Source: Synechococcus sp. HJ21-Hayes
GTDB lineage: Bacteria > Cyanobacteriota > Cyanobacteriia > PCC-6307 > Cyanobiaceae
Length of the DNA: 64,000 nt
Assembly (NCBI RefSeq): GCF_024345835.1
Contig: NZ_JAGQBW010000009.1
Coordinates: 1-64,000, forward strand
Direction of reading: 5' to 3'
The notes below the pieces were generated by a model. It did no database searches. It saw only the letters and a list, made by a program, of their open reading frames with translations, and was not told the origin of the DNA. The position numbers and the translations under genes are program-made. Shown here in pieces: positions 1 to 64,000 of the stretch (its first letter is position 1; every line of letters starts with the position of its first letter).

Positions 1-71
1 ACAACTTCCCCCTCGACCTGGCCGCTGCAGAAGCCACCCCCGTGGCTCTGACCGCACCTGTGATCGGCTGA
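1..71 (+). CDS. psbA: Photosystem II D1 protein, C-terminal end only (partial)
   Basis: An open frame enters from the left edge and stops with TGA at 69-71. The visible 22 residues contain NFPLDLAAAEATP and end in TAPVIG. This matches the C-terminus of picocyanobacterial D1, the reaction-centre subunit that binds the Mn cluster in the thylakoid membrane. In the family the C-terminal extension is cut off by CtpA after the Ala of LDLA, leaving the carboxylate that ligates manganese; the LDLA/AAE junction is visible. A strong terminator follows directly. Only the tail is present, so which psbA copy or isoform this is cannot be told. Confidence 0.9.
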   Translation, partial: NFPLDLAAAEATPVALTAPVIG

Positions 72-90
72 AGCCAACAGTCCGGTTAAC

Positions 91-119
91 GAGCCCCCGC
101 TACGGCGGGGGCTTTTTTA
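91..119 (+). terminator. Rho-independent terminator of psbA
   Basis: A GC-rich stem (AGCCCCCGC paired with GCGGGGGCT around a TACG loop) is followed directly by a run of six T. It lies 20 bases after the psbA stop codon, so it ends the psbA transcript before aroC. Confidence 0.93.
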
Positions 120-190
120 TTGGCGCCTTGGGGATGGGGCGCACCTAGCCAGAACCCAACTTTGTAGGCTCATCCGAGCGCGTTGACTCC

Positions 191-1279
191 ATGGGCAGCA
201 GCTTCGGCGATCTCTTCCGCATCAGCACCTTCGGCGAATCCCATGGCGGCGGCGTGGGCGTGATCGTGGATGGTTGCCCACCGCGGCTAGCCCTCGATCT
301 CGAGGCGATCCAGGCCGAACTCGACCGGCGCAAACCGGGACAGAGCAAAATCACCACACCCCGGAAGGAAGACGACCGGGTTGAGGTGCTGAGCGGCCTT
401 CTGGACGGCGTGACCCTCGGCACCCCCATCGCCATGGTGGTGCGCAACAAAGATCAACGCCCCCAGGATTACAAGGAGATGGAGGTGGCCTTTCGGCCCT
501 CCCACGCCGATGCCACGTATCAGGCGAAGTACGGGATCCAGGCCCGCAGCGGCGGTGGCCGAGCCTCAGCCCGTGAAACCATCGGCCGTGTCGCCGCCGG
601 TGCGATCGCCAAACAGCTGCTGGCCAAAGCCCATGGCACGGAAGTGATCGCCTGGGTGAAACGCATCCACACGATTGAGGCCAGCGTGGATCCAGCCACG
701 GTGACCATGGAAGCGGTGGAGAGCAACATCGTGCGCTGTCCCGATCCAGCCAGCGCTCAACAGATGATCGAACGCATTGAGGCCATCGGTCGCGACGGTG
801 ATTCCTGCGGTGGCGTGATCGAGTGCCTGGTGCGCCGTGCACCCGTGGGTCTGGGCATGCCGGTGTTCGACAAGCTGGAAGCGGATCTGGCCAAAGCGGT
901 GATGTCGCTGCCTGCCACCAAGGGCTTTGAGATCGGCTCCGGCTTTGAGGGCACCCTGCTACGGGGCAGTGAACACAACGACGCCTTCCTGCCCACGGAA
1001 GACGGCCGGCTCCACACCGCCACCAACAACTCAGGCGGCATCCAGGGCGGCATCAGCAACGGTGAGGAGATCTGCCTGCGGGTGGCCTTCAAGCCCACGG
1101 CCACGATCCGCAAGGCCCAGCAAACCATCAATGCCCTGGGCGAAGCCACCACCCTGGAAGCGAAAGGTCGGCACGACCCCTGCGTCCTGCCCAGAGCCGT
1201 GCCGATGGTGGAGGCGATGGTGGCCCTGGTTTTAGCGGACCACCTGCTGCGCCAACAGGGTCAGTGCAGCCTCTGGTAA
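191..1279 (+). CDS. aroC: Chorismate synthase
   Basis: This is the last step of the shikimate pathway: EPSP to chorismate by loss of phosphate, using reduced FMN, in the cytosol. The 362-residue length is normal for the family. The N-terminal GESHG motif (residues 15-19, with the conserved His18), FRPSHAD (101-107) and the [11 protein letters not shown] segment (about 120-130), which helps bind FMN and substrate, are all intact. The ATG at 191 is the first sensible start and matches the usual MGSSFG-like N-terminus. The gene lies alone on the plus strand between the psbA terminator and a convergent gene. Its stop is 18 bases from the end of the next gene. Confidence 0.97.
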
Positions 1280-1297
1280 GGCGGGCACGGGCTGCGC

Positions 1298-1903
1298 TCA
1301 GCTCACCCCCGCCAACACACCGGTGCCGTTGCTACTGGGGGCGGCAGCCCCCGCCGGAGAGGCCAGCCGACTCATCGCCTTGGCCATGCGTTTGGCCACC
1401 GAAGAGCCACCACGCGCTGGCACAGAGGGCTTTTGGGCCACGGTGCGTTTGGCGGCTGGCTTCTTGGCTGCTGCGGGCTGGGCCGCCGGTTTCGCGCTGG
1501 CGGCTTTCACGGCCCTCTTCTTCACGGAGTTCTTAGCCGCGGGTTTGGCCACCGATTTGGCCTTCGCGGCAGCAGGTTGGCGGACTGCAGCCTTAGCGGG
1601 AGCCTTCGTGGACGCCGAACGGGAGCGGTGGCTGAGCACCATTGCCCACTCGGCATCGGTGAGAGTGGCTGGCTTGGTGCCATGGGCATTGGCCACCTGC
1701 GCCGCCTTTTCGATGTCGGCAATGAGGTTCTGCCAAGAGGTGGCGAAGCGCTTATCCGACTGCGACTTGGCAGCGCTCTCAACGAGGGTTTCCATCACGC
1801 CCGCCGCCGACACCTTCTTGCGACGACGGTTGAAGATCTCCTTCTGAAGCTGAGCAATCAGGGCATCGGCCTTGGCACTGAGCTTGATCGTGAGCTGAGA
1901 CAT
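1298..1903 (-). CDS. Small basic protein: ribbon-helix-helix-like N-terminus and histone H1-like tail
   Basis: The protein has 201 residues and is unnamed. Residues 1-45 read like a ribbon-helix-helix DNA-binding fold: a short beta strand (LTIKLS), a helix (ADALIAQLQKE), then a turn and a second helix (SAAGVMETLVESAA). A soluble segment follows to about residue 100 (with SWQNLIADIEKAAQ and LTDAEWAMVLSHR). The last 100 residues are almost only Ala, Lys, Pro, Arg and Ser, repeated as AAAK/KPAAK-like units, as in bacterial H1-like nucleoid proteins. The likely role is DNA binding or nucleoid architecture. That is inference from composition and predicted fold, not from a family I can name. The ATG start is clear. 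It converges with aroC and shares no obvious operon. Confidence 0.8.
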   Translation of the reverse strand: MSQLTIKLSAKADALIAQLQKEIFNRRRKKVSAAGVMETLVESAAKSQSDKRFATSWQNLIADIEKAAQVANAHGTKPATLTDAEWAMVLSHRSRSASTKAPAKAAVRQPAAAKAKSVAKPAAKNSVKKRAVKAASAKPAAQPAAAKKPAAKRTVAQKPSVPARGGSSVAKRMAKAMSRLASPAGAAAPSSNGTGVLAGVS

Positions 1904-1942
1904 AAACGAGAGAACCTCTATCTCAGGGGTAGCACCGCAATC

Positions 1943-2611
1943 TCAGGTTGACAACACGGCGCCGTTGTCGCCCTGGGGAAGCTGTGCCAGAAGCGGGGCT
2001 AATCCCGCATCCAGCAACGGCTGCTGGCCCCGGACATCGAAGAGGCCATGGCCGAGGGCCACAGCATCCACTCCGGCCTCGAGCCATGGCAACACATCAC
2101 CACAGCGCAGACCACCCGCCGCGATACAGAAGGGCAGGGGCCCCAAGGGCCCCTGCAGCGATGGCCAATAGCCACACCCCAGCGCCGATGCGGGATAGAG
2201 CTTCACGGCTCCGCAGCCATAACGAACAGCGGCATCCACCTCTGTTGGGCTGAACACGCCGGGTACGAGCGTGAGCCCCGCCCCTTGGGCCTGCTCCAGC
2301 AGCCGTGGATCCAGGATCGGCGACACCACATAGTGCAGGCCGGCTGCCACCGCCGCCGCCAGCCCCTCAGCACGTCGCACAGAGGCGGCCCCGAGGCGAA
2401 GGCCAGGGAAGGCTTCGCACAGCCGGCGGGCCATAGCCGTCCAGGCCGGGAGGCGGTGGTGCTGCTGCTCCACGGCAAGCTCCACATGCACAAGGCCCAC
2501 CGCCAGCAATTGCTCGAGCTGGCGGTGGGCCTGTTGGGCGGACTGGGGACGGAGCACCGCCAGCACGGGCTGGCGGTGCAGGCTGTCGATCAGGCCGGAG
2601 GGATCCACCAA
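1943..2611 (-). CDS. eda: KDPG/KHG aldolase family protein
   Basis: A class I aldolase of about 222 residues. The family splits 2-keto-3-deoxy-6-phosphogluconate to pyruvate and glyceraldehyde-3-phosphate (Entner-Doudoroff route) and can also act on other keto acids. The catalytic Glu lies in HVELAVE (Glu44). The phosphate/carboxylate loop is VPGVFSPTEVDAA (116-128). The Schiff-base Lys is in AVKLYPA (Lys137), followed by AAGGL (164-168). No in-frame ATG exists: TTG at 2611 or GTG at 2608 are the options, since the ATG at 2616 is out of frame. It starts about 25 bases after the ftsH stop on the same strand, so it is probably co-transcribed with ftsH. The true substrate cannot be read from the sequence. 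Confidence 0.88.
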   Translation of the reverse strand: MVDPSGLIDSLHRQPVLAVLRPQSAQQAHRQLEQLLAVGLVHVELAVEQQHHRLPAWTAMARRLCEAFPGLRLGAASVRRAEGLAAAVAAGLHYVVSPILDPRLLEQAQGAGLTLVPGVFSPTEVDAAVRYGCGAVKLYPASALGCGYWPSLQGPLGPLPFCIAAGGLRCGDVLPWLEAGVDAVALGHGLFDVRGQQPLLDAGLAPLLAQLPQGDNGAVLST

Positions 2612-2636
2612 GCCATCGGAGCCGTAGACGAAGCGA

Positions 2637-4481
<1,845 letters not shown>

Positions 4482-4559
4482 TTTGGGCTCTCCGGACTGT
4501 TCGGTAAAGGAATGTTAACTGCCGCCTGCCTAGTTGGTTGGCGGTTTCGGCGCAAGGGC

Positions 4560-5732
4560 TCAGGAAGCTGAGCGCAGCACCTCCACCACGCTACGGAAGG
4601 CGAACCACTCGGGGATCTCCTCGCCACTGCGCAGCATCTGGCGGAACTGGGTGCCGCTGAGCTTTTTCACATGCAGGCCACGGGCCTCGGCGTGCTCAGC
4701 CGTGACGTAACCCTCTTCCTCGGTGAACACGAGGTTCAGGGACGGCACGGTCTCCATGCCGAGCTCGGGCGCGTTGTCGCGGGCGAAGTCCTGGGCCTGG
4801 TAAGGGCCGTAGAAGTCGTCGCCGCTGATGGAGCTCTTACAGCCAGCCATATCGCGGCCGATGATGAAGTGGGTGCAGCCGTAGTTCTTGCGGATGATCA
4901 TGTGCTGCAGGGCCTCACGGGGGCCCGCCATGTGCATCGAATAGGGCAGGTAGGCCCAACGGATGCGGGGGTTGTTCACCTCAGCAGCGAGCCGCTCGTA
5001 GGTCTGGAAGCGCACGGCTCCGGCGATGTCGTCGTCCTGGGTGGGGCCACAGGTGGGATGCACCAGCACCACGCCCTGCTCGCTCACATTGCTGGCGTCC
5101 AAGGCCCTGGTGAACAGTTCGTAGTGGGCGCGGTGAATGGGGTTGCGGCACTGGAAGGCCACCACGTCCTGCCCTTCGGGCAGGGTGGCGCGCACCTCGG
5201 CAGGGGTCTTGCAGGGGAACACCCGCTCCGGCAAGTCCAGGCCCAGGATGGTCCCACCGAGGTAATAGCGCCCGCGCTCCGTGGCGATCATCTTCACCGC
5301 CGGGTGCTCGATCGAGGTGGTGCCGTAGCAGCCCAGGGCCTCACGGGCCTTATCGGGCTCCCACTTGCTCTCCACCGTCATCACCGCCAGCTCCTGGCCG
5401 CGATAGGTGAGCAGGAGCTTCTGGCCCACCTGGATGTCATCGCGCTGGGTGTCCATCACGATCGGCAAACCAAACAGCAGGCCGCTGGTGGTGCGGTTGC
5501 CCGCCACCACAGATTGGTAGTCCTCCTGGTGCATAAAGCCGCGCAGGGGCGAGAAGCCACCCACCATCAGCAGTTCCACGTCGCAGGCGTTGCGATCGGA
5601 GCACTCCACCACGTGGTCCACACCGGCCTTGACGACCTCACGCTGCTCAGCAGGAACCCGTAGATCCACCAGGGTGCCGCCGTGGGGGGCGATCAGGCCC
5701 TGGCGGGCAGAGGGAGCAGCGGTGCTGGTCAT
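4560..5732 (-). CDS. sat: Sulfate adenylyltransferase (ATP sulfurylase)
   Basis: This enzyme activates sulfate with ATP to give APS, the first step of sulfate assimilation, in the cytosol. It has 390 residues from the ATG at 5732 (MTSTAAPS), the normal length for the single-chain enzyme. The frame stays open further upstream, but that part is not family-like. The catalytic QCRNPIHRAH motif (194-203) is intact and the later GRDMAG segment is present. No APS-kinase domain is fused. The psbO terminator sits just upstream, so sat should have its own promoter. ftsH lies 78 bases downstream. Confidence 0.97.
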   Translation of the reverse strand: MTSTAAPSARQGLIAPHGGTLVDLRVPAEQREVVKAGVDHVVECSDRNACDVELLMVGGFSPLRGFMHQEDYQSVVAGNRTTSGLLFGLPIVMDTQRDDIQVGQKLLLTYRGQELAVMTVESKWEPDKAREALGCYGTTSIEHPAVKMIATERGRYYLGGTILGLDLPERVFPCKTPAEVRATLPEGQDVVAFQCRNPIHRAHYELFTRALDASNVSEQGVVLVHPTCGPTQDDDIAGAVRFQTYERLAAEVNNPRIRWAYLPYSMHMAGPREALQHMIIRKNYGCTHFIIGRDMAGCKSSISGDDFYGPYQAQDFARDNAPELGMETVPSLNLVFTEEEGYVTAEHAEARGLHVKKLSGTQFRQMLRSGEEIPEWFAFRSVVEVLRSAS

Positions 5733-5813
5733 GCGAGGGGGGGGCTGTACGGGGTAATGGCGGCGATTCTCCCAGACAGGGATTGCCGGGCGGCCCGGCC
5801 CACGAACCGCCAT

Positions 5814-5840
5814 AGAAAAGGGGGCCATCGGCCCCCCAAC
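5814..5840 (-). terminator. Terminator of psbO (minus strand)
   Basis: Read on the minus strand, a GGGGGC/GCCCCC stem around a CGATG-type loop is followed by TTTTC. It lies about 25 bases after the psbO stop codon and separates psbO from sat. Confidence 0.85.
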
Positions 5841-5865
5841 CATCAAGCCTGAGCCGAGCCGGCGA

Positions 5866-6678
5866 TCAGGCTTTTTCGAGACGACCGTAGACCTGGCCCA
5901 CGATCTTGACGTCCATGGTCTCCTTGGTGCCCATGTCGGTGTCGGACGGCTGGATAGCCGTGAACACCCCGGCAAATTCACCGGTGGCGGAATCCACCTT
6001 GGTGATGGAGAGATTCATGTTGCCTGTGCCATCCACGTAGCGCTTCACACTCTCGCCAGTGAAATCATCACCAGCTGGAACCAGACCCACAGCACTGCTG
6101 TAGCCGGTGGTGAGGCCACGGGCCTTGGGATCCAGGAAGTTGGAGGTGCGGTAGCTGGGAACGCGGTAGGAGCCGTCGAAGTCGGTGCTGGTGCTGATGG
6201 CGGTGCCATCAGCGGTGGCCGCCAGCTCCTTGCTGGAGAACACGAAAGGCACTTCCTCACCACCGGGCAGCAGCACGGTGATCAGCTGGAAATCGAGGCC
6301 GCCCTGCTCCTGGAAGTTCAGGCCGTTGCCGCTCACCGCGAGATCGCCATACACCTGATCCAGGCTGGTGGTGAAACGGGTGAGGATCTTGCTCGGCACA
6401 AACTGCGCCTCCTGGCGCTTATTGGCGGGCTCACCTTTCACATACACCTCAGCAGGGTGCATGCAGATCTCGAGCAACTGGTATTTCGCTGAGGAATCCA
6501 GAGCAATGGAGCCACGGGCCGAATCAGGCAGGGTCGGGCAGTCATTGGCCAGACCGGTGTTGTGAATGTCGTCGTAAGTCAGGTTGGCCCGGTCGACGGC
6601 CTTGGCACCGCCGCTGCAGGCGGTGACCAGGGTCAGACAGAGCGCCAGCACGAGGGCCAGCAGGGGACGGAAACGCAT
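5866..6678 (-). CDS. psbO: Photosystem II manganese-stabilising protein PsbO
   Basis: This is the extrinsic 33-kDa-type subunit on the lumenal face of photosystem II that stabilises the oxygen-evolving Mn cluster. It has 270 residues, the usual length. The N-terminus is an export signal ending in VTAC (Cys21), which fits a lipobox. The mature part carries the family segments LTYDDIHNTGLAN, DCPTLP and VSSxD-like strands such as STSTDFDGSYRVPSYR. The ATG start is unambiguous. It is monocistronic, with its own terminator downstream and a 140-base divergent region upstream. Confidence 0.98.
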   Translation of the reverse strand: MRFRPLLALVLALCLTLVTACSGGAKAVDRANLTYDDIHNTGLANDCPTLPDSARGSIALDSSAKYQLLEICMHPAEVYVKGEPANKRQEAQFVPSKILTRFTTSLDQVYGDLAVSGNGLNFQEQGGLDFQLITVLLPGGEEVPFVFSSKELAATADGTAISTSTDFDGSYRVPSYRTSNFLDPKARGLTTGYSSAVGLVPAGDDFTGESVKRYVDGTGNMNLSITKVDSATGEFAGVFTAIQPSDTDMGTKETMDVKIVGQVYGRLEKA

Positions 6679-6818
6679 GGGGAGAAGCCGGTCTGGCAGG
6701 GAAAAACCTCTTAATTGGGGTGCGCCCGCTGCGGATACTACCGGTGCAAAACCCTGATTCCGCGTACCATGTCGCGGCTCTCAACAACCTGTATGAGGGA
6801 GCGCAAGCAGCAGGCCCC

Positions 6819-7148
6819 ATGACCGACGGCAACAGCACCGCCCCAACCGCCCCGACCCCCTGGGACACCAGGCTTGAGGTGTTGCTGCAGGGGCTGAATG
6901 GACTGGCGGCCGAAGTGGATGGCGAACCGGAAGCGCTGCTGCTGTTGCTGCGCCGCCTGGAAGACCTGCACCGCACCATCCAGGACGGACCATTCAGGGC
7001 GAGCATGCCCGCCGATCGAGGCGAGCTGTTCAACCTGCTGCAGAGCATGGAGAAAAGCGGCGGCTGGCCCTACATCCCCCGGCTGCAGCTCAAAACGTTC
7101 ATGGACCTGATGCAGAGCGACGGCAACAGCTCGCCCCTGGCCGCCTGA
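6819..7148 (+). CDS. Conserved cyanobacterial protein of unknown function (109 aa)
   Basis: A soluble, acidic protein of 109 residues from the ATG at 6819 (MTDGNSTAP). The frame is open further upstream, but that part overlaps the promoter region facing psbO and looks non-coding. A Pro/Thr-rich N-terminus is followed by two leucine-rich helices (LEVLLQGLNGLAAEV, ALLLLLRRLEDLHRTI) and a conserved-looking end with SGGWPYIPRLQLKTFMDLMQ. No signal peptide, membrane segment or catalytic motif is visible. It is divergent from psbO and convergent with coaBC, so context gives no function. Confidence 0.75.
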   Translation: MTDGNSTAPTAPTPWDTRLEVLLQGLNGLAAEVDGEPEALLLLLRRLEDLHRTIQDGPFRASMPADRGELFNLLQSMEKSGGWPYIPRLQLKTFMDLMQSDGNSSPLAA

Positions 7149-7166
7149 ACCCAGGCCTGAAGCAGC

Positions 7167-8432
7167 TCAGCTCTCCAGCAAGCCACCCAGGGCCGACAGC
7201 AGCCTGTGGGCCAGCTGCAATTTGCTTGCGGAGTGGAACGTCTCGCTGCGATCGCCCGGCCCGAGTAGCCAGCCCTCATTGGTGGCGGCGCCAAAACCGG
7301 CATCTGGCTGATCGATGGGATTGGCGAATAGCAGATCGCAGCCCTTGCGCTTGAACTTGGCCTGGGCCTGGGGCAGCACATCGCCGGAATGGGCCGCGAA
7401 CCCCAGGATCCGCTGACCGGCGGGGCGCCGGGCCACCAACTCCGCCAACAGATCCGGCACGGGTTCCCAACCCGCCTCCATCGCCAGGGCGAGGTGGGCC
7501 TTGTCGAGCTTGTGATCCAGAGCTCCCGCCCTGCGGTGGTCGGCCACGGCCGCCGCCATGGCGATGGCATCCGCCTGCCCCTGCAGCGCACGCAAGCGCT
7601 CCTGCAGATCAGCGCCGGTGTCCACCGGGTGGCAGTGCAACCCCTCCAACCAGGCTGGGTCCACCGCCAAGGGGCCGTGGATCAGCTCCACCTCAGCCCC
7701 CCGCAGCCGAGCCGCCTGGGCCAGTAGCACACCCATGCGGCCAGTGCTGGGATTACTGATGCAACGGGCTGGATCCAGCCACTCGCGGGTGGGGCCCGCC
7801 GTGACCAACAAACGCCGGCCCTGCCAATCTCGCCGGCACCCCCAGAGGGCGAGCGATTCCAGCGCCAGCAGCAACAGGGCCGGTTCCGCCATCCGGCCTG
7901 CTCCCTCCCGGTCGCAAGCCAGCAGGCCAGCGGCGGGGCCCAAGGGAAGGACCCGTGCATGGCCCTGAAGCTCTGCCCAGTTGCGTGCCACGGCCGGTGC
8001 ACCCCACATGGCTGTATTCATGGCGGCGGCAGCCAACACCGGCGCCTCGGTGGCGAGCAGCAATGACGCCAGCAGGGTGTCGCCGAGGCCATGCACCCAG
8101 CGCGCCAGGCTGGTGGCGCTGAGTGGGGCCAGCACCACCAGCTCGGCCCATTCCGCCAACTCGATATGGAGGGGCCGCGCCGCCTGGGGGCTCCACTGGT
8201 CGGCATCGAGATAACAGCGATGGCGGCTGAGGCTGGCCAGCGCCACAGGGCTCACCAGGGCCGCAGCGCTGGGGGTGAGCACACAGCGCACCTGAGCACC
8301 GCGCTTGGCCAGGGCACTCACCAGCAGCGGCAGCTTCACAGCCGCAATACTGCCGCTGATACCCACCAGGATCCGGCGCCCCTCCAGGGGATCCGCAGCG
8401 GAGCCAGGCGGCCGGTGAGGCTCAGTCCTCAT
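7167..8432 (-). CDS. coaBC: Bifunctional phosphopantothenoylcysteine decarboxylase/phosphopantothenate-cysteine ligase
   Basis: Two consecutive steps of coenzyme A synthesis on one chain of about 421 residues. The N-terminal FMN domain starts with GISGSIAA and has the AAAMNTAMW active-site loop and the ACDREGAGRM segment with its conserved Cys. The C-terminal ligase domain starts at VTAGPTREWLDPARCISN and has the AAAVADHR and KLDK segments. I chose the ATG at 8432 (MRTEPHRPP), because the upstream in-frame extension lies inside the DUF2555 gene. The start overlaps the DUF2555 stop by 11 bases, so translation of the two is probably coupled. Confidence 0.95.
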   Translation of the reverse strand: MRTEPHRPPGSAADPLEGRRILVGISGSIAAVKLPLLVSALAKRGAQVRCVLTPSAAALVSPVALASLSRHRCYLDADQWSPQAARPLHIELAEWAELVVLAPLSATSLARWVHGLGDTLLASLLLATEAPVLAAAAMNTAMWGAPAVARNWAELQGHARVLPLGPAAGLLACDREGAGRMAEPALLLLALESLALWGCRRDWQGRRLLVTAGPTREWLDPARCISNPSTGRMGVLLAQAARLRGAEVELIHGPLAVDPAWLEGLHCHPVDTGADLQERLRALQGQADAIAMAAAVADHRRAGALDHKLDKAHLALAMEAGWEPVPDLLAELVARRPAGQRILGFAAHSGDVLPQAQAKFKRKGCDLLFANPIDQPDAGFGAATNEGWLLGPGDRSETFHSASKLQLAHRLLSALGGLLES

Positions 8433-8652
8433 CGAAGGGTTCCTGGTCCACCAAATGCAGATAGGGCCTGGCCAACTCGGGGCGATGGATGGCAAGGGCA
8501 CGCATCACGTGCCAGTCCTGCAGGCCCGCAAACGGGGTGGGGTAGTCGTCCTCATCGAGACGACGCGCCAATTCCGCCGTGGACGCCTCATCAAAGGAGG
8601 CCACCAGCTCGGGCGTGATCGTTCCAGGGGCCGTGGCATGGGGCTCACGCAT
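8422..8652 (-). CDS. DUF2555 family protein
   Basis: A 76-residue acidic protein with the pattern I associate with the cyanobacterial DUF2555 family: ARRLDEDDYPTPFAGLQDWH, then RALAIHRPELARPYLHLVD near the C-terminus. It has no membrane segment and no catalytic motif I recognise. It overlaps coaBC by 11 bases and lies upstream of it, so the two form one transcription unit. The function is unknown, and a link to coenzyme A metabolism would be a guess from position only. Confidence 0.85.
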   Translation of the reverse strand: MREPHATAPGTITPELVASFDEASTAELARRLDEDDYPTPFAGLQDWHVMRALAIHRPELARPYLHLVDQEPFDED

Positions 8653-8776
8653 GACTGGCCAGCACAGGGCCCTCCATTCTCTGTCCCCACAGACTCAACC
8701 GGCCACTGCAGCCGAGCGCAAAATCGGCCGCAAGACTGATAACTTCTGCGTGAGGCCACCGTTGCGGCCGCCAACC

Positions 8777-8849
8777 GGGGAATTAGCTCAGCTGGTAGAG
8801 CGCTGCGATCGCACCGCAGAGGTCAGGGGTTCGAGTCCCCTATTCTCCA
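8777..8849 (+). tRNA. tRNA-Ala(CGC)
   Basis: A complete 73-base cloverleaf. The acceptor stem GGGGAAT pairs with ATTCTCC and has the G3-U70 wobble that marks alanine tRNAs. The D arm is GCTC/GAGC. The anticodon stem CTGCG/CGCAG holds the loop ATCGCAC, so the anticodon is CGC and reads GCG. The T arm AGGGG-TTCGAGT-CCCCT and discriminator A are canonical. CCA is not encoded. The anticodon arm contains the octamer GCGATCGC (8805-8812), the HIP1 sequence common in cyanobacterial genomes. Confidence 0.97.
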
Positions 8850-8884
8850 TCGTCAAACGGTTTGAGCCCCGGGAGGCCCTGGCG

Positions 8885-9046
8885 ATGAACTGGAGCGCCG
8901 AGGCGGAAGCCAAGCTCAAGGAAATTCCCTTTTTCGTACGCCCGGCCGTGCGCAAGCGGATTGAGGCCATGGCCAGCGAAAGCGGTCTGAGCGGCATCGA
9001 TCTGGCCTTCTACGAAGACGCCAAGGCCCGCTTCGGCCAGAAGTGA
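8885..9046 (+). CDS. Stand-alone PCP_red domain protein (53 aa)
   Basis: A 53-residue protein starting MNWSAEAEAKL. It matches the small domain at the C-terminus of the ChlB subunit of light-independent protochlorophyllide reductase: W-x-x-x-A, then IPFFVRPAVRKRIE, then a C-terminal helix (LAFYEDAKARF). In ChlB this domain helps bind the substrate; stand-alone copies occur in cyanobacteria with no assigned role. The ATG at 8885 is 35 bases after tRNA-Ala and may be transcribed with it. No other chlorophyll gene lies nearby. Confidence 0.85.
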   Translation: MNWSAEAEAKLKEIPFFVRPAVRKRIEAMASESGLSGIDLAFYEDAKARFGQK

Positions 9047-9083
9047 GCCGTCTGGCGAAGCCGCGCTGTTGGGAATCGGAGCC

Positions 9084-9191
9084 ATGCCCTCTCTACTCAG
9101 CGTGGGGAGGACCGTGGTGCTTGTGGGGTTTGGAGCAGTGGCAATCGGCCGAGCGCTCACGGCCGGACGATGCGGTAAAAGGGAGGGCTAA
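9084..9191 (+). CDS. Possible 35-aa single-membrane-span protein
   Basis: A short frame, ATG at 9084 to TAA at 9189-9191. The product starts MPSLLSVGRTVVLVGFGAVA, a single hydrophobic stretch (about 9-25), and ends in a basic tail (RALTAGRCGKREG). It fills the 160-base gap between the PCP_red gene and the next gene on the same strand. Only the hydrophobic pattern and position support it. I do not recognise it as a known photosystem or NDH small subunit. Confidence 0.35.
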   Translation: MPSLLSVGRTVVLVGFGAVAIGRALTAGRCGKREG

Positions 9192-9206
9192 CACAGAACT
9201 CGCTCC

Positions 9207-9407
9207 ATGTCGCAATCCAAGCGCGAGCAGGTGGTGAGCCACCTGCGATACATCCGCCAAGAACTCCGCGAAATGCACCAGGGCGTGATGGATGACGGCC
9301 TACTGCCCGAGGCGGGCGAGGTACGTGGCGTGATGGCCCAGATGGAGGCGCTGCTGGAACTGCTGGAGGGCAAAGGCTCCCGCAAGAGCAAGGACGCTGA
9401 CGCCTGA
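9207..9407 (+). CDS. Small helical protein of unknown function (66 aa)
   Basis: A soluble 66-residue protein predicted to be nearly all helix: REQVVSHLRYIRQELREMHQ, a short linker with LLPEAGEVR, then GVMAQMEALLELLEG and a charged tail (SRKSKDADA). The ATG start is clear and a strong terminator follows the stop. The regular leucine and charged spacing suggests a helical hairpin or dimer. No family name can be given with confidence. Confidence 0.75.
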   Translation: MSQSKREQVVSHLRYIRQELREMHQGVMDDGLLPEAGEVRGVMAQMEALLELLEGKGSRKSKDADA

Positions 9408-9457
9408 AGGCCTTGGAGCGGCAGGGACAGCCCCCTCACGCTGATCCCACCACTGCC

Positions 9458-9486
9458 AAGCCCGGGCCACGGGCTCGGGCTTTTTG
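9458..9486 (+). terminator. Rho-independent terminator after the 66-aa gene
   Basis: AAGCCCG pairs with CGGGCTT around an 11-base loop, followed by TTTTTG. It lies 50 bases after the stop codon at 9407 and ends the short plus-strand unit that starts near tRNA-Ala. Confidence 0.88.
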
Positions 9487-9540
9487 TGTGCCGATGCAGT
9501 AGAAGGCGCACAGCAACACACCGCGTCCTGGCGCCCCATC

Positions 9541-9550
9541 GAGGAGGTGG
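9541..9550 (+). promoter_or_regulatory. Ribosome binding site that sets a TTG start
   Basis: GAGGAGGTGG is almost fully complementary to the 3' end of 16S rRNA and sits 9 bases before the TTG at 9560. It is the deciding evidence for the DUF565 start. Confidence 0.75.
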
Positions 9551-9559
9551 CTGAGCCCC

Positions 9560-9895
9560 TTGCCAGTGCAACAGACCCGTCTGCAACAGAGCCTCGGAGG
9601 AGCTGGAGCCAGGCTCGAGCGCTGGGCCATCAATCCCTGGCGCCGCCTTTCGCTGCAGCTGATCGCGCTACTTGGCAGTTTCTATATGGCCAGCGCCCTC
9701 ACCACGGTCACGGGCGCCCTGGCGCTGCTGGATCCGCTGGCGGCGCTGATCTGCGTGGTGGCCGTGGAAGTGGCGGTGAGGCTGCGGCGGCCGCTGCGAC
9801 GGCGCCCGGGGGACAAGCTGACCCTGCAACTGCTGGACATGCTGCGCCTGGGCTTCACCTACGGGCTGCTGCTGGAAGGCTTCAAGTTGCTGTAG
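9560..9895 (+). CDS. DUF565 (Ycf20-like) membrane protein
   Basis: A 111-residue membrane protein of the DUF565/Ycf20 family, conserved in cyanobacteria and plastids. The plant relatives affect non-photochemical quenching. A basic N-terminus (RLERWAINPWRRLSLQ) leads into two hydrophobic stretches (about 33-55 and 57-74), then a basic loop and a final amphipathic helix with GFTYGLLLEGFKLL. No ATG is available; TTG at 9560 is chosen because a near-perfect ribosome binding site, GAGGAGGTGG (9541-9550), ends 9 bases before it. Confidence 0.85.
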   Translation: MPVQQTRLQQSLGGAGARLERWAINPWRRLSLQLIALLGSFYMASALTTVTGALALLDPLAALICVVAVEVAVRLRRPLRRRPGDKLTLQLLDMLRLGFTYGLLLEGFKLL

Positions 9896-9931
9896 GGGCT
9901 GCAAGCGCCGACTCCCAGCAACTGGCGAGCC

Positions 9932-10942
9932 TCAGCGCGCCGCCAGCAGGTAGAGCAACGCCATGCGGATGGGGATGCCATTGCGCACCTGCTCCTCCAC
10001 CAGGCACCGCTGGGGATCATCGAGCAGGGCACCGCTCATCTCCACCCCCCGGTTCACGGGCCCGGGATGGAGCACCGGCACGGGCTGGCCACAACGCTCA
10101 AGCCGCTGATGGGTAAGGCCGTAGTGGCGGTGATAGCTCTCGAGGCTGGTGAGGAGGTGTTGGTGCATGCGCTCTTTCTGGAGGCGCAGAGTCATCACCG
10201 CATCCGCACCAGTCAGAGCCTGGTCCAGGTCATAGTCCACGATGATCCGCCCGCGAGACGCCACCGGATCGCTGGCCTGGCCGGGCGGTGGCGCCGCCAC
10301 GAACTCGGCAAAGCTGCTGGGCAGCAGGGTGGACGGCCCGCACAGCACCACATCGGCCCCGCAGGCCGTGAGGGCCCAGAGGTTGGAGCGGGCCACACGG
10401 GAGTGCAGCACATCCCCCACGATCACGATGCGTCGCCCCGCCAGGGCCTGGGGCGTGGGGGCATCAGGAGCAAAGTGACGCGCCAGGGTGAACAGATCCA
10501 GCAACCCCTGGCTGGGATGGCTGTGCAGGCCATCGCCACCATTGAGCACCGCCACCCGATCACCGCTGGCCTCCAGATCACGGGCGAGGGAGGCGGGCAC
10601 GCCCGTGCAGCGGTGGCGCACCACCAGCAAATCGGCCCCCATGGCCACATAGGTGCGCACGGTGTCGAGCAGGCTTTCACCCTTGCTGAGGGAACTCGAC
10701 GACGGCGAAAAGCTCTGCACATCGGCCGAGAGGCGCTTGGCCGCCAGCTCGAAGCTGCTGCGGGTGCGGGTGCTGGGCTCAAAGAAAAGGGTGGTGACCA
10801 GCCGGCCCTGCAGGGCGGGAAGCTTGCGGGCACCGGTGGTGGGCATGACCCGAAAACGCTGGGCCAGCTCCAGAACGGTGGCGTAATCCGCAAGCGAGAA
10901 GGCCGCCAGATCCAGCACGTGGCGGTGGTTCCAGTCGCTCAA
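9932..10942 (-). CDS. pyrB: Aspartate carbamoyltransferase catalytic chain
   Basis: This enzyme joins carbamoyl phosphate and aspartate, the first committed step of pyrimidine synthesis. It has 336 residues. The carbamoyl-phosphate site STRTRSS (57-63), the SKGES loop (86-90), the [11 protein letters not shown] segment and the C-terminal [10 protein letters not shown] are all intact. No regulatory pyrI neighbour is seen, as is usual in cyanobacteria. The only plausible start is TTG at 10942 ([12 protein letters not shown]), which matches the usual N-terminus. The glycosylase gene ends 26 bases upstream on the same strand, so the two may be co-transcribed. Confidence 0.96.
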
Positions 10943-10968
10943 GGGTGCCGGCAGTTCACGGGCTCAGG

Positions 10969-11607
10969 CTAGAAGCCCCCGGCCCCCTCGGCCAGAACCC
11001 AGGCCTCAGCGACACGCGGCAAGGGATCACCCAGGGCCCGTTTGCTCACACTGCGGCTGGCCCTCAGATACCAACGCCAAGGCAGCTTCTGGCCCTCGCT
11101 AATCCCGATCCGCGTGGTCTGAACCACGGCCTCTACGGGCAATGCTGCCAGCGCCGCAGGACGGGGAGCCAGCCAAAGACCCTCATCGGGATGGCACTGC
11201 CGGGCGTCATGGCGGCGGTCGATGGCAAAACGCCGCGCCAGCAAGGCCGGCCCCGCCGCTGTGCGCTCAGGCTCACCCGGCAACGCCACCGCTCGAAGCA
11301 ACACGCCGTTGGCCCAATCAGCCCGATCCGTCACCACGTTCACGCAGTGGTGGATGCCATAGCTCACATAGACATAAAACCGCCCAGGCTCCCCAAACAG
11401 GGTTTCGTTGCTGGCGCTGCGGCGGCGATGCCCGTGGCAGGCGGGCTCGGATTGGCAATACGCCTCCGTTTCCACAATCACGCCCCACAGCAACTCACCT
11501 GAGGATTGCCGCTTCACCAGCAGGCAGCCGATGAGCTCGGGTGCCACTACCTCGGCGGGGCGGGCGAAGAAGGATTGGGGGAGGGGACGATGCCAATGCA
11601 AAGACAA
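10969..11607 (-). CDS. 3-methyladenine DNA glycosylase (AAG/MPG family)
   Basis: A base-excision repair enzyme that removes alkylated purines. It has 212 residues, with the family features [16 protein letters not shown], the catalytic Glu in VETEAY (46-48), [18 protein letters not shown] and the GPALLARRF segment. It belongs to the mammalian-type AAG fold, not to AlkA or Tag. No ATG exists; TTG at 11607 gives [10 protein letters not shown], consistent with the family start. It lies upstream of pyrB on the same strand. Confidence 0.93.
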
Positions 11608-11663
11608 GGCCGTGGCAATGCCTGTGGACGCCCTCAGAATGGAGACAACCCAAGCGTCACACC

Positions 11664-11801
11664 ATGCACACCTCCGGGTTCACCCTCGCCACCGTTCTGC
11701 TGGCCGGCAGCGGGCTGTTCGTGCTCACCACGCTGTTCTTCGGCACCAAGGGCGGCTACTACGACACCGACCAATACGACGGCAACGGCACCGCCCACTA
11801 G
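11664..11801 (+). CDS. 45-aa single-span membrane protein, unknown function
   Basis: A short gene from the ATG at 11664 ([19 protein letters not shown]). The frame is open upstream but there runs antisense to the glycosylase. One membrane helix (about 6-26) precedes a strikingly polar end with [18 protein letters not shown]. The size and shape resemble small photosystem or NDH subunits, but I cannot match it to a named one. From memory it looks conserved among picocyanobacteria, a point that needs a database search. It ends 4 bases inside the convergent 99-aa gene. Confidence 0.75.
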
Positions 11802-12097
11802 CCCTGGCTGGGCAGCTGCTCCGATTCCGGGCAATCGCCCGTTACCTCAATGTCTTCAGCTTCTGCGCTGCGGCTGAAGAAGGCGAGCCGCGTGCTCACG
11901 GCGCCGATCGAATCCAGGCGCACGCATTCTTCCCAGCTGTGCATCTCATCGTCGTCCTCGGCGTCGTAGCGAAGGGTCACTAGGTCGCCCTCCAACTCCA
12001 CCACGAGGGCCTGCTCGATCCAACGCTGCTGATCCCGCAAAAACACCCAGATCGGGCGTTGCTCGCACTGAAACCGGTAGAGCTTGCGCTGAAGCAT
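11798..12097 (-). CDS. Conserved cyanobacterial protein, probably DUF6679
   Basis: A 99-residue soluble protein. The core LYRFQCEQRPIWVFLRDQQRW, followed by VTLRYDAEDDDEMHSWEE and VRLDSIGAVSTRLA, resembles a small cyanobacterial family that I believe is DUF6679. The name is from memory. The fold looks like a small beta barrel with an acidic loop. The C-terminal 25 residues are acidic and probably disordered. The ATG start is clear. It is convergent with the 45-aa membrane gene, with a 4-base overlap. Confidence 0.78.
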   Translation of the reverse strand: MLQRKLYRFQCEQRPIWVFLRDQQRWIEQALVVELEGDLVTLRYDAEDDDEMHSWEECVRLDSIGAVSTRLAFFSRSAEAEDIEVTGDCPESEQLPSQG

Positions 12098-12167
12098 GGG
12101 GCACCCTCAGGAACCACCTGATGTCGATCCTAGGGATGATGGGCGGCACTGACGCTGACTCGCCGTC

Positions 12168-12944
12168 GTGGTTGCCACCAGTACTGAAACCATCCGTCTG
12201 CAATTGCGCAGCTGGCCTGAGGTGGAGGAGTACCTCAGCCGCTGCAAGGGGGTGATTGTGCCCCTGGGCTCCACCGAACAGCACGGCCCGACGGGTGCCA
12301 TTGGCACCGATGCCCTCACCGCCGAAGCCGTGGCCCTGGAGGTGGGCCGCCGCACCGGCGTGCTGGTGACTCCGGCCCAGGCCTTCGGCATGGCGGAGCA
12401 CCACCTGGGCTTTGCCGGCACCATGAGCCTGCAGCCCGCCACCCTGCTAGCGGTGATTCACGACGTGGTGCTCTCCCTGGCGCGCCATGGGTTTGAGCGC
12501 ATCTATGTGATCAACGGCCACGGCGGCAACATCGCCACCACCAAGGCCGCCTTCGCCCAGGCCTACGGCACTGCCGCCAGCCGCGGCCTGCCCAATGCCG
12601 CGGCCCTGCGCTGCAAACTCGCCAACTGGTTCATGGCTCCCGAGGCCATGCAACTGGCGCGGGAGCTCTACGCCGATCGGGAAGGCCACCACGCCACCCC
12701 CAGCGAAATCGCGATCACCCTGCACCTGGAACCCAGCCTGGCGAGCAAGCAGCGGCCCCTGCCGGAGGCTGCGCCGGCTGGGCCCATCCACAGCCCGGAA
12801 GATTTCCGCCGCCGCCACCCCGATGGCCGCATGGGCTCCGATCCCTTCCTGGCCAGCGCCGAGCACGGTGCCCGCTTTCTGGATGTGGCGGCCACAGCCC
12901 TCGTAGCCGACCTGGAACGTTTCCTGAACGAGCCCAACAGCTAA
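12168..12944 (+). CDS. Creatininase family amidohydrolase
   Basis: A metal-dependent amide hydrolase of 258 residues. The metal-binding pattern is complete: PLGSTEQHGPTG (Glu37, His39), then Asp48 in IGTDAL, INGHGGN (about 119-125), and the later Glu in GHHATPSE. Family members act on creatinine, on formamide intermediates of riboflavin/F420-type synthesis, or on mycofactocin precursors; the substrate here is unknown. GTG at 12168 is the likely start. gatC follows 9 bases later on the same strand, so they are probably co-transcribed. Confidence 0.92.
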   Translation: MVATSTETIRLQLRSWPEVEEYLSRCKGVIVPLGSTEQHGPTGAIGTDALTAEAVALEVGRRTGVLVTPAQAFGMAEHHLGFAGTMSLQPATLLAVIHDVVLSLARHGFERIYVINGHGGNIATTKAAFAQAYGTAASRGLPNAAALRCKLANWFMAPEAMQLARELYADREGHHATPSEIAITLHLEPSLASKQRPLPEAAPAGPIHSPEDFRRRHPDGRMGSDPFLASAEHGARFLDVAATALVADLERFLNEPNS

Positions 12945-12953
12945 GTTTCTGCC

Positions 12954-13247
12954 ATGAGCAAGATCACCGCAGACGACGTTCGCAAGGTGGCCAACCTGGC
13001 CCGCCTCGACCTACCCGAGGAGAAGATCGCCACCTACACAGGCCAGCTGGAGCGCATCCTGGACTACGTGGCCCAGCTGGAATCCGTGGACACCGAGGGC
13101 GTTCCCCCCACCACCCGTGCCGTGGAAGTGGTGAACGTGACGCGCGACGACGTGGTGAGCGCCACCGACGTGCGCGAACAGCTGCTCAACGAAGCCCCCC
13201 AGCGGGAGGGAGACTTCTTCCGGGTTCCCAAGATCCTTGCGGACTAA
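12954..13247 (+). CDS. gatC: Aspartyl/glutamyl-tRNA amidotransferase subunit C
   Basis: The small subunit of GatCAB, which converts Glu-tRNA(Gln), and sometimes Asp-tRNA(Asn), to the correct amide form. It has 97 residues, typical length. The N-terminal helix [15 protein letters not shown] and the C-terminal [17 protein letters not shown] are the family signatures. The ATG is 9 bases after the upstream amidohydrolase. gatA and gatB are not in the window. It converges with the carotenoid hydroxylase gene. Confidence 0.96.
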
Positions 13248-13269
13248 CTGTCTGCGGCCCAATAGCCAC

Positions 13270-14313
13270 TCAGCGCTGCGGGGACACAGCCGTGCGATGC
13301 AGCAAGGCCAGCACGTGGCGTTTGCTGCGGAATGAGGGCATCAGGGCAGCAATCGGGCGCAACTTGCTGCGGCGGCGCTTGTGGCTGCGCACGCCCAAGA
13401 GAACATCATAAATGAAGTTGGTGAAATCGCTACGGCTTTCGAACAAACCAAGCCGCTGCGGAGATCCCTTTGCATCAAGAATATCTTTGGTAGCGTGATA
13501 AGCGGGCCGATATTCGAACCAGGGAATGGATGGCCAGAGGTGATGAACCAGGTGATAGTTCTGGCCCATGATCAGCCAATTCATCATCCGCCCTGGATAC
13601 ACGCGGGCGTTGTGCCAGCGATTGCGCGACTGAAAGGGCCTGTGAGGGAGGTAGTCGAAGAACAGCCCAAGGGTGACGCCCACCATCAAGGCCGGGGCAA
13701 ACCAACAATTGAACACGAAATCAATGAAGCCATATTTCACTCCTGCCAGAACGATGGCCAGGAAAATGCCGCGGGCAATGCCCCATTCCAGCAACTCATT
13801 GCCCCGCCAGAGCTTGCGGCGGAAGAAGAAAAACTCGTGGTAGAAGAAACGCGGAGCAATCAGCCACAGGGGGCCAAAGGTTGAAACGATGTGATCCGGA
13901 TCATTCTTCGGATCATTCACGTGGGCATGGTGCTGCAGGTGCACCCTCGTGAACACAGGGAAGCTGAAACCGAGCAGCAGCGCTGCGCCATGGCCCATCA
14001 CGGCATTCCAGAAGCGGCTGGGATGCGCTGCGTTGTGGCAGGCATCGTGAATCACGGTGCCCTCCAGGTGGAGGGCGAGGAAGCCGCTGGCCAGCAGCAG
14101 CGGCAGGGGCCACCCCCAAACGAACCAACCGGCGATGGAGAGGGCAGCTAGCCCATACCCCCCCAGGAACAACGCCACCGTGGGGTTCCAGGCCGCGGGG
14201 GGATCAAGGAATTCCTTCGGAACGGCGCTCACGGACGCGCGCAGGCCCTGACGGCTGGCGAGGGTGTCCGGTTGCTGTGCCAGAGCGTGCGTCATCCCCT
14301 GGGGCAGCGCCAT
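13270..14313 (-). CDS. crtR: Beta-carotene hydroxylase (CrtR type)
   Basis: A di-iron membrane oxygenase that hydroxylates beta-carotene to zeaxanthin, the main protective carotenoid of picocyanobacteria. It has 347 residues, with hydrophobic spans around 44-65, 70-86 and 180-215. The fatty-acid-desaturase-type histidine boxes are intact: HDACHNAAH (89-97), HLQHHAHVND (125-134) and YHLVHHLWP nearer the C-terminus. The start could be the ATG at 14313 or the second Met at 14295 (MTHALAQQ). It is convergent with gatC, 22 bases apart. Confidence 0.93.
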   Translation of the reverse strand: MALPQGMTHALAQQPDTLASRQGLRASVSAVPKEFLDPPAAWNPTVALFLGGYGLAALSIAGWFVWGWPLPLLLASGFLALHLEGTVIHDACHNAAHPSRFWNAVMGHGAALLLGFSFPVFTRVHLQHHAHVNDPKNDPDHIVSTFGPLWLIAPRFFYHEFFFFRRKLWRGNELLEWGIARGIFLAIVLAGVKYGFIDFVFNCWFAPALMVGVTLGLFFDYLPHRPFQSRNRWHNARVYPGRMMNWLIMGQNYHLVHHLWPSIPWFEYRPAYHATKDILDAKGSPQRLGLFESRSDFTNFIYDVLLGVRSHKRRRSKLRPIAALMPSFRSKRHVLALLHRTAVSPQR

Positions 14314-14365
14314 TCATGAAATGAAATCCCACCTTAAGGAGCGGAGCCCTCTCGGCGAGAAAAGA

Positions 14366-14447
14366 TGCCCACCGGGGGACTTGAACCCCCACGACCGAAG
14401 CCACTGGTACCTAAAACCAGCGCGTCTACCAATTCCGCCAGGTGGGC
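14366..14447 (-). tRNA. tRNA-Leu(UAG)
   Basis: An 82-base tRNA with a long variable arm, as expected for leucine. The acceptor stem GCCCACC pairs with GGTGGGC. The anticodon stem CTGGT/ACCAG encloses TTTAGGT, giving anticodon UAG (reads CUA). The T arm GGGGG-TTCAAGT-CCCCC is perfect. CCA is not encoded. Confidence 0.97.
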
Positions 14448-14476
14448 GTGGGCACAACTGTAGGCAGCCGCCCACA

Positions 14477-15070
14477 ATGGGGTCAACGCACTCCGGGGCC
14501 ATGCTCGCCACCCTCAGCGGATCCCTGGCCTTGGTGGTGGGGCTGGCGGTGTTGCTGCTGCCACTGCTGGCCACGGAACTCAGCCGGCCCAGGGATACGG
14601 CCTGGGGAGCGGTGGTGTTGCTCCTAGGCCTGGTGCTGGTCACCAGCGCCGAGCGGCTCACAGGCTCACCCATGCTGGGGGTGCTCTGTGGCGGCCTGCT
14701 GATCGGGCGGCTGGGTAGCGAGGTGCTGCAGGGGCGCTGGCGCCAACTGACCCCGGAAGAACAGCAACGGCTGGGCTCCCTGGAGCGCTGGCAATCCAGC
14801 TTTGGCCAGCTCAGCGCGGCCCTCGCCCGCCTGCTGGCCCTAGGCGGCGAAACCGCCGGCGGGCTGCTGGGGGCCTTCAACCGCCCCGGCAAGCCGAAAA
14901 CTGGCACCGGCAAGCGCTGGGTGCGGCCCGAAGACACCCAGGCCAAACCCGAGGACGGCTCCACAACGCCAGCAGACACCGAAGCCACCAGCTCCCCCAC
15001 CACCGTGGTGAGCTCCTTTGAGGACATCGACGCCTTGATCGAGGCTGCCGCCAGCGGCCAAGCGGGATAA
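14477..15070 (+). CDS. Membrane protein, possibly Ycf66-like
   Basis: About 197 residues from the ATG at 14477; a second ATG at 14501 (MLATLSGSLALVVG) is equally good and would remove eight residues. Two or three hydrophobic spans come first (VVGLAVLLLPLLATEL, GAVVLLLGLVLVTS, MLGVLCGGLLIGRL). A soluble region with RWRQLTPEEQQRLGSLERW follows, then a Pro/Thr/Glu-rich disordered tail that ends in a short helix (DIDALIEAAAS). The layout resembles Ycf66-family proteins, but the match is weak and from memory. ileS starts 25 bases downstream on the same strand. Confidence 0.72.
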   Translation: MGSTHSGAMLATLSGSLALVVGLAVLLLPLLATELSRPRDTAWGAVVLLLGLVLVTSAERLTGSPMLGVLCGGLLIGRLGSEVLQGRWRQLTPEEQQRLGSLERWQSSFGQLSAALARLLALGGETAGGLLGAFNRPGKPKTGTGKRWVRPEDTQAKPEDGSTTPADTEATSSPTTVVSSFEDIDALIEAAASGQAG

Positions 15071-15095
15071 TCGGCTGTTGCTGCCCCCAGGCGAC

Positions 15096-18023
15096 GTGAC
15101 CGCCAGCCCTGCGCCCGAGCCCGTCTCCTACAAGGACACCCTGAACCTGCTGCAGACGCCCTTCGCCATGCGGGCGAACGCCAAGCAGCGGGAGCCCCAG
15201 ATCCAGGCCTTCTGGGCTGAGCAGCGCCTCTACGAACGCCTCAGCCAGCAGAACCCAGGCGAGAGCTTCACCCTGCACGACGGCCCCCCCTATGCGAACG
15301 GGGCCCTGCATGTGGGCCACGCCCTCAACAAGATCCTCAAGGACATCATCAACAAAACCGCCCTACTGCAGGGCAAAAAGGCGCGGTTCATCCCCGGCTG
15401 GGACTGCCATGGCCTGCCGATCGAGCTCAAGGTGCTGCAGGGGCTGAGCAGCAGCGAGCGCCAGGCGCTCACCCCCGTGAGCCTGCGCCAGAAGGCCCAC
15501 GCCTATGCCCTGGAACAAGTGGCCGGCCAGAAGCAGGGCTTCCAGCGCTGGGGCATCTGGGCCGACTGGGAGACGCCTTACCTCACGCTGCAAAAGGACT
15601 ACGAGGCCGCCCAGATCCAGGTGTTCGGCGCCATGGTGCTGGCGGGCCACATCTACCGGGGCCTCAAGCCCGTGCACTGGAGCCCCAGCTCCCGCACCGC
15701 CCTGGCTGAGGCCGAACTCGAATATCCCGACGGCCATACCTCCCCCAGCGTCTACGTGGCGTTCCCGGTGGAATCCGTGCCCGCGGCCCTGGCCGCCAAG
15801 ATGGCCGGCGCTGGCCTGGCGCCTGAGCTGAGCACGGCAGGCGGGGGCATGTCGGTGGCCATCTGGACCACCACCCCCTGGACCCTGCCGGCCAACCTGG
15901 CGGTGTCGGTGAACGAACGGCTCGACTACAGCATCTGCCAGGCCGGCGAGCGCCACCTGGTGGTGGCCAGCGAGCTGCGCGAGGGCCTGGAAACCACTCT
16001 GGGCCTCACGCTCACGCCGGTACTGACCGTAAAAGGTGCCGAGCTGGAAGGCATCACGTATCACCATCCCCTACTGGAACGCACCAGCCCGGTGGTGATC
16101 GGCGGCGATTACATCACCACCGAAGCCGGCACGGGCCTGGTGCACACCGCACCGGGCCACGGCGTGGACGACTTCAACACCGGCAAGAAATACGGCCTGC
16201 CGGTGCTCTGCCCGGTGGATGAGGCCGGCAACCTCACCGCCGATGCCGGCCCCTTTGCCGGCACCAACGTGCTCAAGGACGCCAACCCCACCATCATCAG
16301 CGCGCTGGAGGGATCAGGCCTGCTGCTCAAACAAGAGCGCTACGAGCACCGCTATCCCTACGACTGGCGCACCAAGAAACCCACCATCTTCCGCGCCACC
16401 GAGCAGTGGTTTGCTTCGGTGGAAGGCTTCCGCCAGCAAGCCCTGGAGGCCATCGCCCAAGTGGAGTGGCTACCGGCCAGCGGCCGCAACCGGATCGAAT
16501 CGATGGTGAGCGAGCGGGGCGACTGGTGCATCAGCCGCCAGCGCACATGGGGCGTGCCGATTCCGGTTTTTTATCACCGCACCACCGGCGAGGTGCTGCT
16601 CAATGCCGACACCCTCAGCCACATCCAGGGGCTGATCGCCGAGCACGGCGCCGACGTGTGGTGGCAGCGCGATGAGGCCGGCCTACTGCCTGAGCCCTAC
16701 GCCGCGGAAGCCAGCCAATGGCGCAAGGGCACCGACACCATGGACGTGTGGTTTGACTCCGGCTCCTCCTGGGCCGGCGTGCTGGGGGGGATGGCGGGCG
16801 CCCAGAGCCGTGCCCCTGAACTCCACTACCCCGCCGATCTGTATCTCGAGGGCAGCGATCAGCACCGCGGCTGGTTCCAGAGCAGCCTGCTCACCTCGGT
16901 GGCCGTGAACGGCCACGCCCCCTACAAGCGGGTGCTCACCCACGGCTTCACCCTCGATGAGAAGGGCCGCAAGATGAGCAAATCCCTCGGCAACGTGGTG
17001 GATCCAGCGGTGCTGGTGGAGGGCGGCAAGAACGAAAAACAGGAGCCGGCCTACGGCGCCGATGTGCTGCGCCTGTGGGTGAGCTCGGTGGATTATTCGG
17101 CCGACGTGCCCCTGGGCCCGGGGATCGTGAAGCAGCTGGCCGACGTGTACCGCAAGGTGCGCAACACGGCCCGCTACCTGCTGGGCAACCTGCATGATTT
17201 CGCGCCAGACCGCGATGCCGTGCCCTACGACCAACTGCCGCTGCTGGATCAGTGGATGCTGCAGCGCACCGCCGCCCTGATCGACAGCGTGACAGGAGAC
17301 TTCGAACGCTTCGAGTTCTACCGCTTCTTCCAATCCCTGCAGAACTTCTGCGTGGTGGACCTGTCGAACGTCTACCTCGACATCGCCAAGGACCGGCTCT
17401 ACGTGAGCGGAGCCAATGAATTCCGCCGCCGCAGCTGCCAGACGGTGCTGTCCGCAGTGGTGGAGCGCCTGGCCGGCCTGATCGCACCGGTGCTCTGCCA
17501 CATGGCCGAGGACATTTGGCAGAACCTGCCCTACCCGGTGGCCGAGGCCTCGGTGTTTGAGCGGGGCTGGCCCACGGCCCCCACCGGATGGCGCCAAGCA
17601 GACCTGGCGCAGCCGATGGAGCGGATCCTGGAGCTGCGGGCCCTGGTGAACCGCCAGCTGGAGAGCTGCCGCGCCAGCGGAGCCCTGGGCGCGTCGCTCG
17701 AGGCCCAAGTGCACCTTGTCCTGGAGGATGGCGAGGCCGCTGCGCCCCTCGCCACCGCCCTGCAGTGGCTGGAAGCCTCAGCCCATCCCAGCGTGGACAA
17801 CCTGGCCGACTGGCTTCTGGTGTCGAGCCTGGAGCTGAGCGGCGCTGGGATGGCAGGAACGAGTGCCGAGGTGCTGGCGGAGGCCCAGGAGGCGGGCCTG
17901 CGCGTGCGGATCGCCAAGGCCGACGGCCAGAAATGCGAGCGCTGCTGGCACTACGAAACCGACATTGGCCAACACAGCGCCCATCCCAGCCTCTGCGGCC
18001 GCTGTGTGGCCGTGCTGGACTGA
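15096..18023 (+). CDS. ileS: Isoleucyl-tRNA synthetase
   Basis: A class I synthetase that charges tRNA-Ile, about 975 residues from the GTG at 15096 (MTASPAPEP). A TTG at 15078 is the alternative start. The HIGH-type motif is PYANGALHVGHALNK. The editing domain with TTPWTLPANLAV and GHGVDDFNTG is present. KMSKS follows GFTLDEKGRK, then the anticodon-binding domain. The C-terminus has a zinc site: CERCWHYETD and CGRCVAVLD. All parts are intact, so the enzyme should be active with editing. Confidence 0.97.
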   Translation: MTASPAPEPVSYKDTLNLLQTPFAMRANAKQREPQIQAFWAEQRLYERLSQQNPGESFTLHDGPPYANGALHVGHALNKILKDIINKTALLQGKKARFIPGWDCHGLPIELKVLQGLSSSERQALTPVSLRQKAHAYALEQVAGQKQGFQRWGIWADWETPYLTLQKDYEAAQIQVFGAMVLAGHIYRGLKPVHWSPSSRTALAEAELEYPDGHTSPSVYVAFPVESVPAALAAKMAGAGLAPELSTAGGGMSVAIWTTTPWTLPANLAVSVNERLDYSICQAGERHLVVASELREGLETTLGLTLTPVLTVKGAELEGITYHHPLLERTSPVVIGGDYITTEAGTGLVHTAPGHGVDDFNTGKKYGLPVLCPVDEAGNLTADAGPFAGTNVLKDANPTIISALEGSGLLLKQERYEHRYPYDWRTKKPTIFRATEQWFASVEGFRQQALEAIAQVEWLPASGRNRIESMVSERGDWCISRQRTWGVPIPVFYHRTTGEVLLNADTLSHIQGLIAEHGADVWWQRDEAGLLPEPYAAEASQWRKGTDTMDVWFDSGSSWAGVLGGMAGAQSRAPELHYPADLYLEGSDQHRGWFQSSLLTSVAVNGHAPYKRVLTHGFTLDEKGRKMSKSLGNVVDPAVLVEGGKNEKQEPAYGADVLRLWVSSVDYSADVPLGPGIVKQLADVYRKVRNTARYLLGNLHDFAPDRDAVPYDQLPLLDQWMLQRTAALIDSVTGDFERFEFYRFFQSLQNFCVVDLSNVYLDIAKDRLYVSGANEFRRRSCQTVLSAVVERLAGLIAPVLCHMAEDIWQNLPYPVAEASVFERGWPTAPTGWRQADLAQPMERILELRALVNRQLESCRASGALGASLEAQVHLVLEDGEAAAPLATALQWLEASAHPSVDNLADWLLVSSLELSGAGMAGTSAEVLAEAQEAGLRVRIAKADGQKCERCWHYETDIGQHSAHPSLCGRCVAVLD

Positions 18024-18028
18024 CTTGA

Positions 18029-18346
18029 TCAGCCCCAGGCGGCTGGCTCCAGGAAGCCCGTGGGCGCGGCCGGGCCCGCCAGCCGCTGCTCAGCCATCGG
18101 ATTGAGTGGCCCCTGCAGCAGTTCGGCCGAGGTAATCAGCGCCGTTTCGGGCAGGGCCGGTTGATCCGGATCAAAGGCAGTGGGATGGCTGACGCTGCTG
18201 GAAAAGCCGCGGAAGATCAACAGCTCGAACGCCTCGAGCCCACCGCTCTCGCTAGGTAGCTCGCCCCGCAGCCGCAACACCCGATCAGGGCGAGACCTGC
18301 TGATCTCCTCGAGGGCCTGCAGCAGCTCCGCACCATCAGCAGCCAT
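18029..18346 (-). CDS. Conserved protein of unknown function (105 aa)
   Basis: A soluble protein of 105 residues from the ATG at 18346 (MAADGAELLQALEEIS). The frame is open further upstream but there overlaps the DUF3177 gene. Notable segments are VLRLRGELPSESGG, FELLIFRGFSSSVSHPT and ALPETALITSAELLQGPLNP, a pattern I recall from a small cyanobacterial and plastid-related family without a firm name. It lies 17 bases after the DUF3177 stop on the same strand, probably one transcript. It is convergent with ileS. Confidence 0.72.
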   Translation of the reverse strand: MAADGAELLQALEEISRSRPDRVLRLRGELPSESGGLEAFELLIFRGFSSSVSHPTAFDPDQPALPETALITSAELLQGPLNPMAEQRLAGPAAPTGFLEPAAWG

Positions 18347-18363
18347 CACCAACGCCTCCTCGC

Positions 18364-18978
18364 TCAGAAACCACCGGCCACGCGGCCCTGCTTGGGCAGC
18401 CGCACCAGCAGCCACTGGAGCAGCCCCACCACGTAGCCCACCAGCGCCACGTAGCCCACAAAGGCCGCCACGGTGCCCGTCCAGGCCCCCCCGAACACGA
18501 AGTTAAAGACGCTGGCAGCGCCTCCATGCAGATCGTCCGGGGCCTGCAGCCAGGCCCGGCACACCGGACGTACCAGACCACCTCCCACACAGCTGAAGGC
18601 CAGGGCACTGAGGGCTGCCCCCAAAAGGCCGTAGACCGTTACGCCCCAGCGCCAGGCACGCACCACAAACGGCAGCGGCCTCCAAGGCGGCAGATCCGCC
18701 AACTCTTCATTGAGATCCACCCAGAACCACACGCTCACCACCAGCAACAGCTGGGCCAGCACGGCCATCAGAAACCCGATGGGGCGGTTATCGGTGAGCA
18801 GCAGCACCGTGATCAGCAGCAAGCTGGCCACCTTCCAGTAGATGCCCAGCAAGCGCACCAAGGCGCGCTCCTGCTTCATCGCCGCCCAGATCAGCAGCAC
18901 CAGCGGTAAGCCCACAGCGAAAACGGCCGCCAGGCGGTAATCGAGCCAGACAAGGGTGCGATAGAGCAGGTCCGGCAC
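18364..18978 (-). CDS. DUF3177 family membrane protein
   Basis: A 204-residue integral membrane protein with about five or six hydrophobic helices (first about 13-33, then 45-62, 68-88, 113-130, and a pair from about 165-195). A conserved middle loop has FWVDLNEELADLPPWRPLP. The pattern fits the cyanobacterial DUF3177 family, whose function is unknown. GTG at 18978 is the start. The 105-aa gene follows 17 bases downstream. Confidence 0.86.
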   Translation of the reverse strand: MPDLLYRTLVWLDYRLAAVFAVGLPLVLLIWAAMKQERALVRLLGIYWKVASLLLITVLLLTDNRPIGFLMAVLAQLLLVVSVWFWVDLNEELADLPPWRPLPFVVRAWRWGVTVYGLLGAALSALAFSCVGGGLVRPVCRAWLQAPDDLHGGAASVFNFVFGGAWTGTVAAFVGYVALVGYVVGLLQWLLVRLPKQGRVAGGF

Positions 18979-19049
18979 GGAGCAGGGAGGTCAGGTTGGC
19001 CTCATTATCCGCGGATCAGTGCTGGGGGCTGCAGCTGTAGGGTCCGCCC

Positions 19050-20336
19050 ATGGCCAGGCGCTTCTCGCTTCCATTGCCCTTTCCCCGCCGGAGCACCACC
19101 GCGGCCAGCTGCCGCAGTGCCCTCTCGCAGAACGTGTCGCTGGAGGCGGCCGTGGCCGAGCTGGTGGCTGCGCTTCAGATCAAGCGCGGGGCTCCCAGCG
19201 CGGATCTAGCCCTGGTGTTCTGCTCCACCGCCTACGCCAGCGATCTGCAACGGCTGATGCCCCTGCTACGCCAGGCCATCCCGGCGCAGCACTGGATCGG
19301 CTGTGCCGGTGGCGGGGTGGTGGGCACCGACACCACCGGCCAACCCCACGAGCTGGAGCACAAGCCCGGCATCAGCGTGACCTTGCTGCAGCTGCCCGGC
19401 GCCAACCTGCAGCTGTTTCAGCTCGATGCCGGCCAACTGCCGGATCTGGATGGACCGAGCCAGCAATGGGTGGACTGGGTGGGCGCTGATCCAGAAGCCG
19501 CCACATCCATGCTGCTTTTCGTGGATCCGGGCTGCCCAGGCATCAACGATCTGATCAGTGGCCTCGACTACGCCTACCCCCAAGTGAGCAAGGTGGGTGG
19601 CATCGCCGGGCAACACAGCGCCAGCCATGGCTCCCTGTTCCTCAACGACCAGGTGCTGGACGGTGCCGTGGGCTGCCTGATCGGCGGGGCCTGGCGCATC
19701 GATCCGGTGGTAGCCCAGGGCTGCCGCCCCATCGGGCCGGTGTTCGAGGTGGAACAGGCAGATCGCAACGTGGTGCAGCGCCTCAGCTGCAAGGAGCGTG
19801 CGGGCACCCCAGTGGCCTGCCTGCAGACCATCCTCGAAACCCTCACCCCCAAGGAACGCGAGCTGGTGCGCCACTCGCTGTTTCTGGGGGTCGCCAAGAC
19901 CAACTTCCAGCTCCCCGCCAACGGCGAGCCCCCCAGCGATGCCGCCTTCCTGGTGCGCAACCTGATCGGCGTTGATCCCCGCACGGGCTCGGTGGCCGTA
20001 GGCGAACGGATGCGGGTAGGGCAGCAGGTGCAGTTCCAGTTGCGCGATGGCGACACCTCCCGCCAGGAGCAGGAGCAATTGCTCGGAGCCCAGCAACGCC
20101 AGCAACCCCAACCCCTGGCGGCGCTGCTGTTTGCCTGCCTCGGGCGCGGCGAAGGCCTCTACGGAACAGCGGATGGCGATGTGAAGGCCTGCCGCAAGTT
20201 GTTCAGCAGCGTTCCGGTGGCCGGAGCCTTCTGCAATGGCGAAATCGGGCCGGTGGCCGGGGCCACCCACCTGCACGGTTACACCGCCAGCTGGGGGTTC
20301 CTGCTGCCCAACGAGGAGCCCCAAGCCCAGCCCTAA
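19050..20336 (+). CDS. FIST domain sensory-type protein
   Basis: A soluble 428-residue protein made of the FIST N-terminal domain ([15 protein letters not shown], then [14 protein letters not shown]) and the FIST C-terminal domain (RERMRVGQ-like strand, [40 protein letters not shown]). FIST domains usually sense small ligands, suggested to be amino acids, and are linked to signalling output domains. Here no output domain is fused. The ATG at 19050 is clear. trmB starts 7 bases after the stop, and ictB and a kinase gene follow, all on the plus strand. Confidence 0.92.
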
Positions 20337-20343
20337 GCCCCAG

Positions 20344-21063
20344 ATGGTCCGTCAGCACGTCAATCCCCTCAGCCGCTTCTTCCAGTTGCCGTTGCGGTTG
20401 CCGCAGCCTGCGGAATTGTTCAGGGATGCCGGCCTGCCGTTGCACCTCGATATCGGCTGCGCCCGCGGCCGCTTTCTGCTGGCCATGGCCCAACAAGATT
20501 CGGCCCGGAACCACCTGGGCGTGGAGATCCGCCGACCCCTCGTGGCGGCCGCCGAGGCCGACCGCACGGCCCTCGGCCTCGGCAACCTCCACTACCTCTT
20601 CTGCAACGCCAATGTGAGCCTGCAGGACTGGCTGGCCGAGCTGCCCGCCGGCCTGCTGGAGCGGGTGTCGATCCAGTTTCCGGATCCCTGGTTCAAGAAA
20701 AAGCACCACAAGCGCCGGGTGCTGCAGCCGCAGCTGCTGCTGGCGATTGCCGCGGCCCTCGAACCGGGCCGGCAGTTGTTCCTGCAGAGCGATGTCCTGG
20801 CGGTGATCGAACCGATGGTGGCCCTGAGCGAAGCCAGTGGCTGCTTCAGCAGGCCCGCCGGCGACGCCAGGCCCTGGCGGGCTACCAACCCCCTGCCGAT
20901 GCCCACCGAGCGTGAAACCTATGTGTTGGCCCAGGGCCTACCGGTGTACCGGGTGCTCTACGAACGCAACGATGCCCCCTTACCGGCCCTGGCAGACCTG
21001 GAGCAATGGCTGGAAGACGCCGATAATCCGGCCACTGCCCCGGCCTGCGTGCCGGACGCCTGA
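20344..21063 (+). CDS. trmB: tRNA (guanine-N7-)-methyltransferase
   Basis: This enzyme makes m7G46 in tRNA variable loops from SAM. It has 239 residues from the ATG at 20344 (MVRQHVNPL). The SAM-binding motif [13 protein letters not shown] and the family signature [14 protein letters not shown] are intact. [10 protein letters not shown] is the late conserved segment. It begins 7 bases after the FIST gene. The frame runs further upstream only inside that gene. Confidence 0.96.
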
Positions 21064-21090
21064 ACACGGCTCCCCCATGACGGCTCCCCC

Positions 21091-22407
21091 ATGACCCAGG
21101 CCCCTGCGCCATCCACCCCCTGGCTCCTGCGCTGGCAGGGGCTGCTGGCCCAGCGCAGCGCCGGCCCACTCACGGCACGGCTCAACCTGGTGGCCGGTGT
21201 GGTGCTCTGCGCCCTGATGGCAGGCTTGCCCCTGGTCACCCGCAGTGGCCTGACGCTGCTGATCGCCGCAGCGGGCCTGCTCTGGCTGCTGTGGGCCCTG
21301 CGCACCCCGGCCGGAGAGGTGGGGGCAATCAGCGGCTGGTTGCTGGTGATGTTAGGCGTGGCCGTGCTGGCAACAGGCTTCTCGCCGGTGCCTGTAGCGG
21401 CCTTCAAGGGATTGATGAAGTTGGTGAGCTATCTCGGGGTGTACGCCCTGATGCGCCAACTGCTGGCGGAGGCACCGATCTGGTGGGACCGCATCCTGGC
21501 GGCCCTGCTGGTGGGGGAGCTGGCCAGTGCCGTGATGGCAATCCGCCAGCTCTATGGCGACACCGGCGAGCTGGCCCGCTGGGCCGATCCCAACTCCGTG
21601 GCCGACGGCACAATTCGCGTGTATGGCCCCCTCGAGAACCCCAACCTGCTGGCGGGCTACCTGATCCCGATCCTGCCCCTGGCGCTGGTGGCCCTGCTGC
21701 GCTGGCGGGGCTGGCCCCGGCGCCTGTTCGCCGCAGCGGCCCTGATACTGGGCGCGACGGCCCTGTTCCTCACCTACAGCCGCGGGGGCTGGCTGGGCAT
21801 GGTGGCCGCCGTGGGCGCCATGGTGCTGCTGCTGGTGTTGCGCCAGACCCGCAGCTGGCCAACCCTCTGGCGCCGCCTGTTTCCGCTGCTCCTGGTGGCG
21901 ATCGCCGCTGCGGTGCTGGTGGTGGCGGTGACGCAGATCGAACCGCTGCGCATCCGCGTGATGAGCCTGGTGGCAGGCCGTCAGGACAGCTCCAACAACT
22001 TCCGCATCAACGTGTGGATGGCGGCGATCGGGATGATTCAGGACCGCCCCTGGATCGGCATCGGGCCCGGCAACAGTGCCTTCAACCTGATCTATCCGCT
22101 TTACCAGCAGCCCAAGTTCAATGCCCTGAGCGCCTACTCGGTGCCCCTCGAGCTGCTGGTGGAGGGCGGAGTGCCGGGGCTGGTGGCGGGCCTGGGCCTG
22201 CTGCTGGCCAGCGTGCGCACCGCCCTGGTGCAGCTCAAGGGCGAGGCGGCCTTCGCCCTACCCGCCCTGGCCGCCCTGGCGGCCATCGCCGGGCTCTGCG
22301 TGCAGGGCGCCACCGACACCATCTTCTTCCGCCCGGAAGTGCAGATGACCGGCTGGTTCTGCCTGGCCACCCTGGCCGTGAGCAGCAGCACCCACCCCGA
22401 CGCCTGA
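21091..22407 (+). CDS. ictB: IctB-family membrane protein (O-antigen ligase-like)
   Basis: A membrane protein of 438 residues with 10 or more hydrophobic helices. It matches the cyanobacterial IctB family, once proposed as a bicarbonate transporter and containing a Wzy/O-antigen-ligase-type domain. Conserved segments are GPLENPNLLAGYLIPILPL, FLTYSRGGWLGM and the large periplasmic loop with WIGIGPGNSAFN. The actual activity is not settled in the literature. It starts 28 bases after trmB, and its stop overlaps the kinase start by one base (TGATG). Confidence 0.9.
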   Translation: MTQAPAPSTPWLLRWQGLLAQRSAGPLTARLNLVAGVVLCALMAGLPLVTRSGLTLLIAAAGLLWLLWALRTPAGEVGAISGWLLVMLGVAVLATGFSPVPVAAFKGLMKLVSYLGVYALMRQLLAEAPIWWDRILAALLVGELASAVMAIRQLYGDTGELARWADPNSVADGTIRVYGPLENPNLLAGYLIPILPLALVALLRWRGWPRRLFAAAALILGATALFLTYSRGGWLGMVAAVGAMVLLLVLRQTRSWPTLWRRLFPLLLVAIAAAVLVVAVTQIEPLRIRVMSLVAGRQDSSNNFRINVWMAAIGMIQDRPWIGIGPGNSAFNLIYPLYQQPKFNALSAYSVPLELLVEGGVPGLVAGLGLLLASVRTALVQLKGEAAFALPALAALAAIAGLCVQGATDTIFFRPEVQMTGWFCLATLAVSSSTHPDA

Positions 22408-23357
22408 TGCAGCTGATCGCGGGCTTTGATGCCGGCCAAACCCACACCACCTGCCGGCTGGCCCTGGTGGATAGCAACGGCACCATCCAGCCGCTGGGCG
22501 AGGGCCAGGGCAGTGGCGTGAGCCACCTGGCTGCCGCCGCTGGAGAGGCGCGCTTTCAGTCCGCGCTCAGCAGCAGCCTGGCGGCGGCGCGCACCACGGC
22601 ACCGGCGGCCTGGGCCGATGCCCCCCTGGCCACCAGTGCGGTGGGCGCCAGTGGCATGGAGGCCGGCAGCGCCGTACAAGCCCGCGGCCTGGAATTGGCC
22701 TCTGTGGCCCTCGGGCTGCCTGCGGGCGCGGTAGCCGTGACCGGCGATGAACACACGGCCCTGCGCGGGGCATTCCCGCAAGGCGAGGGGATCCTGCTGA
22801 TCAGTGGCACCGGCTGCATCTGCCTGGGCCAGAACGCCCAGGGGGCCCAGCACCGTTGTGGGGGCTGGGGCTGGCTCCTGGATGGGGCGGGCTCGGCCAT
22901 GGATATCGGCCGGGATGGCCTGGCCCTGAGCGTGCAGATGGCGGATGGTCGTCTGCCGGAAACAGCCCTGCGCACCGCCCTCTGGGCCGCCCTCGGCGCC
23001 GACACGGCCCAGCAGGTGAAGGCCAGGGTGGTGGAGCCCGATTTCGGTGCCGCGGGATTCGCCCGTCTGGCGCCGGTGCTGGATCAGCTGGCGGCGGCCG
23101 GCGATCCCCACAGCCAGGCCGTGCTGCAGCACTCCGCCGCGGCCCTGGCCGGCCTGGTGCAAGGGGTGGCCAAGCATCTGACCATGGACCAGCCCGCCGT
23201 GTGCGGGGTGGGTGGAGCACTCCGCCACCTGGTGCAGCTGCGCAGCCGCTTTGCGGCCGCGTTGAACCAGGTACTGCCAGGCGCCACCAGGGTGGAGCCC
23301 CAGGGGGATGCCACCCACGGCGCCCTGTTGCTGGCTGCCGACCTCAGGCTGCGTTGA
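22407..23357 (+). CDS. BadF/BadG/BcrA/BcrD-type ATPase, probable N-acetylglucosamine kinase
   Basis: A 316-residue protein of the actin-like ATPase fold. The N-terminal phosphate loop GFDAGQTHTTCRLA (5-18), the GSGVSH element, LISGTGCICLG (phosphate 2) and GWGWLLDGAGSAMDIG match GlcNAc-kinase-like members of this family. None of the Cys pairs that hold the iron-sulfur cluster of benzoyl-CoA reductase activators is seen, so a sugar kinase is more likely. The start overlaps ictB by one base. The last 14 bases overlap convergent glmM, an amino-sugar enzyme. Confidence 0.87.
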   Translation: MQLIAGFDAGQTHTTCRLALVDSNGTIQPLGEGQGSGVSHLAAAAGEARFQSALSSSLAAARTTAPAAWADAPLATSAVGASGMEAGSAVQARGLELASVALGLPAGAVAVTGDEHTALRGAFPQGEGILLISGTGCICLGQNAQGAQHRCGGWGWLLDGAGSAMDIGRDGLALSVQMADGRLPETALRTALWAALGADTAQQVKARVVEPDFGAAGFARLAPVLDQLAAAGDPHSQAVLQHSAAALAGLVQGVAKHLTMDQPAVCGVGGALRHLVQLRSRFAAALNQVLPGATRVEPQGDATHGALLLAADLRLR

Positions 23358-24735
23358 GGTGTTGATCCGCGAGGGCGGCCAGGTGCCCGCTCCAGTGGTC
23401 CACATCGCCCTGATCCGCCGCCTCCACCATCACGCGCAGCAACGGCTCGGTGCCACTGGCCCGCACCAGAACCCGCCCGCTACCGGCCATGGCCGCTTCC
23501 GCTGCGGTCACCGCCGCCCTGAGGGGCTCACACACCTCCCAACCGGTGCGGCGGCCACGATCCGGCACGGTCACGTTCACGAGTTTCTGGGGATAGGGCT
23601 GGAAGCTGCCGTCCATCCAGTCCGCCAGGGAGCCCCCCTGGGCCTGGATCAAGGTGGCCACCTGCAGGGCCGTGAGCAGGCCATCGCCGCTCATGCCGTG
23701 CTGCGCCGAGAGGATGTGACCCGACTGCTCACCCCCCAGGCCAGCCCCCAGCTCTTCCATCGCCGCGTGCACGTATTGGTCGCCCACCGCGGTGCGCTCC
23801 AGCAGGCCGCCCCTGGCCTGCCAGGCCCGTTCAAATCCCAGATTGCTCATGACCGTGGCCACGATGCGGTTGGCTGGCAGCTGGCCGCCGGCCATCAGGG
23901 CCTGGCCCCATAAGTAGAGGATCTGATCGCCATCCACCACCCGGCCCTGGCCGTCAACAGCGAGCATGCGGTCGGCGTCGCCGTCGAAGCCAAAGCCCAT
24001 GGCCGCACCCCGCTCCAGGACGGCAGCCCGCAGGGCCTCCAGATGGGTGCTGCCACAGCCCTGATTGATGCGGCGGCCGTCCGGGCTGCCGTGCAACACG
24101 GTGAGGTCGGCACCGAGCTCACGGAACACCGCCTCGCCGCAGCTGGTGGCCGAGCCCCAGCACAGGTCGAGCACGATCCGGCAACCATCGAGGCGGGCGC
24201 TGCCCACGCTGTCCAGCAGCGACTGGCTGTAGGCCTCCAGAAGATCCGGACGGGCCACGAGCCGGCCGTTGGCCACAAAACCGGCGGCCGCATCACTCTG
24301 GCCATGGAGACCGGCCTCAATCGCCGCCTGCTGCTCCCTGCCGAGCTTGGCGCCACAGGCCCCGAACACCTTGATGCCGTTGTCGTGGGGCGGGTTATGG
24401 CTGGCGGACACCATCAGGCCGCCACTGGCCCCGAGCCGGCGGATAGCGCCCGGCACGGCCGGTGTGGGGCAGAGGCCGATATCCAACACCTCGCGACCAG
24501 AGGCGGTGAGCCCTGCCGCCAGGGCCGCCACCAGCATCGGCCCACTGCTGCGCGAGTCCATGCCCAGCACGATCGGGCCACCATCGGGCAACACCCGCCC
24601 GCACCAGTAGCCCAGCTGCAGCGCCAACGCCGGCGTGATCAGCTGTCCCACGCGGCCGCGGATGCCGTCGGTGCCGAATCCCGCCACCCCAGGCGCGAGG
24701 GGCTCACCGAGCGGAAAGCGGGCCAACTCCGCCAT
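23344..24735 (-). CDS. glmM: Phosphoglucosamine mutase
   Basis: This enzyme turns glucosamine-6-phosphate into glucosamine-1-phosphate for UDP-GlcNAc and cell-wall synthesis. It has 463 residues. The active phosphoserine loop is SASHNPPHDNG (Ser112), the metal site is GFDGDADRML, the sugar-binding loop is GGEQSGH, and the phosphate site is RASGTEPLLRV. The FGTDGIRG start region supports GlmM over general phosphomannomutase. The ATG at 24735 is clear. The 3' end overlaps the convergent kinase gene by 14 bases. Confidence 0.96.
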   Translation of the reverse strand: MAELARFPLGEPLAPGVAGFGTDGIRGRVGQLITPALALQLGYWCGRVLPDGGPIVLGMDSRSSGPMLVAALAAGLTASGREVLDIGLCPTPAVPGAIRRLGASGGLMVSASHNPPHDNGIKVFGACGAKLGREQQAAIEAGLHGQSDAAAGFVANGRLVARPDLLEAYSQSLLDSVGSARLDGCRIVLDLCWGSATSCGEAVFRELGADLTVLHGSPDGRRINQGCGSTHLEALRAAVLERGAAMGFGFDGDADRMLAVDGQGRVVDGDQILYLWGQALMAGGQLPANRIVATVMSNLGFERAWQARGGLLERTAVGDQYVHAAMEELGAGLGGEQSGHILSAQHGMSGDGLLTALQVATLIQAQGGSLADWMDGSFQPYPQKLVNVTVPDRGRRTGWEVCEPLRAAVTAAEAAMAGSGRVLVRASGTEPLLRVMVEAADQGDVDHWSGHLAALADQHLNAA

Positions 24736-24787
24736 GGCGCAGCACCGTTACAGATTGGGGCAGGCTACGGCCTGTTCTCTGGTCTGC

Positions 24788-25003
24788 TCAGCGCCAGCGG
24801 CGCGGCCAGCAGCTCCAACGCAAGAGCTCCCACACCGCCCACAACATCAGCAGCCCCACCAGCCAGCCAGGCAAGAGCGACACCGGCCACCAGGGGCGCA
24901 GGAACATCACCAGACCAGCCGCCGCCAGCACCTGCAGGGCCCGGCGCCGCTGGCTCCAGCCCGGCAGCGTGCGGAGGAGCGGCGGCAGCGGTGGAAGACC
25001 CAT
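24788..25003 (-). CDS. Small membrane protein (71 aa), unknown function
   Basis: A 71-residue protein from the ATG at 25003 (MGLPPLPPLLRTLPGW). A basic segment (SQRRRALQ) precedes two hydrophobic helices (VLAAAGLVMFL and LLPGWLVGLLMLWAVWELL), and the C-terminus is basic (RWSCWPRRWR). It lies 52 bases upstream of glmM on the same strand. It may be co-transcribed with glmM and is divergent from the lytic transglycosylase. Coding evidence is moderate: size, composition and position. Confidence 0.6.
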   Translation of the reverse strand: MGLPPLPPLLRTLPGWSQRRRALQVLAAAGLVMFLRPWWPVSLLPGWLVGLLMLWAVWELLRWSCWPRRWR

Positions 25004-25051
25004 GACCCACGACGCAGATCTCCCCAGAATGCCAACACCTGCCCGGCCCCC

Positions 25052-27070
25052 TTGCCACAGCCGCATCCAGCCCAGCCCAGCCCGGCGCACCTGGGCGGCC
25101 TGCTGATCGGCCTTGTCTGCCTTGGCAGCGGCATCGCCCTGGCGGCCGGCCGCCAGGCCCTGCTGCAGCTGGTGCCCGCGCCCACACCGGTCGCCAGCCA
25201 GGCCAACCTCGAGCGCACCCGTCACTGGAGTGTGGACCCCAGCCACCGGCGCGATGCAGCCCTACTGCTAAGTAGCCAGACCAGCCCAACGCCAAACCAG
25301 ACGCTGCGCTTGCTGCGGGGCCAGGGCTGGGGCCAAGACCCTCTGGCCGCCGTGGCCCTGAAGCAGTCGGCCCTGGCGGCGGAGGCCACAGGCCAGCCCA
25401 ACCAGGCCAGCCGCCTGTGGCGGCAACTGCTGGAGCGTTTCCCCCAGCAGCCCGCCAGTGCCGATGCGCTCTACGCCCTCGGCCGCAACACCCCCCGCCT
25501 GCGGCAGCAGCTGCTGGCCCGCTTCCCCGCCCATCCCGCCGCCCTGGCGGCCGCAGTGGAGAGCCAAGCGGCCCTGCACCTGGCCCGCTGGGGCGCGCGC
25601 TGGCCCGGTGCCGAACCCCTGCTGCGGCAGGCCTGCCGCCAAACCAAGCCCCCCCTCCGGCCAGGGGAACGGCAAGCCCTGAGCGGCTCCCTGGCGCAGC
25701 TCGGCGATGGCCAGGCCGCACGCCAGTGCCTCGGCTCCACGCCGCCCACGGCGGCGCTGCAGCTGCTGCTGGCCCAAGCCCTGCTCAAGGGCAACGCCAA
25801 CGACCAGGCCACAGCCGATGCCGCCCTGCTGGAGCTCACGCGCCGCTGGCCAGCGAGCCCGGAAGCCCGGGAGGCCACGGCCCTACTGGCGCAGCAGCCG
25901 GGCCCAGTGGCCCTGGCGCGCCTCAGCCAGTTACCGGCGGCCCTGCAGGACACCGCAGCTGTACAGGCCCGGCTAGCCCTCGAAGGCCAGCGCCCCTGGC
26001 AAGCGGTGCTGCAGCGCTGGCCCACGGACCCCGCCAGCTGGGATCTGCAGTGGGACCTGGCCCGGGAAGCCCTGCTCAAGCGGCAATGGAGCCAGGCCGC
26101 CACGATCCTGGCCAGTCTGAACGTCAAGCAGCTGCCCGCACCCCTGGCAGCGCGCCAGCTGTTCTGGCAGGGCTACAGCGCCGAGGCCCTCGGTCAGCGC
26201 AGCGCCGCGGAGTGGTTCTGGCGACGGCTGCAGCAGGTGTCGCCAGCCGGCTACTACGGCTGGCGGGGGGGGGTGCGCCTCGGCCAGCATTCAGGATTGG
26301 ATCCCCGCAATACCCCCTCGCCGTCCGGGGCGGGCAACCAGGCCCTGGCCTGGCAGCCGCTGGCCAGCGGCGATGCCGAACTGGATGCGCTGTGGCGGGT
26401 GGGCCAGTCCCTGGAGGCCTGGGAAACCTGGCGCCATCGCCAGGGCGGCAGGGCGCCGCAGGGGGGAGAGCAACTGCTGCTGGAAGGCCGTTTGCGCACG
26501 GGGGTCGGCGACGACTGGACCGGCCTCGGCCAACTGGAACTGGCCAACCTGCGCCTCCCCCAGGCCAGCTGCGCCGTGCAGTGGCAACGGGAGCAGCAGC
26601 TGCACCCCCGCCGCTACAGCGACACGTTCGAGCAGGCGGCCAACGACGCGGCGATCGATCCAGCCCTGCTGCTGGGCGTGGCCAAGCAGGAATCCCGCTT
26701 CAGTGCGGGCGTGGCCTCACCGGCCGGCGCCGTGGGGCTGTTGCAACTGATGCCGGCCACCGCCAGCGAACTGGCAGGAGAACCCCTGGACGCCGCAGCC
26801 CTGCGGGAACCCCGGCGCAACGCCCGGCTCGGAGCCCTCTACCTGCGCCAACTGCTCGACCAGTGGCAGGGCAACAGCTTCCTAGCCATCGCCAGCTACA
26901 ACGCCGGGCCGGGCGCCGTGCAGAGCTGGCTGGGCAGCGACAAGCCCAACCCGCTAACCGAGCCGGAACTCTGGACGGAGGCCATCCCCTACCCAGAAAC
27001 CAGGCTGTACACCAAAAAAGTGCTGGGCAACCTCTGGACTTACCGCCGCCTGCAACAACCCGGCTGCTGA
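25052..27070 (+). CDS. Soluble lytic murein transglycosylase (Slt type)
   Basis: An enzyme that cuts peptidoglycan glycan strands with formation of anhydro-muramic ends. It has about 672 residues. An N-terminal membrane anchor or signal (GGLLIGLVCLGSGIALAAG) is followed by a long alpha-superhelical domain rich in Ala/Leu/Gln. The C-terminal catalytic domain has the Glu in GVAKQESRFSAGVASPAGAV, then GLLQLMP, SYNAGPGAVQSW and a final Tyr-rich YTKKVLGN. No in-frame ATG is near; TTG at 25052 is the best guess and the start is uncertain. It is divergent from the small membrane gene. Confidence 0.88.
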   Translation: MPQPHPAQPSPAHLGGLLIGLVCLGSGIALAAGRQALLQLVPAPTPVASQANLERTRHWSVDPSHRRDAALLLSSQTSPTPNQTLRLLRGQGWGQDPLAAVALKQSALAAEATGQPNQASRLWRQLLERFPQQPASADALYALGRNTPRLRQQLLARFPAHPAALAAAVESQAALHLARWGARWPGAEPLLRQACRQTKPPLRPGERQALSGSLAQLGDGQAARQCLGSTPPTAALQLLLAQALLKGNANDQATADAALLELTRRWPASPEAREATALLAQQPGPVALARLSQLPAALQDTAAVQARLALEGQRPWQAVLQRWPTDPASWDLQWDLAREALLKRQWSQAATILASLNVKQLPAPLAARQLFWQGYSAEALGQRSAAEWFWRRLQQVSPAGYYGWRGGVRLGQHSGLDPRNTPSPSGAGNQALAWQPLASGDAELDALWRVGQSLEAWETWRHRQGGRAPQGGEQLLLEGRLRTGVGDDWTGLGQLELANLRLPQASCAVQWQREQQLHPRRYSDTFEQAANDAAIDPALLLGVAKQESRFSAGVASPAGAVGLLQLMPATASELAGEPLDAAALREPRRNARLGALYLRQLLDQWQGNSFLAIASYNAGPGAVQSWLGSDKPNPLTEPELWTEAIPYPETRLYTKKVLGNLWTYRRLQQPGC

Positions 27071-27074
27071 AGCG

Positions 27075-27620
27075 TCATTGGCCGCCACCCGAGCGCAGGT
27101 ATGGATCCAGGCGGCCCTGCATCAGGTGATCCACGCCGCTGTGCAGCCCATGGCCCAGCCAGATGCCGCACAGCACCACCAGGCTCAAGCACGCCAGCAT
27201 CACCAGCGGCGGCGGCACGATCCGCAGGCGGGTGAGGTCGAGCCGGGCCAACAGCACCGCAGCGGCCAGCACCAGGATCTCGGTGAACACGCTGAGATGC
27301 AGCAGGTAGAGGCCACCGGTGATCACCGCCAGCAGCGTCACCACCAGGGTCAGGGCCTTACTCGCCGACATCAACTGCGACAACTCCCGCAGCAGCAAGT
27401 CGGGCATGGTGCAGACCAGCACCACTAGGAAGGCCTGCAGGCACTGCAGCGGCCAAAACATCTGACCCACCAACCCGAACTGGGACGCCGCTTGCGACGA
27501 ATCCGGCACCACCTGGGTGAGTTCAGCCCAGTGCAGCCCCATGTAGAGGCTCACCAGCAGCAGCACCAACAACATCGGTGCCCTCAGGGGCAACAACAGG
27601 AGCTCGAGAACGGCTTTCAC
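27075..27620 (-). CDS. Membrane protein of unknown function coupled to NIL-ferredoxin
   Basis: A 181-residue integral membrane protein with about five helices (first about 14-28, then roughly 50-70, 88-105, 110-128, 137-157). Loops carry LHWAELTQVVPDSSQAASQFG and MPDLLLRELSQLMSASKAL. No family is recognised. The start is GTG at 27620 and overlaps the upstream ferredoxin stop by four bases (GTGA), which points to translational coupling. The C-terminus is soluble and slightly basic. It is convergent with the lytic transglycosylase, 4 bases apart. Confidence 0.75.
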   Translation of the reverse strand: MKAVLELLLLPLRAPMLLVLLLVSLYMGLHWAELTQVVPDSSQAASQFGLVGQMFWPLQCLQAFLVVLVCTMPDLLLRELSQLMSASKALTLVVTLLAVITGGLYLLHLSVFTEILVLAAAVLLARLDLTRLRIVPPPLVMLACLSLVVLCGIWLGHGLHSGVDHLMQGRLDPYLRSGGGQ

Positions 27621-28066
27621 GAGTTCAACGGCACAGGCTGATCCAACACCAGGGCAATCGCCTCAAACGGGCACGACGGGATGCATTGTTCGCACACCAG
27701 GCAGCGTTGCGCGTCAAAGTGCAACTGCCAAGTGGGTGTGGCGCTGGTCAACGCACCACTGGGGCACACGCTGGTGCACAGGCCGCAGTCCACACAGCGT
27801 TCGCGATCGATCTGAATCTCCCCCGGCGCCCGGTTCAGCCCCAGGCCCTGGCTCTCGAGCCACTGCTCGGCGGCGGCGAGATCATCGATGTCGCCGGAGA
27901 GCTCCACCACCATGGTGCCGCTCTGGTTGGGGGCGATCTGGGCCCTGAGGATCTTGGCGGCGATGTCGAACTCCACCGCCAGCCGATAGGTGATCGGCTG
28001 ATGCACCGCCTCGCGGGGGAAATGCAAGGTGATGCGGCGCTTCACGCTCCAGCGTCCTCCGGACAT
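27617..28066 (-). CDS. NIL domain ferredoxin with two [4Fe-4S] motifs
   Basis: A 149-residue soluble protein from the ATG at 28066 (MSGGRWSVKRR). The first 75 residues form a NIL domain (ITLHFPREAVHQPITYRLA, then a GTMVVELSG strand), named after the ligand-binding end of methionine ABC ATPases. The rest is a bacterial-type double-cluster ferredoxin: CVDCGLCTSVCP and CLVCEQCIPSCP, both complete CxxCxxCxxxCP motifs. In methanogens a NIL-ferredoxin works with a DUF39 protein in homocysteine synthesis. No DUF39 gene is nearby. It is coupled to the downstream membrane gene and divergent from a thioredoxin gene. Confidence 0.92.
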   Translation of the reverse strand: MSGGRWSVKRRITLHFPREAVHQPITYRLAVEFDIAAKILRAQIAPNQSGTMVVELSGDIDDLAAAEQWLESQGLGLNRAPGEIQIDRERCVDCGLCTSVCPSGALTSATPTWQLHFDAQRCLVCEQCIPSCPFEAIALVLDQPVPLNS

Positions 28067-28076
28067 GAGCGTAGCG

Positions 28077-28098
28077 ACTCTGCCAAAACTGGCAGAGT
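28077..28098. promoter_or_regulatory. Perfect inverted repeat between divergent genes
   Basis: ACTCTGCCA-AAAC-TGGCAGAGT, 9-bp arms with a 4-base centre, lies in the 78-base gap between the NIL-ferredoxin (start 28066) and the thioredoxin (start 28145). The position fits an operator for one or both promoters. There is no T run, so a terminator is unlikely. The regulator is unknown. Confidence 0.6.
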
Positions 28099-28144
28099 GG
28101 GCGGCCATCCCCTGCGGGACCTGGTCTTGAGCTCCGAGCCCCCT

Positions 28145-28699
28145 GTGACCACTGCTGCCGAGGGCCTCCTGGGCCGGCGTGAGCGGATGCTGCTGGCCGC
28201 CCTTGCGGCGGTACTGGCCGTGGTGTTGTTTGCCCTGCGGGGAGGCCTGCAACCAGCGGCACCGCTGGAACAACTGGCCCGCCAATCGCTCGATCTCCCC
28301 GTGGCCTTGGCCGATGGCCGGCCCACCCTGGTGGAGTTCTATGCCGACTGGTGTGAAGCCTGTCGGGCCATGGCACCGGCCATGGCCGCCATGGAACGCC
28401 AACACCACGATCAGATCGATGTGGTGCTCCTCAACGTGGACAACCCGCGCTGGCAACCGGAAATCGATCGCTACGACGTGAACGGCATCCCCCAGCTGGA
28501 ACTGTTCGACGCCAACGGCACAGCCATCGGCCGCTCCCTCGGAGCCCGCAGCGCCCCGGAACTGGAAGCCCTCAGCACCGCTCTGATCAGCCAGGCGCCC
28601 CTGCCCCAACTGGCCGGGGTCGGCAGCCTGAGCAGCCTCGATCCAGCGGGGGCCCTCGCGGCGGCGGCCAGCATGGCCGGCCCGCGCAGCCACGGCTAG
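28145..28699 (+). CDS. Membrane-anchored thioredoxin-like protein (TxlA/HCF164 type)
   Basis: About 184 residues from the GTG at 28145 (MTTAAEGLLGRRERM); a TTG at 28127 is possible. One N-terminal membrane anchor (about 15-31) leads into a thioredoxin fold with TLVEFYADWCEACRAM (redox pair WCEAC), VVLLNVDNPRWQPEIDRY and the cis-Pro in GIPQLELFD. Plant HCF164 and cyanobacterial TxlA have this layout; HCF164 faces the lumen and helps assemble cytochrome b6f. The Ala-rich C-terminus looks disordered. It is divergent from the NIL-ferredoxin gene. Confidence 0.88.
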   Translation: MTTAAEGLLGRRERMLLAALAAVLAVVLFALRGGLQPAAPLEQLARQSLDLPVALADGRPTLVEFYADWCEACRAMAPAMAAMERQHHDQIDVVLLNVDNPRWQPEIDRYDVNGIPQLELFDANGTAIGRSLGARSAPELEALSTALISQAPLPQLAGVGSLSSLDPAGALAAAASMAGPRSHG

Positions 28700-28741
28700 A
28701 ACCCGCCCAGACCCCGATCCGCCCTGCCCTCCTCTCCTGCC

Positions 28742-29464
28742 ATGAACCGCTTCCGGGTCGAGCTGATCGCCGCCACACCCAACCCCCAGCAGTGCATCTA
28801 TGCCGCGATGCACCAGGACTACTCCGAGGGATTCGTGGCAGCCGATCGCGCCAACTGGCCCGATGAAGCCAAGGCCGGCGAAGTGTGTGTAAAGCGGCTG
28901 CTGGCAGGTGAGCGCGGCCACTACGGGCCCCTGGAGCACGCCCAGATCGTGCTCAACGTGGGCTGGTTCCCCCACTCCGTGATGCAGCAGGCCCGCACCC
29001 ACCGGGTGGGCGTGAGCTTCGACGTGCAATCCATGCGCTACACGGGCGACCGCATCTGCAGAGCCGCCAACGGCGAGCTGGAGCTCGAGGAGGTGTTCTA
29101 CCTGCGGCCCGTGGGCAGCTACAGCGACCGCCAGGGCAAGAAATACGCCTACAACGCCGAAGAACGCCAGAAAGACCTGGAGATCTGCCGCCTAGCCGCG
29201 GAGCGCTACCGCGACATGCTCGCCGCTGGCTTCGCCGAGGAACATGCCCGCGGCATCTTGCCCTTCGACTACCGCCAGCACTTTGTGGTGAGCTTCAGCC
29301 TGCGGGCCTTTCTCCACTTCATGGACCTGCGGGCCAAGCTCGATGCCCAGGAGGAAATCCGGGTGCTCTGCGACCTGATGTGGCCCCACATGGTGACGTG
29401 GGCCCCGGAGATCGCCGCCTGGTACGAGAAGAGCCGGCTACATAAAGCGCGGCTAGCGCCCTAG
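28742..29464 (+). CDS. thyX: Flavin-dependent thymidylate synthase
   Basis: This enzyme makes dTMP from dUMP using FAD, NADPH and methylene-folate. It has 240 residues. The signature region is RTHRVGVSFDVQSMRY (85-100), a variant of the usual RHRxxSxNExSxRY: the first Arg is replaced by Thr and one residue is inserted before the catalytic-region Ser. The rest is well kept (GHYGPLEH, FDYRQHFVVSFSLRAFLHFMDLR). The ATG at 28742 is clear. It is convergent with dcd, another dUMP-pathway gene, 6 bases apart. Confidence 0.94.
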   Translation: MNRFRVELIAATPNPQQCIYAAMHQDYSEGFVAADRANWPDEAKAGEVCVKRLLAGERGHYGPLEHAQIVLNVGWFPHSVMQQARTHRVGVSFDVQSMRYTGDRICRAANGELELEEVFYLRPVGSYSDRQGKKYAYNAEERQKDLEICRLAAERYRDMLAAGFAEEHARGILPFDYRQHFVVSFSLRAFLHFMDLRAKLDAQEEIRVLCDLMWPHMVTWAPEIAAWYEKSRLHKARLAP

Positions 29465-29470
29465 GCAGCC

Positions 29471-30064
29471 CTAAACCCGGGCCAGGGTCACGCGCTCAGG
29501 CTGGTGCTGGTATTTGCCGGCACGATCGTGATAGGTGGTTTCGCAGGGATCACCTTCAAAGAACAGCAGCTGGCAGATGCCCTCGTTCGCATAGATGCGG
29601 CAATCAGCGCCCGACGAGTTGCTGAACTCCAGGGTGAGATGGCCCTCCCAACTCGCTTCCGCTGGGGTGGTGTTCACGATGATGCCCAGACGGGCATAGG
29701 TGCTCTTACCGAGGCAGATCACAGTGATGTTGGCGGGCACCCGCATCTTCTCCAGCGCCACACCCAGGCCATAGGAGTGGGCCGGAAGGATGAAATAGGC
29801 ACCATCCTCATCCTCGTGCAGGGGAGCCGGCTCCAGGTTGGCCGGATTGAACCGCTTGGGGTTCATCACGGTGCCCGGCACATGCCGGAAGATCAGGAAC
29901 TCCTGGGCCGAAAGGCGCAGGTCGTAGCCGTAGGACGAGCAGCCAAAGCTCAGCACCGGCTGGGCACTGTTCTCAGGGTCCAGATGGCGCACCAGCTTCG
30001 GCTGGAAGGGCTCCAGCAAGCCCTGAGCAGCCTGCTCGTTAATCCAGCGGTCGTTCTTGAGCAT
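29471..30064 (-). CDS. dcd: dCTP deaminase
   Basis: This enzyme deaminates dCTP to dUTP and so feeds dUMP to ThyX. It has 197 residues, the cyanobacterial length. The SSYGYDLRL motif, the catalytic region GKSTYARLGIIVNTTPAEA and EGHLTLEFSN with the active-site Glu, and the C-terminal GICQLLFFEGD are intact. The ATG overlaps the stop of the upstream CobO-like gene by one base (TGATG), so the two are translationally coupled. Confidence 0.96.
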   Translation of the reverse strand: MLKNDRWINEQAAQGLLEPFQPKLVRHLDPENSAQPVLSFGCSSYGYDLRLSAQEFLIFRHVPGTVMNPKRFNPANLEPAPLHEDEDGAYFILPAHSYGLGVALEKMRVPANITVICLGKSTYARLGIIVNTTPAEASWEGHLTLEFSNSSGADCRIYANEGICQLLFFEGDPCETTYHDRAGKYQHQPERVTLARV

Positions 30065-30639
30065 CAGAAACCTCGGCGCAGCTGCGTAACCTGATCGGCC
30101 ATCGCCATGAAGGATGCGGGCATGGCGGGGCCTGTGAGGATCACATCCACGTGGGAGGGACGCTTCTCCAGGGTCGCCAGCACCTCGACCGCGGGGAGAT
30201 AACCCAGCTCCACAGCCAGGCCCAGTTCATCCAGCACCAACTGATCGAGCTCGCCGGCCAGCAACTGATCCCGGCTGTAGCTCCAGACCTCAGCCACGGC
30301 CTCAGCCGCGGCACCATCGGCACCGGCGGAATCCGCCAGACAGCCCGCCACTGCAGGCCGCAGCCATTGCAGCCGGCCGCAGAGCCAGAGGCTGCGCTCC
30401 AACCCTTGATCCACGCCCCCCTTGAGGAACTGGGCGATCAACACACGGCTGCCGAGGCCGGCACTGCGCAGGGCCTGGCTGAACACACCGCTGAAACTGC
30501 CACGGAAGGGGGCCGTGTGGATCTGAAGCAGCCCCTCCTGCTGGGCCACCAGCTTGAGGCTGCGGTGGGATGAGGGCACTCCAGGCCGCAAGGTGCCGGC
30601 GCTGGGCCTGGGCTGATGCTTGATCAGGCTGGCCGTCAT
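30064..30639 (-). CDS. CobO/BtuR-like protein with a degenerate P-loop
   Basis: A 191-residue protein with the overall layout of cob(I)yrinic acid a,c-diamide adenosyltransferase: an N-terminal P-loop position, FLKGGVDQG after the first strand, LDQLVLDELGLAVELGYL, and LTGPAMPASFMAMADQVTQL at the end. At the Walker A position, however, the sequence reads HTAPFRGSFSGVFSQALR (41-58), without the GxxGxGK(S/T) Lys. Nucleotide binding must be different or lost, so adenosyltransferase activity is doubtful. The ATG at 30639 is chosen. It is coupled to dcd by a one-base overlap. Confidence 0.82.
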   Translation of the reverse strand: MTASLIKHQPRPSAGTLRPGVPSSHRSLKLVAQQEGLLQIHTAPFRGSFSGVFSQALRSAGLGSRVLIAQFLKGGVDQGLERSLWLCGRLQWLRPAVAGCLADSAGADGAAAEAVAEVWSYSRDQLLAGELDQLVLDELGLAVELGYLPAVEVLATLEKRPSHVDVILTGPAMPASFMAMADQVTQLRRGF

Positions 30640-30708
30640 CCCGTGTTCTGAACAGCGCGGTGAAACCTGAATGTAGCGGTGAGGAGCCTCTCGGCAAGCA
30701 TCAGCCAC

Positions 30709-30731
30709 TACGGGTGGTGGAAACACCCGTA
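30709..30731. repeat. Inverted repeat upstream of rph
   Basis: TACGGGTG and CACCCGTA, 8-bp arms with a 7-base centre, lie in the 123-base gap between the CobO-like gene and rph, 31 bases before the rph start. It could be a 5' leader hairpin or an operator. There is no T run. Confidence 0.5.
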
Positions 30732-30762
30732 CCATCGGCGTAGCTCGCTGCCCAGCCAAGCC

Positions 30763-31497
30763 ATGACCGATGCCACCCCGCGGCGGGACGGCCGTTCGCC
30801 CGGAGAGCTGCGACCAACCCGCTTCGCGTGGGACCCGATGGGCTTTGCCCTCAGCTCGGTGACCGTGCACACCGGCCGGACAGCCGTGATCTGCAGTGTG
30901 TGCCTGGAGGAGGGCGTTCCGAAGTGGCGCCAGGGTTCCGGCAAAGGCTGGCTCAGCGCCGACTACCGCTTGCTGCCGGCCTCGACCCCCAGCCGGCAGC
31001 CCCGGGAGCTGATGAAACTCTCGGGCCGCACCCAGGAGATCCAACGGCTGATCAGCCGCAGCCTGCGGGCCTGCCTCGATCTCGAGGCCCTGGGGGAGCG
31101 CACCCTGCAAATCGATTGCGATGTATTGCAGGCCGATGCCGGCACCCGCACGGCCGCAATCAGCGGCGCCTGGGTGGCCCTCGCCCTAGGGCTGCGCCGC
31201 CTGGAAGCCCGCGGCGTGCTGAACAGCTCGCCCCTGCGCGAGCAAGTAGCCGCCGTGTCCGTGGGGGTAGTGGATGGCGCCTGCCTGCTAGATCTCGACT
31301 ACAGCGAGGACAGCCGCGCTGAGGTGGACCTCAACGTGGTGATGGACGGACAGCAAAAACTGCTGGAGATTCAGGGCACGGCCGAAGGCGCACCCTTTTC
31401 CCGCCAGCAACTTGGCACCCTGCTGGATCTGGCAGAGGCAGGGTTGCAGCAGCTTCAAAGCGCCCAACGACTAGCCCTGGACGAAGCCCCGAATTAG
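30763..31497 (+). CDS. rph: Ribonuclease PH
   Basis: A phosphate-dependent 3'-5' exonuclease that trims tRNA 3' ends. It has 244 residues from the ATG at 30763 ([11 protein letters not shown]). The [24 protein letters not shown] start, [30 protein letters not shown] and the phosphate-site region [18 protein letters not shown] are family signatures. The catalytic Asp pair region [17 protein letters not shown] is intact. ntcA follows 64 bases later on the same strand. Confidence 0.95.
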
Positions 31498-31561
31498 TGT
31501 CATCCGTTACACGGCCGCCCCAAGTCGATCCTTAGGGTCCGGCTCACCTTGCACCGCCGTT

Positions 31562-32302
31562 ATGGTCGGCGCCACACGCGGCTTCACCCGCTACTCCGCC
31601 AGTCCAACCACCGGCAACACTGGACTGACTCCAGCGGCTGGCAGTGCGCTGTCCGGCAACACCACGCTGCTGGACGTGATCCGCGGCCTGAACGGCAGCA
31701 CAACCGAAACGGTTGAACGCGGCAAGACGATCTTCTTTCCGGGCGATCCGGCCGAGAAGGTGTATCTGCTGCGTCGGGGCGCTGTTCGGCTCTCGCGCGT
31801 CTACGAATCCGGCGAAGAAATCACCGTGGCCCTGCTGCGAGAGAACAGCCTGTTTGGCGTGCTGTCGCTACTGACCGGCCAGCGCTCCGACCGCTTCTAT
31901 CACGCGATTGCCTTCACCCGGGTGGAGATGGTGACGGCACCGGCCACCTCGGTGCGCAAAGCCATCGAGCAGGACGCCAGCGTGGGGCTGTTGATGCTGC
32001 AGGGCCTCTCCTCCCGCATCCTGCAGACCGAAACGATGATCGAAACCCTCACCCACCGCGACATGAGCTCGCGACTGGTGAGCTTTCTGCTGGTGCTGTG
32101 TCGCGATTTCGGCGTCCCCAGCAGCGAAGGGATCACGATCGACCTGCGCCTGTCCCACCAGGCCATTGCCGAGGCCATCGGCTCCACCCGCGTCACGATC
32201 ACCCGCCTGCTGGGCGACCTGCGCAATGCCGGCTTGGTGCAGATCGACCGCAAAAAGATCACGGTGTTCGATCCCCTAGCCCTGGCCAAGCGCTTCAGCT
32301 GA
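31562..32302 (+). CDS. ntcA: Global nitrogen regulator NtcA
   Basis: A CRP-family regulator that binds 2-oxoglutarate and activates nitrogen-assimilation genes at GTA-N8-TAC sites. It has 246 residues. The cyclic-nucleotide-binding-like fold ([35 protein letters not shown]) is joined by a long helix ([20 protein letters not shown]) to the helix-turn-helix [21 protein letters not shown]. About 30 extra N-terminal residues before the core are common in picocyanobacteria. I see no clear NtcA site in the 64-base upstream gap. Confidence 0.97.
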
Positions 32303-32370
32303 GCAGCTGGCCGATGGGATGGTGCAACCCCAGCCCGCTCGGTTGATACTGACCATTCCTGCCCTGTGTC

Positions 32371-33576
32371 GTGTCCGGCTGGCTGCTGATCCTGGCGTTG
32401 CTGGTGCTCGGGGGGATCCTCTCCACCCTGGGGGATCGGCTGGGCACGCGCGTTGGCAAAGCGCGCCTCAGCCTGTTCAACATGCGGCCGCGCAAGACGG
32501 CCGTGCTGATCACGGTGCTCACCGGAAGCCTGATCAGTGCCATGTCGCTCGGCCTGATGCTGCTGGTGAGCGAGCGGTTGCGCACCGGCCTCTTTGAACT
32601 CGACCAACTGGAGCGCCGTCTGCGGGATAGCCGCCATTCCCTGGAAACAAGCCGCACCGAACTCAGCCGCAGCCAGGCGGCCCTACTCCAGGCTCGCAGT
32701 GGCCGGCTAGAGGCCCGTACCCAGCTGGCCCTGGTGGAGCGCCAAGCCCAGGGGCTGCGCAAGGAACTGCAGCCCCTGGTGCAACAGCGCAAGGTGCTGG
32801 AGCAGGAACGCGATCGTCTCAATGGCGATATCGCCGCCAAAGATGCCGACATCCGTCGCAACCGCGATGAGCTGGCCAAGGTGACCCAGAAGATCGCTGC
32901 AGGAGCCAAGGAACTCGAGCAACTGGAAACCAACCTGATCGCCCTACGTCGCGGCGACGTGGTGATCACCAGCGGCCAGCCCCTGGCCACGGCCAAGGTG
33001 CGCATTGACAACCCCAACCAGGCCCCGGAGGTGATCCAGTCTCTGCTGGTCCAAGCCAATCTGGCGGCCTACCAGCGGGTGCTGCCCGGCGAGAAGGCGA
33101 ACCGCCAGATCCTGCTGGTGCCGCGCAGCGACATCGCCAAACTCAACACCATCCTGCGCCAGCGAGGCTCCTGGGTGGTGAGCCTGATCTCGGCGGCGAA
33201 CGTACTCAAGGGTGAGCGCCAAGTGCTGGCCTTCCCGGATGTGCGCCCCAACCGGCAGGTGATCCGCAATGGCGAGCAACTCGCCACCACCGTGCTCGAA
33301 GGCGATGAATTGAACGCCGAACAAGTGCGGAGCCGTCTGAATCTGCTGATGGCGGCGGCCTTCACCAAAGCCCAGCGGCAAGGGTCCCTCGCCAACGGTC
33401 TTCAATTTGATGCCACCCGTTTCAATCAGCTCGGTGCCGCCCTGAGCGCACGCCCAGCTGGTGAATCCGTGCGTCTGGAAGCCATCTCCCGGCGCAACAG
33501 CGATCTGGCCGATCCCGTTGTGGTGGACATCAGGGCCATGCAGACCCCAGCCACGGCGGTGCCCGGACGGAATTGA
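32371..33576 (+). CDS. DUF3084 membrane-anchored coiled-coil protein
   Basis: A 401-residue cyanobacterial DUF3084 protein. Two N-terminal membrane helices (about 4-20 and 44-66) are followed by a long coiled coil (about 75-190, rich in Leu, Glu, Arg, Gln). A globular C-terminal half then starts at RRGDVVITSGQPLATAKV and includes NRQVIRNGEQLATTVLEGD. The function is unknown. GTG at 32371 is the start. The stop overlaps the next gene's TTG (TTGA), so the two are translationally coupled. Confidence 0.9.
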   Translation: MSGWLLILALLVLGGILSTLGDRLGTRVGKARLSLFNMRPRKTAVLITVLTGSLISAMSLGLMLLVSERLRTGLFELDQLERRLRDSRHSLETSRTELSRSQAALLQARSGRLEARTQLALVERQAQGLRKELQPLVQQRKVLEQERDRLNGDIAAKDADIRRNRDELAKVTQKIAAGAKELEQLETNLIALRRGDVVITSGQPLATAKVRIDNPNQAPEVIQSLLVQANLAAYQRVLPGEKANRQILLVPRSDIAKLNTILRQRGSWVVSLISAANVLKGERQVLAFPDVRPNRQVIRNGEQLATTVLEGDELNAEQVRSRLNLLMAAAFTKAQRQGSLANGLQFDATRFNQLGAALSARPAGESVRLEAISRRNSDLADPVVVDIRAMQTPATAVPGRN

Positions 33577-34025
33577 CCACAGCGCGGCCCCATGAAACCG
33601 CCAGCCCGGGCCAGGGGCCCTGGGCGGCCCTGGATCCAGGCCGCAGCAAATGCGGCCTGGTGCTCAGCAACCCCGAGGCCACGAGCATCGTGGAGGCCGC
33701 TGTGCTGCCCCCAGACAACTGCTGGCAGCGGCTGCAGAGCTGGCAGCAGCGCAGGCCGCTGCAGGCCGTGATCCTGGGGGATGGCACGGGCAGTGGGGCC
33801 TGGCAGCAACAGCTAGCTGAACTGGGCGCAGCGGTGATCCTGGTGCCGGAACGGGGCACCACCCTGGAGGCTCGCCAGCGCTACTGGCAACTGGAGCCCC
33901 CGAATCTCTGGCAACGGCTGCTTCCCAGGGGCCTGCGCCTGCCGTCGCGCGACTGGGACGACGTGGTGGCGCAGCTCTTGCTGGAGCGGCACCTCAAGCG
34001 GGAACTGAGCCGCACACTGGCCTGA
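33573..34025 (+). CDS. YqgF/RuvX-like RNase H-fold protein
   Basis: A 150-residue protein with the pattern of the YqgF (pre-16S rRNA nuclease/Holliday-junction resolvase-like) fold. It has a first-strand acidic motif, AALDPGRSKCGLVL (Asp21), a middle LVPERGTTLEARQRYW (Glu93/Glu99), and a C-terminal acidic pair, SRDWDDVVAQLLLERHL (Asp127-130). In true YqgF the middle motif is DERxTT; here it is PER, so it is a divergent relative. TTG at 33573 overlaps the DUF3084 stop. The first 15 residues look disordered. Confidence 0.82.
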   Translation: MTTARPHETASPGQGPWAALDPGRSKCGLVLSNPEATSIVEAAVLPPDNCWQRLQSWQQRRPLQAVILGDGTGSGAWQQQLAELGAAVILVPERGTTLEARQRYWQLEPPNLWQRLLPRGLRLPSRDWDDVVAQLLLERHLKRELSRTLA

Positions 34026-34034
34026 GCGCCCTGG

Positions 34035-34292
34035 TCAGAACTTGGCCCGCACAGTGAAGGCGTAATCGCCACCGGGCTCCAGTTGATAGTCGGCCTTGAG
34101 CAGAAAGCGCAGCAATGCGTCCTGAATCAGGGCGCGGCCCAGGGAGGGCTCCACCTGCAACTCGCCGCGATCAAAAAACCAGCAGAAGGTCCACTGGAAG
34201 CCGCCGGCCACCACCTCCCCCTCCAACAGCCGCTGGCTGAAGCTCTGGTGCAGCACGCGCAACTGAGCGGTAGTAGCAGGCAAGGGACTCAT
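34035..34292 (-). CDS. DUF3146 family protein
   Basis: An 85-residue protein matching the cyanobacterial DUF3146 family: AQLRVLHQSFSQRLLEGEV, GGFQWTFCWFFDRGELQVEPSLGRALI and LLRFLLKADYQLEPGGDY. It is soluble, with an alpha/beta look. The function is unknown. The ATG overlaps the pth stop by four bases, so it ends the psbH-tatA-pth unit. It is convergent with the YqgF-like gene. Confidence 0.86.
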   Translation of the reverse strand: MSPLPATTAQLRVLHQSFSQRLLEGEVVAGGFQWTFCWFFDRGELQVEPSLGRALIQDALLRFLLKADYQLEPGGDYAFTVRAKF

Positions 34293-34933
34293 GCCGGCAC
34301 ATCCGCGAGCTTGGCAGCCGTGGGGGCCACAAAGCCATTGAGGCGATTACCGGCGCGCTCCAACCCAAGCTGCGCGATCAGATCCACTCCCGCCAACGCC
34401 TCATCGAGCACCTCATCGAGGATCGGCTGCTCGCTCGGGGAAAAGCGACCAAGCACGTGGGACACGGTGCGCTGCTTGCGCTCCACCGGATTGAGCCCCG
34501 GGGCCCCAATACCAATACGCAACCGCGAAAACTCCTGACCGCCCAGATGGGTGATGGTGCTGCGGAGGCCGTTGTGCCCCCCGGCCCCACCAGAGGCGCG
34601 CAGCCGCAGCCGCCCGAGGGGCAGATCCATGTCGTCCACCAGGATCAACATCTGGCTGGGCTCCAGGCGGAACCAGTCGAGGGCCGCGCGGATAGAACGC
34701 CCGCTCTCATTCATGTAGGTCTGCGGCATCAAGAGGCGCAGGCGGCTCGGCCCATAGCCAACCTCGGCCAGCAGACCGTGGAGCTTGGCCTGCACCTTGA
34801 AGGCCACGCCATGGCGGGAGGCCAAGCGCTCCAAGGCCATGAAGCCCACATTGTGCCGAGTCCCTGCGTACTTGTCGCCGGGATTACCCAGGCCAACAAG
34901 CAACTGCAGGGATGCGGCAGGCTGCGCTGTCAT
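34289..34933 (-). CDS. pth: Peptidyl-tRNA hydrolase
   Basis: This enzyme releases peptides from tRNA that fell off the ribosome. It has 214 residues from the ATG at 34933 (MTAQPAASLQ). The VGLGNPGDKYAGTRHNVGF start with the catalytic His, MPQTYMNESG, the LVDDMDLPLG loop with its Asp, and GGHNGLRSTI are all intact. It lies 14 bases after tatA and overlaps DUF3146 by four bases. Confidence 0.97.
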   Translation of the reverse strand: MTAQPAASLQLLVGLGNPGDKYAGTRHNVGFMALERLASRHGVAFKVQAKLHGLLAEVGYGPSRLRLLMPQTYMNESGRSIRAALDWFRLEPSQMLILVDDMDLPLGRLRLRASGGAGGHNGLRSTITHLGGQEFSRLRIGIGAPGLNPVERKQRTVSHVLGRFSPSEQPILDEVLDEALAGVDLIAQLGLERAGNRLNGFVAPTAAKLADVPA

Positions 34934-34947
34934 GGCAGACAAGGGGC

Positions 34948-35199
34948 TCAGCCCGCCGAGGCGTCATCGCTGGAAGCGGGCTCAAGCGTCTTGACCCGCT
35001 GCTCCGAGGCCACATCGGCTTCAACGGTGTCGACAACCTTGCGGAATTCCTGCTCGAACTCCTTGGAGGCGGACTGGAAGCCCTTGAGCGTGCGACCCAG
35101 GGTTTTACCCAGCTCAGGCAGCCGCTTGGGACCGAACACCAACAGCCCGATGGCCGCGATGACCGCCATCTCAGGCAGTCCGATCCCAAAGATGTTCAT
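34948..35199 (-). CDS. tatA: Twin-arginine translocase subunit TatA
   Basis: The pore-forming subunit of the Tat export pathway for folded proteins, in the thylakoid and cytoplasmic membranes. It has 83 residues. A short membrane helix (about 3-20, with GIGLPEMAVIAAIGLLVFGP) is followed by the amphipathic helix RLPELGKTLGRTLKGF and an acidic tail. The FGPKRLPELG hinge is typical. It starts 4 bases after the psbH stop. TatA and TatE/B are hard to tell apart by sequence alone; the short length favours TatA. Confidence 0.94.
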   Translation of the reverse strand: MNIFGIGLPEMAVIAAIGLLVFGPKRLPELGKTLGRTLKGFQSASKEFEQEFRKVVDTVEADVASEQRVKTLEPASSDDASAG

Positions 35200-35203
35200 G
35201 GGA

Positions 35204-35404
35204 TCAGCCGATGCCGTTCCAATTCACGGTAATGCCGTCGAGCAGCAATGACTTGTTGTAGAGCTGCAGGATCACCAGCAGGAACACCAGGAACAGGGCC
35301 ATAAACACGCCCATCACAGGTGTGGTGCCCCAGCCAGGAACAACCTTGCCGTATTCAGAGTTGAGGGGACGCAGCAGGTCTCCCAGTCGGGTGCGTTGGG
35401 CCAT
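35204..35404 (-). CDS. psbH: Photosystem II protein PsbH
   Basis: A small photosystem II subunit needed for assembly and stability around CP47. It has 66 residues with one membrane helix (about 28-48). The family signature [23 protein letters not shown] is intact and is followed by [21 protein letters not shown]. The ATG at 35404 is clear. psbN lies divergently upstream, and tatA follows 4 bases downstream. Confidence 0.98.
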
Positions 35405-35481
35405 GGAGGCGCGGTCCTCTCTGCCAGGGGATCGGTCTCGTTACTGTAAGGGTGCTGGCGGCCCCAACGGCTGCTGCCGTC

Positions 35482-35502
35482 GAGAGTTGTGACGGAACTC
35501 TC
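35482..35502. promoter_or_regulatory. Inverted repeat in the psbH/psbN divergent region
   Basis: GAGAGTT-GTGACGG-AACTCTC, 7-bp arms with a 7-base centre. It lies 78 bases upstream of psbH and 59 bases upstream of psbN. It could be an operator or a leader hairpin of the psbN message. Confidence 0.45.
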
Positions 35503-35560
35503 CGGAACGCATCACCGCCACCGGCCCCTTCACCGCCCACCCCCCGCCACCGGAATCGCC

Positions 35561-35701
35561 ATGGAATCCACATCCCCAGCCATGTCCGTGGCCATCACCG
35601 TGCTCACGGTGCTGCTGGCCCTCACAGGGTTTGGCATCTACACCGCCTTTGGGCCGCCATCGAAGGGCCTCACGGACCCCTTCGATGACCACGACGACTG
35701 A
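35561..35701 (+). CDS. psbN: PsbN
   Basis: A 46-residue thylakoid protein needed for photosystem II repair and early assembly rather than a stable subunit. One membrane helix (about 8-28) has SVAITVLTVLLALTGFGIYT, followed by the conserved FGPPSKGLTDPFDDHDD end. I chose the ATG at 35561; the frame is open upstream but not PsbN-like. It is divergent from psbH, as usual in cyanobacteria. Confidence 0.96.
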   Translation: MESTSPAMSVAITVLTVLLALTGFGIYTAFGPPSKGLTDPFDDHDD

Positions 35702-35721
35702 CGCTGGGGCGGAAGCAGCAA

Positions 35722-38700
35722 TTAGCGGTTGCATCGCCCTACCCGCACGCTGAGCAGTTGCCAGGGTTGGAGCCAGCCCTTAGACGGCCCATCCAGCAGG
35801 CACCAGGGATCCGGCAGCTCGAGCACCTGACGCAACGGACTCAGGTTCTGTACGGTGAGCAACGCCACACCGGCCTCGCCCTCGGGATCGGGCCGCAAGC
35901 CCACCAAGTGGAGCGCCGCAGTGCCGAGCCGCAGTGCTGACGGCAACGCCATCGGTGCCGGCTCGACCTGTCGATCGCGTGGCAGCTGAGGCCGGAGCCA
36001 CACCGGCTCCCGGAAGCGCACCGCCTGCTGGGGCACCGCAGCCTGGCGCCACCCTCCGGGGCAAGGCAGCAGGGCGAGGCGCAGGCGCTGATAGCCGTTG
36101 TCGGCGGATGGATCCGGCCAGGTGGGGGCCCGCAGCAGCGAAATCCCCAGCCGATCGGGCTGAGCCGACACCCCCTGGGGCCCAGCCAGCAGCACTGCCA
36201 AGCCACCGGCCTGCCCCTGGGAGGCGATCCAGCTGATGGCGGGCACCTCCCAGCGGGCCTGCTCGCGGGGGGTGGAGGCCGCCGCCGGCCGTTCGAGCAC
36301 GCCACCACTGGTATCGGCGGCGTAGCGGCTGCTGACCTGGGCCAGAGGCAGCTCGAGGCGCAGCAATTCATGCTGCTGCCGCCAGTCGACAGTGAGGCTG
36401 AGCTCTAACCACGGGCAGCCAGCCCGCAGCTGCACATCCAGCCGGAGGGCACTCTGGCCGGCCCAGCCGCGCCACACCAGGCGGCTGCAAAGGGGGCCCT
36501 GCTCCACCAGCATGGGCCCTGCCAGCCATTCCAGCTCGAGGGGATGGTCGCGATAGTCGCCGGCCAGATCCCAGGCATCCCAGAACTCACCGTGGTCGCG
36601 CCAGCGGCGCCACTGCAACGGCCCCGCCAACTGGGGCAAGCCATCAGCGCCCCACAGCTGGCGCACACCCTCCGGCCCCAGCTCGACCGTGATCAGGCCG
36701 TTGCTCAGGCTCCACAGCTCCGGGGCCGCAGCCGAAGGTTCCCAGCGCAACTGCACCGGGTGAAGCACCGGCAGCACACGCAGCTCCGGCCCCTCTGGCT
36801 CCTCCGGCCGGCGCTGCAAGGCCACGGCCGCCACCCCGGCGGGGCACGCGATCTGCACCCACTGGCCGCCCCCAGGGGCAAGCTGACAGGGCAAGCGTTC
36901 CCCGTGCTGGCTCCAGCGCCCCTGGGGCAGCCGCAGGCAGAGCGGCGCCGCGGCCAGCGGCTGCAGCTGCACCAGCCACCAGGGCTGGGCGGCATGGTCC
37001 GGGGCCGCATAGGGCGCCAACCAGCGCTGCAGAGCCCCATCGCGGTGCTGCCGGGCCGTGCGACGGGCCGCGCACCACTGGGGTTCGGCCTGCTCAAACA
37101 CCTCGGGAATCGAGGTGCCGGGAAGAATGTCGTGAAACTGCTGGAACAGCAGGGGCCGCCAATCCACGCCGGGGGCCTCGCCGCCCTCCAGAACCAGCAG
37201 GGCGGCGGCGAGCTCCGCCTCCCGCAACAACCGCTCCAAGCTGCGGTTATGGCGTTTCTGGTCGGGCCGGCTGGTGGCACAGCCGCGGTGCAACTCCAGA
37301 TAGAGCTCATCGCGCCACACCGGCAAGCCGGCCTGCTGCGGCTCGAGGCGGCCGAGGTAGTCCCGCAGGGTGCCGTACTGCTGGGGGCAGGCCAGCGGTT
37401 GCTGCTGCCAAAGCTCCAGCTGCTCCAGCATCTCCGCCGTGGGGCCGCCGCCATGGTCCCCCACCCCTGGCAGCCACAGGGCCTCGGCCACGCCACTGCC
37501 CCGCTCCCACTGCAGCCGGTAGGCCTCCATTGCCAGCGGGTCGCCATCGGTGCCGATCGGCGCATGCATCAGGGCCAACACCTCGGCGCCGCAGCGGCTG
37601 CGCCAGCGGAACAGGCGATGGGGGAAGGGATTGGTGGCATTCCAGGCCAACTTGTGGGTGCAGAACCAGCGCACCCCGGTGGCCTGGGCCACGGCAGGCA
37701 GGCCCGCCGCAAAGCCGAAGCTGTCAGGCAGCCAGCACAGCTCGTGGCGCCACTCCGGAAAGCGCTCGCGGCTGTAGCGCTGACCCTCCAGAAACTGGCG
37801 CAGCAAGGAGGCCGTGCTGATCAGGACGCAGTCGGTTTCCACCCAGGGGCCGTTGATGGGCTCCCAGCGACCGGCCTGCATGGCCCGGCGAATGGCGGCA
37901 AACTGGGCCGGCTGGTGCTGCTCGATCCAGGCGTAGAGAGCTGGGGTGGAGTGGGCGAAGTGCAGCTGGGGATAGCGCTCCAGCAGCGCCAGGGCCGAGC
38001 CGAAGGTGCGGATCGCCGCCTGCCAGGTGTCGGCCACTGGCCACAACCAGGCCATATCGAGGTGGGCGTGGCCCAGCACCTGGAATCCCCCCTGCGGACG
38101 CGCCGCAGCGGCCTCGGCCAGCAGGGGAGCGAGGCGCTCGGGAGCCGCAGGGTCCAGGGGATCGAGCGGTTCCAGGGCTGCGGCGAGCGCCTGCGGCTGC
38201 CGCAGGGCCTGCAACGTGAGCACCGTGGCCTGGAGCACCGCCGTGGGATCGGCGTGGTCGCAGGGCTCCAGGTCCACCTGGCTGGTGATCAAGGCCCCGT
38301 CGTCGTGGAGCGGAGACCGCAACATCAGCTCCAACGCGAGGGGCTGTCCTTGCCACCAGGTTTCGGGCAACAGCCAGCGACAGGCGGTATCGAACAGGTC
38401 GCCCTGATGCACCTGAACGCCATTCACCCGCAGCACCACGGCATCAGCCCACCAGCGCAGCACCAGCCGCGCCTGGCGATCCCCCTGCTGCTGTTTGTGC
38501 CACTCGACTGGACACTCCAGACGGCACCGCAGCAGATGCCAACGCCCCCCACGGGGCCACACCACCAGACCGCGGGCCACCCAATCGGGACGGTGCAGCT
38601 GCCCCCAGGGGTCGTCGAGGGCAGGCCGTGGGGGGCCATCAAGGGGGGCGACCTGCCAGAGGGGGCGCAGATCCAGCCGCGTTCGTGCCTGAAACGTTTC

Positions 38701-38739
38701 AATCCAGGGGCGAACTACGGCCTCAGGGGCCTCCGGCAT
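35722..38739 (-). CDS. Alpha-mannosidase, glycoside hydrolase family 38
   Basis: A 1005-residue GH38 enzyme. An N-terminal beta-sandwich of about 210 residues is followed by the catalytic domain. The zinc motif is VLGHAHLDMAWLWP (His226, Asp228) and the nucleophile lies in CWLPDSFGF (Asp339). FHDILPGTSIPEVFE is the later family segment. A beta-rich C-terminal half follows. No signal peptide is seen, so it should be cytosolic, like yeast Ams1. Substrate and role are unknown. It lies between psbN and psbI, convergent with psbN and divergent from psbI. Confidence 0.94.
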   Translation of the reverse strand: MPEAPEAVVRPWIETFQARTRLDLRPLWQVAPLDGPPRPALDDPWGQLHRPDWVARGLVVWPRGGRWHLLRCRLECPVEWHKQQQGDRQARLVLRWWADAVVLRVNGVQVHQGDLFDTACRWLLPETWWQGQPLALELMLRSPLHDDGALITSQVDLEPCDHADPTAVLQATVLTLQALRQPQALAAALEPLDPLDPAAPERLAPLLAEAAAARPQGGFQVLGHAHLDMAWLWPVADTWQAAIRTFGSALALLERYPQLHFAHSTPALYAWIEQHQPAQFAAIRRAMQAGRWEPINGPWVETDCVLISTASLLRQFLEGQRYSRERFPEWRHELCWLPDSFGFAAGLPAVAQATGVRWFCTHKLAWNATNPFPHRLFRWRSRCGAEVLALMHAPIGTDGDPLAMEAYRLQWERGSGVAEALWLPGVGDHGGGPTAEMLEQLELWQQQPLACPQQYGTLRDYLGRLEPQQAGLPVWRDELYLELHRGCATSRPDQKRHNRSLERLLREAELAAALLVLEGGEAPGVDWRPLLFQQFHDILPGTSIPEVFEQAEPQWCAARRTARQHRDGALQRWLAPYAAPDHAAQPWWLVQLQPLAAAPLCLRLPQGRWSQHGERLPCQLAPGGGQWVQIACPAGVAAVALQRRPEEPEGPELRVLPVLHPVQLRWEPSAAAPELWSLSNGLITVELGPEGVRQLWGADGLPQLAGPLQWRRWRDHGEFWDAWDLAGDYRDHPLELEWLAGPMLVEQGPLCSRLVWRGWAGQSALRLDVQLRAGCPWLELSLTVDWRQQHELLRLELPLAQVSSRYAADTSGGVLERPAAASTPREQARWEVPAISWIASQGQAGGLAVLLAGPQGVSAQPDRLGISLLRAPTWPDPSADNGYQRLRLALLPCPGGWRQAAVPQQAVRFREPVWLRPQLPRDRQVEPAPMALPSALRLGTAALHLVGLRPDPEGEAGVALLTVQNLSPLRQVLELPDPWCLLDGPSKGWLQPWQLLSVRVGRCNR

Positions 38740-38838
38740 CGGTCAACGCGATCGCGACCCATAGGATGATGCGGCTGCCGCAGGGTCGTTCAGGGCCCAC
38801 CTGGCGCCTGTCACTCCCTGTCACCCGCCGGACAGACC

Positions 38839-38958
38839 ATGCTCGCTCTCAAGATCTCGGTTTACTCAGTCGTTTTCTTCTTCATCGGGATCTTCGTGTT
38901 CGGATTCCTGGCCAGTGATCCCAGCCGGACCCCCAGCCGCAAAGACCTCGAGGAGTGA
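38839..38958 (+). CDS. psbI: Photosystem II protein PsbI
   Basis: A 39-residue photosystem II core subunit next to D1 and CP43. It starts [19 protein letters not shown] and ends [15 protein letters not shown], a near-exact family match. One membrane helix spans about 5-24. The 99-base gap upstream separates it from the divergent mannosidase gene. The DUF3769 gene follows 50 bases downstream on the same strand. Confidence 0.97.
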
Positions 38959-39008
38959 TCCCACTCCAGGCCAATCCAGAGGCCTGATGAACCGGCCCTC
39001 TCTCCTCA

Positions 39009-42000
39009 ATGCAGGCGGGCATGCGTGGCAGGATCAGCTCCGCTTGCCTCGCCTCGGTGCCTTCCCCTCAGCGTTTCAGCCGTGTGATCGCGGCGTTGGG
39101 GTCGGTAGCAGTGTCGATGCAGCCGGGTTTTGCTCTGGCAGGGCCAGAGCTGCCTATCCCGGCATCGCCGAACTCCATTGACCAGCCGCCGAAGCCGAGG
39201 CTGATCCCGGCTTCCCCCGCGCAGCAACCACCTCTGGATATCGAGCTCAGGGCAGATACCCAGGGATTCGACCAACAACTCAACCGTTTTGTGGCCAGCG
39301 GTCGCGTGATGGCTTTTGTGGCTGGAGGCCGCTTGCTGGCCGACCGTTTGGAGTATGAGTTCACAACCCGCACGATCTACGCCAGCGGCAGTGTGCGGTT
39401 CCAGCGGGGTGAACAGTATTTGCAGGCCAGCAAACTGCGCTACAGCCTGATCGCCAGCACCGGGGAATTGGAGGATGTGTATGGCGTTCTTGATCTCGAT
39501 ACCACTGCCAGTGATCTGGATCTGGCTCAACCGCCCTCGGCGGCCCTTGCACCGCTCAGTTACTGGAACGCACCAAGCCCGCTGGCATCCAGCCAACCCC
39601 AATTCAGCACCGAGCCTCCAGCCCTCCTGATCCAAGCCAATGGCAAGGCCCAGGGCCAAGCGATCTCCAGCTGGGCTACCAGTACGGAACGCACCCAGAC
39701 CGCGCTCGAACAACAGCCCCTCGATCCACCCACCCAGGGCGCTGAACCGTTTAAGGCCCTGAGCTCCGCGACGCTGCCCATTCCATCCGGTGTGGCACCG
39801 ATCGAACCCAGCAACGCGGACTGGCGGATGCCTCCCGTGGCCCTCTCCCCCGCCGCCCAGACGATGGCATGCCCGCCACCGCTCCCGGCTATCCCCGATT
39901 GGCATCCCTATCCGTGGGCCGCAACCCTCTGGGGCGGTCAGATGGTGGATTCCAACTTCGGCGACACCTTCGTGTTCAACGGACGCCTGCGCCCGGAATA
40001 TCTGCTGGGCGTGGGCCTCAACAAGCGGCTGATCGAGGCCGGACCACTGGCCCTGGAATTCGACTCCAACCTGATGGGCCACCACGCCTACACCCAGGCG
40101 GGTGGTGAATTCAACCAGGCCGTTCCTTTCGCCGACACCCCCGCACAGACCTTTGCTGAAATCACAGCCGGACTTGGCCTACGCCTGTGGGTACAACCCT
40201 GGCTCAGCCTCGGCTTTGTGGAAGGGGTGAGCCTGAACACATCGGTGAGCAACTACGAGAAGACCTACCGCGAAAACTACACAGCCTTCCTGAATTACTT
40301 GGGCTTTGAGGTGGAGGCGCTGGTGTCGCCGGAATGGTCGGTGGTGGGACGCATCCATCACCGCTCCGGGGCCTATGGCACCTACAGCGGCGTGAGTGAA
40401 GGCAGCAACGCTTACCTGATGGGCGTTCGCTACAGATTCGGGGAGGCGCCAGCCCAACGACTCACCGCCAGCATGCCTCCCCCCAGTGGCTGTTCCGATC
40501 CGGATCGCACCCGCCGTCAACCGGTGCGCCCCCTAGCCGAGCAGCTCAACAGCGTGGCCTTCGGAGCATTGGATTCAACCACCCCAGAAGAACCGAGCAC
40601 AGCAGCCAAGCCCACCACAACCTTGACGCCAAGGCAGCAAGAACAGGAGCGCCAACAGGCCATTGATGCCGCCGTGGATCAAAGGGTCAGCAATCTCACC
40701 TACGTGCGCAGCCTGAAGCTGGAGCGCCGCCTCGGGGTCACCACCACCTACGCACAACCCAGCGAGGCCGAAACCTTCGGCCAGGCCCAACCACGGCAGA
40801 TCCGCAGCCTCAATGCAGCAGGCCCCCAGAAATTGGTGGATGGAACGGTGAGTCGCTGGCGCTTCCAAGCCGCCAAACTCACCCTCACCCCCGATGGCTG
40901 GAGTGGTGATCGGGTGGCATTCACCAACGACCCCTACACCCCTGCCCAGTCGTGGCTGGATGCCGAAGGTGTGTTGGCCAAACAGCTGCCCGGCGGCGCC
41001 ACCCAGATCCGCAGCCAGCGCAGCCGGCTGATTCTTGAGAACAGATTGCCCCTGCCGATGCGGCGCAACCTATTACTGGAAAAGGACAAGGAGGTCGACA
41101 ATCCCTGGGTTACGGCTGTTGATGGCGAAGACCGCGATGGTTTCTACGTGGGCCGCAAGCTCCAACCCATCAAGCTGGGGCAGCGCGGGGCCAAGCTCAC
41201 GCTTCAACCCCAGTTCATGGTGCAGCGGGCCCTCAGCGGCACAACGGACAGCTATCCCCTACCCGGCCAATCCGCCGGTGATCCCGGCAGCAGCCAGCCC
41301 ACCCGCATTGGCGATCTGTTTGGCCTGGAAAGCAAGCTAAAGGGCACGGTTCTGGGCTTCAGCAGCGATGCCACCGTGAGCATCTCCAGCTTTGACCCCA
41401 GCAATCTCACCAATGCGATCCGCAGCTGGGGCGATTTCGCCAAACCGATCAGCCTGCCGGGTATCGGCACGGTCACGAGCCGCCTATTCGGGGCCTATCG
41501 CTACCGAACCTGGAATGGATCCCTGGGGGAACAGGATGTGTATTCCGCGCTTGGCGCTTCACTCGAGCAGGTCGGCGCGCTTCCAAACTGGGGATCAATC
41601 AGCCACAACTACTTCTGGCGCGCAGGCTTCGGCAGTTTTCAGGGCAATGAGTTCAATACCACCAACATCGCCGACTTCTGGCGAGCCAGCTTCTTTGGGT
41701 CGGTGAACAGCTCCGTAGCCCTCTGGACCGGCAAGCCGGCCCCTGTGAACGCCGAGGCCGCCACACGCAACACCCCAACCCCGATCGTGCCAGGGCTCAG
41801 CATCAACACCAACACATCGCTCAACGTGGCTTACTACGGCGATGGCACCAACCAGAACCTGCTGAGCATCTCCGGCGGTCCATCCCTGACCCTGGGCCAT
41901 TTCACCAAGAACTTCCTCGACTACACCGTCTTCACCGTTACCGGTGGGGGCACCCTGCGCCAGGGGCAGAGCCCCTTCAGCTTTGATCGAGCTGTGGACC

Positions 42001-42293
42001 TCGCCACCCTTGGCCTTGGCTGGACCCAACAACTCGTAGGTCCGCTGGTGTTCAGTGGGGGCTTGGGGCTGAATGTGGATCCCTCATCCATTTATTTCGG
42101 CGACGTAACCGGGGCCTCGGTGGAGCTGCGTTGGCAGCGCCGCGGTTATGAATTCGCTGTTTATTACAGTCCCTACGAACAGATCGGGGGCGTTCGTGTG
42201 AAGTTGAACGATTTCAACTTCTCAGGAACGGGCGTGCCCTTCGTGCCCTATCACCCGAGCAACGAGTACGCCAAGCGCCGCTCCCTCTTTTAA
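39009..42293 (+). CDS. DUF3769 protein, LptD/OstA-like outer-membrane protein
   Basis: A 1094-residue exported protein. The signal-like N-terminus (VIAALGSVAVSMQPGFALAG) ends near residue 45. An OstA/LptA-like beta domain runs about 76-170 (DIELRADTQGFDQQLNRFVA, YASGSVRFQRGEQYLQASKL). A linker and an inserted outer-membrane-like segment follow, then a long beta-barrel part ending in RRSLF with a C-terminal Phe, as in BAM substrates. The family is cyanobacterial and thought to place lipopolysaccharide. The ATG at 39009 or the Met five codons later are both possible starts. It overlaps the convergent pentapeptide gene by four bases. Confidence 0.88.
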   Translation: MQAGMRGRISSACLASVPSPQRFSRVIAALGSVAVSMQPGFALAGPELPIPASPNSIDQPPKPRLIPASPAQQPPLDIELRADTQGFDQQLNRFVASGRVMAFVAGGRLLADRLEYEFTTRTIYASGSVRFQRGEQYLQASKLRYSLIASTGELEDVYGVLDLDTTASDLDLAQPPSAALAPLSYWNAPSPLASSQPQFSTEPPALLIQANGKAQGQAISSWATSTERTQTALEQQPLDPPTQGAEPFKALSSATLPIPSGVAPIEPSNADWRMPPVALSPAAQTMACPPPLPAIPDWHPYPWAATLWGGQMVDSNFGDTFVFNGRLRPEYLLGVGLNKRLIEAGPLALEFDSNLMGHHAYTQAGGEFNQAVPFADTPAQTFAEITAGLGLRLWVQPWLSLGFVEGVSLNTSVSNYEKTYRENYTAFLNYLGFEVEALVSPEWSVVGRIHHRSGAYGTYSGVSEGSNAYLMGVRYRFGEAPAQRLTASMPPPSGCSDPDRTRRQPVRPLAEQLNSVAFGALDSTTPEEPSTAAKPTTTLTPRQQEQERQQAIDAAVDQRVSNLTYVRSLKLERRLGVTTTYAQPSEAETFGQAQPRQIRSLNAAGPQKLVDGTVSRWRFQAAKLTLTPDGWSGDRVAFTNDPYTPAQSWLDAEGVLAKQLPGGATQIRSQRSRLILENRLPLPMRRNLLLEKDKEVDNPWVTAVDGEDRDGFYVGRKLQPIKLGQRGAKLTLQPQFMVQRALSGTTDSYPLPGQSAGDPGSSQPTRIGDLFGLESKLKGTVLGFSSDATVSISSFDPSNLTNAIRSWGDFAKPISLPGIGTVTSRLFGAYRYRTWNGSLGEQDVYSALGASLEQVGALPNWGSISHNYFWRAGFGSFQGNEFNTTNIADFWRASFFGSVNSSVALWTGKPAPVNAEAATRNTPTPIVPGLSINTNTSLNVAYYGDGTNQNLLSISGGPSLTLGHFTKNFLDYTVFTVTGGGTLRQGQSPFSFDRAVDLATLGLGWTQQLVGPLVFSGGLGLNVDPSSIYFGDVTGASVELRWQRRGYEFAVYYSPYEQIGGVRVKLNDFNFSGTGVPFVPYHPSNEYAKRRSLF

Positions 42294-42796
42294 CGACGAG
42301 GTGCCAGAGGTGGCAGAGGCGGGATGCGCTCCTCAGGCCCACCGATCACCAGATCACTGCCGGTGATATCGGCGCCGATCAACACCACCCCCTCGGTGCG
42401 CACACCTGGCGTGAGGGCGTGAATCACGATGGCGTCACGCAGATCAGCCTGGCGCAGATCGGCATCGGCCAGATCAGCATTGGTGAGCAGCACACCCTGC
42501 AACAAGGCGCCCTGCAACTGGGCACCGCTCAGATCAGCGCCCTCGAGATTGCTGCCACGTAAATCGGCAGCGCGCAAATCGGCTCCCCGCAGATCCATGC
42601 CAATCAGCGACAGGCCGCTCAGATCACGGCCGCGGAGGTCGCAGCCAGCACAGGCCGCCCAAGGCGGACGATCAGCGGCAGCTGTTGCATAGGGAACCAC
42701 TGGCAAAGCCTGAGCCTGCGCCAGAGCCGGCGCGGCAGCCGGCGCCAGGACCAGCAGACCCGCCAACACAGGGAGCAACGATGCAGCCATGGCCAT
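42290..42796 (-). CDS. Exported pentapeptide-repeat protein
   Basis: A 168-residue protein from the ATG at 42796 (MAMAASLLPVLAGLLVLA). A signal peptide ends in APALAQA (about 27). Fourteen or fifteen pentapeptide repeats of the A(D/N)LxG type follow (CDLRG, RDLSG, LSLIG, MDLRG, ADLRA and so on), which fold as a right-handed beta helix. After the repeats come an end cap (VIHALTPGVRTEG) and a Pro-rich tail. The likely site is the lumen or periplasm; the function is unknown. The frame runs upstream to a TTG, but the ATG fits the signal peptide. Confidence 0.86.
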   Translation of the reverse strand: MAMAASLLPVLAGLLVLAPAAAPALAQAQALPVVPYATAAADRPPWAACAGCDLRGRDLSGLSLIGMDLRGADLRAADLRGSNLEGADLSGAQLQGALLQGVLLTNADLADADLRQADLRDAIVIHALTPGVRTEGVVLIGADITGSDLVIGGPEERIPPLPPLAPRR

Positions 42797-42874
42797 GACG
42801 GCGCCAAGAACCCTGCTTTCTTGATAGACAGCTGAGCGACTGGCCGCCACAAGCCGCCAGGACAAGGCGCCGAT

Positions 42875-43510
42875 TCAGCCCGGGAAGCCGCTCAAATAGG
42901 GCAAGCGCACAGCGGTGGCCTCCAGGGCCGTGCCATTGGCCAGCAGCTGACCCGTGGCGTCCCATTGGCCGCTGGCCAGTGTCTGGCGAGGCCCGGGGGC
43001 GAGTTCGAGCTGCCAGCGGCAACCTGAACCCTCGAGGCTGGCTGCCGCCACATCCAGGCTGAATACGGCGCTGGGATGAGCCGCAGCGGCCTCTTGGATG
43101 GCGAGCATTAGGTCGTGGCTCGCGGTGAAGCAGGGGATCCCCAGCGCCAGACAGTTGCCGTAGAAGATCTCCGCAAAGCTCTCGCCCACCACAGCTCGGA
43201 TCCCCCAGCGCATCAGGGCCTGGGGAGCATGCTCACGGCTGGAACCGCAGCCGAAGTTGCGGTTCACCAGCAGGATCGAAGCCCCTTGGTGTTCGGGCCG
43301 ATCGAAGGGATGGGGCCCGGCCGGATCGCCTGCAAGCTCAGCCCGATCATCCGCGAAGGCCGCAGGCCCCAAGGCCTCAAAGGTGACGCACTTCAGAAAG
43401 CGGGCCGGAATGATCCGATCGGTGTCGATGTCGTCGCCGCGCACCACCACGGTGGTGCCGCACACCGAGACGATCGGTCCGACAGGGAAGGAAGCGGTTG
43501 GAGCAGTCAT
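42875..43510 (-). CDS. leuD: 3-isopropylmalate dehydratase small subunit
   Basis: The small (swivel) subunit of isopropylmalate isomerase in leucine synthesis. It has 211 residues from the ATG at 43510 (MTAPTASFPVG). GDDIDTDRIIPARFLK and NFGCGSSREHAPQAL are the family signatures. It lies 44 bases after leuC on the same strand. A TTG ten codons upstream is the alternative start. Confidence 0.96.
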   Translation of the reverse strand: MTAPTASFPVGPIVSVCGTTVVVRGDDIDTDRIIPARFLKCVTFEALGPAAFADDRAELAGDPAGPHPFDRPEHQGASILLVNRNFGCGSSREHAPQALMRWGIRAVVGESFAEIFYGNCLALGIPCFTASHDLMLAIQEAAAAHPSAVFSLDVAAASLEGSGCRWQLELAPGPRQTLASGQWDATGQLLANGTALEATAVRLPYLSGFPG

Positions 43511-43554
43511 GGGGATGGCGACGCGAGCAGACGGAAGCAAACCTGTGAGGGCAA

Positions 43555-44976
43555 TCAGAGCGGAGCGGACGACGCCAACAGCTCACGCACATCGCTCACC
43601 TTGCCGTTGATGGCCGCAGCGGCCACCATGGCCGGGCTCATCAACAATGTGCGCCCGCTGGCCGAGCCCTGGCGGCCCTTGAAGTTGCGGTTGCTGGAGC
43701 TAGCACTGATCTGGCGGCCTTCCAGCCGGTCCGGGTTCATAGCCAGACACATGGAGCAACCTGGCTCCCGCCACTCGAAGCCCGCGGTGGTGAACAGCTT
43801 GTCGAGGCCTTCAGCTTCCGCCGCCGCCGCCACCTGCTCACTGCCCGGCACCACGAAGGCCTTGATGCCGGGAGCCACGTGACGGCCCTTGGCCACCGCC
43901 GCCGCGGCCTGCAAGTCGGAGAGGCGGCCGTTGGTGCAGCTGCCGATGAAGCACACGTCCACGGGCGTGCCGGCAATCGGGCTGCCGGGCTGCAGATCCA
44001 TGTAGCGGTAGGCCTCCTCCGCCAGAGGCCGCTCATCGGGTTCGGTCTGCTCCAGGGTGGGCACGGTTTCATCCACGCCGATGCCCTGGCCCGGGGTGAT
44101 GCCCCAGGTGATCGTGGGGGCGATACTGGCGGCATCGAACCGCACCGTGTCGTCGAACACGGCATCGGGGCCGCTGGCCAGGCTGCTCCACCAGGCAACA
44201 GCACGGTCCCAGGCCTCACCACTGGGGGCAAAGGGACGCCCCTTCAGGTAGGCAAAGGTGATGGCGTCGGGGTTCACGTACCCGCAGCGGGCACCGCCCT
44301 CGATCGCCATGTTGCAGAGGGTCATGCGCTCCTCCATGGAGAGCGCCTCGATGGCCGGGCCAGCGAATTCATAGGCATAGCCCACCCCGCCCTTGACCCC
44401 CAGGCTGCGGATGATGTGAAGCACCAGATCCTTGGCGTACACACCCGGCTGGAGAGCACCATCCACCCAGATGCGGCGCACCTTGAGCTTGCCCATCGAG
44501 AGGGTCTGGCTGGCCAGCACGTCGCGCACCTGGCTGGTGCCAATGCCGAAGGCGATGGCCCCAAAGGCGCCGTGGGTCGAGGTGTGGGAATCGCCGCAGG
44601 CCACGGTCATGCCGGGCTGGGTGAGACCCAGCTCGGGGGCGATCACGTGCACGATGCCCTGGCGACCGCTGCCGAGGCCATGCAGGGTGATGCCGTACTC
44701 AGCGCAGTTGCGCTCGAGGGTCACGAGCATCTCTTCAGCCAGGGGGTCGGCGAAGGGCCGCGCCTGGGAGGTGGTGGGCACGATGTGATCCACCGTGGCC
44801 ACGGTGCGCTCGGGATGGCGCACGCTCAGGCCTAGGTCCCGCAGGCCGGCGAAAGCCTGGGGACTGGTGACCTCATGGATCAGGTGCAGGCCGATGAACA
44901 GCTGGGTGGAACCACCGGGCAGTTCAGCAACCTGATGCAGGGTCCAGACCTTGTCGTAGAGGGTGCCGGCGCTCAC
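43555..44976 (-). CDS. leuC: 3-isopropylmalate dehydratase large subunit
   Basis: The large [4Fe-4S] subunit of isopropylmalate isomerase. It has 473 residues from the GTG at 44976 ([11 protein letters not shown]). The cluster Cys residues lie in [13 protein letters not shown] and [32 protein letters not shown] and the C-terminal [19 protein letters not shown] are intact. It forms a complex with LeuD, encoded directly downstream. Confidence 0.97.
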
Positions 44977-45125
44977 GAATGGCCCATGCGACTGAGGAGC
45001 CAGCCTAAAGCTGCACCCAGGGATCCATTCGCCTCAGATCCGGCTCCAGCGCACCGAAAAACCCTCTCTATGACTGAAAGGTCGAGGGGAGCACGCTCCG
45101 CGACACACCCCCGTGCGCGCAAGCG

Positions 45126-46226
45126 ATGCGAATTGCCCAGGTTTCCCCGCTCTGCGAAAGCATCCCGCCCCGCCGCTATGGCGGAACGGAACGGGTGGTG
45201 CACTACCTCACCGAAGAACTGGTGCAGCGCGGCCATGCGGTGATGCTGTTCGCCAGCGGCGATTCCCGCACCAGCGCCGAGCTATTCCCCTGCGTGCCCG
45301 AAGCCCTACGGCTGGCGGGCTACGACGGCGACCCCAACGTGCCGGAGCTGATCCAGCTGGATCAGGTGATGGATCAGCTGGATCGCTTCGATGTGCTCCA
45401 CTTCCACACCGGCGCGAGCCACTATCCCGTGGCGCGGCGCCTGCCCGTGCCCCATCTCAACACCCTGCACGGCCCCCTGACGGCCCCCGACCGGGCCCAG
45501 CTGTATCGGCGCTTCCCCCACCTGCCACTGGTGTCGATCTCCGAAGCGCAGCGCCAGCCCCTGCCTGAGGCCCACTGGCTGGGCACCGTGCACCACGGCC
45601 TACCCCTGGACCTCTACCAACCCGTGCAGAACCCCCGTGACTATCTGGCCTTCGTGGGGCGCATCTCCCCGGAAAAACGCCTCGACCGGGCCATCACCAT
45701 CGCCGGCCAACTGGGACTGCCCCTCAAGGTGGCCGCCAAGATCGACAGCAGCGATCAGACGTATTACCGCGACGAGATCGCGGGCCTGATCGAGGCCAAT
45801 CCGCTGGTGGAGTTCATCGGCGAAGTGGACGACGCCGGGAAGCAGGAGTTGCTGGGCCATGCCCTAGCCCTGCTGTTTCCGATCGACTGGCCCGAGCCCT
45901 TCGGACTGGTGATGATCGAGGCAAATGCCTGTGGCACGCCCGTGATCGCCTGGCGCAACGGCTCGACGCCGGAGGTGATCCATCCCGGCGTCAACGGTGT
46001 GCTGGTCGACTCAATCACCGAGGCCGTCAATGCGGTGCGGCAGCTCGACCGACTGGATCGGCAGGCGGTACGCCACGACTTCGAGCAGCGCTTCAGCGTG
46101 ACCCGCCAGGCGGAGCAGTACGAGCAGCTGTATCGCCGCCTGATCGAGGCCCATGGAAGCCACGGCAGCCACCAGCCCCTGCACCGCCCCTGTTCACCCC
46201 GCGATCCCCAACTTCATGCCGCATGA
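45126..46226 (+). CDS. Glycosyltransferase family 4
   Basis: A retaining GT-B glycosyltransferase of 366 residues. The N-terminal half starts RIAQVSPLCESIPPRRYGGT with the acceptor-side glycine loop. The C-terminal half binds the nucleotide sugar: FVGRISPEKRLDRAI and the E-x7-E motif in EPFGLVMIEANACGTPVIA. It is cytosolic. The substrate is unknown. The last 74 bases overlap the debranching-type gene if that starts at 46153 (11 bases if at 46216), so the two are coupled and probably share a glucan or glycoside pathway. Confidence 0.92.
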   Translation: MRIAQVSPLCESIPPRRYGGTERVVHYLTEELVQRGHAVMLFASGDSRTSAELFPCVPEALRLAGYDGDPNVPELIQLDQVMDQLDRFDVLHFHTGASHYPVARRLPVPHLNTLHGPLTAPDRAQLYRRFPHLPLVSISEAQRQPLPEAHWLGTVHHGLPLDLYQPVQNPRDYLAFVGRISPEKRLDRAITIAGQLGLPLKVAAKIDSSDQTYYRDEIAGLIEANPLVEFIGEVDDAGKQELLGHALALLFPIDWPEPFGLVMIEANACGTPVIAWRNGSTPEVIHPGVNGVLVDSITEAVNAVRQLDRLDRQAVRHDFEQRFSVTRQAEQYEQLYRRLIEAHGSHGSHQPLHRPCSPRDPQLHAA

Positions 46227-48318
46227 CGTGCTCCCCCCGTTCGTGCTGAAGAACGGGGAAACCTTTGCGATGCTCGATGCCCACGGCGAGATCCACCCCG
46301 ACACCCACGCGGACTCGGGTGTGTTCCACCGCGGTACGCGCCATGTGAGCCGGCTGGAATGGCAACTGTGGGGCCGGCCTGGGGCGGTGCTGAGTTCCAC
46401 CGAGCGGGGGGAACTGGGCCTGCAGGTGAGCCACCTCAGCAACGACGACGGCACGGTGCACCTGGAACGGAGCACGGTGCTCACACCGACGGCCTGCCTG
46501 CAACAACTCACCTTCACCAGCTACGCCCAGACCTCGTTGCAGGTGCCGATCACGCTGCACTTCGACGCCGACTTTCGGGACATCTTCGAAGTGCGGGGCT
46601 ACCAACGGCCGGAGCGCGGGCGCACGGTGCACAGCTGCACGGCGGAGGGACTGGAAGCGGTGTACCGCGGACTCGACAACACCGAGCGCTGCACCCTCGT
46701 GCGGCTGAGCGGCCCGGTGCAGGAGCTCGATGAGACCTGCCTGGAGCTGAGCCTGCAACTCGAACCACGGCGACCAAGGCGGCTGTGCCTGGTGCTCGAC
46801 TTCCACCCCGATGGCAGCCGTCAACCGCCGACGCCGGAGGCGGCCTTTGATGCAGCCCTGGAGGCGGCGGTGGAGCGCTTCCGCGAAGCCAACCGGCTGG
46901 CCGCCAGCGTGAGCAGCGACAATCCCGCCTTCAATGCCTGGATCGCGCGTTCCACCTCGGATGTCCACCTGCTGGCCAGCCAGCTCGACCACGGCCTCTA
47001 CCCCTACGCCGGCGTTCCCTGGTTCAGTTGTCCGTTTGGTCGCGATGGCCTGATCACGGCCCGGCAGCTCCTGCTGTTCGAACCCAGGCTGGCCCGTGGC
47101 GTCCTGGGCTTCCTGGCGGAGCACCAGGCACGCCACGGCGACCCGGCGAGCGATGCCGAACCCGGCAAGGTGCTGCACGAGGCCCGGCTGGGGGAGATGG
47201 CCGCCCTGGGCGAGGTGCCCTTTGCCCAGTACTACGGCAGCGTTGATGCCACTCCCCTGTTTCTGATCCTGGCAGGCGACTACCTGATGCGCAGCGGCGA
47301 TCAGGCCTTCATCCACGACCTGCAGGACCCCCTGGATGCGGCGATGGCCTGGATTCGCAACGCCGAGCAGCACGCCCCCGATGGCTTCCTGCGCTACCAG
47401 TGCGCCGCCCAGGGGGGCCTACGCAACCAGGGATGGAAGGATTCCGACGATGCCGTGCACCATGCCGACGGTCACCTTGCGGAGGGATCGATCGCCCTCT
47501 GCGAGGTGCAGGCCTACAGCTATGGGGCCCGCCAAGCGATGGCCCACATCCAACGGCATTTCGGCTACGACGCCGAGGCCGAGCGGCTGCTGGAAGAGGC
47601 CAGCCTGCTGCGGCGACGCTTCCACGACGCCTTCTGGTGCGAGCGGATCGGCACCTATGCCCTAGCCCTCGACGGCCAGGGCGAGGCCTGCGAGGTGCGC
47701 GCCTCCAATGCAGGCCACTGCCTCTGGACCGGCCTGGCCAGCAAGACCGCAGCCAGCGCGATCGCCCGCCAACTGCTGGCCCCCAGCAGCTTCAACGGCT
47801 GGGGAATTCGCACCCTGGATGAAGGGGAAGCCCGCTACAACCCGATGAGTTACCACAACGGTTCGGTGTGGCCCCACGACAACGCGCTGATCGCACTGGG
47901 GCTCAGCCGCTATGGCCACACGCCGGAGGCGATGCAGATCCTGATGGGCCTGTTCGACACCGCCCAGGCCATGCCCCTGCATCGCCTGCCGGAACTGTTC
48001 TGCGGCTTCCCGCGCCAGCCCGACGAGGGGCCGACCCACTACCCGGTGGCCTGCAGCCCCCAGGCCTGGGCCAGTGGCAGCCTGTTCGGGCTGCTGGAGG
48101 CGATCACCGGCATGGGGATCGGCCACAACGCCGAGAGCGGGCGCGTGGAGGTGCTGTTCCGCAACCCAGTCCTACCGGAGCGGATCAACCTGCTGGAGAT
48201 CCATGGGCTGCGGCTGGGCGAAGAGGAGATCGACCTGCAACTACACCGCGGCGAGGTGGACACCGGGGTGCTGGTGAAACGCCGCAGCAGCGGCGTGGAT
48301 GTTGTGATTCACAAATAG
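46153..48318 (+). CDS. Glycogen-debranching-type hydrolase (amylo-alpha-1,6-glucosidase family)
   Basis: A 721-residue protein. An N-terminal beta domain (LKNGETFAMLDAHGEIHPD, GVFHRGTRHVSRLEW) matches the GDE N-terminal family. A C-terminal (alpha/alpha)6 barrel has WFSCPFGRDGLITARQLL, GWKDSDDAVHHADG and SYHNGSVWPHDNALIALGL, where the acidic catalytic residues sit. Related enzymes remove alpha-1,6 branches or act on other alpha-glucosides. The start is ATG 46153 or the later ATG 46216 (MPHDVLPPFVLK), which fits the family N-terminus better. It overlaps the GT4 gene upstream. A set of palindromes follows the stop. Confidence 0.9.
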   Translation: MEATAATSPCTAPVHPAIPNFMPHDVLPPFVLKNGETFAMLDAHGEIHPDTHADSGVFHRGTRHVSRLEWQLWGRPGAVLSSTERGELGLQVSHLSNDDGTVHLERSTVLTPTACLQQLTFTSYAQTSLQVPITLHFDADFRDIFEVRGYQRPERGRTVHSCTAEGLEAVYRGLDNTERCTLVRLSGPVQELDETCLELSLQLEPRRPRRLCLVLDFHPDGSRQPPTPEAAFDAALEAAVERFREANRLAASVSSDNPAFNAWIARSTSDVHLLASQLDHGLYPYAGVPWFSCPFGRDGLITARQLLLFEPRLARGVLGFLAEHQARHGDPASDAEPGKVLHEARLGEMAALGEVPFAQYYGSVDATPLFLILAGDYLMRSGDQAFIHDLQDPLDAAMAWIRNAEQHAPDGFLRYQCAAQGGLRNQGWKDSDDAVHHADGHLAEGSIALCEVQAYSYGARQAMAHIQRHFGYDAEAERLLEEASLLRRRFHDAFWCERIGTYALALDGQGEACEVRASNAGHCLWTGLASKTAASAIARQLLAPSSFNGWGIRTLDEGEARYNPMSYHNGSVWPHDNALIALGLSRYGHTPEAMQILMGLFDTAQAMPLHRLPELFCGFPRQPDEGPTHYPVACSPQAWASGSLFGLLEAITGMGIGHNAESGRVEVLFRNPVLPERINLLEIHGLRLGEEEIDLQLHRGEVDTGVLVKRRSSGVDVVIHK

Positions 48319-48354
48319 ACGTTGTGATTCACAAGTAGATGGTGTGCGTCACAC
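48301..48354. repeat. Three phased palindromes at a convergent junction
   Basis: A 20-base unit is duplicated in tandem (48301-48320 and 48321-48340, 18 of 20 bases identical). Each copy holds the perfect palindrome TTGTGA-T-TCACAA (48302-48314 and 48322-48334). A third, weaker copy (GTGTGCGTCACAC, 48342-48354) keeps the exact 20-base phase. The first copy contains the last codons and stop of the debranching gene. Confidence 0.85.
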
Positions 48355-48368
48355 GCAGCCCCTGGACT

Positions 48369-49622
48369 TCAGCCCTCGGGGGGCGCCGCGGCCAGGCGCA
48401 GGCGGTGCAGCGCTTCACCGGCCGTGAGTTGCTGAATCCAGGCCCGGCCGCGGCTGGCGCCGAAGCGCACCCCCTCGCTGGTGCAGCCATCCGGGCCGGC
48501 AATGGCGAGGTGCACGAGCCCAACCGGCTTCTCAGCACTACCGCCTCCGGGGCCGGCAATGCCGGTCACGGCAATGGCCCAGGTGGCACCAGTGGCACGG
48601 CGGGCGCCCTCGGCCATGGCGCAGGCCACCGGATCGCTCACGGCCCCATGGCTCTCCAGCATTGCCGCCGGCACCCCGAGCAACGCCTGCTTCACCGCAT
48701 TGGCGTAGGCGATCACCCCACCCAGGAACACGTCCGAGGCGCCGGGGACCGCCGCCAGGGCAGCGCCGATCCCACCACCAGTGCAGCTCTCAGCCACCGC
48801 CAGGGTCTCGCCGCGGTGGCGCAACAGCTCGAGCACCACCGAAGCCAGGCTGTCGTCGTTAACGCCGAAGCAAGCGGCTCCTGAGCGAACACGGATCTCC
48901 GCCTCCACCGGCTCGAGCAACACTTCAGCTGCAGCCTCGGTGGCGGCCCGCGCCGTGATCCGCAGCTTCACCTCACCGGCACCGGCATAGGGCGCCACGG
49001 TGGGGTTCTCCAGGGCCAGCAGATCGGCCATCTGCTCAGCCAGGGCCGATTCCGACACGCCCCAGAAGCGCAGCATGCGGCTGGCGAACACCCCCTCAGA
49101 CACACCGGTCTGGCGTAACCAGGGGGCAGCGGTAGCGGCCCACATGGCCCGCATCTCGCTGGGCACCCCCGGGAAGGTGAGCACGGTGAAGCCCGGCACA
49201 GGGGTCCAGATCATCCCGGGAGCGGTGCCGGTGGGATTGGGCAACACCTGGGCCCCTTGGGGCAGGAAGGCCTGCTTGCGATTGCTGGGGGAGCACACCC
49301 GGCCGCGGGCACCAAGGCGGGCCTGGATGTCACGCCAGATCTCGGGGTGCTCCACCAGCGGTGTGTCGAAGGCTGCGGCGATGGCTTCCGTGGTGAGATC
49401 GTCGGGGGTGGGGCCCAGGCCTCCGGTGGTGATCGGCACCCGGCAACGGCCCGACGCTTCACGCACCGCCGCTATCAGCCGCTCGCGGTTGTCACCCACC
49501 ACCGCCTGGCGGTGATGGGCAATGCCTAGGGCAGCCAGCTGCTCAGCCAACCAGCGGGCATTGCCGTTGGTGATGTTGCCGAGCAACAGCTCGGTGCCGA
49601 TGCACAGGAGTTCAGCCACCAT
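48369..49622 (-). CDS. cinA: CinA-like competence/damage-inducible protein
   Basis: A 417-residue protein from the ATG at 49622 ([15 protein letters not shown]). The N-terminal MoaB/MogA-like domain has [19 protein letters not shown] and [13 protein letters not shown]. The C-terminal PncC-type domain has [16 protein letters not shown] and [17 protein letters not shown], which deamidates NMN in the NAD cycle. Both domains are intact. The start overlaps the end of the WecA-like gene by 11 bases. Confidence 0.95.
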
Positions 49623-50721
49623 CGCCGGGCAGCTCCAGGGCCTGCTCACGGGTGAGGCTTCGGCGGCAGGCAATCACCACCCAGATCAGCACCGCCGTGG
49701 CGAGGGCCAGCCACAGGAAACGCAGCTCAGCATTGGCCAACACCAGCGCCAGGGCCGCTAGCCACTGGGTAAAGGCATAGATGAGAACCACGGTGCGGCG
49801 ATGGCTGAAGCCTGCCCGCAGCAGGCGATGGTGCAGGTGGCGGCGGTCGGGATAGAAGGGCGAATGGCCCTCGCTCACCCGGCCCATGATCACCGCCGAC
49901 ATGTCGGCCAAGGGCAGCGACAGAATCAGCAGTGGCAGCAACAGACTCACGCTGGTGAGGCCCTTGGCGGGCCCCACGATGCTGATGGCCGCCAGGGCGA
50001 AGCCCAGGAAATAGGAGCCGCCATCGCCCATGAAGATGCGGGCGGGGTTGAAGTTATGGCGCAGAAAGCCGAGGCAACTGCCCGCCAAGGCGGCAGCCAG
50101 CAGCCCGGGCGCCGGCTGGTTGAGGCTGTAGCTCACCGACAACAAGCCAACCGCCGCAATGCCACTGACGCCGGCGGCCAGACCATCGAGGCCATCCAGC
50201 CAGTTGATGGCATTGGTGATGCCCACCAGCCAGATCACCGTGGCCAGCAAACTCAGCCCATCGGGCAGGGGCAGGGCGCCGGGCTGGCCACCGAACAGGG
50301 CGAAGGGCAGATCGATGGCGCCGATCCGCACACCCTGACTCCACACCGCCATCGCCACTCCCACCTGGCCGGCCAGCCGTGGGAGCGGCGGTAGCGCGAA
50401 CAGATCGTCGGCCAGGCCGATCACGAAGAAGCAGAGAGCTCCGGCCAGGGTGGTCCAGATCAGCTGGTCTTTTTCAGGCGCCAGGCCGGCAAAGCCCCCC
50501 AGCCACCAGATCACCAGAAGCGCCAGCCCAAAGCCCGCCACGATGCCCACCCCACCCAGCCGCACCATCGGCGTGGTGTGCTGCTTTCGGGCATCGGGCT
50601 GGTCAATGAGCCCCCAGCGCAGTCCGGCCCGGCGCACCAGCGGCACGATCAAGGCGGTGAGCAGCGCAGCGGCAGCAAAGACCAGCACCGCAGCGAGGTC
50701 TGGCCTGCTGGAGATCGTCAC
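49612..50721 (-). CDS. Undecaprenyl-phosphate sugar-1-phosphate transferase (WecA/MraY superfamily)
   Basis: A polytopic membrane enzyme of 369 residues with about 10 or 11 helices that moves a sugar-phosphate onto a lipid carrier to start polysaccharide synthesis. Signatures are [33 protein letters not shown] (the DD Mg site), [27 protein letters not shown] and HLHHRLL near the C-terminus. It is closer to WecA-type than MraY. The start is GTG at 50721. It lies downstream of glyA on the same strand (78-base gap) and overlaps cinA by 11 bases. Confidence 0.92.
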
Positions 50722-50799
50722 AAGCGCTGCATGGATCGGGAAGAATGCCGGAGCTGGCCCGGTGGGCGAAAGCTTAAGCAGGGCCAGCCATTCGAGCGG

Positions 50800-52089
50800 T
50801 TACGCAGGCTGCAGCTGACGCTCAGTGGAATACAGGGGGAAGCGGGCGCACAGGGCAGCCACCCGCTCGCGGCAGCGCTGTTCGATGCCAGCGTCCTCCG
50901 GGTTCAGCAGGCGATCGGCGATCACATCGGCCACCTCGCGGAAGGCGGCCTCGTCGAAACCACGGGTGGTGCAGGCGGCAGTGCCGAGGCGCAGACCACT
51001 GGTCACGAAGGGCGACTGGGGATCGAAGGGCACCGTGTTCTTGTTGGCGGTGATGTGCACATCACTCACCAGCAAGTCGGCCACCTTGCCGGTCATGCCG
51101 ATGCCGCGCAGATCCAGCAGCACGATGTGGTTGTCGGTGCCACCGCTCACCACAGCGATACCGCGCTCCTGGATGCGCTCGGCGAGGGCCTGGGCGTTAG
51201 CCACCACCTGCTGGCTGTAGGCCTGGAAGCTGGGCTGCAGGGCCTCACCGAAGGCCACGGCCTTGGCAGCGATCACGTGCTCGAGCGGGCCGCCCTGGCT
51301 GCCGGGGAACACGGCCTTATCGAACTGCTTGCCGAACTCGGCATCGCGGCAGAGGATCAGGCCACCGCGGGGGCCCCGCAGGGTCTTGTGGGTGGTGGTG
51401 GTCACCACGTCGCAATGGGGCACCGGACTGGGGTGCACGCCCGCCGCCACCAGACCGGCGATGTGGGCCATATCCGCCAGCAGGTAGGCACCCACCTCAT
51501 CGGCAATGGCGCGGAAGGCCTGGAAATCAATGGTGCGGGGATAGGCGGAATAGCCGCACACGATCAGCTTGGGCTTGTGCTCCAGGGCCAGCTGGCGGAT
51601 GGTGTCGAAGTTGAGCTGCTGGGTGTCGGGGTCCACGCCGTAGTGCACGGCCTTGAACCACTTGCCGCTCACGTTCACCGGCGAGCCATGGGTGAGGTGG
51701 CCGCCGTGGCTGAGGTCCATGCCCAGGATCGTGTCGCCGGGCTGCAGCAGGGCCAGGAACACCGCGAAGTTGGCCTGGGCGCCGCTGTGGGGCTGCACGT
51801 TGGCCCAGGCGGCACCAAACAACTGCTTGGCCCGCTCAATCGCCAGTTCCTCGATGGCGTCCACGTGCTCACAGCCGCCGTAGTAGCGCTTGGCCGGCAG
51901 ACCCTCGGCGTATTTGTTGGTGAGCACCGAGCCCTGGGCCTCCATCACGGCCCGGGAGGCGAAGTTCTCGGAGGCGATCAGCTCCAGGTGCGTTTCCTGG
52001 CGATCGAGTTCCTTGTTGATCAGGGCCGCAATGGCGGGATCACCGCTGGCCAGGGAGGTGTTGATCGCCGCACCGCTGGAAGCCGCCAT
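50800..52089 (-). CDS. glyA: Serine hydroxymethyltransferase
   Basis: A PLP enzyme that converts serine to glycine and charges folate with a one-carbon unit. It has 429 residues. [38 protein letters not shown] and the PLP Lys in [16 protein letters not shown] are all intact. The ATG at 52089 is clear. A minus-strand terminator and tRNA-Arg lie just upstream, so it is transcribed separately from the tRNA. Its folate product feeds thyX and purH elsewhere in the window. Confidence 0.98.
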
Positions 52090-52152
52090 GAAACCCGCGC
52101 AAGATGAATCGATCGTAAGAAACCGACAACAGCCACGACTTGGCCTGCAAAC

Positions 52153-52180
52153 ACAAAAAAACCGCCCCGGAGGACGGTTT
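52153..52180 (-). terminator. Terminator after tRNA-Arg (minus strand)
   Basis: Read on the minus strand, ACCGTCC pairs with GGGCGGT (one G-U pair), followed by seven T. It lies about 10 bases after the tRNA-Arg end and before glyA. Confidence 0.88.
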
Positions 52181-52190
52181 TGGTTTCAAG

Positions 52191-52264
52191 CGCGCCTGGA
52201 GAGATTCGAACTCCCGACCCTCTGATCCGTAGTCAGATGCTCTAATCCGCTGAGCTACAAGCGC
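52191..52264 (-). tRNA. tRNA-Arg(ACG)
   Basis: A complete 74-base cloverleaf. The acceptor stem GCGCTTG pairs with CAGGCGC, with one G-U pair. The anticodon stem TCTGA/TCAGA holds the loop CTACGGA, giving anticodon ACG, whose A34 is normally changed to inosine by TadA. The T arm has the canonical TTCGAAT loop. Discriminator G; CCA is not encoded. A strong terminator follows. Confidence 0.97.
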
Positions 52265-52390
52265 CTGTGCCTGCCCTGACATTGTGCCCACATCGGGGGC
52301 CCGGCCGTCAACTGGGCCCCACAGGCCCCGGCTGAAGCAGGGCCGCCACAATCAAGACAACCCCCGCCGCGCCCTGCGGCTTCTCCCCTC

Positions 52391-52654
52391 ATGCCGATCC
52401 GCTGGTACGGGCCCGCCAACCCCGACGACCCCACCTACCGCCACTTCGAGCGCATCGTGAATGTGGTGCTGCACGGGGGCATCTTCGCCGCCGTCAACAG
52501 CGGCCTCTGGTTCGTCCAGGGCATCCGCCATCCCTGGGGTCATCTGGCCTGGCTCACAGAGATCTGGGCGGTGCTGCTGCTGGCCCAACTGGTGAGCGTT
52601 GTGGTGCAGCGGCCCAAGGTCAATGCCGAATCCACATCGGCCGGGCCATCGTGA
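52391..52654 (+). CDS. Conserved small membrane protein (87 aa), unknown function
   Basis: An 87-residue protein starting MPIRWYGPANPDDPTYRHFE. One or two hydrophobic segments (VVLHGGIFAAVNSGLWFV at about 25-42 and LTEIWAVLLLAQLVSVVV at about 55-72) flank a conserved-looking GIRHPWGHLAW loop. The C-terminus is polar. The ATG at 52391 is clear. The DUF3181 gene follows 24 bases downstream, likely one transcript. No family name can be given. Confidence 0.75.
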   Translation: MPIRWYGPANPDDPTYRHFERIVNVVLHGGIFAAVNSGLWFVQGIRHPWGHLAWLTEIWAVLLLAQLVSVVVQRPKVNAESTSAGPS

Positions 52655-52678
52655 ACGGGAGCCTCTGAAGCCGCCGCC

Positions 52679-52966
52679 ATGGCCCTCTCCCCAGACGAGA
52701 TCCGCAGCCTGCAGCTGGAACTGGCAGACCGCCTCTACATCCAGATCGGCGGCTGGCATCTGTATCTGGGCGACGCCGGCCTGGCCGCAACCCTGGCGAT
52801 CGAATGCGCCGCTCGGCTGGATCAAGGGCCTGGGGTGTGCGCCCGCCAGGCCCTGGAGGCCGTGCAGGTGCCCATCGGCGGCGGCAGCAGCAAGCTGCCC
52901 CTGGCCCGGCTGGTGCCCCCCGGCCAGTTACAGGATCTCGAAGATCTGCTGGCCAGCCGTTGCTGA
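52679..52966 (+). CDS. DUF3181 family protein
   Basis: A 95-residue soluble protein of the cyanobacterial DUF3181 family: LQLELADRLYIQIGGWHLYL, GDAGLAATLAIECAARLDQG and KLPLARLVPPGQLQDLEDLL. Mostly helical. The function is unknown. It lies between two small conserved genes on the plus strand (24 bases after the previous gene, 53 before the next). Confidence 0.86.
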   Translation: MALSPDEIRSLQLELADRLYIQIGGWHLYLGDAGLAATLAIECAARLDQGPGVCARQALEAVQVPIGGGSSKLPLARLVPPGQLQDLEDLLASRC

Positions 52967-53019
52967 GCCTTGTCGGGCCACGGCAGGGCGGATAGGGTTG
53001 CGCCTCCCGCCGCGGCCCT

Positions 53020-53274
53020 GTGCTGGTCATCGAGGTCACCAACGCCCGCGAGGTGGTGCGCCAGCGCATTGGCCGCCTCGGCAGCCGACTGATCGGCAAG
53101 GTGGTGGATGCTGAAGCCCAGGTGGAAAAGGCGCTGATCCAGGAACTGGAGAATGCCTTCCGCGACTTCGGCATCGAGGCGCGCATCTTCTCGGTGGATG
53201 GCCCGGCCATGGTGGGCCGCAGCCATCTGGAGATCCCGGTGCAGGTGCGCGAGGAACGGATCGTGGAGCTCTGA
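53020..53274 (+). CDS. Conserved protein of unknown function (84 aa)
   Basis: An 84-residue soluble protein starting with GTG at 53020 (MLVIEVTNAREVVRQRIGRL). It has an alpha-beta pattern: a short strand, two long helices (REVVRQRIGRLGSRLIGKVV, AEAQVEKALIQELENAFRDF), then two strands (ARIFSVDG and HLEIPVQVREERIVEL). I do not recognise a named family. It is convergent with murJ, 27 bases apart. Confidence 0.75.
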   Translation: MLVIEVTNAREVVRQRIGRLGSRLIGKVVDAEAQVEKALIQELENAFRDFGIEARIFSVDGPAMVGRSHLEIPVQVREERIVEL

Positions 53275-53301
53275 GCCCGGGCAGAGGGCCGAGCGCCAAG
53301 C

Positions 53302-55050
53302 TCAGCTGAGCCCTGGCAATCTTTGGCGCAACTGACGACTGAGCTCACGGGCCTCGGGCACGCCCGCCCAGCTGGCCAGTAGCCCATACACCAACAGACC
53401 CACCCCACTACAGAAAGCGCACTGGATCAGCAGGCCCCAGATGTGGGAGGGCCAGCCAATGCCCTCAGACAGCCCCCAGGCCGCCAAGCCGGCCAGCACC
53501 GCTGCACCCAGCAACAGCAAGGTGTCGCGGCCCCACACCCGCAGCGGCAGGCCACCCAGGCGTTGCTGCAGAGCCAGAAGCAGCCCCAGGCAGGTGATCA
53601 CATTCACCGCCACCGTGGCGAGCACCAGGCCGGGCGCTCCGAAATTGAGGGCCGGCACCTGCAGCCCCCAGGGGGTGGGGCCGCCCACCAGCAGCCAGTC
53701 GAAAATCACATTCAGGCCAATGCCGGCCATGGAGAAGCGAAAGGGCGTGGTGCCATCGCCCAGGGCGTAGAACACCCGCACCAGCACATCACGGCCGAGA
53801 TAGGCGGGCATCCCCACGCCGTAGGCCATCAGCAGCCCCCCCACCAGGGCCGCAGCACTGGCGTTGAAGGCCCCGCGCTCGTACACCAGCGCCACGATCG
53901 GGCCGGCCAGGCCCACCATCAGCGCCCCCAGCGGCAGCATCGAGGCGCTGGAAAGCATCAGGCCCTGGCGGATCCGACCCACCAGCTCCGGCCGATCGGC
54001 CGGTGCCGTGAGCCTGGCGAACACCGGCAGCAAGGGCACCAGCAGGGCATTGGAGAGCAAGCCGAGGGGGGTCTGCACCAGCAGGTTGGCGTAGCCCAGG
54101 CCAGCGGCCGCTCCCACAATTCCGGAAGCAAAGAACAGATCCGTGAACACGTTGATCTGCAGCATCCCCGAGGAGAGGGTGGCCGGCCCCATCACCTGCA
54201 GCACCTCCTGCACGCCAGGGTGCTTCCAATCCCACACCAGCTGGAATTTGTGCAACCCCTGCTTGGCCAGGGCCGGCAGCTGAATCAACCACTGGAACAC
54301 CGCCCCCAGCAGGGTGGTACCAGCCAGCACAGCTCCGCCCACCGCCGCGTATTGGGGTAAGGCGATCGCCGAGCCCAGATGGGCCCAGAGAATGCCCAGG
54401 CCGGCGATCACGGCCACGCTGGACAGCAGCGGGCTCACCGAGGGCAGCCAGAATTCATCGGCCGCATTCAGGGCGCCAAAGCCCAGCCCGATCAGGCCAG
54501 CGAACAGGGCCATGGGCGCCATCCAGCGCAGTTCGAGCACGGCAATGGCGTGGCGCTCGGCATCGAGGCCCGGACCCACCAGATCGATCAGCGGATCGGC
54601 CGCCAGGAACAACAGCAGGGTCACGCCGATCAGCACAGCCCCCACCAGAGTGTTAATCGCGGCGAGCACGTGGGCCCCTTCCTCGCGGGGGCGGCGGGCC
54701 AACACGCTCACCATGGCGCTGTGGAAGGGTCCATTGATCCCCCCCAACAGAATCAGCAGAAAGCCAGGCAGCACATAGGCGTAGTTGTAGGCGTCGTAAG
54801 CGATGCCCACGCCGAAGGCGGCGGCGATCACCTGCTGGCGCACCAGGCCCGCCACCTTGCTGAGGGCCGTGGCCACCGCCACGATCAGGGCGATGCGGCG
54901 CAGGGAGCGACCCGCGCCAACCCCAGGGGCCTCAGAGTGGCTGATATCGCTGGGCTGGCTGGCTTCGCTGGTTTGGCTCAGCCGGTAGGGCCGTAGCCAG
55001 GCACTGAGGCGATTCTTGCCTGTATTCGGGCGGTTGTTCTGGGCCACCAT
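53302..55050 (-). CDS. murJ: Lipid II flippase MurJ
   Basis: This protein flips lipid II across the cytoplasmic membrane for peptidoglycan synthesis. It has 582 residues and about 14 membrane helices. A polar N-terminal extension of about 50 residues precedes the first helix. Core features are VATALSKVAGLVRQQVIAAAFG, AYDAYNYAYVLPGFLLILLG and the conserved Arg-rich loops, as in MviN/MurJ. The ATG at 55050 lies only 29 bases from the divergent sfsA start. Confidence 0.95.
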   Translation of the reverse strand: MVAQNNRPNTGKNRLSAWLRPYRLSQTSEASQPSDISHSEAPGVGAGRSLRRIALIVAVATALSKVAGLVRQQVIAAAFGVGIAYDAYNYAYVLPGFLLILLGGINGPFHSAMVSVLARRPREEGAHVLAAINTLVGAVLIGVTLLLFLAADPLIDLVGPGLDAERHAIAVLELRWMAPMALFAGLIGLGFGALNAADEFWLPSVSPLLSSVAVIAGLGILWAHLGSAIALPQYAAVGGAVLAGTTLLGAVFQWLIQLPALAKQGLHKFQLVWDWKHPGVQEVLQVMGPATLSSGMLQINVFTDLFFASGIVGAAAGLGYANLLVQTPLGLLSNALLVPLLPVFARLTAPADRPELVGRIRQGLMLSSASMLPLGALMVGLAGPIVALVYERGAFNASAAALVGGLLMAYGVGMPAYLGRDVLVRVFYALGDGTTPFRFSMAGIGLNVIFDWLLVGGPTPWGLQVPALNFGAPGLVLATVAVNVITCLGLLLALQQRLGGLPLRVWGRDTLLLLGAAVLAGLAAWGLSEGIGWPSHIWGLLIQCAFCSGVGLLVYGLLASWAGVPEARELSRQLRQRLPGLS

Positions 55051-55079
55051 GGCCCGAGCACCCCGCCTCCAGCCCCGCC

Positions 55080-55850
55080 ATGCCGGCCACAGCCACGCCC
55101 ACGGGCCCCTTGGTACTGCCCCTGGAGGCCCTGCAGGAAGGGGTGCTGCTCAAGCGCTACAAGCGCTTTCTGGCCGACGTGGAGCTGGACACCGGCGAGG
55201 TGGTGACAGCCCACTGCGCCAACACCGGCCCGATGACCGGCGTACTGCAGCCAGGCGGCCGGGTGCGCCTGCGCCATGCCCCATCGCCCACCCGCAAGCT
55301 GGCCTGGACCTGGGAGCAGGCCCAGGTACCCGGGGCCGATGGGACGCCGATCTGGGTGGGGATCAACACCGCCCTGCCGAACCGGCTGGTGCGCGCCACG
55401 ATCGAAGCCGGCTGCCTGGAGCCCTGGCTGGGGCCGATCGGGGCCATCAAGGCGGAGGTGACGTACGGGGCCAACCGCCGCAGCCGGATCGACCTGCTGC
55501 TCACCCCCGCCGAGGGCGCCGGCGATCCGCGGCCCATCTATGTGGAAGTGAAGAACACCACCTGGACCAACGGCGAGCTGGCCCTGTTCCCCGACACCGT
55601 GACGGAGCGGGGGCAAAAGCACCTGGAAGAGCTGATGGGGGTGCTGCCAGAGGCCCGCGCCGTGCTGTTGCCCTGCCTGAGCCGAGCCGACGTGACCCGC
55701 TTTGCCCCTGGCGACAGCGCCGACCCCCGCTACGGCGACCTGTTCCGGCAGGCACTCGCCGCCGGGGTGGAGGTGATCCCCTGCCGCTACGGCTTCAGCG
55801 ACACCGGGGTGGAGTGGCTGGGGGTGGTGGAGGTGCAGCCCCACAGCTGA
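55080..55850 (+). CDS. sfsA: SfsA family protein (DNA/RNA nuclease-type fold)
   Basis: A 256-residue SfsA protein, first described as a sugar fermentation stimulation factor, with an OB-like N-terminus and a nuclease-like C-terminal domain. LKRYKRFLADVELDTGEVV, ANTGPMTGVLQPG, NTALPNRLVR and the acidic YVEVKNTTW core are intact. The ATG at 55080 is clear. ispH follows 58 bases downstream on the same strand. Confidence 0.95.
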   Translation: MPATATPTGPLVLPLEALQEGVLLKRYKRFLADVELDTGEVVTAHCANTGPMTGVLQPGGRVRLRHAPSPTRKLAWTWEQAQVPGADGTPIWVGINTALPNRLVRATIEAGCLEPWLGPIGAIKAEVTYGANRRSRIDLLLTPAEGAGDPRPIYVEVKNTTWTNGELALFPDTVTERGQKHLEELMGVLPEARAVLLPCLSRADVTRFAPGDSADPRYGDLFRQALAAGVEVIPCRYGFSDTGVEWLGVVEVQPHS

Positions 55851-55908
55851 TCGCCGCCAGGCCCTGGGCCACGGCCCATAGAGTTGTGCCCACCCGTGCC
55901 CGGCCGAC

Positions 55909-57120
55909 GTGGATACCCGCGCGTTCAAGCGATCCCTGCACCACTCGGATCGCTACAACCGCCGCGGCTTCGGCCGGGCTGAAGAAGTGGCCGGCAGCCT
56001 GGAGCAGGCCTACCAGAGCGACCTGATCGCCAGCCTGCGCGAGAACGGCTACGGACTCGAGCACGGGCGTCTGAAGGTGAAACTGGCCGAGGCCTTTGGC
56101 TTTTGCTGGGGCGTGGAGCGGGCCGTGGCGATGGCCTACGAAACACGCCGCCACTACCCCACGGAGCGGATCTGGATCACCAACGAGATCATTCACAACC
56201 CCTCGGTGAACGATCACCTGCGTGAGATGAACGTGCTGTTCATCTCCGTGGAAGACGGCGTGAAGGACTTCTCCGAGGTGGCCAGCGGCGATGTGGTGAT
56301 CCTGCCGGCCTTCGGCGCCACGGTGCAGGAGATGCAGCTGCTCAACGAGCGCGGCTGCCACATCGTGGACACCACCTGCCCCTGGGTCTCCAAGGTGTGG
56401 AACACCGTGGAGAAGCACAAGAAACACGCCTTCACCTCGATCATTCACGGCAAGGTGAAGCACGAGGAAACCCTGGCCACCAGCTCGTTTGCCGGCACCT
56501 ATCTGGTGGTGCTGGATCTGGCCGAAGCCCAGCTGGTGTGCGACTACATCCTCAAGCGAGGTGAAGGCGGCGCGGAGCAGCGCGAGGCCTTCATGCAGCG
56601 CTTCGCCAAGGCCTCCTCCCCAGGCTTCGATCCCGACCGCGACCTCATGCGGGTGGGGGTGGCCAACCAAACCACCATGCTCAAGAGCGAAACCGAGGAA
56701 ATCGGCCGCCTGTTCGAGCGCACCATGCTGCAGCGCTTCGGCCCTACCGAGCTGAACGACCACTTCCTTGCCTTCAACACCATCTGCGACGCCACCCAGG
56801 AGCGCCAGGACGCGATGTTTGCCCTGGTGGATGAACCCCTGGATCTGATGGTGGTGATCGGGGGATACAACTCCTCGAACACCACCCACCTGCAGGAGAT
56901 CGCCGTGAGCCGCGGCATCCGCTCCTTCCACATCGACACCCCGGATCGCATCGGTCCGGGCAACCGCATCGAGCACAAACCCCTGGGCGGCGACCTGGAG
57001 GTCGTGGAACCATTTCTGCCTGAGGGGTCCTTGCGGGTCGGCATCACCTCCGGAGCCTCCACCCCCGACCGGGTGGTGGAAGACGTGATCAGCCGGCTGA
57101 TTGACCTCAGCGATAGCTGA
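55909..57120 (+). CDS. ispH: 4-hydroxy-3-methylbut-2-enyl diphosphate reductase
   Basis: The last enzyme of the MEP isoprenoid pathway, giving IPP and DMAPP for chlorophyll, carotenoids and quinones. It has 403 residues, the longer plastid/cyanobacterial type. The three iron-sulfur Cys residues lie in [11 protein letters not shown] (Cys66), [11 protein letters not shown] and [11 protein letters not shown]. The GTG at 55909 is the likely start. It supplies the substrate chain for the carotenoid hydroxylase gene in this window. Confidence 0.97.
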
Positions 57121-57219
57121 GGATCGCGGGCTGTCACATCGGCTGCGAAGGGCGCCACAGTGCCGCTTTACATTCATTGATCAGATCCGCCCACTGGGCG
57201 ACGGGGAGTTGCGAGACCA

Positions 57220-57870
57220 TTGATCTCATCGCTGACCAGTTCCGCTGCTTCCTCCCCCGAAGGGCCTGAGGTACTGGTGACTCCCTTGCGTCAGAGCGAT
57301 AACAACCGGGTGCGCTGCTACAGCAGTCAGTTCGCCGACGTGATGGAGATGCGGGCACCGGCCGACACCGTGGCGGCCTATCTCGACCGACACGAGGGTT
57401 GGTTCCGGCGTTGCGCCTCGCCGATGCAGGTGCAGCCACTGGACCGCAACGGCTACGTGCTCACCCTGGGCACCTTCGGCAATTTCGGCTTTGAGGTGGA
57501 GCCCACCATCGGCCTTGAGCTGCTGCCCCAGAGCGAGGGGGTGTACCGCATCTGCACCGTATCCGCGGAGCGGTTTCAGCCGGGCCTGCAGGAGCTCTAC
57601 GACGTGGAGTTCAATGCGGCGCTCCAGCTCCACGACCAACCCGAGAACCCTGCCATCACCGATGTGCGTTGGGAGCTGGATCTGAGCGTGTGGGTGAAGC
57701 TGCCGGCCGTGATCGGTCTGCTACCGGAAGGACTGGTGCAGAGCAGCGGTGATCACCTGCTGCGCCAGATCGTGCGCCAGATCTCCCGCAAACTCACCTG
57801 GAAAGTCCAGGAGGACTTCCATGCCACCCACGGCCTGGACTGCCCTCCCCGCAAGCGTTCTCAGTTCTAA
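57220..57870 (+). CDS. DUF1997 family protein
   Basis: A soluble protein of up to 216 residues in the cyanobacterial/plant DUF1997 family. MRAPADTVAAYLDRHEGWFRR, PMQVQPLDRNGYVLTLGTFG, FEVEPTIGLELLPQ and ALQLHDQPENPAITDVRWEL are typical segments of this START-like fold. No ATG is near: TTG at 57220 or GTG at 57277 are possible starts. The function is unknown. It is convergent with DUF4079, overlapping by four bases. Confidence 0.88.
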   Translation: MISSLTSSAASSPEGPEVLVTPLRQSDNNRVRCYSSQFADVMEMRAPADTVAAYLDRHEGWFRRCASPMQVQPLDRNGYVLTLGTFGNFGFEVEPTIGLELLPQSEGVYRICTVSAERFQPGLQELYDVEFNAALQLHDQPENPAITDVRWELDLSVWVKLPAVIGLLPEGLVQSSGDHLLRQIVRQISRKLTWKVQEDFHATHGLDCPPRKRSQF

Positions 57871-58331
57871 GCCGGGCGGTTCTCCCAGATCTTGTTGAGG
57901 ATCTGAAGGCCACTCACGGCCTGCCAGAAGAAGAGGGTAACCACCCCCATGTTCATGCCCACGTGAATCTTGCGGGCGATCAGATTCCCCTGCTGCATCA
58001 GCGGGGAGAGGGCCGCAGCAAGCACAAGCATCGAGCTCATGGCAATGCCCACCAGCAGGTGGGGACCCACAAACAACTTGCCGTTGTTGAGGTAGGTGAC
58101 GGCCATGCCCCCAAAGGTGCCCAGCACCATCAACGCCAACACCGCGCTGCCATAGAGGTAATGGCGCTTGGCGAACTGCCCCTTGATCAGGGTCTTGCGG
58201 GTTTCGGCATCGGCGGTGCGGGTTTTCTTGGCCTTGATGCCCAGAAACATCGCGTAGCCGCTCAAGGCCAGCAGGGCCCACATCGTGAGCGGATGGAGGA
58301 AGTTGAGGTTGTAGGCGAGGGCTTCCGGCAT
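57867..58331 (-). CDS. DUF4079 family membrane protein
   Basis: A 154-residue membrane protein with four helices (about 14-30, 62-80, 89-110, 123-142). It fits the DUF4079 family, a cytochrome-b561-like fold: NFLHPLTMWALLALSGYAMF, FAKRHYLYGSAVLALMVLG, GPHLLVGIAMSSMLVLAAAL and IHVGMNMGVVTLFFWQAVSG. Several His residues in helices could bind haem. The ATG at 58331 is clear. Confidence 0.87.
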   Translation of the reverse strand: MPEALAYNLNFLHPLTMWALLALSGYAMFLGIKAKKTRTADAETRKTLIKGQFAKRHYLYGSAVLALMVLGTFGGMAVTYLNNGKLFVGPHLLVGIAMSSMLVLAAALSPLMQQGNLIARKIHVGMNMGVVTLFFWQAVSGLQILNKIWENRPA

Positions 58332-58395
58332 GGGGAACAGGCCGCGTTGTTCGAGATGGGAGCGAAGCTACAGCGCGCCCTCCCCCGGCTGCTGC

Positions 58396-59961
58396 TCAGT
58401 GAAGGAAGTGACGCCGTCCGGTGGTCACCATGGCCAGGCCCAGGGCATCACAGGCAGCGATGGAGTCGGCATCGCGCACGCTGCCACCGGGCTGGATCAC
58501 GGCGCTGATGCCGTGGTTAGCGGCGAGGCGCACGGTGTCGTCGAAGGGGAAAAAGCCATCGCTGGCGAGCACGGCACCGCGGGCCTTGGCACCGGCGGCC
58601 TCAATAGCGAGTTTGGCTGAACCCACCCGGTTCATCTGCCCCGCACCGATGCCGAGGCTCTGGCCGTCCTTGGCCACGGTGATGGCATTGGAGCGCACAT
58701 GGCGCACCAGGCGCCAGGCAAAGCGCAGATCTTCGAGCTCCTGGACCGTGGGCTGGCGCTGGCTCACCACCTGCCAACTGCTCTCCTCCACGGGCTGATC
58801 GTCGAACTCCTGCACCAGAACTCCCCCGAGCACGGTGCGCAGCTGCTGGCGCGTGGCCCGGATAAGGGCGTCAGGCCCCAGCTCCAGCAGACGCAGATTC
58901 GCCTTGGCCGCCAGCAGGGATCGGGCCTCGGCCTCAAAGCTGGGGGCGACCACGCACTCCAGGAACAGGCTGGTGAGGTGGCCAGCGGTGGCGGCATCCA
59001 CCGGGCCATTGATGGCCACGATGCCCCCGAAGGCCGAGAGCCGATCGGCATCCAGGGCCCGCACCAGAGCATCGGCACTGGTTGTGCCTGTGGCCACCCC
59101 ACAGGGGTTGGTGTGCTTCACAACCACGGCTGCCGGCCTGAAGGCATTGCTGCCGGCACCCGCGCCGGCGTAGCCGAACTCCCGCACGGTGGCGAGGGCC
59201 GCCTCGAGATCGATCAGGTTGTTGTAGCTGAGTTCCTTGCCCTGCAACTGGCTGCCACCGCCCAGTCCGGCCCCAGGCTGGGAATACCAAGTGGAGCTCT
59301 GGTGGGGATTCTCGCCGTAGCGCAGGGTTTGCTTCGCCGGCAGATCCAGCAGCAGATTGGGGCCCGCCGCCGCCTCTGGAGCCAGCTGGCCCGCCAGCCA
59401 GGAGCTGATGGCCGTGTCGTAGTCGGCGGTGTGGCTGAAGGCCTCCAGGGCCAACTGGCGGCGCAGCTCCTGGGTGATGGCGCCGGCCTTGAGGGCCTCC
59501 AGGAAGGCGACGTACTGGCTGGGGCTGGTGAGCACCGCCACATCGGCATGGTTCTTGGCGGCGGCCCGCACCATGGCCGGGCCACCGATGTCGATGTTCT
59601 CGATCGCCTGGTCCCAGGTGACATCCTGAGCGGCGATGGTCTCGCGGAAGGGATAGAGATTCACCACCACAACATCGATGGGGGCAATGGCCTGGGCCTC
59701 CAGATCGGCCTGGTGGGAGACCTCGCAGCGCTTGGCGAGAATGCCGCCGTAGATGCGCGGATGCAGTGTTTTCACCCGCCCACCCAGAATCTCGGGCGCC
59801 CCGGTGTGCTCCGCAACCTTCTTCACGGGCAGGCCGGCCGCGGCCAGGGCCGAGGCGGTGCCGCCGCTGGAAATCAGCTGATAGCCGGCGGCCAGCAGTC
59901 CCTCGGCCAATGGCACCAGACCCTCTTTGTTGGACACACTCAGGAGGGCCGTAGGCGCCAT
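58396..59961 (-). CDS. purH: Bifunctional AICAR transformylase/IMP cyclohydrolase
   Basis: The last two steps of purine synthesis to IMP. It has 521 residues from the ATG at 59961 ([14 protein letters not shown]). The N-terminal cyclohydrolase domain has [22 protein letters not shown] and [16 protein letters not shown]. The transformylase domain has [46 protein letters not shown] and the C-terminal GRRHFLH. It uses formyl-folate from the pool fed by GlyA. It is divergent from the esterase gene. Confidence 0.97.
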
Positions 59962-60022
59962 GGCGATCGCAAAAGGCTGAAGATCCAACCTACGCAGCAG
60001 CACTCCCGTTCCTGATCCGCCC

Positions 60023-60646
60023 ATGAGCAGCCCCGCCAGCCCCAGCCCCGACCAGCTGCAACTGGGTCCAGAGCAGGCGGACCAGCGCCTGGTGCTGCTG
60101 CACGGCTGGGGTGCCGATGCCGACGACCTGCTCGACCTGGGCGAACTCTTAGTGGGCCCAGGCGTGAGCGTGGTGGCCCTACGGGCTCCGGAGCCCCACC
60201 CCTATGGCGTGGGCCGCCAGTGGTATGGCCTGCAGCCGATCGACTGGAGCCAGCTGCCAACAGCCCGGGAGCTGCTGCGGCAGCGCTTGACGGAGCTGGA
60301 CCAGAGCGTGCCTTTGTCCCGCACGGTGCTGTTGGGCTTCTCCCAGGGGGGGGCCATGGCGCTGGATGTGGGCAGCAGCCTGCCCCTGGCGGGGATCGTG
60401 GCCTGCAGTGGCTACCCCCACGAGGGCTGGCAACCCGCAGGGAACCTGCCACCGGTGCTGCTCAGCCACGGGCAGCAGGATCCCGTGGTGCCCTTCGCCG
60501 CCAGCGAGGAGGTGCTGCGCCGCCTGCAGGCCTCAGGCGCTGCAGCCCAGCTGCTGGAATTCGATGGAGGGCACACCATTGATGCAAGCGTGCTGCCTGG
60601 GATTACTGGCTTCGTGCGGCAGCAGCTGAAACACCCGGCCTGCTGA
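60023..60646 (+). CDS. Alpha/beta hydrolase (carboxylesterase/phospholipase type)
   Basis: A 207-residue serine hydrolase of the acyl-protein thioesterase/carboxylesterase group. [20 protein letters not shown] holds the oxyanion region, [16 protein letters not shown] the nucleophile Ser, [13 protein letters not shown] the Asp, and [12 protein letters not shown] the His. No signal peptide. The substrate is unknown. The stop codon lies at the tip of a perfect hairpin. It is divergent from purH and convergent with DUF3155. Confidence 0.92.
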
Positions 60647-60659
60647 GCAGGCCGGGTGT
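60631..60659. terminator. Perfect hairpin with the esterase stop codon as its loop
   Basis: ACACCCGGCCTGC pairs with GCAGGCCGGGTGT, 13 bp without mismatch, and the 3-base loop is TGA, the stop codon of the upstream gene. No T run follows. It may act as a terminator or as an mRNA 3' protector. Confidence 0.65.
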
Positions 60660-60661
60660 GC

Positions 60662-60680
60662 CCAACCCCCTGGGGGTTGG
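60662..60680. terminator. Second perfect hairpin at the convergent junction
   Basis: CCAACCCCC pairs with GGGGGTTGG with one T at the centre. It sits between the esterase hairpin and the DUF3155 stop (60685). It probably helps end transcription from one or both sides. Confidence 0.6.
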
Positions 60681-60684
60681 AGCT

Positions 60685-61056
60685 TCAGACGAAGGCGTAT
60701 TCGTACTCTTCCATCTCTTCCCAGTCGTCGGCGGCCATCGACTCCAGGCCGGCGAACAGGGTGTCCTCACCGATGCGATCCACGATCGCGCGAAGGGAGG
60801 GGAACAGGAAGTGGTTCTCCTCGGCGTACTGGGCACTGAACAGCCCCTTTTCACCCCAGAAGAAGCGATCGGTGGTGTGCTCGTTGCGGCGCACATTCAG
60901 CAGTGCCGGCGGCACGATCGCGCCCTCGGCAATGAAACGACGGGCCGCCGTGACGGGCTTGTGCTCGCCGGTTTCCAGGTTGTGGGTCACCACGTGGGCG
61001 AGAACCCGCTGGCCCGCCAGACGGCGGCGGCTGATGCGCTTGCGCTTCTTGGACAT
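60685..61056 (-). CDS. DUF3155 family protein
   Basis: A 123-residue protein from the ATG at 61056 (MSKKRKRISRRRLAGQRVL). A strongly basic N-terminus is followed by KPVTAARRFIAEGAIVPPAL, VRRNEHTTDRFFWGEKGLF and an acidic end (DDWEEMEEYEYAFV). The middle matches the cyanobacterial DUF3155 family. The basic start suggests nucleic-acid contact; the function is unknown. The frame extends far upstream without family match. Confidence 0.87.
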   Translation of the reverse strand: MSKKRKRISRRRLAGQRVLAHVVTHNLETGEHKPVTAARRFIAEGAIVPPALLNVRRNEHTTDRFFWGEKGLFSAQYAEENHFLFPSLRAIVDRIGEDTLFAGLESMAADDWEEMEEYEYAFV

Positions 61057-61527
61057 GGAGCTGTGACCCAGATGGGGGATTGGGGGACGGTGGTGGAAAC
61101 CGACGGACACGCTGGCTAGCTGGCGAAAGCCAGGCGGGCAGCAGATTGGTCTGAGGGTTGATTGGTCTGGCAGCCCCCAGGCCTGGGGGAACCAGGACCT
61201 GGGCTTGGCAACGCCCAAACGTCTGTCAACCGGGAGAAAGCCACCAGCAAGCCGCCTGCGAGCAGGCGAACCCGTGGCAGCACAACCGTCCGCGACGTGA
61301 AGGACACCGAGAAGGCAAAGGACGCAACTTCCTCTGCTGTAGCCTCGACCGCAGAAGAACTGCAAGCAAGACGTTCGAGTCGACGCCGCGCGGCCCGCTC
61401 CCGGACTGCGAGGTATTGGTCGATACCAGCATCTTAAGACTTTTTCCCAGATTTTGAACAAGGGCGGCGACATTTTTTGTTGGACAGCCCCCATGCGGCC
61501 CTGAGCCACCTCTGAGCCACCGCCCAG
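61057..61527. other. 471-base region without a recognisable gene
   Basis: This is the longest gene-free stretch in the window. It should hold the DUF3155 promoter (minus) and the kinase promoter (plus). It contains a perfect 16-base palindrome CCCCCAGGCCTGGGGG (61174-61189) and a 10-base direct repeat GATTGGTCTG (61144 and 61160). A weak GGTAT/ATACC hairpin (61412-61427) is followed after 13 bases by five T (61441-61445). Short frames inside it look random. A small RNA is possible but not shown. Confidence 0.5.
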
Positions 61528-62634
61528 ATGCAAGTCTCCAAGCGGTTTCTGGCCCTGCTCGAACAGCAGCTTGCCCAATTCGCAGATCGTCCCGACCTCC
61601 GGGCCCTGGTGGTGTATTTGGCCCTGCCAGGGGCCAACGGCAAGCCCTCTCTGGTACCGATCGGGCAATGGCCCACCAACCTCGCCCTGCCCAGTGGGGA
61701 CGAAGACCCGGCCCTGACTCCCCTGGGGGAAGCCAGGCGCTGGCTCGCCCTGCGGGATGGCCAGTTGCTGCTGGGGGCGCTGCGGGTGGATGCCGATCGC
61801 TGGCCCTGGCCTGAACCACTCACGCTGCGGCTGGAGGCCACCGCCCTCTGCCTCACCGAGGCCCTGCGGCTGGACCACGAGCAGCAGCGGCTGGGCCAGG
61901 AGCTGGCTCGCCGCGACGACCAGCTCAAGCTGCTGGTGCACCAACTGCGCAATCCCCTCGCGGCCCTGCGCACCTTTGGGCAGTTGCTGCGGCGGCGCCT
62001 GGATGGCGATCCTGGCAATCGCGACCTAGTGGATCATCTGCTCGCCGAACAGGGACAGATCAACCGCTATGTGGAAGCCATTGACCAACTCGCAGACACC
62101 CCCCTGCTGCTGGCAACGGACGCCAGCAATCCACCGCTGCTGCTGCCTCCATCCCTGGGGGAGGCCAGTGGCCAATCCCTCACCAGCAGCTTGATGCCGC
62201 TGTTGCAGCGGGCCGTCGCCACCGCGGCCCTGCAGGGTCGCCCCTGGCAAGCACCGGACAACATCCCGGCCTGGCAGGGGGATGGCGGCGCCGTGACCGA
62301 AATCGTGGCCAACCTGCTCGAGAACGCCTTCCGCTACAGCGCCGCTGGCGGTGCCGTGGGCCTGCACTGCCAGAGCGGTTCACCGATCAGCATCTGCGTG
62401 TGGGATGAGGGCCCGGAGATCCCGGCCGCAGAACGGGATCACATCTTTGAAAAAGGTGTGCGCGGCAGCACGGGACAACACCGGGACGGCAGTGGCCTTG
62501 GCCTGGCCCTGGCGCTGGACCTAGCCCAGCGCCTCGGCGGTGACCTGCGCCTGATCTGCCCGCCACGGGCCGTGGATGCAGCTCTGCCGAGCCAGGGCAA
62601 TGCCTTTCGGCTCACCCTGCCCAGCCAGCCCTAA
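61528..62634 (+). CDS. Sensor histidine kinase (orphan)
   Basis: A 368-residue soluble two-component kinase. The first 110 residues form an unrecognised input domain (FADRPDLRALVVYLALPG, RWLALRDGQLLLGALRVD), perhaps GAF- or DICT-like. The dimerisation helix has the phospho-His in KLLVHQLRNPLAALRTFG (His138). The catalytic domain has an N box (EIVANLLENAFRYSA), VWDEGPEIPA and GSGLGLALALDLAQRLGG. There is no membrane segment. No response regulator is next to it. The ATG at 61528 is clear. Confidence 0.93.
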   Translation: MQVSKRFLALLEQQLAQFADRPDLRALVVYLALPGANGKPSLVPIGQWPTNLALPSGDEDPALTPLGEARRWLALRDGQLLLGALRVDADRWPWPEPLTLRLEATALCLTEALRLDHEQQRLGQELARRDDQLKLLVHQLRNPLAALRTFGQLLRRRLDGDPGNRDLVDHLLAEQGQINRYVEAIDQLADTPLLLATDASNPPLLLPPSLGEASGQSLTSSLMPLLQRAVATAALQGRPWQAPDNIPAWQGDGGAVTEIVANLLENAFRYSAAGGAVGLHCQSGSPISICVWDEGPEIPAAERDHIFEKGVRGSTGQHRDGSGLGLALALDLAQRLGGDLRLICPPRAVDAALPSQGNAFRLTLPSQP

Positions 62635-62641
62635 CGCGGCG

Positions 62642-63433
62642 CTAGCCAACCCAAAGGCGCACCAACGCCAGCAGCAGCAGGGTCCAGCTGGTGGTCCATT
62701 CCACGCAGGCGCCATAGGTGTCGCCGCTGTGGCCGCCAAGACGCTGGCCCAGCCGGTAGGGCACCAGCAGTGCTGGGATACCTCCCAACCAGCCAAGCCA
62801 GCACCACGGGCCCCTGCCCAGCCCCAGGGCCAGCCCGGCCAGCAGCCCCAGTAGCAGCAGGGCCGGCGCCAACTCCGCCGCGAGGCCCTGCCAGTGGCGG
62901 CGATGGAACCCGGCGGTGCCAGGGGTCTTGCCCTGATCGCGCAGGTAGGGGAAGGACTGAATGGCAATCAGAGGCGCAATGCGCCCCCACACCGCCGCCC
63001 ACACCAGCGCCCAGGGGGCCGCTACCGCCAGGGCCGCCAGGGCCGCACAGCGCAGCAGCAGCACCTGCACCAGGGCCTGCACCCCACTGGCGCCAACCCG
63101 GCTGTCGTCCATGGCTTCAAGGCAGCGCTCCTGGCCCGCCGCCAGGCCATCGGCCGTGTCCATCACCCCATCGAGGTGCAGACCGCCGCTGATCCAGATC
63201 CCGAAGGCCAACACCAACGCCACCTGGGCCAACAGCCCCAGGCGCCCCTCCCCCAGGCGCCACAGCAGCGCCTCCAGCCCACCGATCACGGCCCCAACCC
63301 AAGGGGCAAAACGGGCGATGCGTTCAAAACGGGGCTGCAGCCCCGGCGGCAGCGGCAACACGCTGTAAAACACCCAGGCGCCGGCCAGATCGGCAAGCCA
63401 GGCCGGCTGGGCGTGCACACGCGAGGGGGCCAT
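62642..63433 (-). CDS. cobS: Adenosylcobinamide-GDP ribazoletransferase
   Basis: This enzyme joins the lower ligand to adenosylcobinamide-GDP, the late step of cobalamin (pseudo-B12 in picocyanobacteria) synthesis, in the membrane. It has 263 residues from the ATG at 63433 ([13 protein letters not shown]), with about six helices. [20 protein letters not shown] and [11 protein letters not shown] are the family signatures. A GTG upstream is a weaker start. It is convergent with the kinase gene, 7 bases apart, and divergent from tgt. Confidence 0.95.
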
Positions 63434-63522
63434 GGGCACGGACAACGGGAACCAAAACGCCTGGTGGAATCCTGCCGCGGCCGGCACCTAGGTTCCAACC
63501 ATCACCCGGCGCGGCCGCCTCG

Positions 63523-64000
63523 ATGCCGTTTCAGTTCGAGATCACGGCCCAGTGCAGCCGCACCCGGGCCCGCTGCGGCTGCTTCCACACCCCCCATGGC
63601 GTGGTCACAACGCCCAGGTTCATGCCGGTGGGCACCCTGGCCACGGTGAAGGGCGTCACGGCGGATCAACTGCGCGCCACCGGCGCCCAGATGGTGCTCT
63701 CCAACACCTATCACCTGCATCTGCAGCCGGGCGAGCAGATCGTGGCGGATGCCGGTGGATTGCACCGCTTCATGGGCTGGAGCGGCCCGATGCTCACCGA
63801 TTCCGGCGGCTTCCAGGTGTTCAGCCTGGGCGATATCAACACGATCAACGACCACGGCGTGGTGTTCCGCTCGCCGCGGGACGGCGCCCGGATCGAGCTC
63901 ACCCCCGAGCGCTCGATGGCGATCCAGATGGCCCTGGGAGCCGATGTGGCCATGGCCTTCGACCAGTGCCCCCCCTACCCCGCCAGCGAGGCGGACGTAG
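63523..64000 (+). CDS. tgt: tRNA-guanine transglycosylase (partial, 5' part)
   Basis: The enzyme swaps guanine-34 for preQ1 in tRNAs with GUN anticodons. The first 159 residues are visible, from the ATG at 63523 ([19 protein letters not shown]) to the window edge. [35 protein letters not shown] and [13 protein letters not shown] (Asp93, matching the active-site Asp102 of the Zymomonas enzyme) are intact. The nucleophile Asp and the zinc site lie beyond the window. Confidence 0.95.

Follow-up and report, generated by a model that had tools for sequence, protein, structure and literature searches.

A conserved gene pair of Cyanobacteriia encoding a DUF3084 membrane protein and a RuvX/YqgF-like protein

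Genes and features of the locus

The window is the whole 64,000-nucleotide stretch of Synechococcus DNA that was analysed, and the locus under study consists of two genes on its forward strand, which encode a DUF3084 protein and a small RuvX/YqgF-like protein (hereafter Y). The two open reading frames have the TTGA at 33573-33576 in common, in agreement with the overlap described in the original prediction. The features of the pair and its neighbours are listed in Table 1. When inspected by eye, open reading frames resembling DUF3146 also adjoined Y in the loci L115, L123, L124 and L128; this held in L123 even though the DUF3084 gene of that genome sits on another contig.

Table 1. Features of the DUF3084-Y locus, in window coordinates
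Feature	Position	Strand	Basis
ntcA (global nitrogen regulator), same-strand upstream neighbour	31562..32302	+	NCBIfam TIGR03697, E 1e-112, above cut-off
DUF3084 protein, 401 aa, GTG start	32371..33576	+	Pfam PF11283, E 4e-32, residues 3-79
DUF3084 first membrane helix, about residues 3-21	32377..32433	+	Hydrophobic stretch; modelled helix 2-31, low confidence
DUF3084 short basic loop, about residues 22-45, predicted cytosolic	32434..32505	+	Net charge +4 to +7 in 114/114 genomes
DUF3084 second membrane helix, about residues 46-67	32506..32571	+	Hydrophobic stretch; charge spacing after the RPR motif
DUF3084 coiled coil, about residues 68-193, predicted periplasmic or lumenal	32572..32949	+	Single modelled helix 43-193; Cys-poor
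DUF3084 C-terminal alpha/beta domain, about residues 194-391	32950..33543	+	Predicted secondary structure: two b-a-a-b-b units
Y, RuvX/YqgF-like protein, 150 aa, TTG start within the DUF3084 stop overlap	33573..34025	+	Pfam, fold, acids
D21 codon of Y, triad acid 1, end of b1	33633..33635	+	D in 142/142 rows
E93 codon of Y, triad acid 2, just after b5, E of PER/DER	33849..33851	+	E in 142/142 rows
D129 codon of Y, triad acid 3, start of last helix	33957..33959	+	D in 142/142 rows
DUF3146 gene, convergent to Y	34035..34292	-	Pfam PF11344, E 7e-39
pth	34289..34942	-	Beyond DUF3146
tatA-like gene	after pth	-	
DUF3769 gene, 1094 aa, about 5 kb downstream of the DUF3084-Y pair	39009-42293		

The N-terminal 77-residue domain of the DUF3084 protein (PF11283) scored 110.3 bits against a cut-off of 25. 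DUF3084 labels carried by other long proteins in two publications (PMC8967839, PMC5727368) look like annotation noise, as far as the available portions of those papers show. The AlphaFold2 model of the full protein (pLDDT 82.9, pTM 0.46), of low confidence in its membrane part, displayed the two-helix membrane anchor and long coiled coil that had been read from the sequence; the truncated DUF3084 sequence of L011 was left out of the folding alignment. A search of the DUF3084 sequence profile against solved structures returned one chain, by name a designed coiled coil, at E 6e-4. The C-terminal domain was modelled with high confidence. Its comparison with solved structures, which used the full-protein model and not the domain folded alone, gave no clear match (best Foldseek E 0.14, best Z 6.5). 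A duplication of the two b-a-a-b-b units had no sequence support, as the unit comparison reached an hhalign probability of 0.6 and was outscored by several of 20 column-shuffled controls.

Distribution and gene order

The distribution of the two genes was determined in a phylum sample of 291 genomes that were at least 90% complete, of which 141 belong to the window's class, which we take to be Cyanobacteriia, and 150 lie outside it. Both Y and DUF3084 were present as single copies in all 141 class genomes. Outside the class, Y was found in 0 of 150 genomes and DUF3084 in four, each without Y (three genomes of family f32 and one of f36); one of these four, G035, is an assembly with 9% contamination. 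NtcA was also found in 141 genomes of the phylum sample. A Y match in one genome outside the class (G010, E 1.5e-4) fell in a 710-residue frame that was read by eye as Tex, and it was not counted. Three of 14 control genomes had DUF3084 matches, namely S. elongatus, Thermus composti and Deinobacterium chartae. Searches of plasmids with DUF3084 (tblastn) returned nothing at E 0.001, and scans of viral contigs with both alignments yielded 9 and 21 pattern matches, none of which was confirmed.

Two of the loci outside the class (L109 9818-11263 and L110 8171-9553, both f32) have DUF3084 adjoining a chorismate-binding enzyme, not Y; the enzyme was identified by Pfam in L109 and by eye in L110. Another locus, L024, is a contig with cyanobacterial genes deposited as Bifidobacterium breve.

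Adjacency was defined as a position on one strand within 5.5 kb. The survey of adjacency that the original prediction had proposed revealed a conserved arrangement, with DUF3084 and Y adjacent in 105 of 141 class genomes and 21 of 29 families, which is more than chance. The gene pair is real and old. ntcA and DUF3084 were adjacent in 126 of the 141 genomes (22 families). Both adjacencies occurred together in 102 genomes, three genomes from three families had the DUF3084-Y pair without ntcA beside it, and 12 had neither; Y lay away from DUF3084 in 36. Among the 46 relatives recovered by the Y search, DUF3084 was located just upstream in every case, and a start codon giving the four-base overlap was available in 42. 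With starts chosen by script, 24 of the 105 pairs overlapped by four bases, one overlapped otherwise, 43 were spaced by 0-50 bases, 31 by 51-300 and six by more than 300. No DUF3084-Y fusion was detected among the 105 loci holding both genes on one strand. Within the accessible portions of the literature on DUF3084, COG4372 and cyanobacterial YqgF, we found no description of the pair in cyanobacteria.

Since adjacency is inherited, the 105 pairs are not independent events. Co-evolution was assessed by the correlation of distances over 40 of the 46 loci, after exclusion of six in which at least one of the four genes was absent or well short of full length; the partial r was 0.37 for DUF3084-Y, 0.52 for NtcA-DUF3084 and 0.42 for Y-Pth, which makes the measure uninformative for the DUF3084-Y pair. 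The greater frequency of the ntcA-DUF3084 adjacency (126 against 105 of 141) indicates that part of the DUF3084-Y adjacency is plain block synteny, and that synteny alone proves no two-gene unit.

These counts bear on the possibility that the gene order is conserved without shared function, in which case DUF3084 and Y would be independent housekeeping proteins of an old ntcA-DUF3084-Y-DUF3146-pth block and the four-base overlap would reflect compact genomes. The more frequent proximity of ntcA and DUF3084, the displacement of Y in 36 genomes, the confinement of 19 of the 24 overlaps to family f1, the occurrence of DUF3084 without Y outside the class and the unexceptional distance correlation all agree with this explanation. 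However, three families retain the pair with no ntcA beside it, and COG0816 and DUF3084 genes are described together in a different context, that of diderm Firmicutes, in the available part of a published study (PMC5007114). We regard plain synteny as quite possible and as a close rival to the reading of the pair as a module.

The RuvX/YqgF-like protein and its active-site residues

A search for canonical relatives, which the original prediction had called for, identified one RuvX (G000:C37, E 1e-28) and one RuvC (G000:C7, E 7e-38) elsewhere in the window's genome; Y is therefore an extra RuvX-family paralogue. PF03652 matched all 291 phylum genomes and, at E of at most 0.001, two places in 101 of the 104 class genomes outside family f1, the second of which is probably Y. 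A tree of 37 of the 142 Y rows and 29 canonical RuvX sequences, built by a quick method and accompanied by a program warning of long branches, separated the two groups onto opposite sides of one branch (SH-aLRT 100). Judged from sequence, Y is a paralogue of RuvX and not its orthologue. The RuvX alignment omitted L243 and L259, of which L243 was kept in the RuvX cysteine count.

Some observations concern the canonical proteins themselves. The RuvX of the window's own genome (L001 1429-1902) carries NEY where most aligned RuvX sequences show DER, with the E retained. The sole PF03652 match of genome G089 is weak (E 2.5e-9), and this genome may lack an intact canonical RuvX. According to the accessible portions of two publications, Synechocystis RuvC is a working resolvase (PMC11063404) and Anabaena alr3100, listed under the name 'YqgF', is a FurA target (PMC4788461).

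Y itself matched Pfam RuvX (PF03652) at E 4e-4 with 21.2 bits, below the gathering score of 29.2. The AlphaFold2 model (pLDDT 88.1; L030, whose Y has no start near the expected place, was left out of the folding alignment) predicted an RNase H-like fold, which bears out the RNase H-fold protein expected at the outset. Its closest structural matches were Tex, RuvX, Spt6, RuvC, MutS and YqgF domains, with Z scores of 12.2 for Tex 3bzk, 11.5 for RuvX 7ess (Foldseek E 8e-6) and 11.0 for DrYqgF 7w89. The match is unspecific because MutS domains, at Z of about 11, score like YqgF within an overall range of Z 10-12; the modelled fold is RNase H-like, but it does not tell which activity the protein has. 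The sequence profile of Y searched against solved structures gave two weak matches only (E 0.049 and 0.55), which were taken as chance.

The acidic residues predicted to occupy active-site positions, D21, E93 and D129, never changed in the 142 aligned rows, which represent 141 genomes because the window gene appears both under its own name and as L050. Neither of the observations that would have refuted the original prediction, a lack of conserved adjacency or a loss of the acids in orthologues, was made, and its sequence observations hold well beyond the window's genome. K26 was also invariant, and C27 was altered once. In an hhalign comparison with the canonical RuvX of the same genome (probability 65, E 5.9e-5), the three acids paired with D12, E99 and D121, and mapped through this alignment they would match D22, E106 and D122 of D. 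radiodurans YqgF. As described in the available part of the study of that enzyme, its RNase activity was impaired by D22A and blocked by E106A and by D122A, and the unmutated protein showed no resolvase activity, unlike its YqgF counterparts in H. pylori and M. tuberculosis, which resolve Holliday junctions (PMC9601230). Because of these two resolvases, RNA is not assured as the substrate of Y.

The position of the second acid was compared between families. The same source places this acid at the end of b5 in the YqgF family and the catalytic glutamate of RuvC at the end of b4 (PMC9601230, available part). The second acid of Y sits after b5 and not at the b4 end, where a RuvC-type glutamate is missing (residues 65-72; no acid kept in 70% of the 142 rows). 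G69 and T72 of Y are invariant. The GLP motif that follows b4 in canonical RuvX, whose G63 and P65 never change across 29 rows, is not kept; among the Y rows listed, none has a P there. The original prediction had also stressed a changed middle motif, PER instead of DER. PER is indeed present in the window's Y, but it is no family trait, as the 46 relatives show PER, DER, EER, DEH, PEA and others, with the first and third places varying around the invariant E93. Since the motif varies in this way and its D, where DER occurs, does not belong to the triad, the change is a local one.

A catalytically dead RNase H-fold adaptor that only binds its partner or substrate would be compatible with a Pfam score below cut-off and the loss of GLP, as well as with the verdict of an older survey, in its accessible portion, that the b5 acid of YqgF is badly placed (PMC3985635). 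A dead enzyme would, however, rarely keep three acids in 142 of 142 rows, and we consider this explanation improbable.

Membrane topology, interpretation and comparison with known systems

The topology of the DUF3084 protein was examined in one sequence per genome from 114 of the 141 class genomes. Basic loops of membrane proteins face the cytosol, as stated by the positive-inside rule. The loop between the two helices carried a net charge of +4 to +7 and the 15 residues after helix 2 a net charge of -4 to +3, and K/R content was higher in the loop than after helix 2 in all 114 genomes. The first charge after the RPR motif lay 25-29 positions on in 114/114, in a scan that began 12 positions after RPR. 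Cysteine was absent after helix 2 in 105 of 111 genomes, with one residue in five genomes and two in one. Expressed per residue, the cysteine frequency of this region was 0.0002, compared with 0.013 for Y (0.0063 without the conserved C27), 0.0089 for RuvX, 0.0049 for NtcA and 0.0014 for Pth. Across the 46 aligned proteins, the coiled coil had one cysteine in 6338 residues and the C-terminal domain none in 9108. The basic loop together with the near absence of cysteine therefore predicts that the coiled coil and C-terminal domain are located on the periplasmic or lumenal side, away from DNA and ribosomes. Coiled coils may be poor in cysteine for other reasons, and the cytosolic Pth is also poor in it.

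The membrane-tethered nuclease or junction-resolving unit put forward in the original prediction is read here as a model with the coil in the cytosol, near DNA or ribosomes. In its favour are the gene coupling, the intact acids, the predicted membrane anchor and the resolvase activity that YqgF has in H. pylori and M. tuberculosis. Against it, the far-side position predicted for the coil makes it unlikely that a cytosolic nuclease is tethered through the coiled coil, RuvC and RuvX are already encoded in the genome, and D. radiodurans YqgF lacks resolvase activity (PMC9601230, available part). In this form the model is unlikely.

Our preferred reading, held tentatively, is that an envelope-linked membrane protein is co-encoded with a putative RuvX-like nuclease of the cytosol, which is probably active. 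Such a module is possible in view of synteny, one parallel from the literature and the predicted topology. DUF3084 and Y would then be the two members of an old module, co-encoded in Cyanobacteriia, in which Y, a cytosolic RuvX/YqgF paralogue with the full set of catalytic acids, would most likely be a metal-dependent nuclease; RNA is a somewhat more likely substrate, and branched DNA is also possible. DUF3084 would be an inner-membrane protein (plasma or thylakoid) whose two helices present the conserved basic loop to the cytosol, and whose coil and C-terminal domain may serve an envelope function on the periplasmic or lumenal side. If the two proteins cooperate, contact would be expected at the cytosolic loop or via RNA, and not through the coiled coil. 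Both genes were kept in every class genome sampled, and genes that universal are usually important.

An envelope function raises the question of a link to the outer membrane. Omp85 was found in all 291 phylum genomes, including 146 without DUF3084; these are 146 of the 150 members outside the class, which is evidence against an obligatory outer-membrane role of DUF3084. A DUF3769 gene, which belongs to what we take to be a cyanobacterial LptD-like outer-membrane protein family, also occurs in L128, where about 2 kb separate it from Y. In G083 and G241 the distance between Omp85 and DUF3084 is about 4 kb, and the f19 locus L116 (4883-12185) has Omp85 at about 3 kb and LpxC at about 5 kb from DUF3084. 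An outer-membrane cluster was recognised only in L116 when 15 loci from 10 genomes of the class were inspected, largely by eye, on the basis of their ORF starts. The link between DUF3084 and the outer membrane inside the phylum is weak.

The strongest external support is a published parallel in diderm Firmicutes, whose outer-membrane cluster holds COG0816, COG4372 (DUF3084) and COG0750 genes (Antunes et al., 2016; PMC5007114); contact between the COG0816 and DUF3084 genes is not stated in the accessible portion of that text. Because the plasmid and viral searches confirmed nothing, this link is drawn from the published description. By that description, genes of the YqgF/RuvX type and of DUF3084 share a conserved neighbourhood in both groups, on the cyanobacterial side in 105 of the 141 class genomes, and the groups differ in that the pair belongs to an LPS/outer-membrane cluster in the Firmicutes and mostly follows ntcA in cyanobacteria. 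An ancestral module common to cyanobacteria and diderm Firmicutes seems to us doubtful; in it, a dedicated cytosolic nuclease of the RuvX type would connect, through the inner membrane, with a DUF3084 protein bridging or organising the periplasm. Such a module, if real, would couple the turnover of some RNA to envelope assembly, and if the link with the outer-membrane cluster of the Firmicutes is real, both genes would become candidates for an ancient envelope system.

Compared with the YqgF/RuvX family (PF03652; E. coli YqgF, M. tuberculosis RuvX 7ess, D. radiodurans YqgF 7w89), Y shares the predicted RNase H-like fold and has its acids in corresponding places, namely b1, the region after b5, and the last helix. 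It differs from canonical RuvX in its DPGxxKCG start, in having mostly G[DN]xT where RuvX shows GLP, in a b5-to-helix loop mostly with RPP, in its presence beside a canonical RuvX and in its position below the Pfam cut-off in the window. Tex has a YqgF-like domain and gave the best structural match to the Y model. Tex is, however, a large multi-domain protein that lacks the third acid, according to the accessible portion of the older survey (PMC3985635), whereas Y is a single domain in which the third acid is kept.
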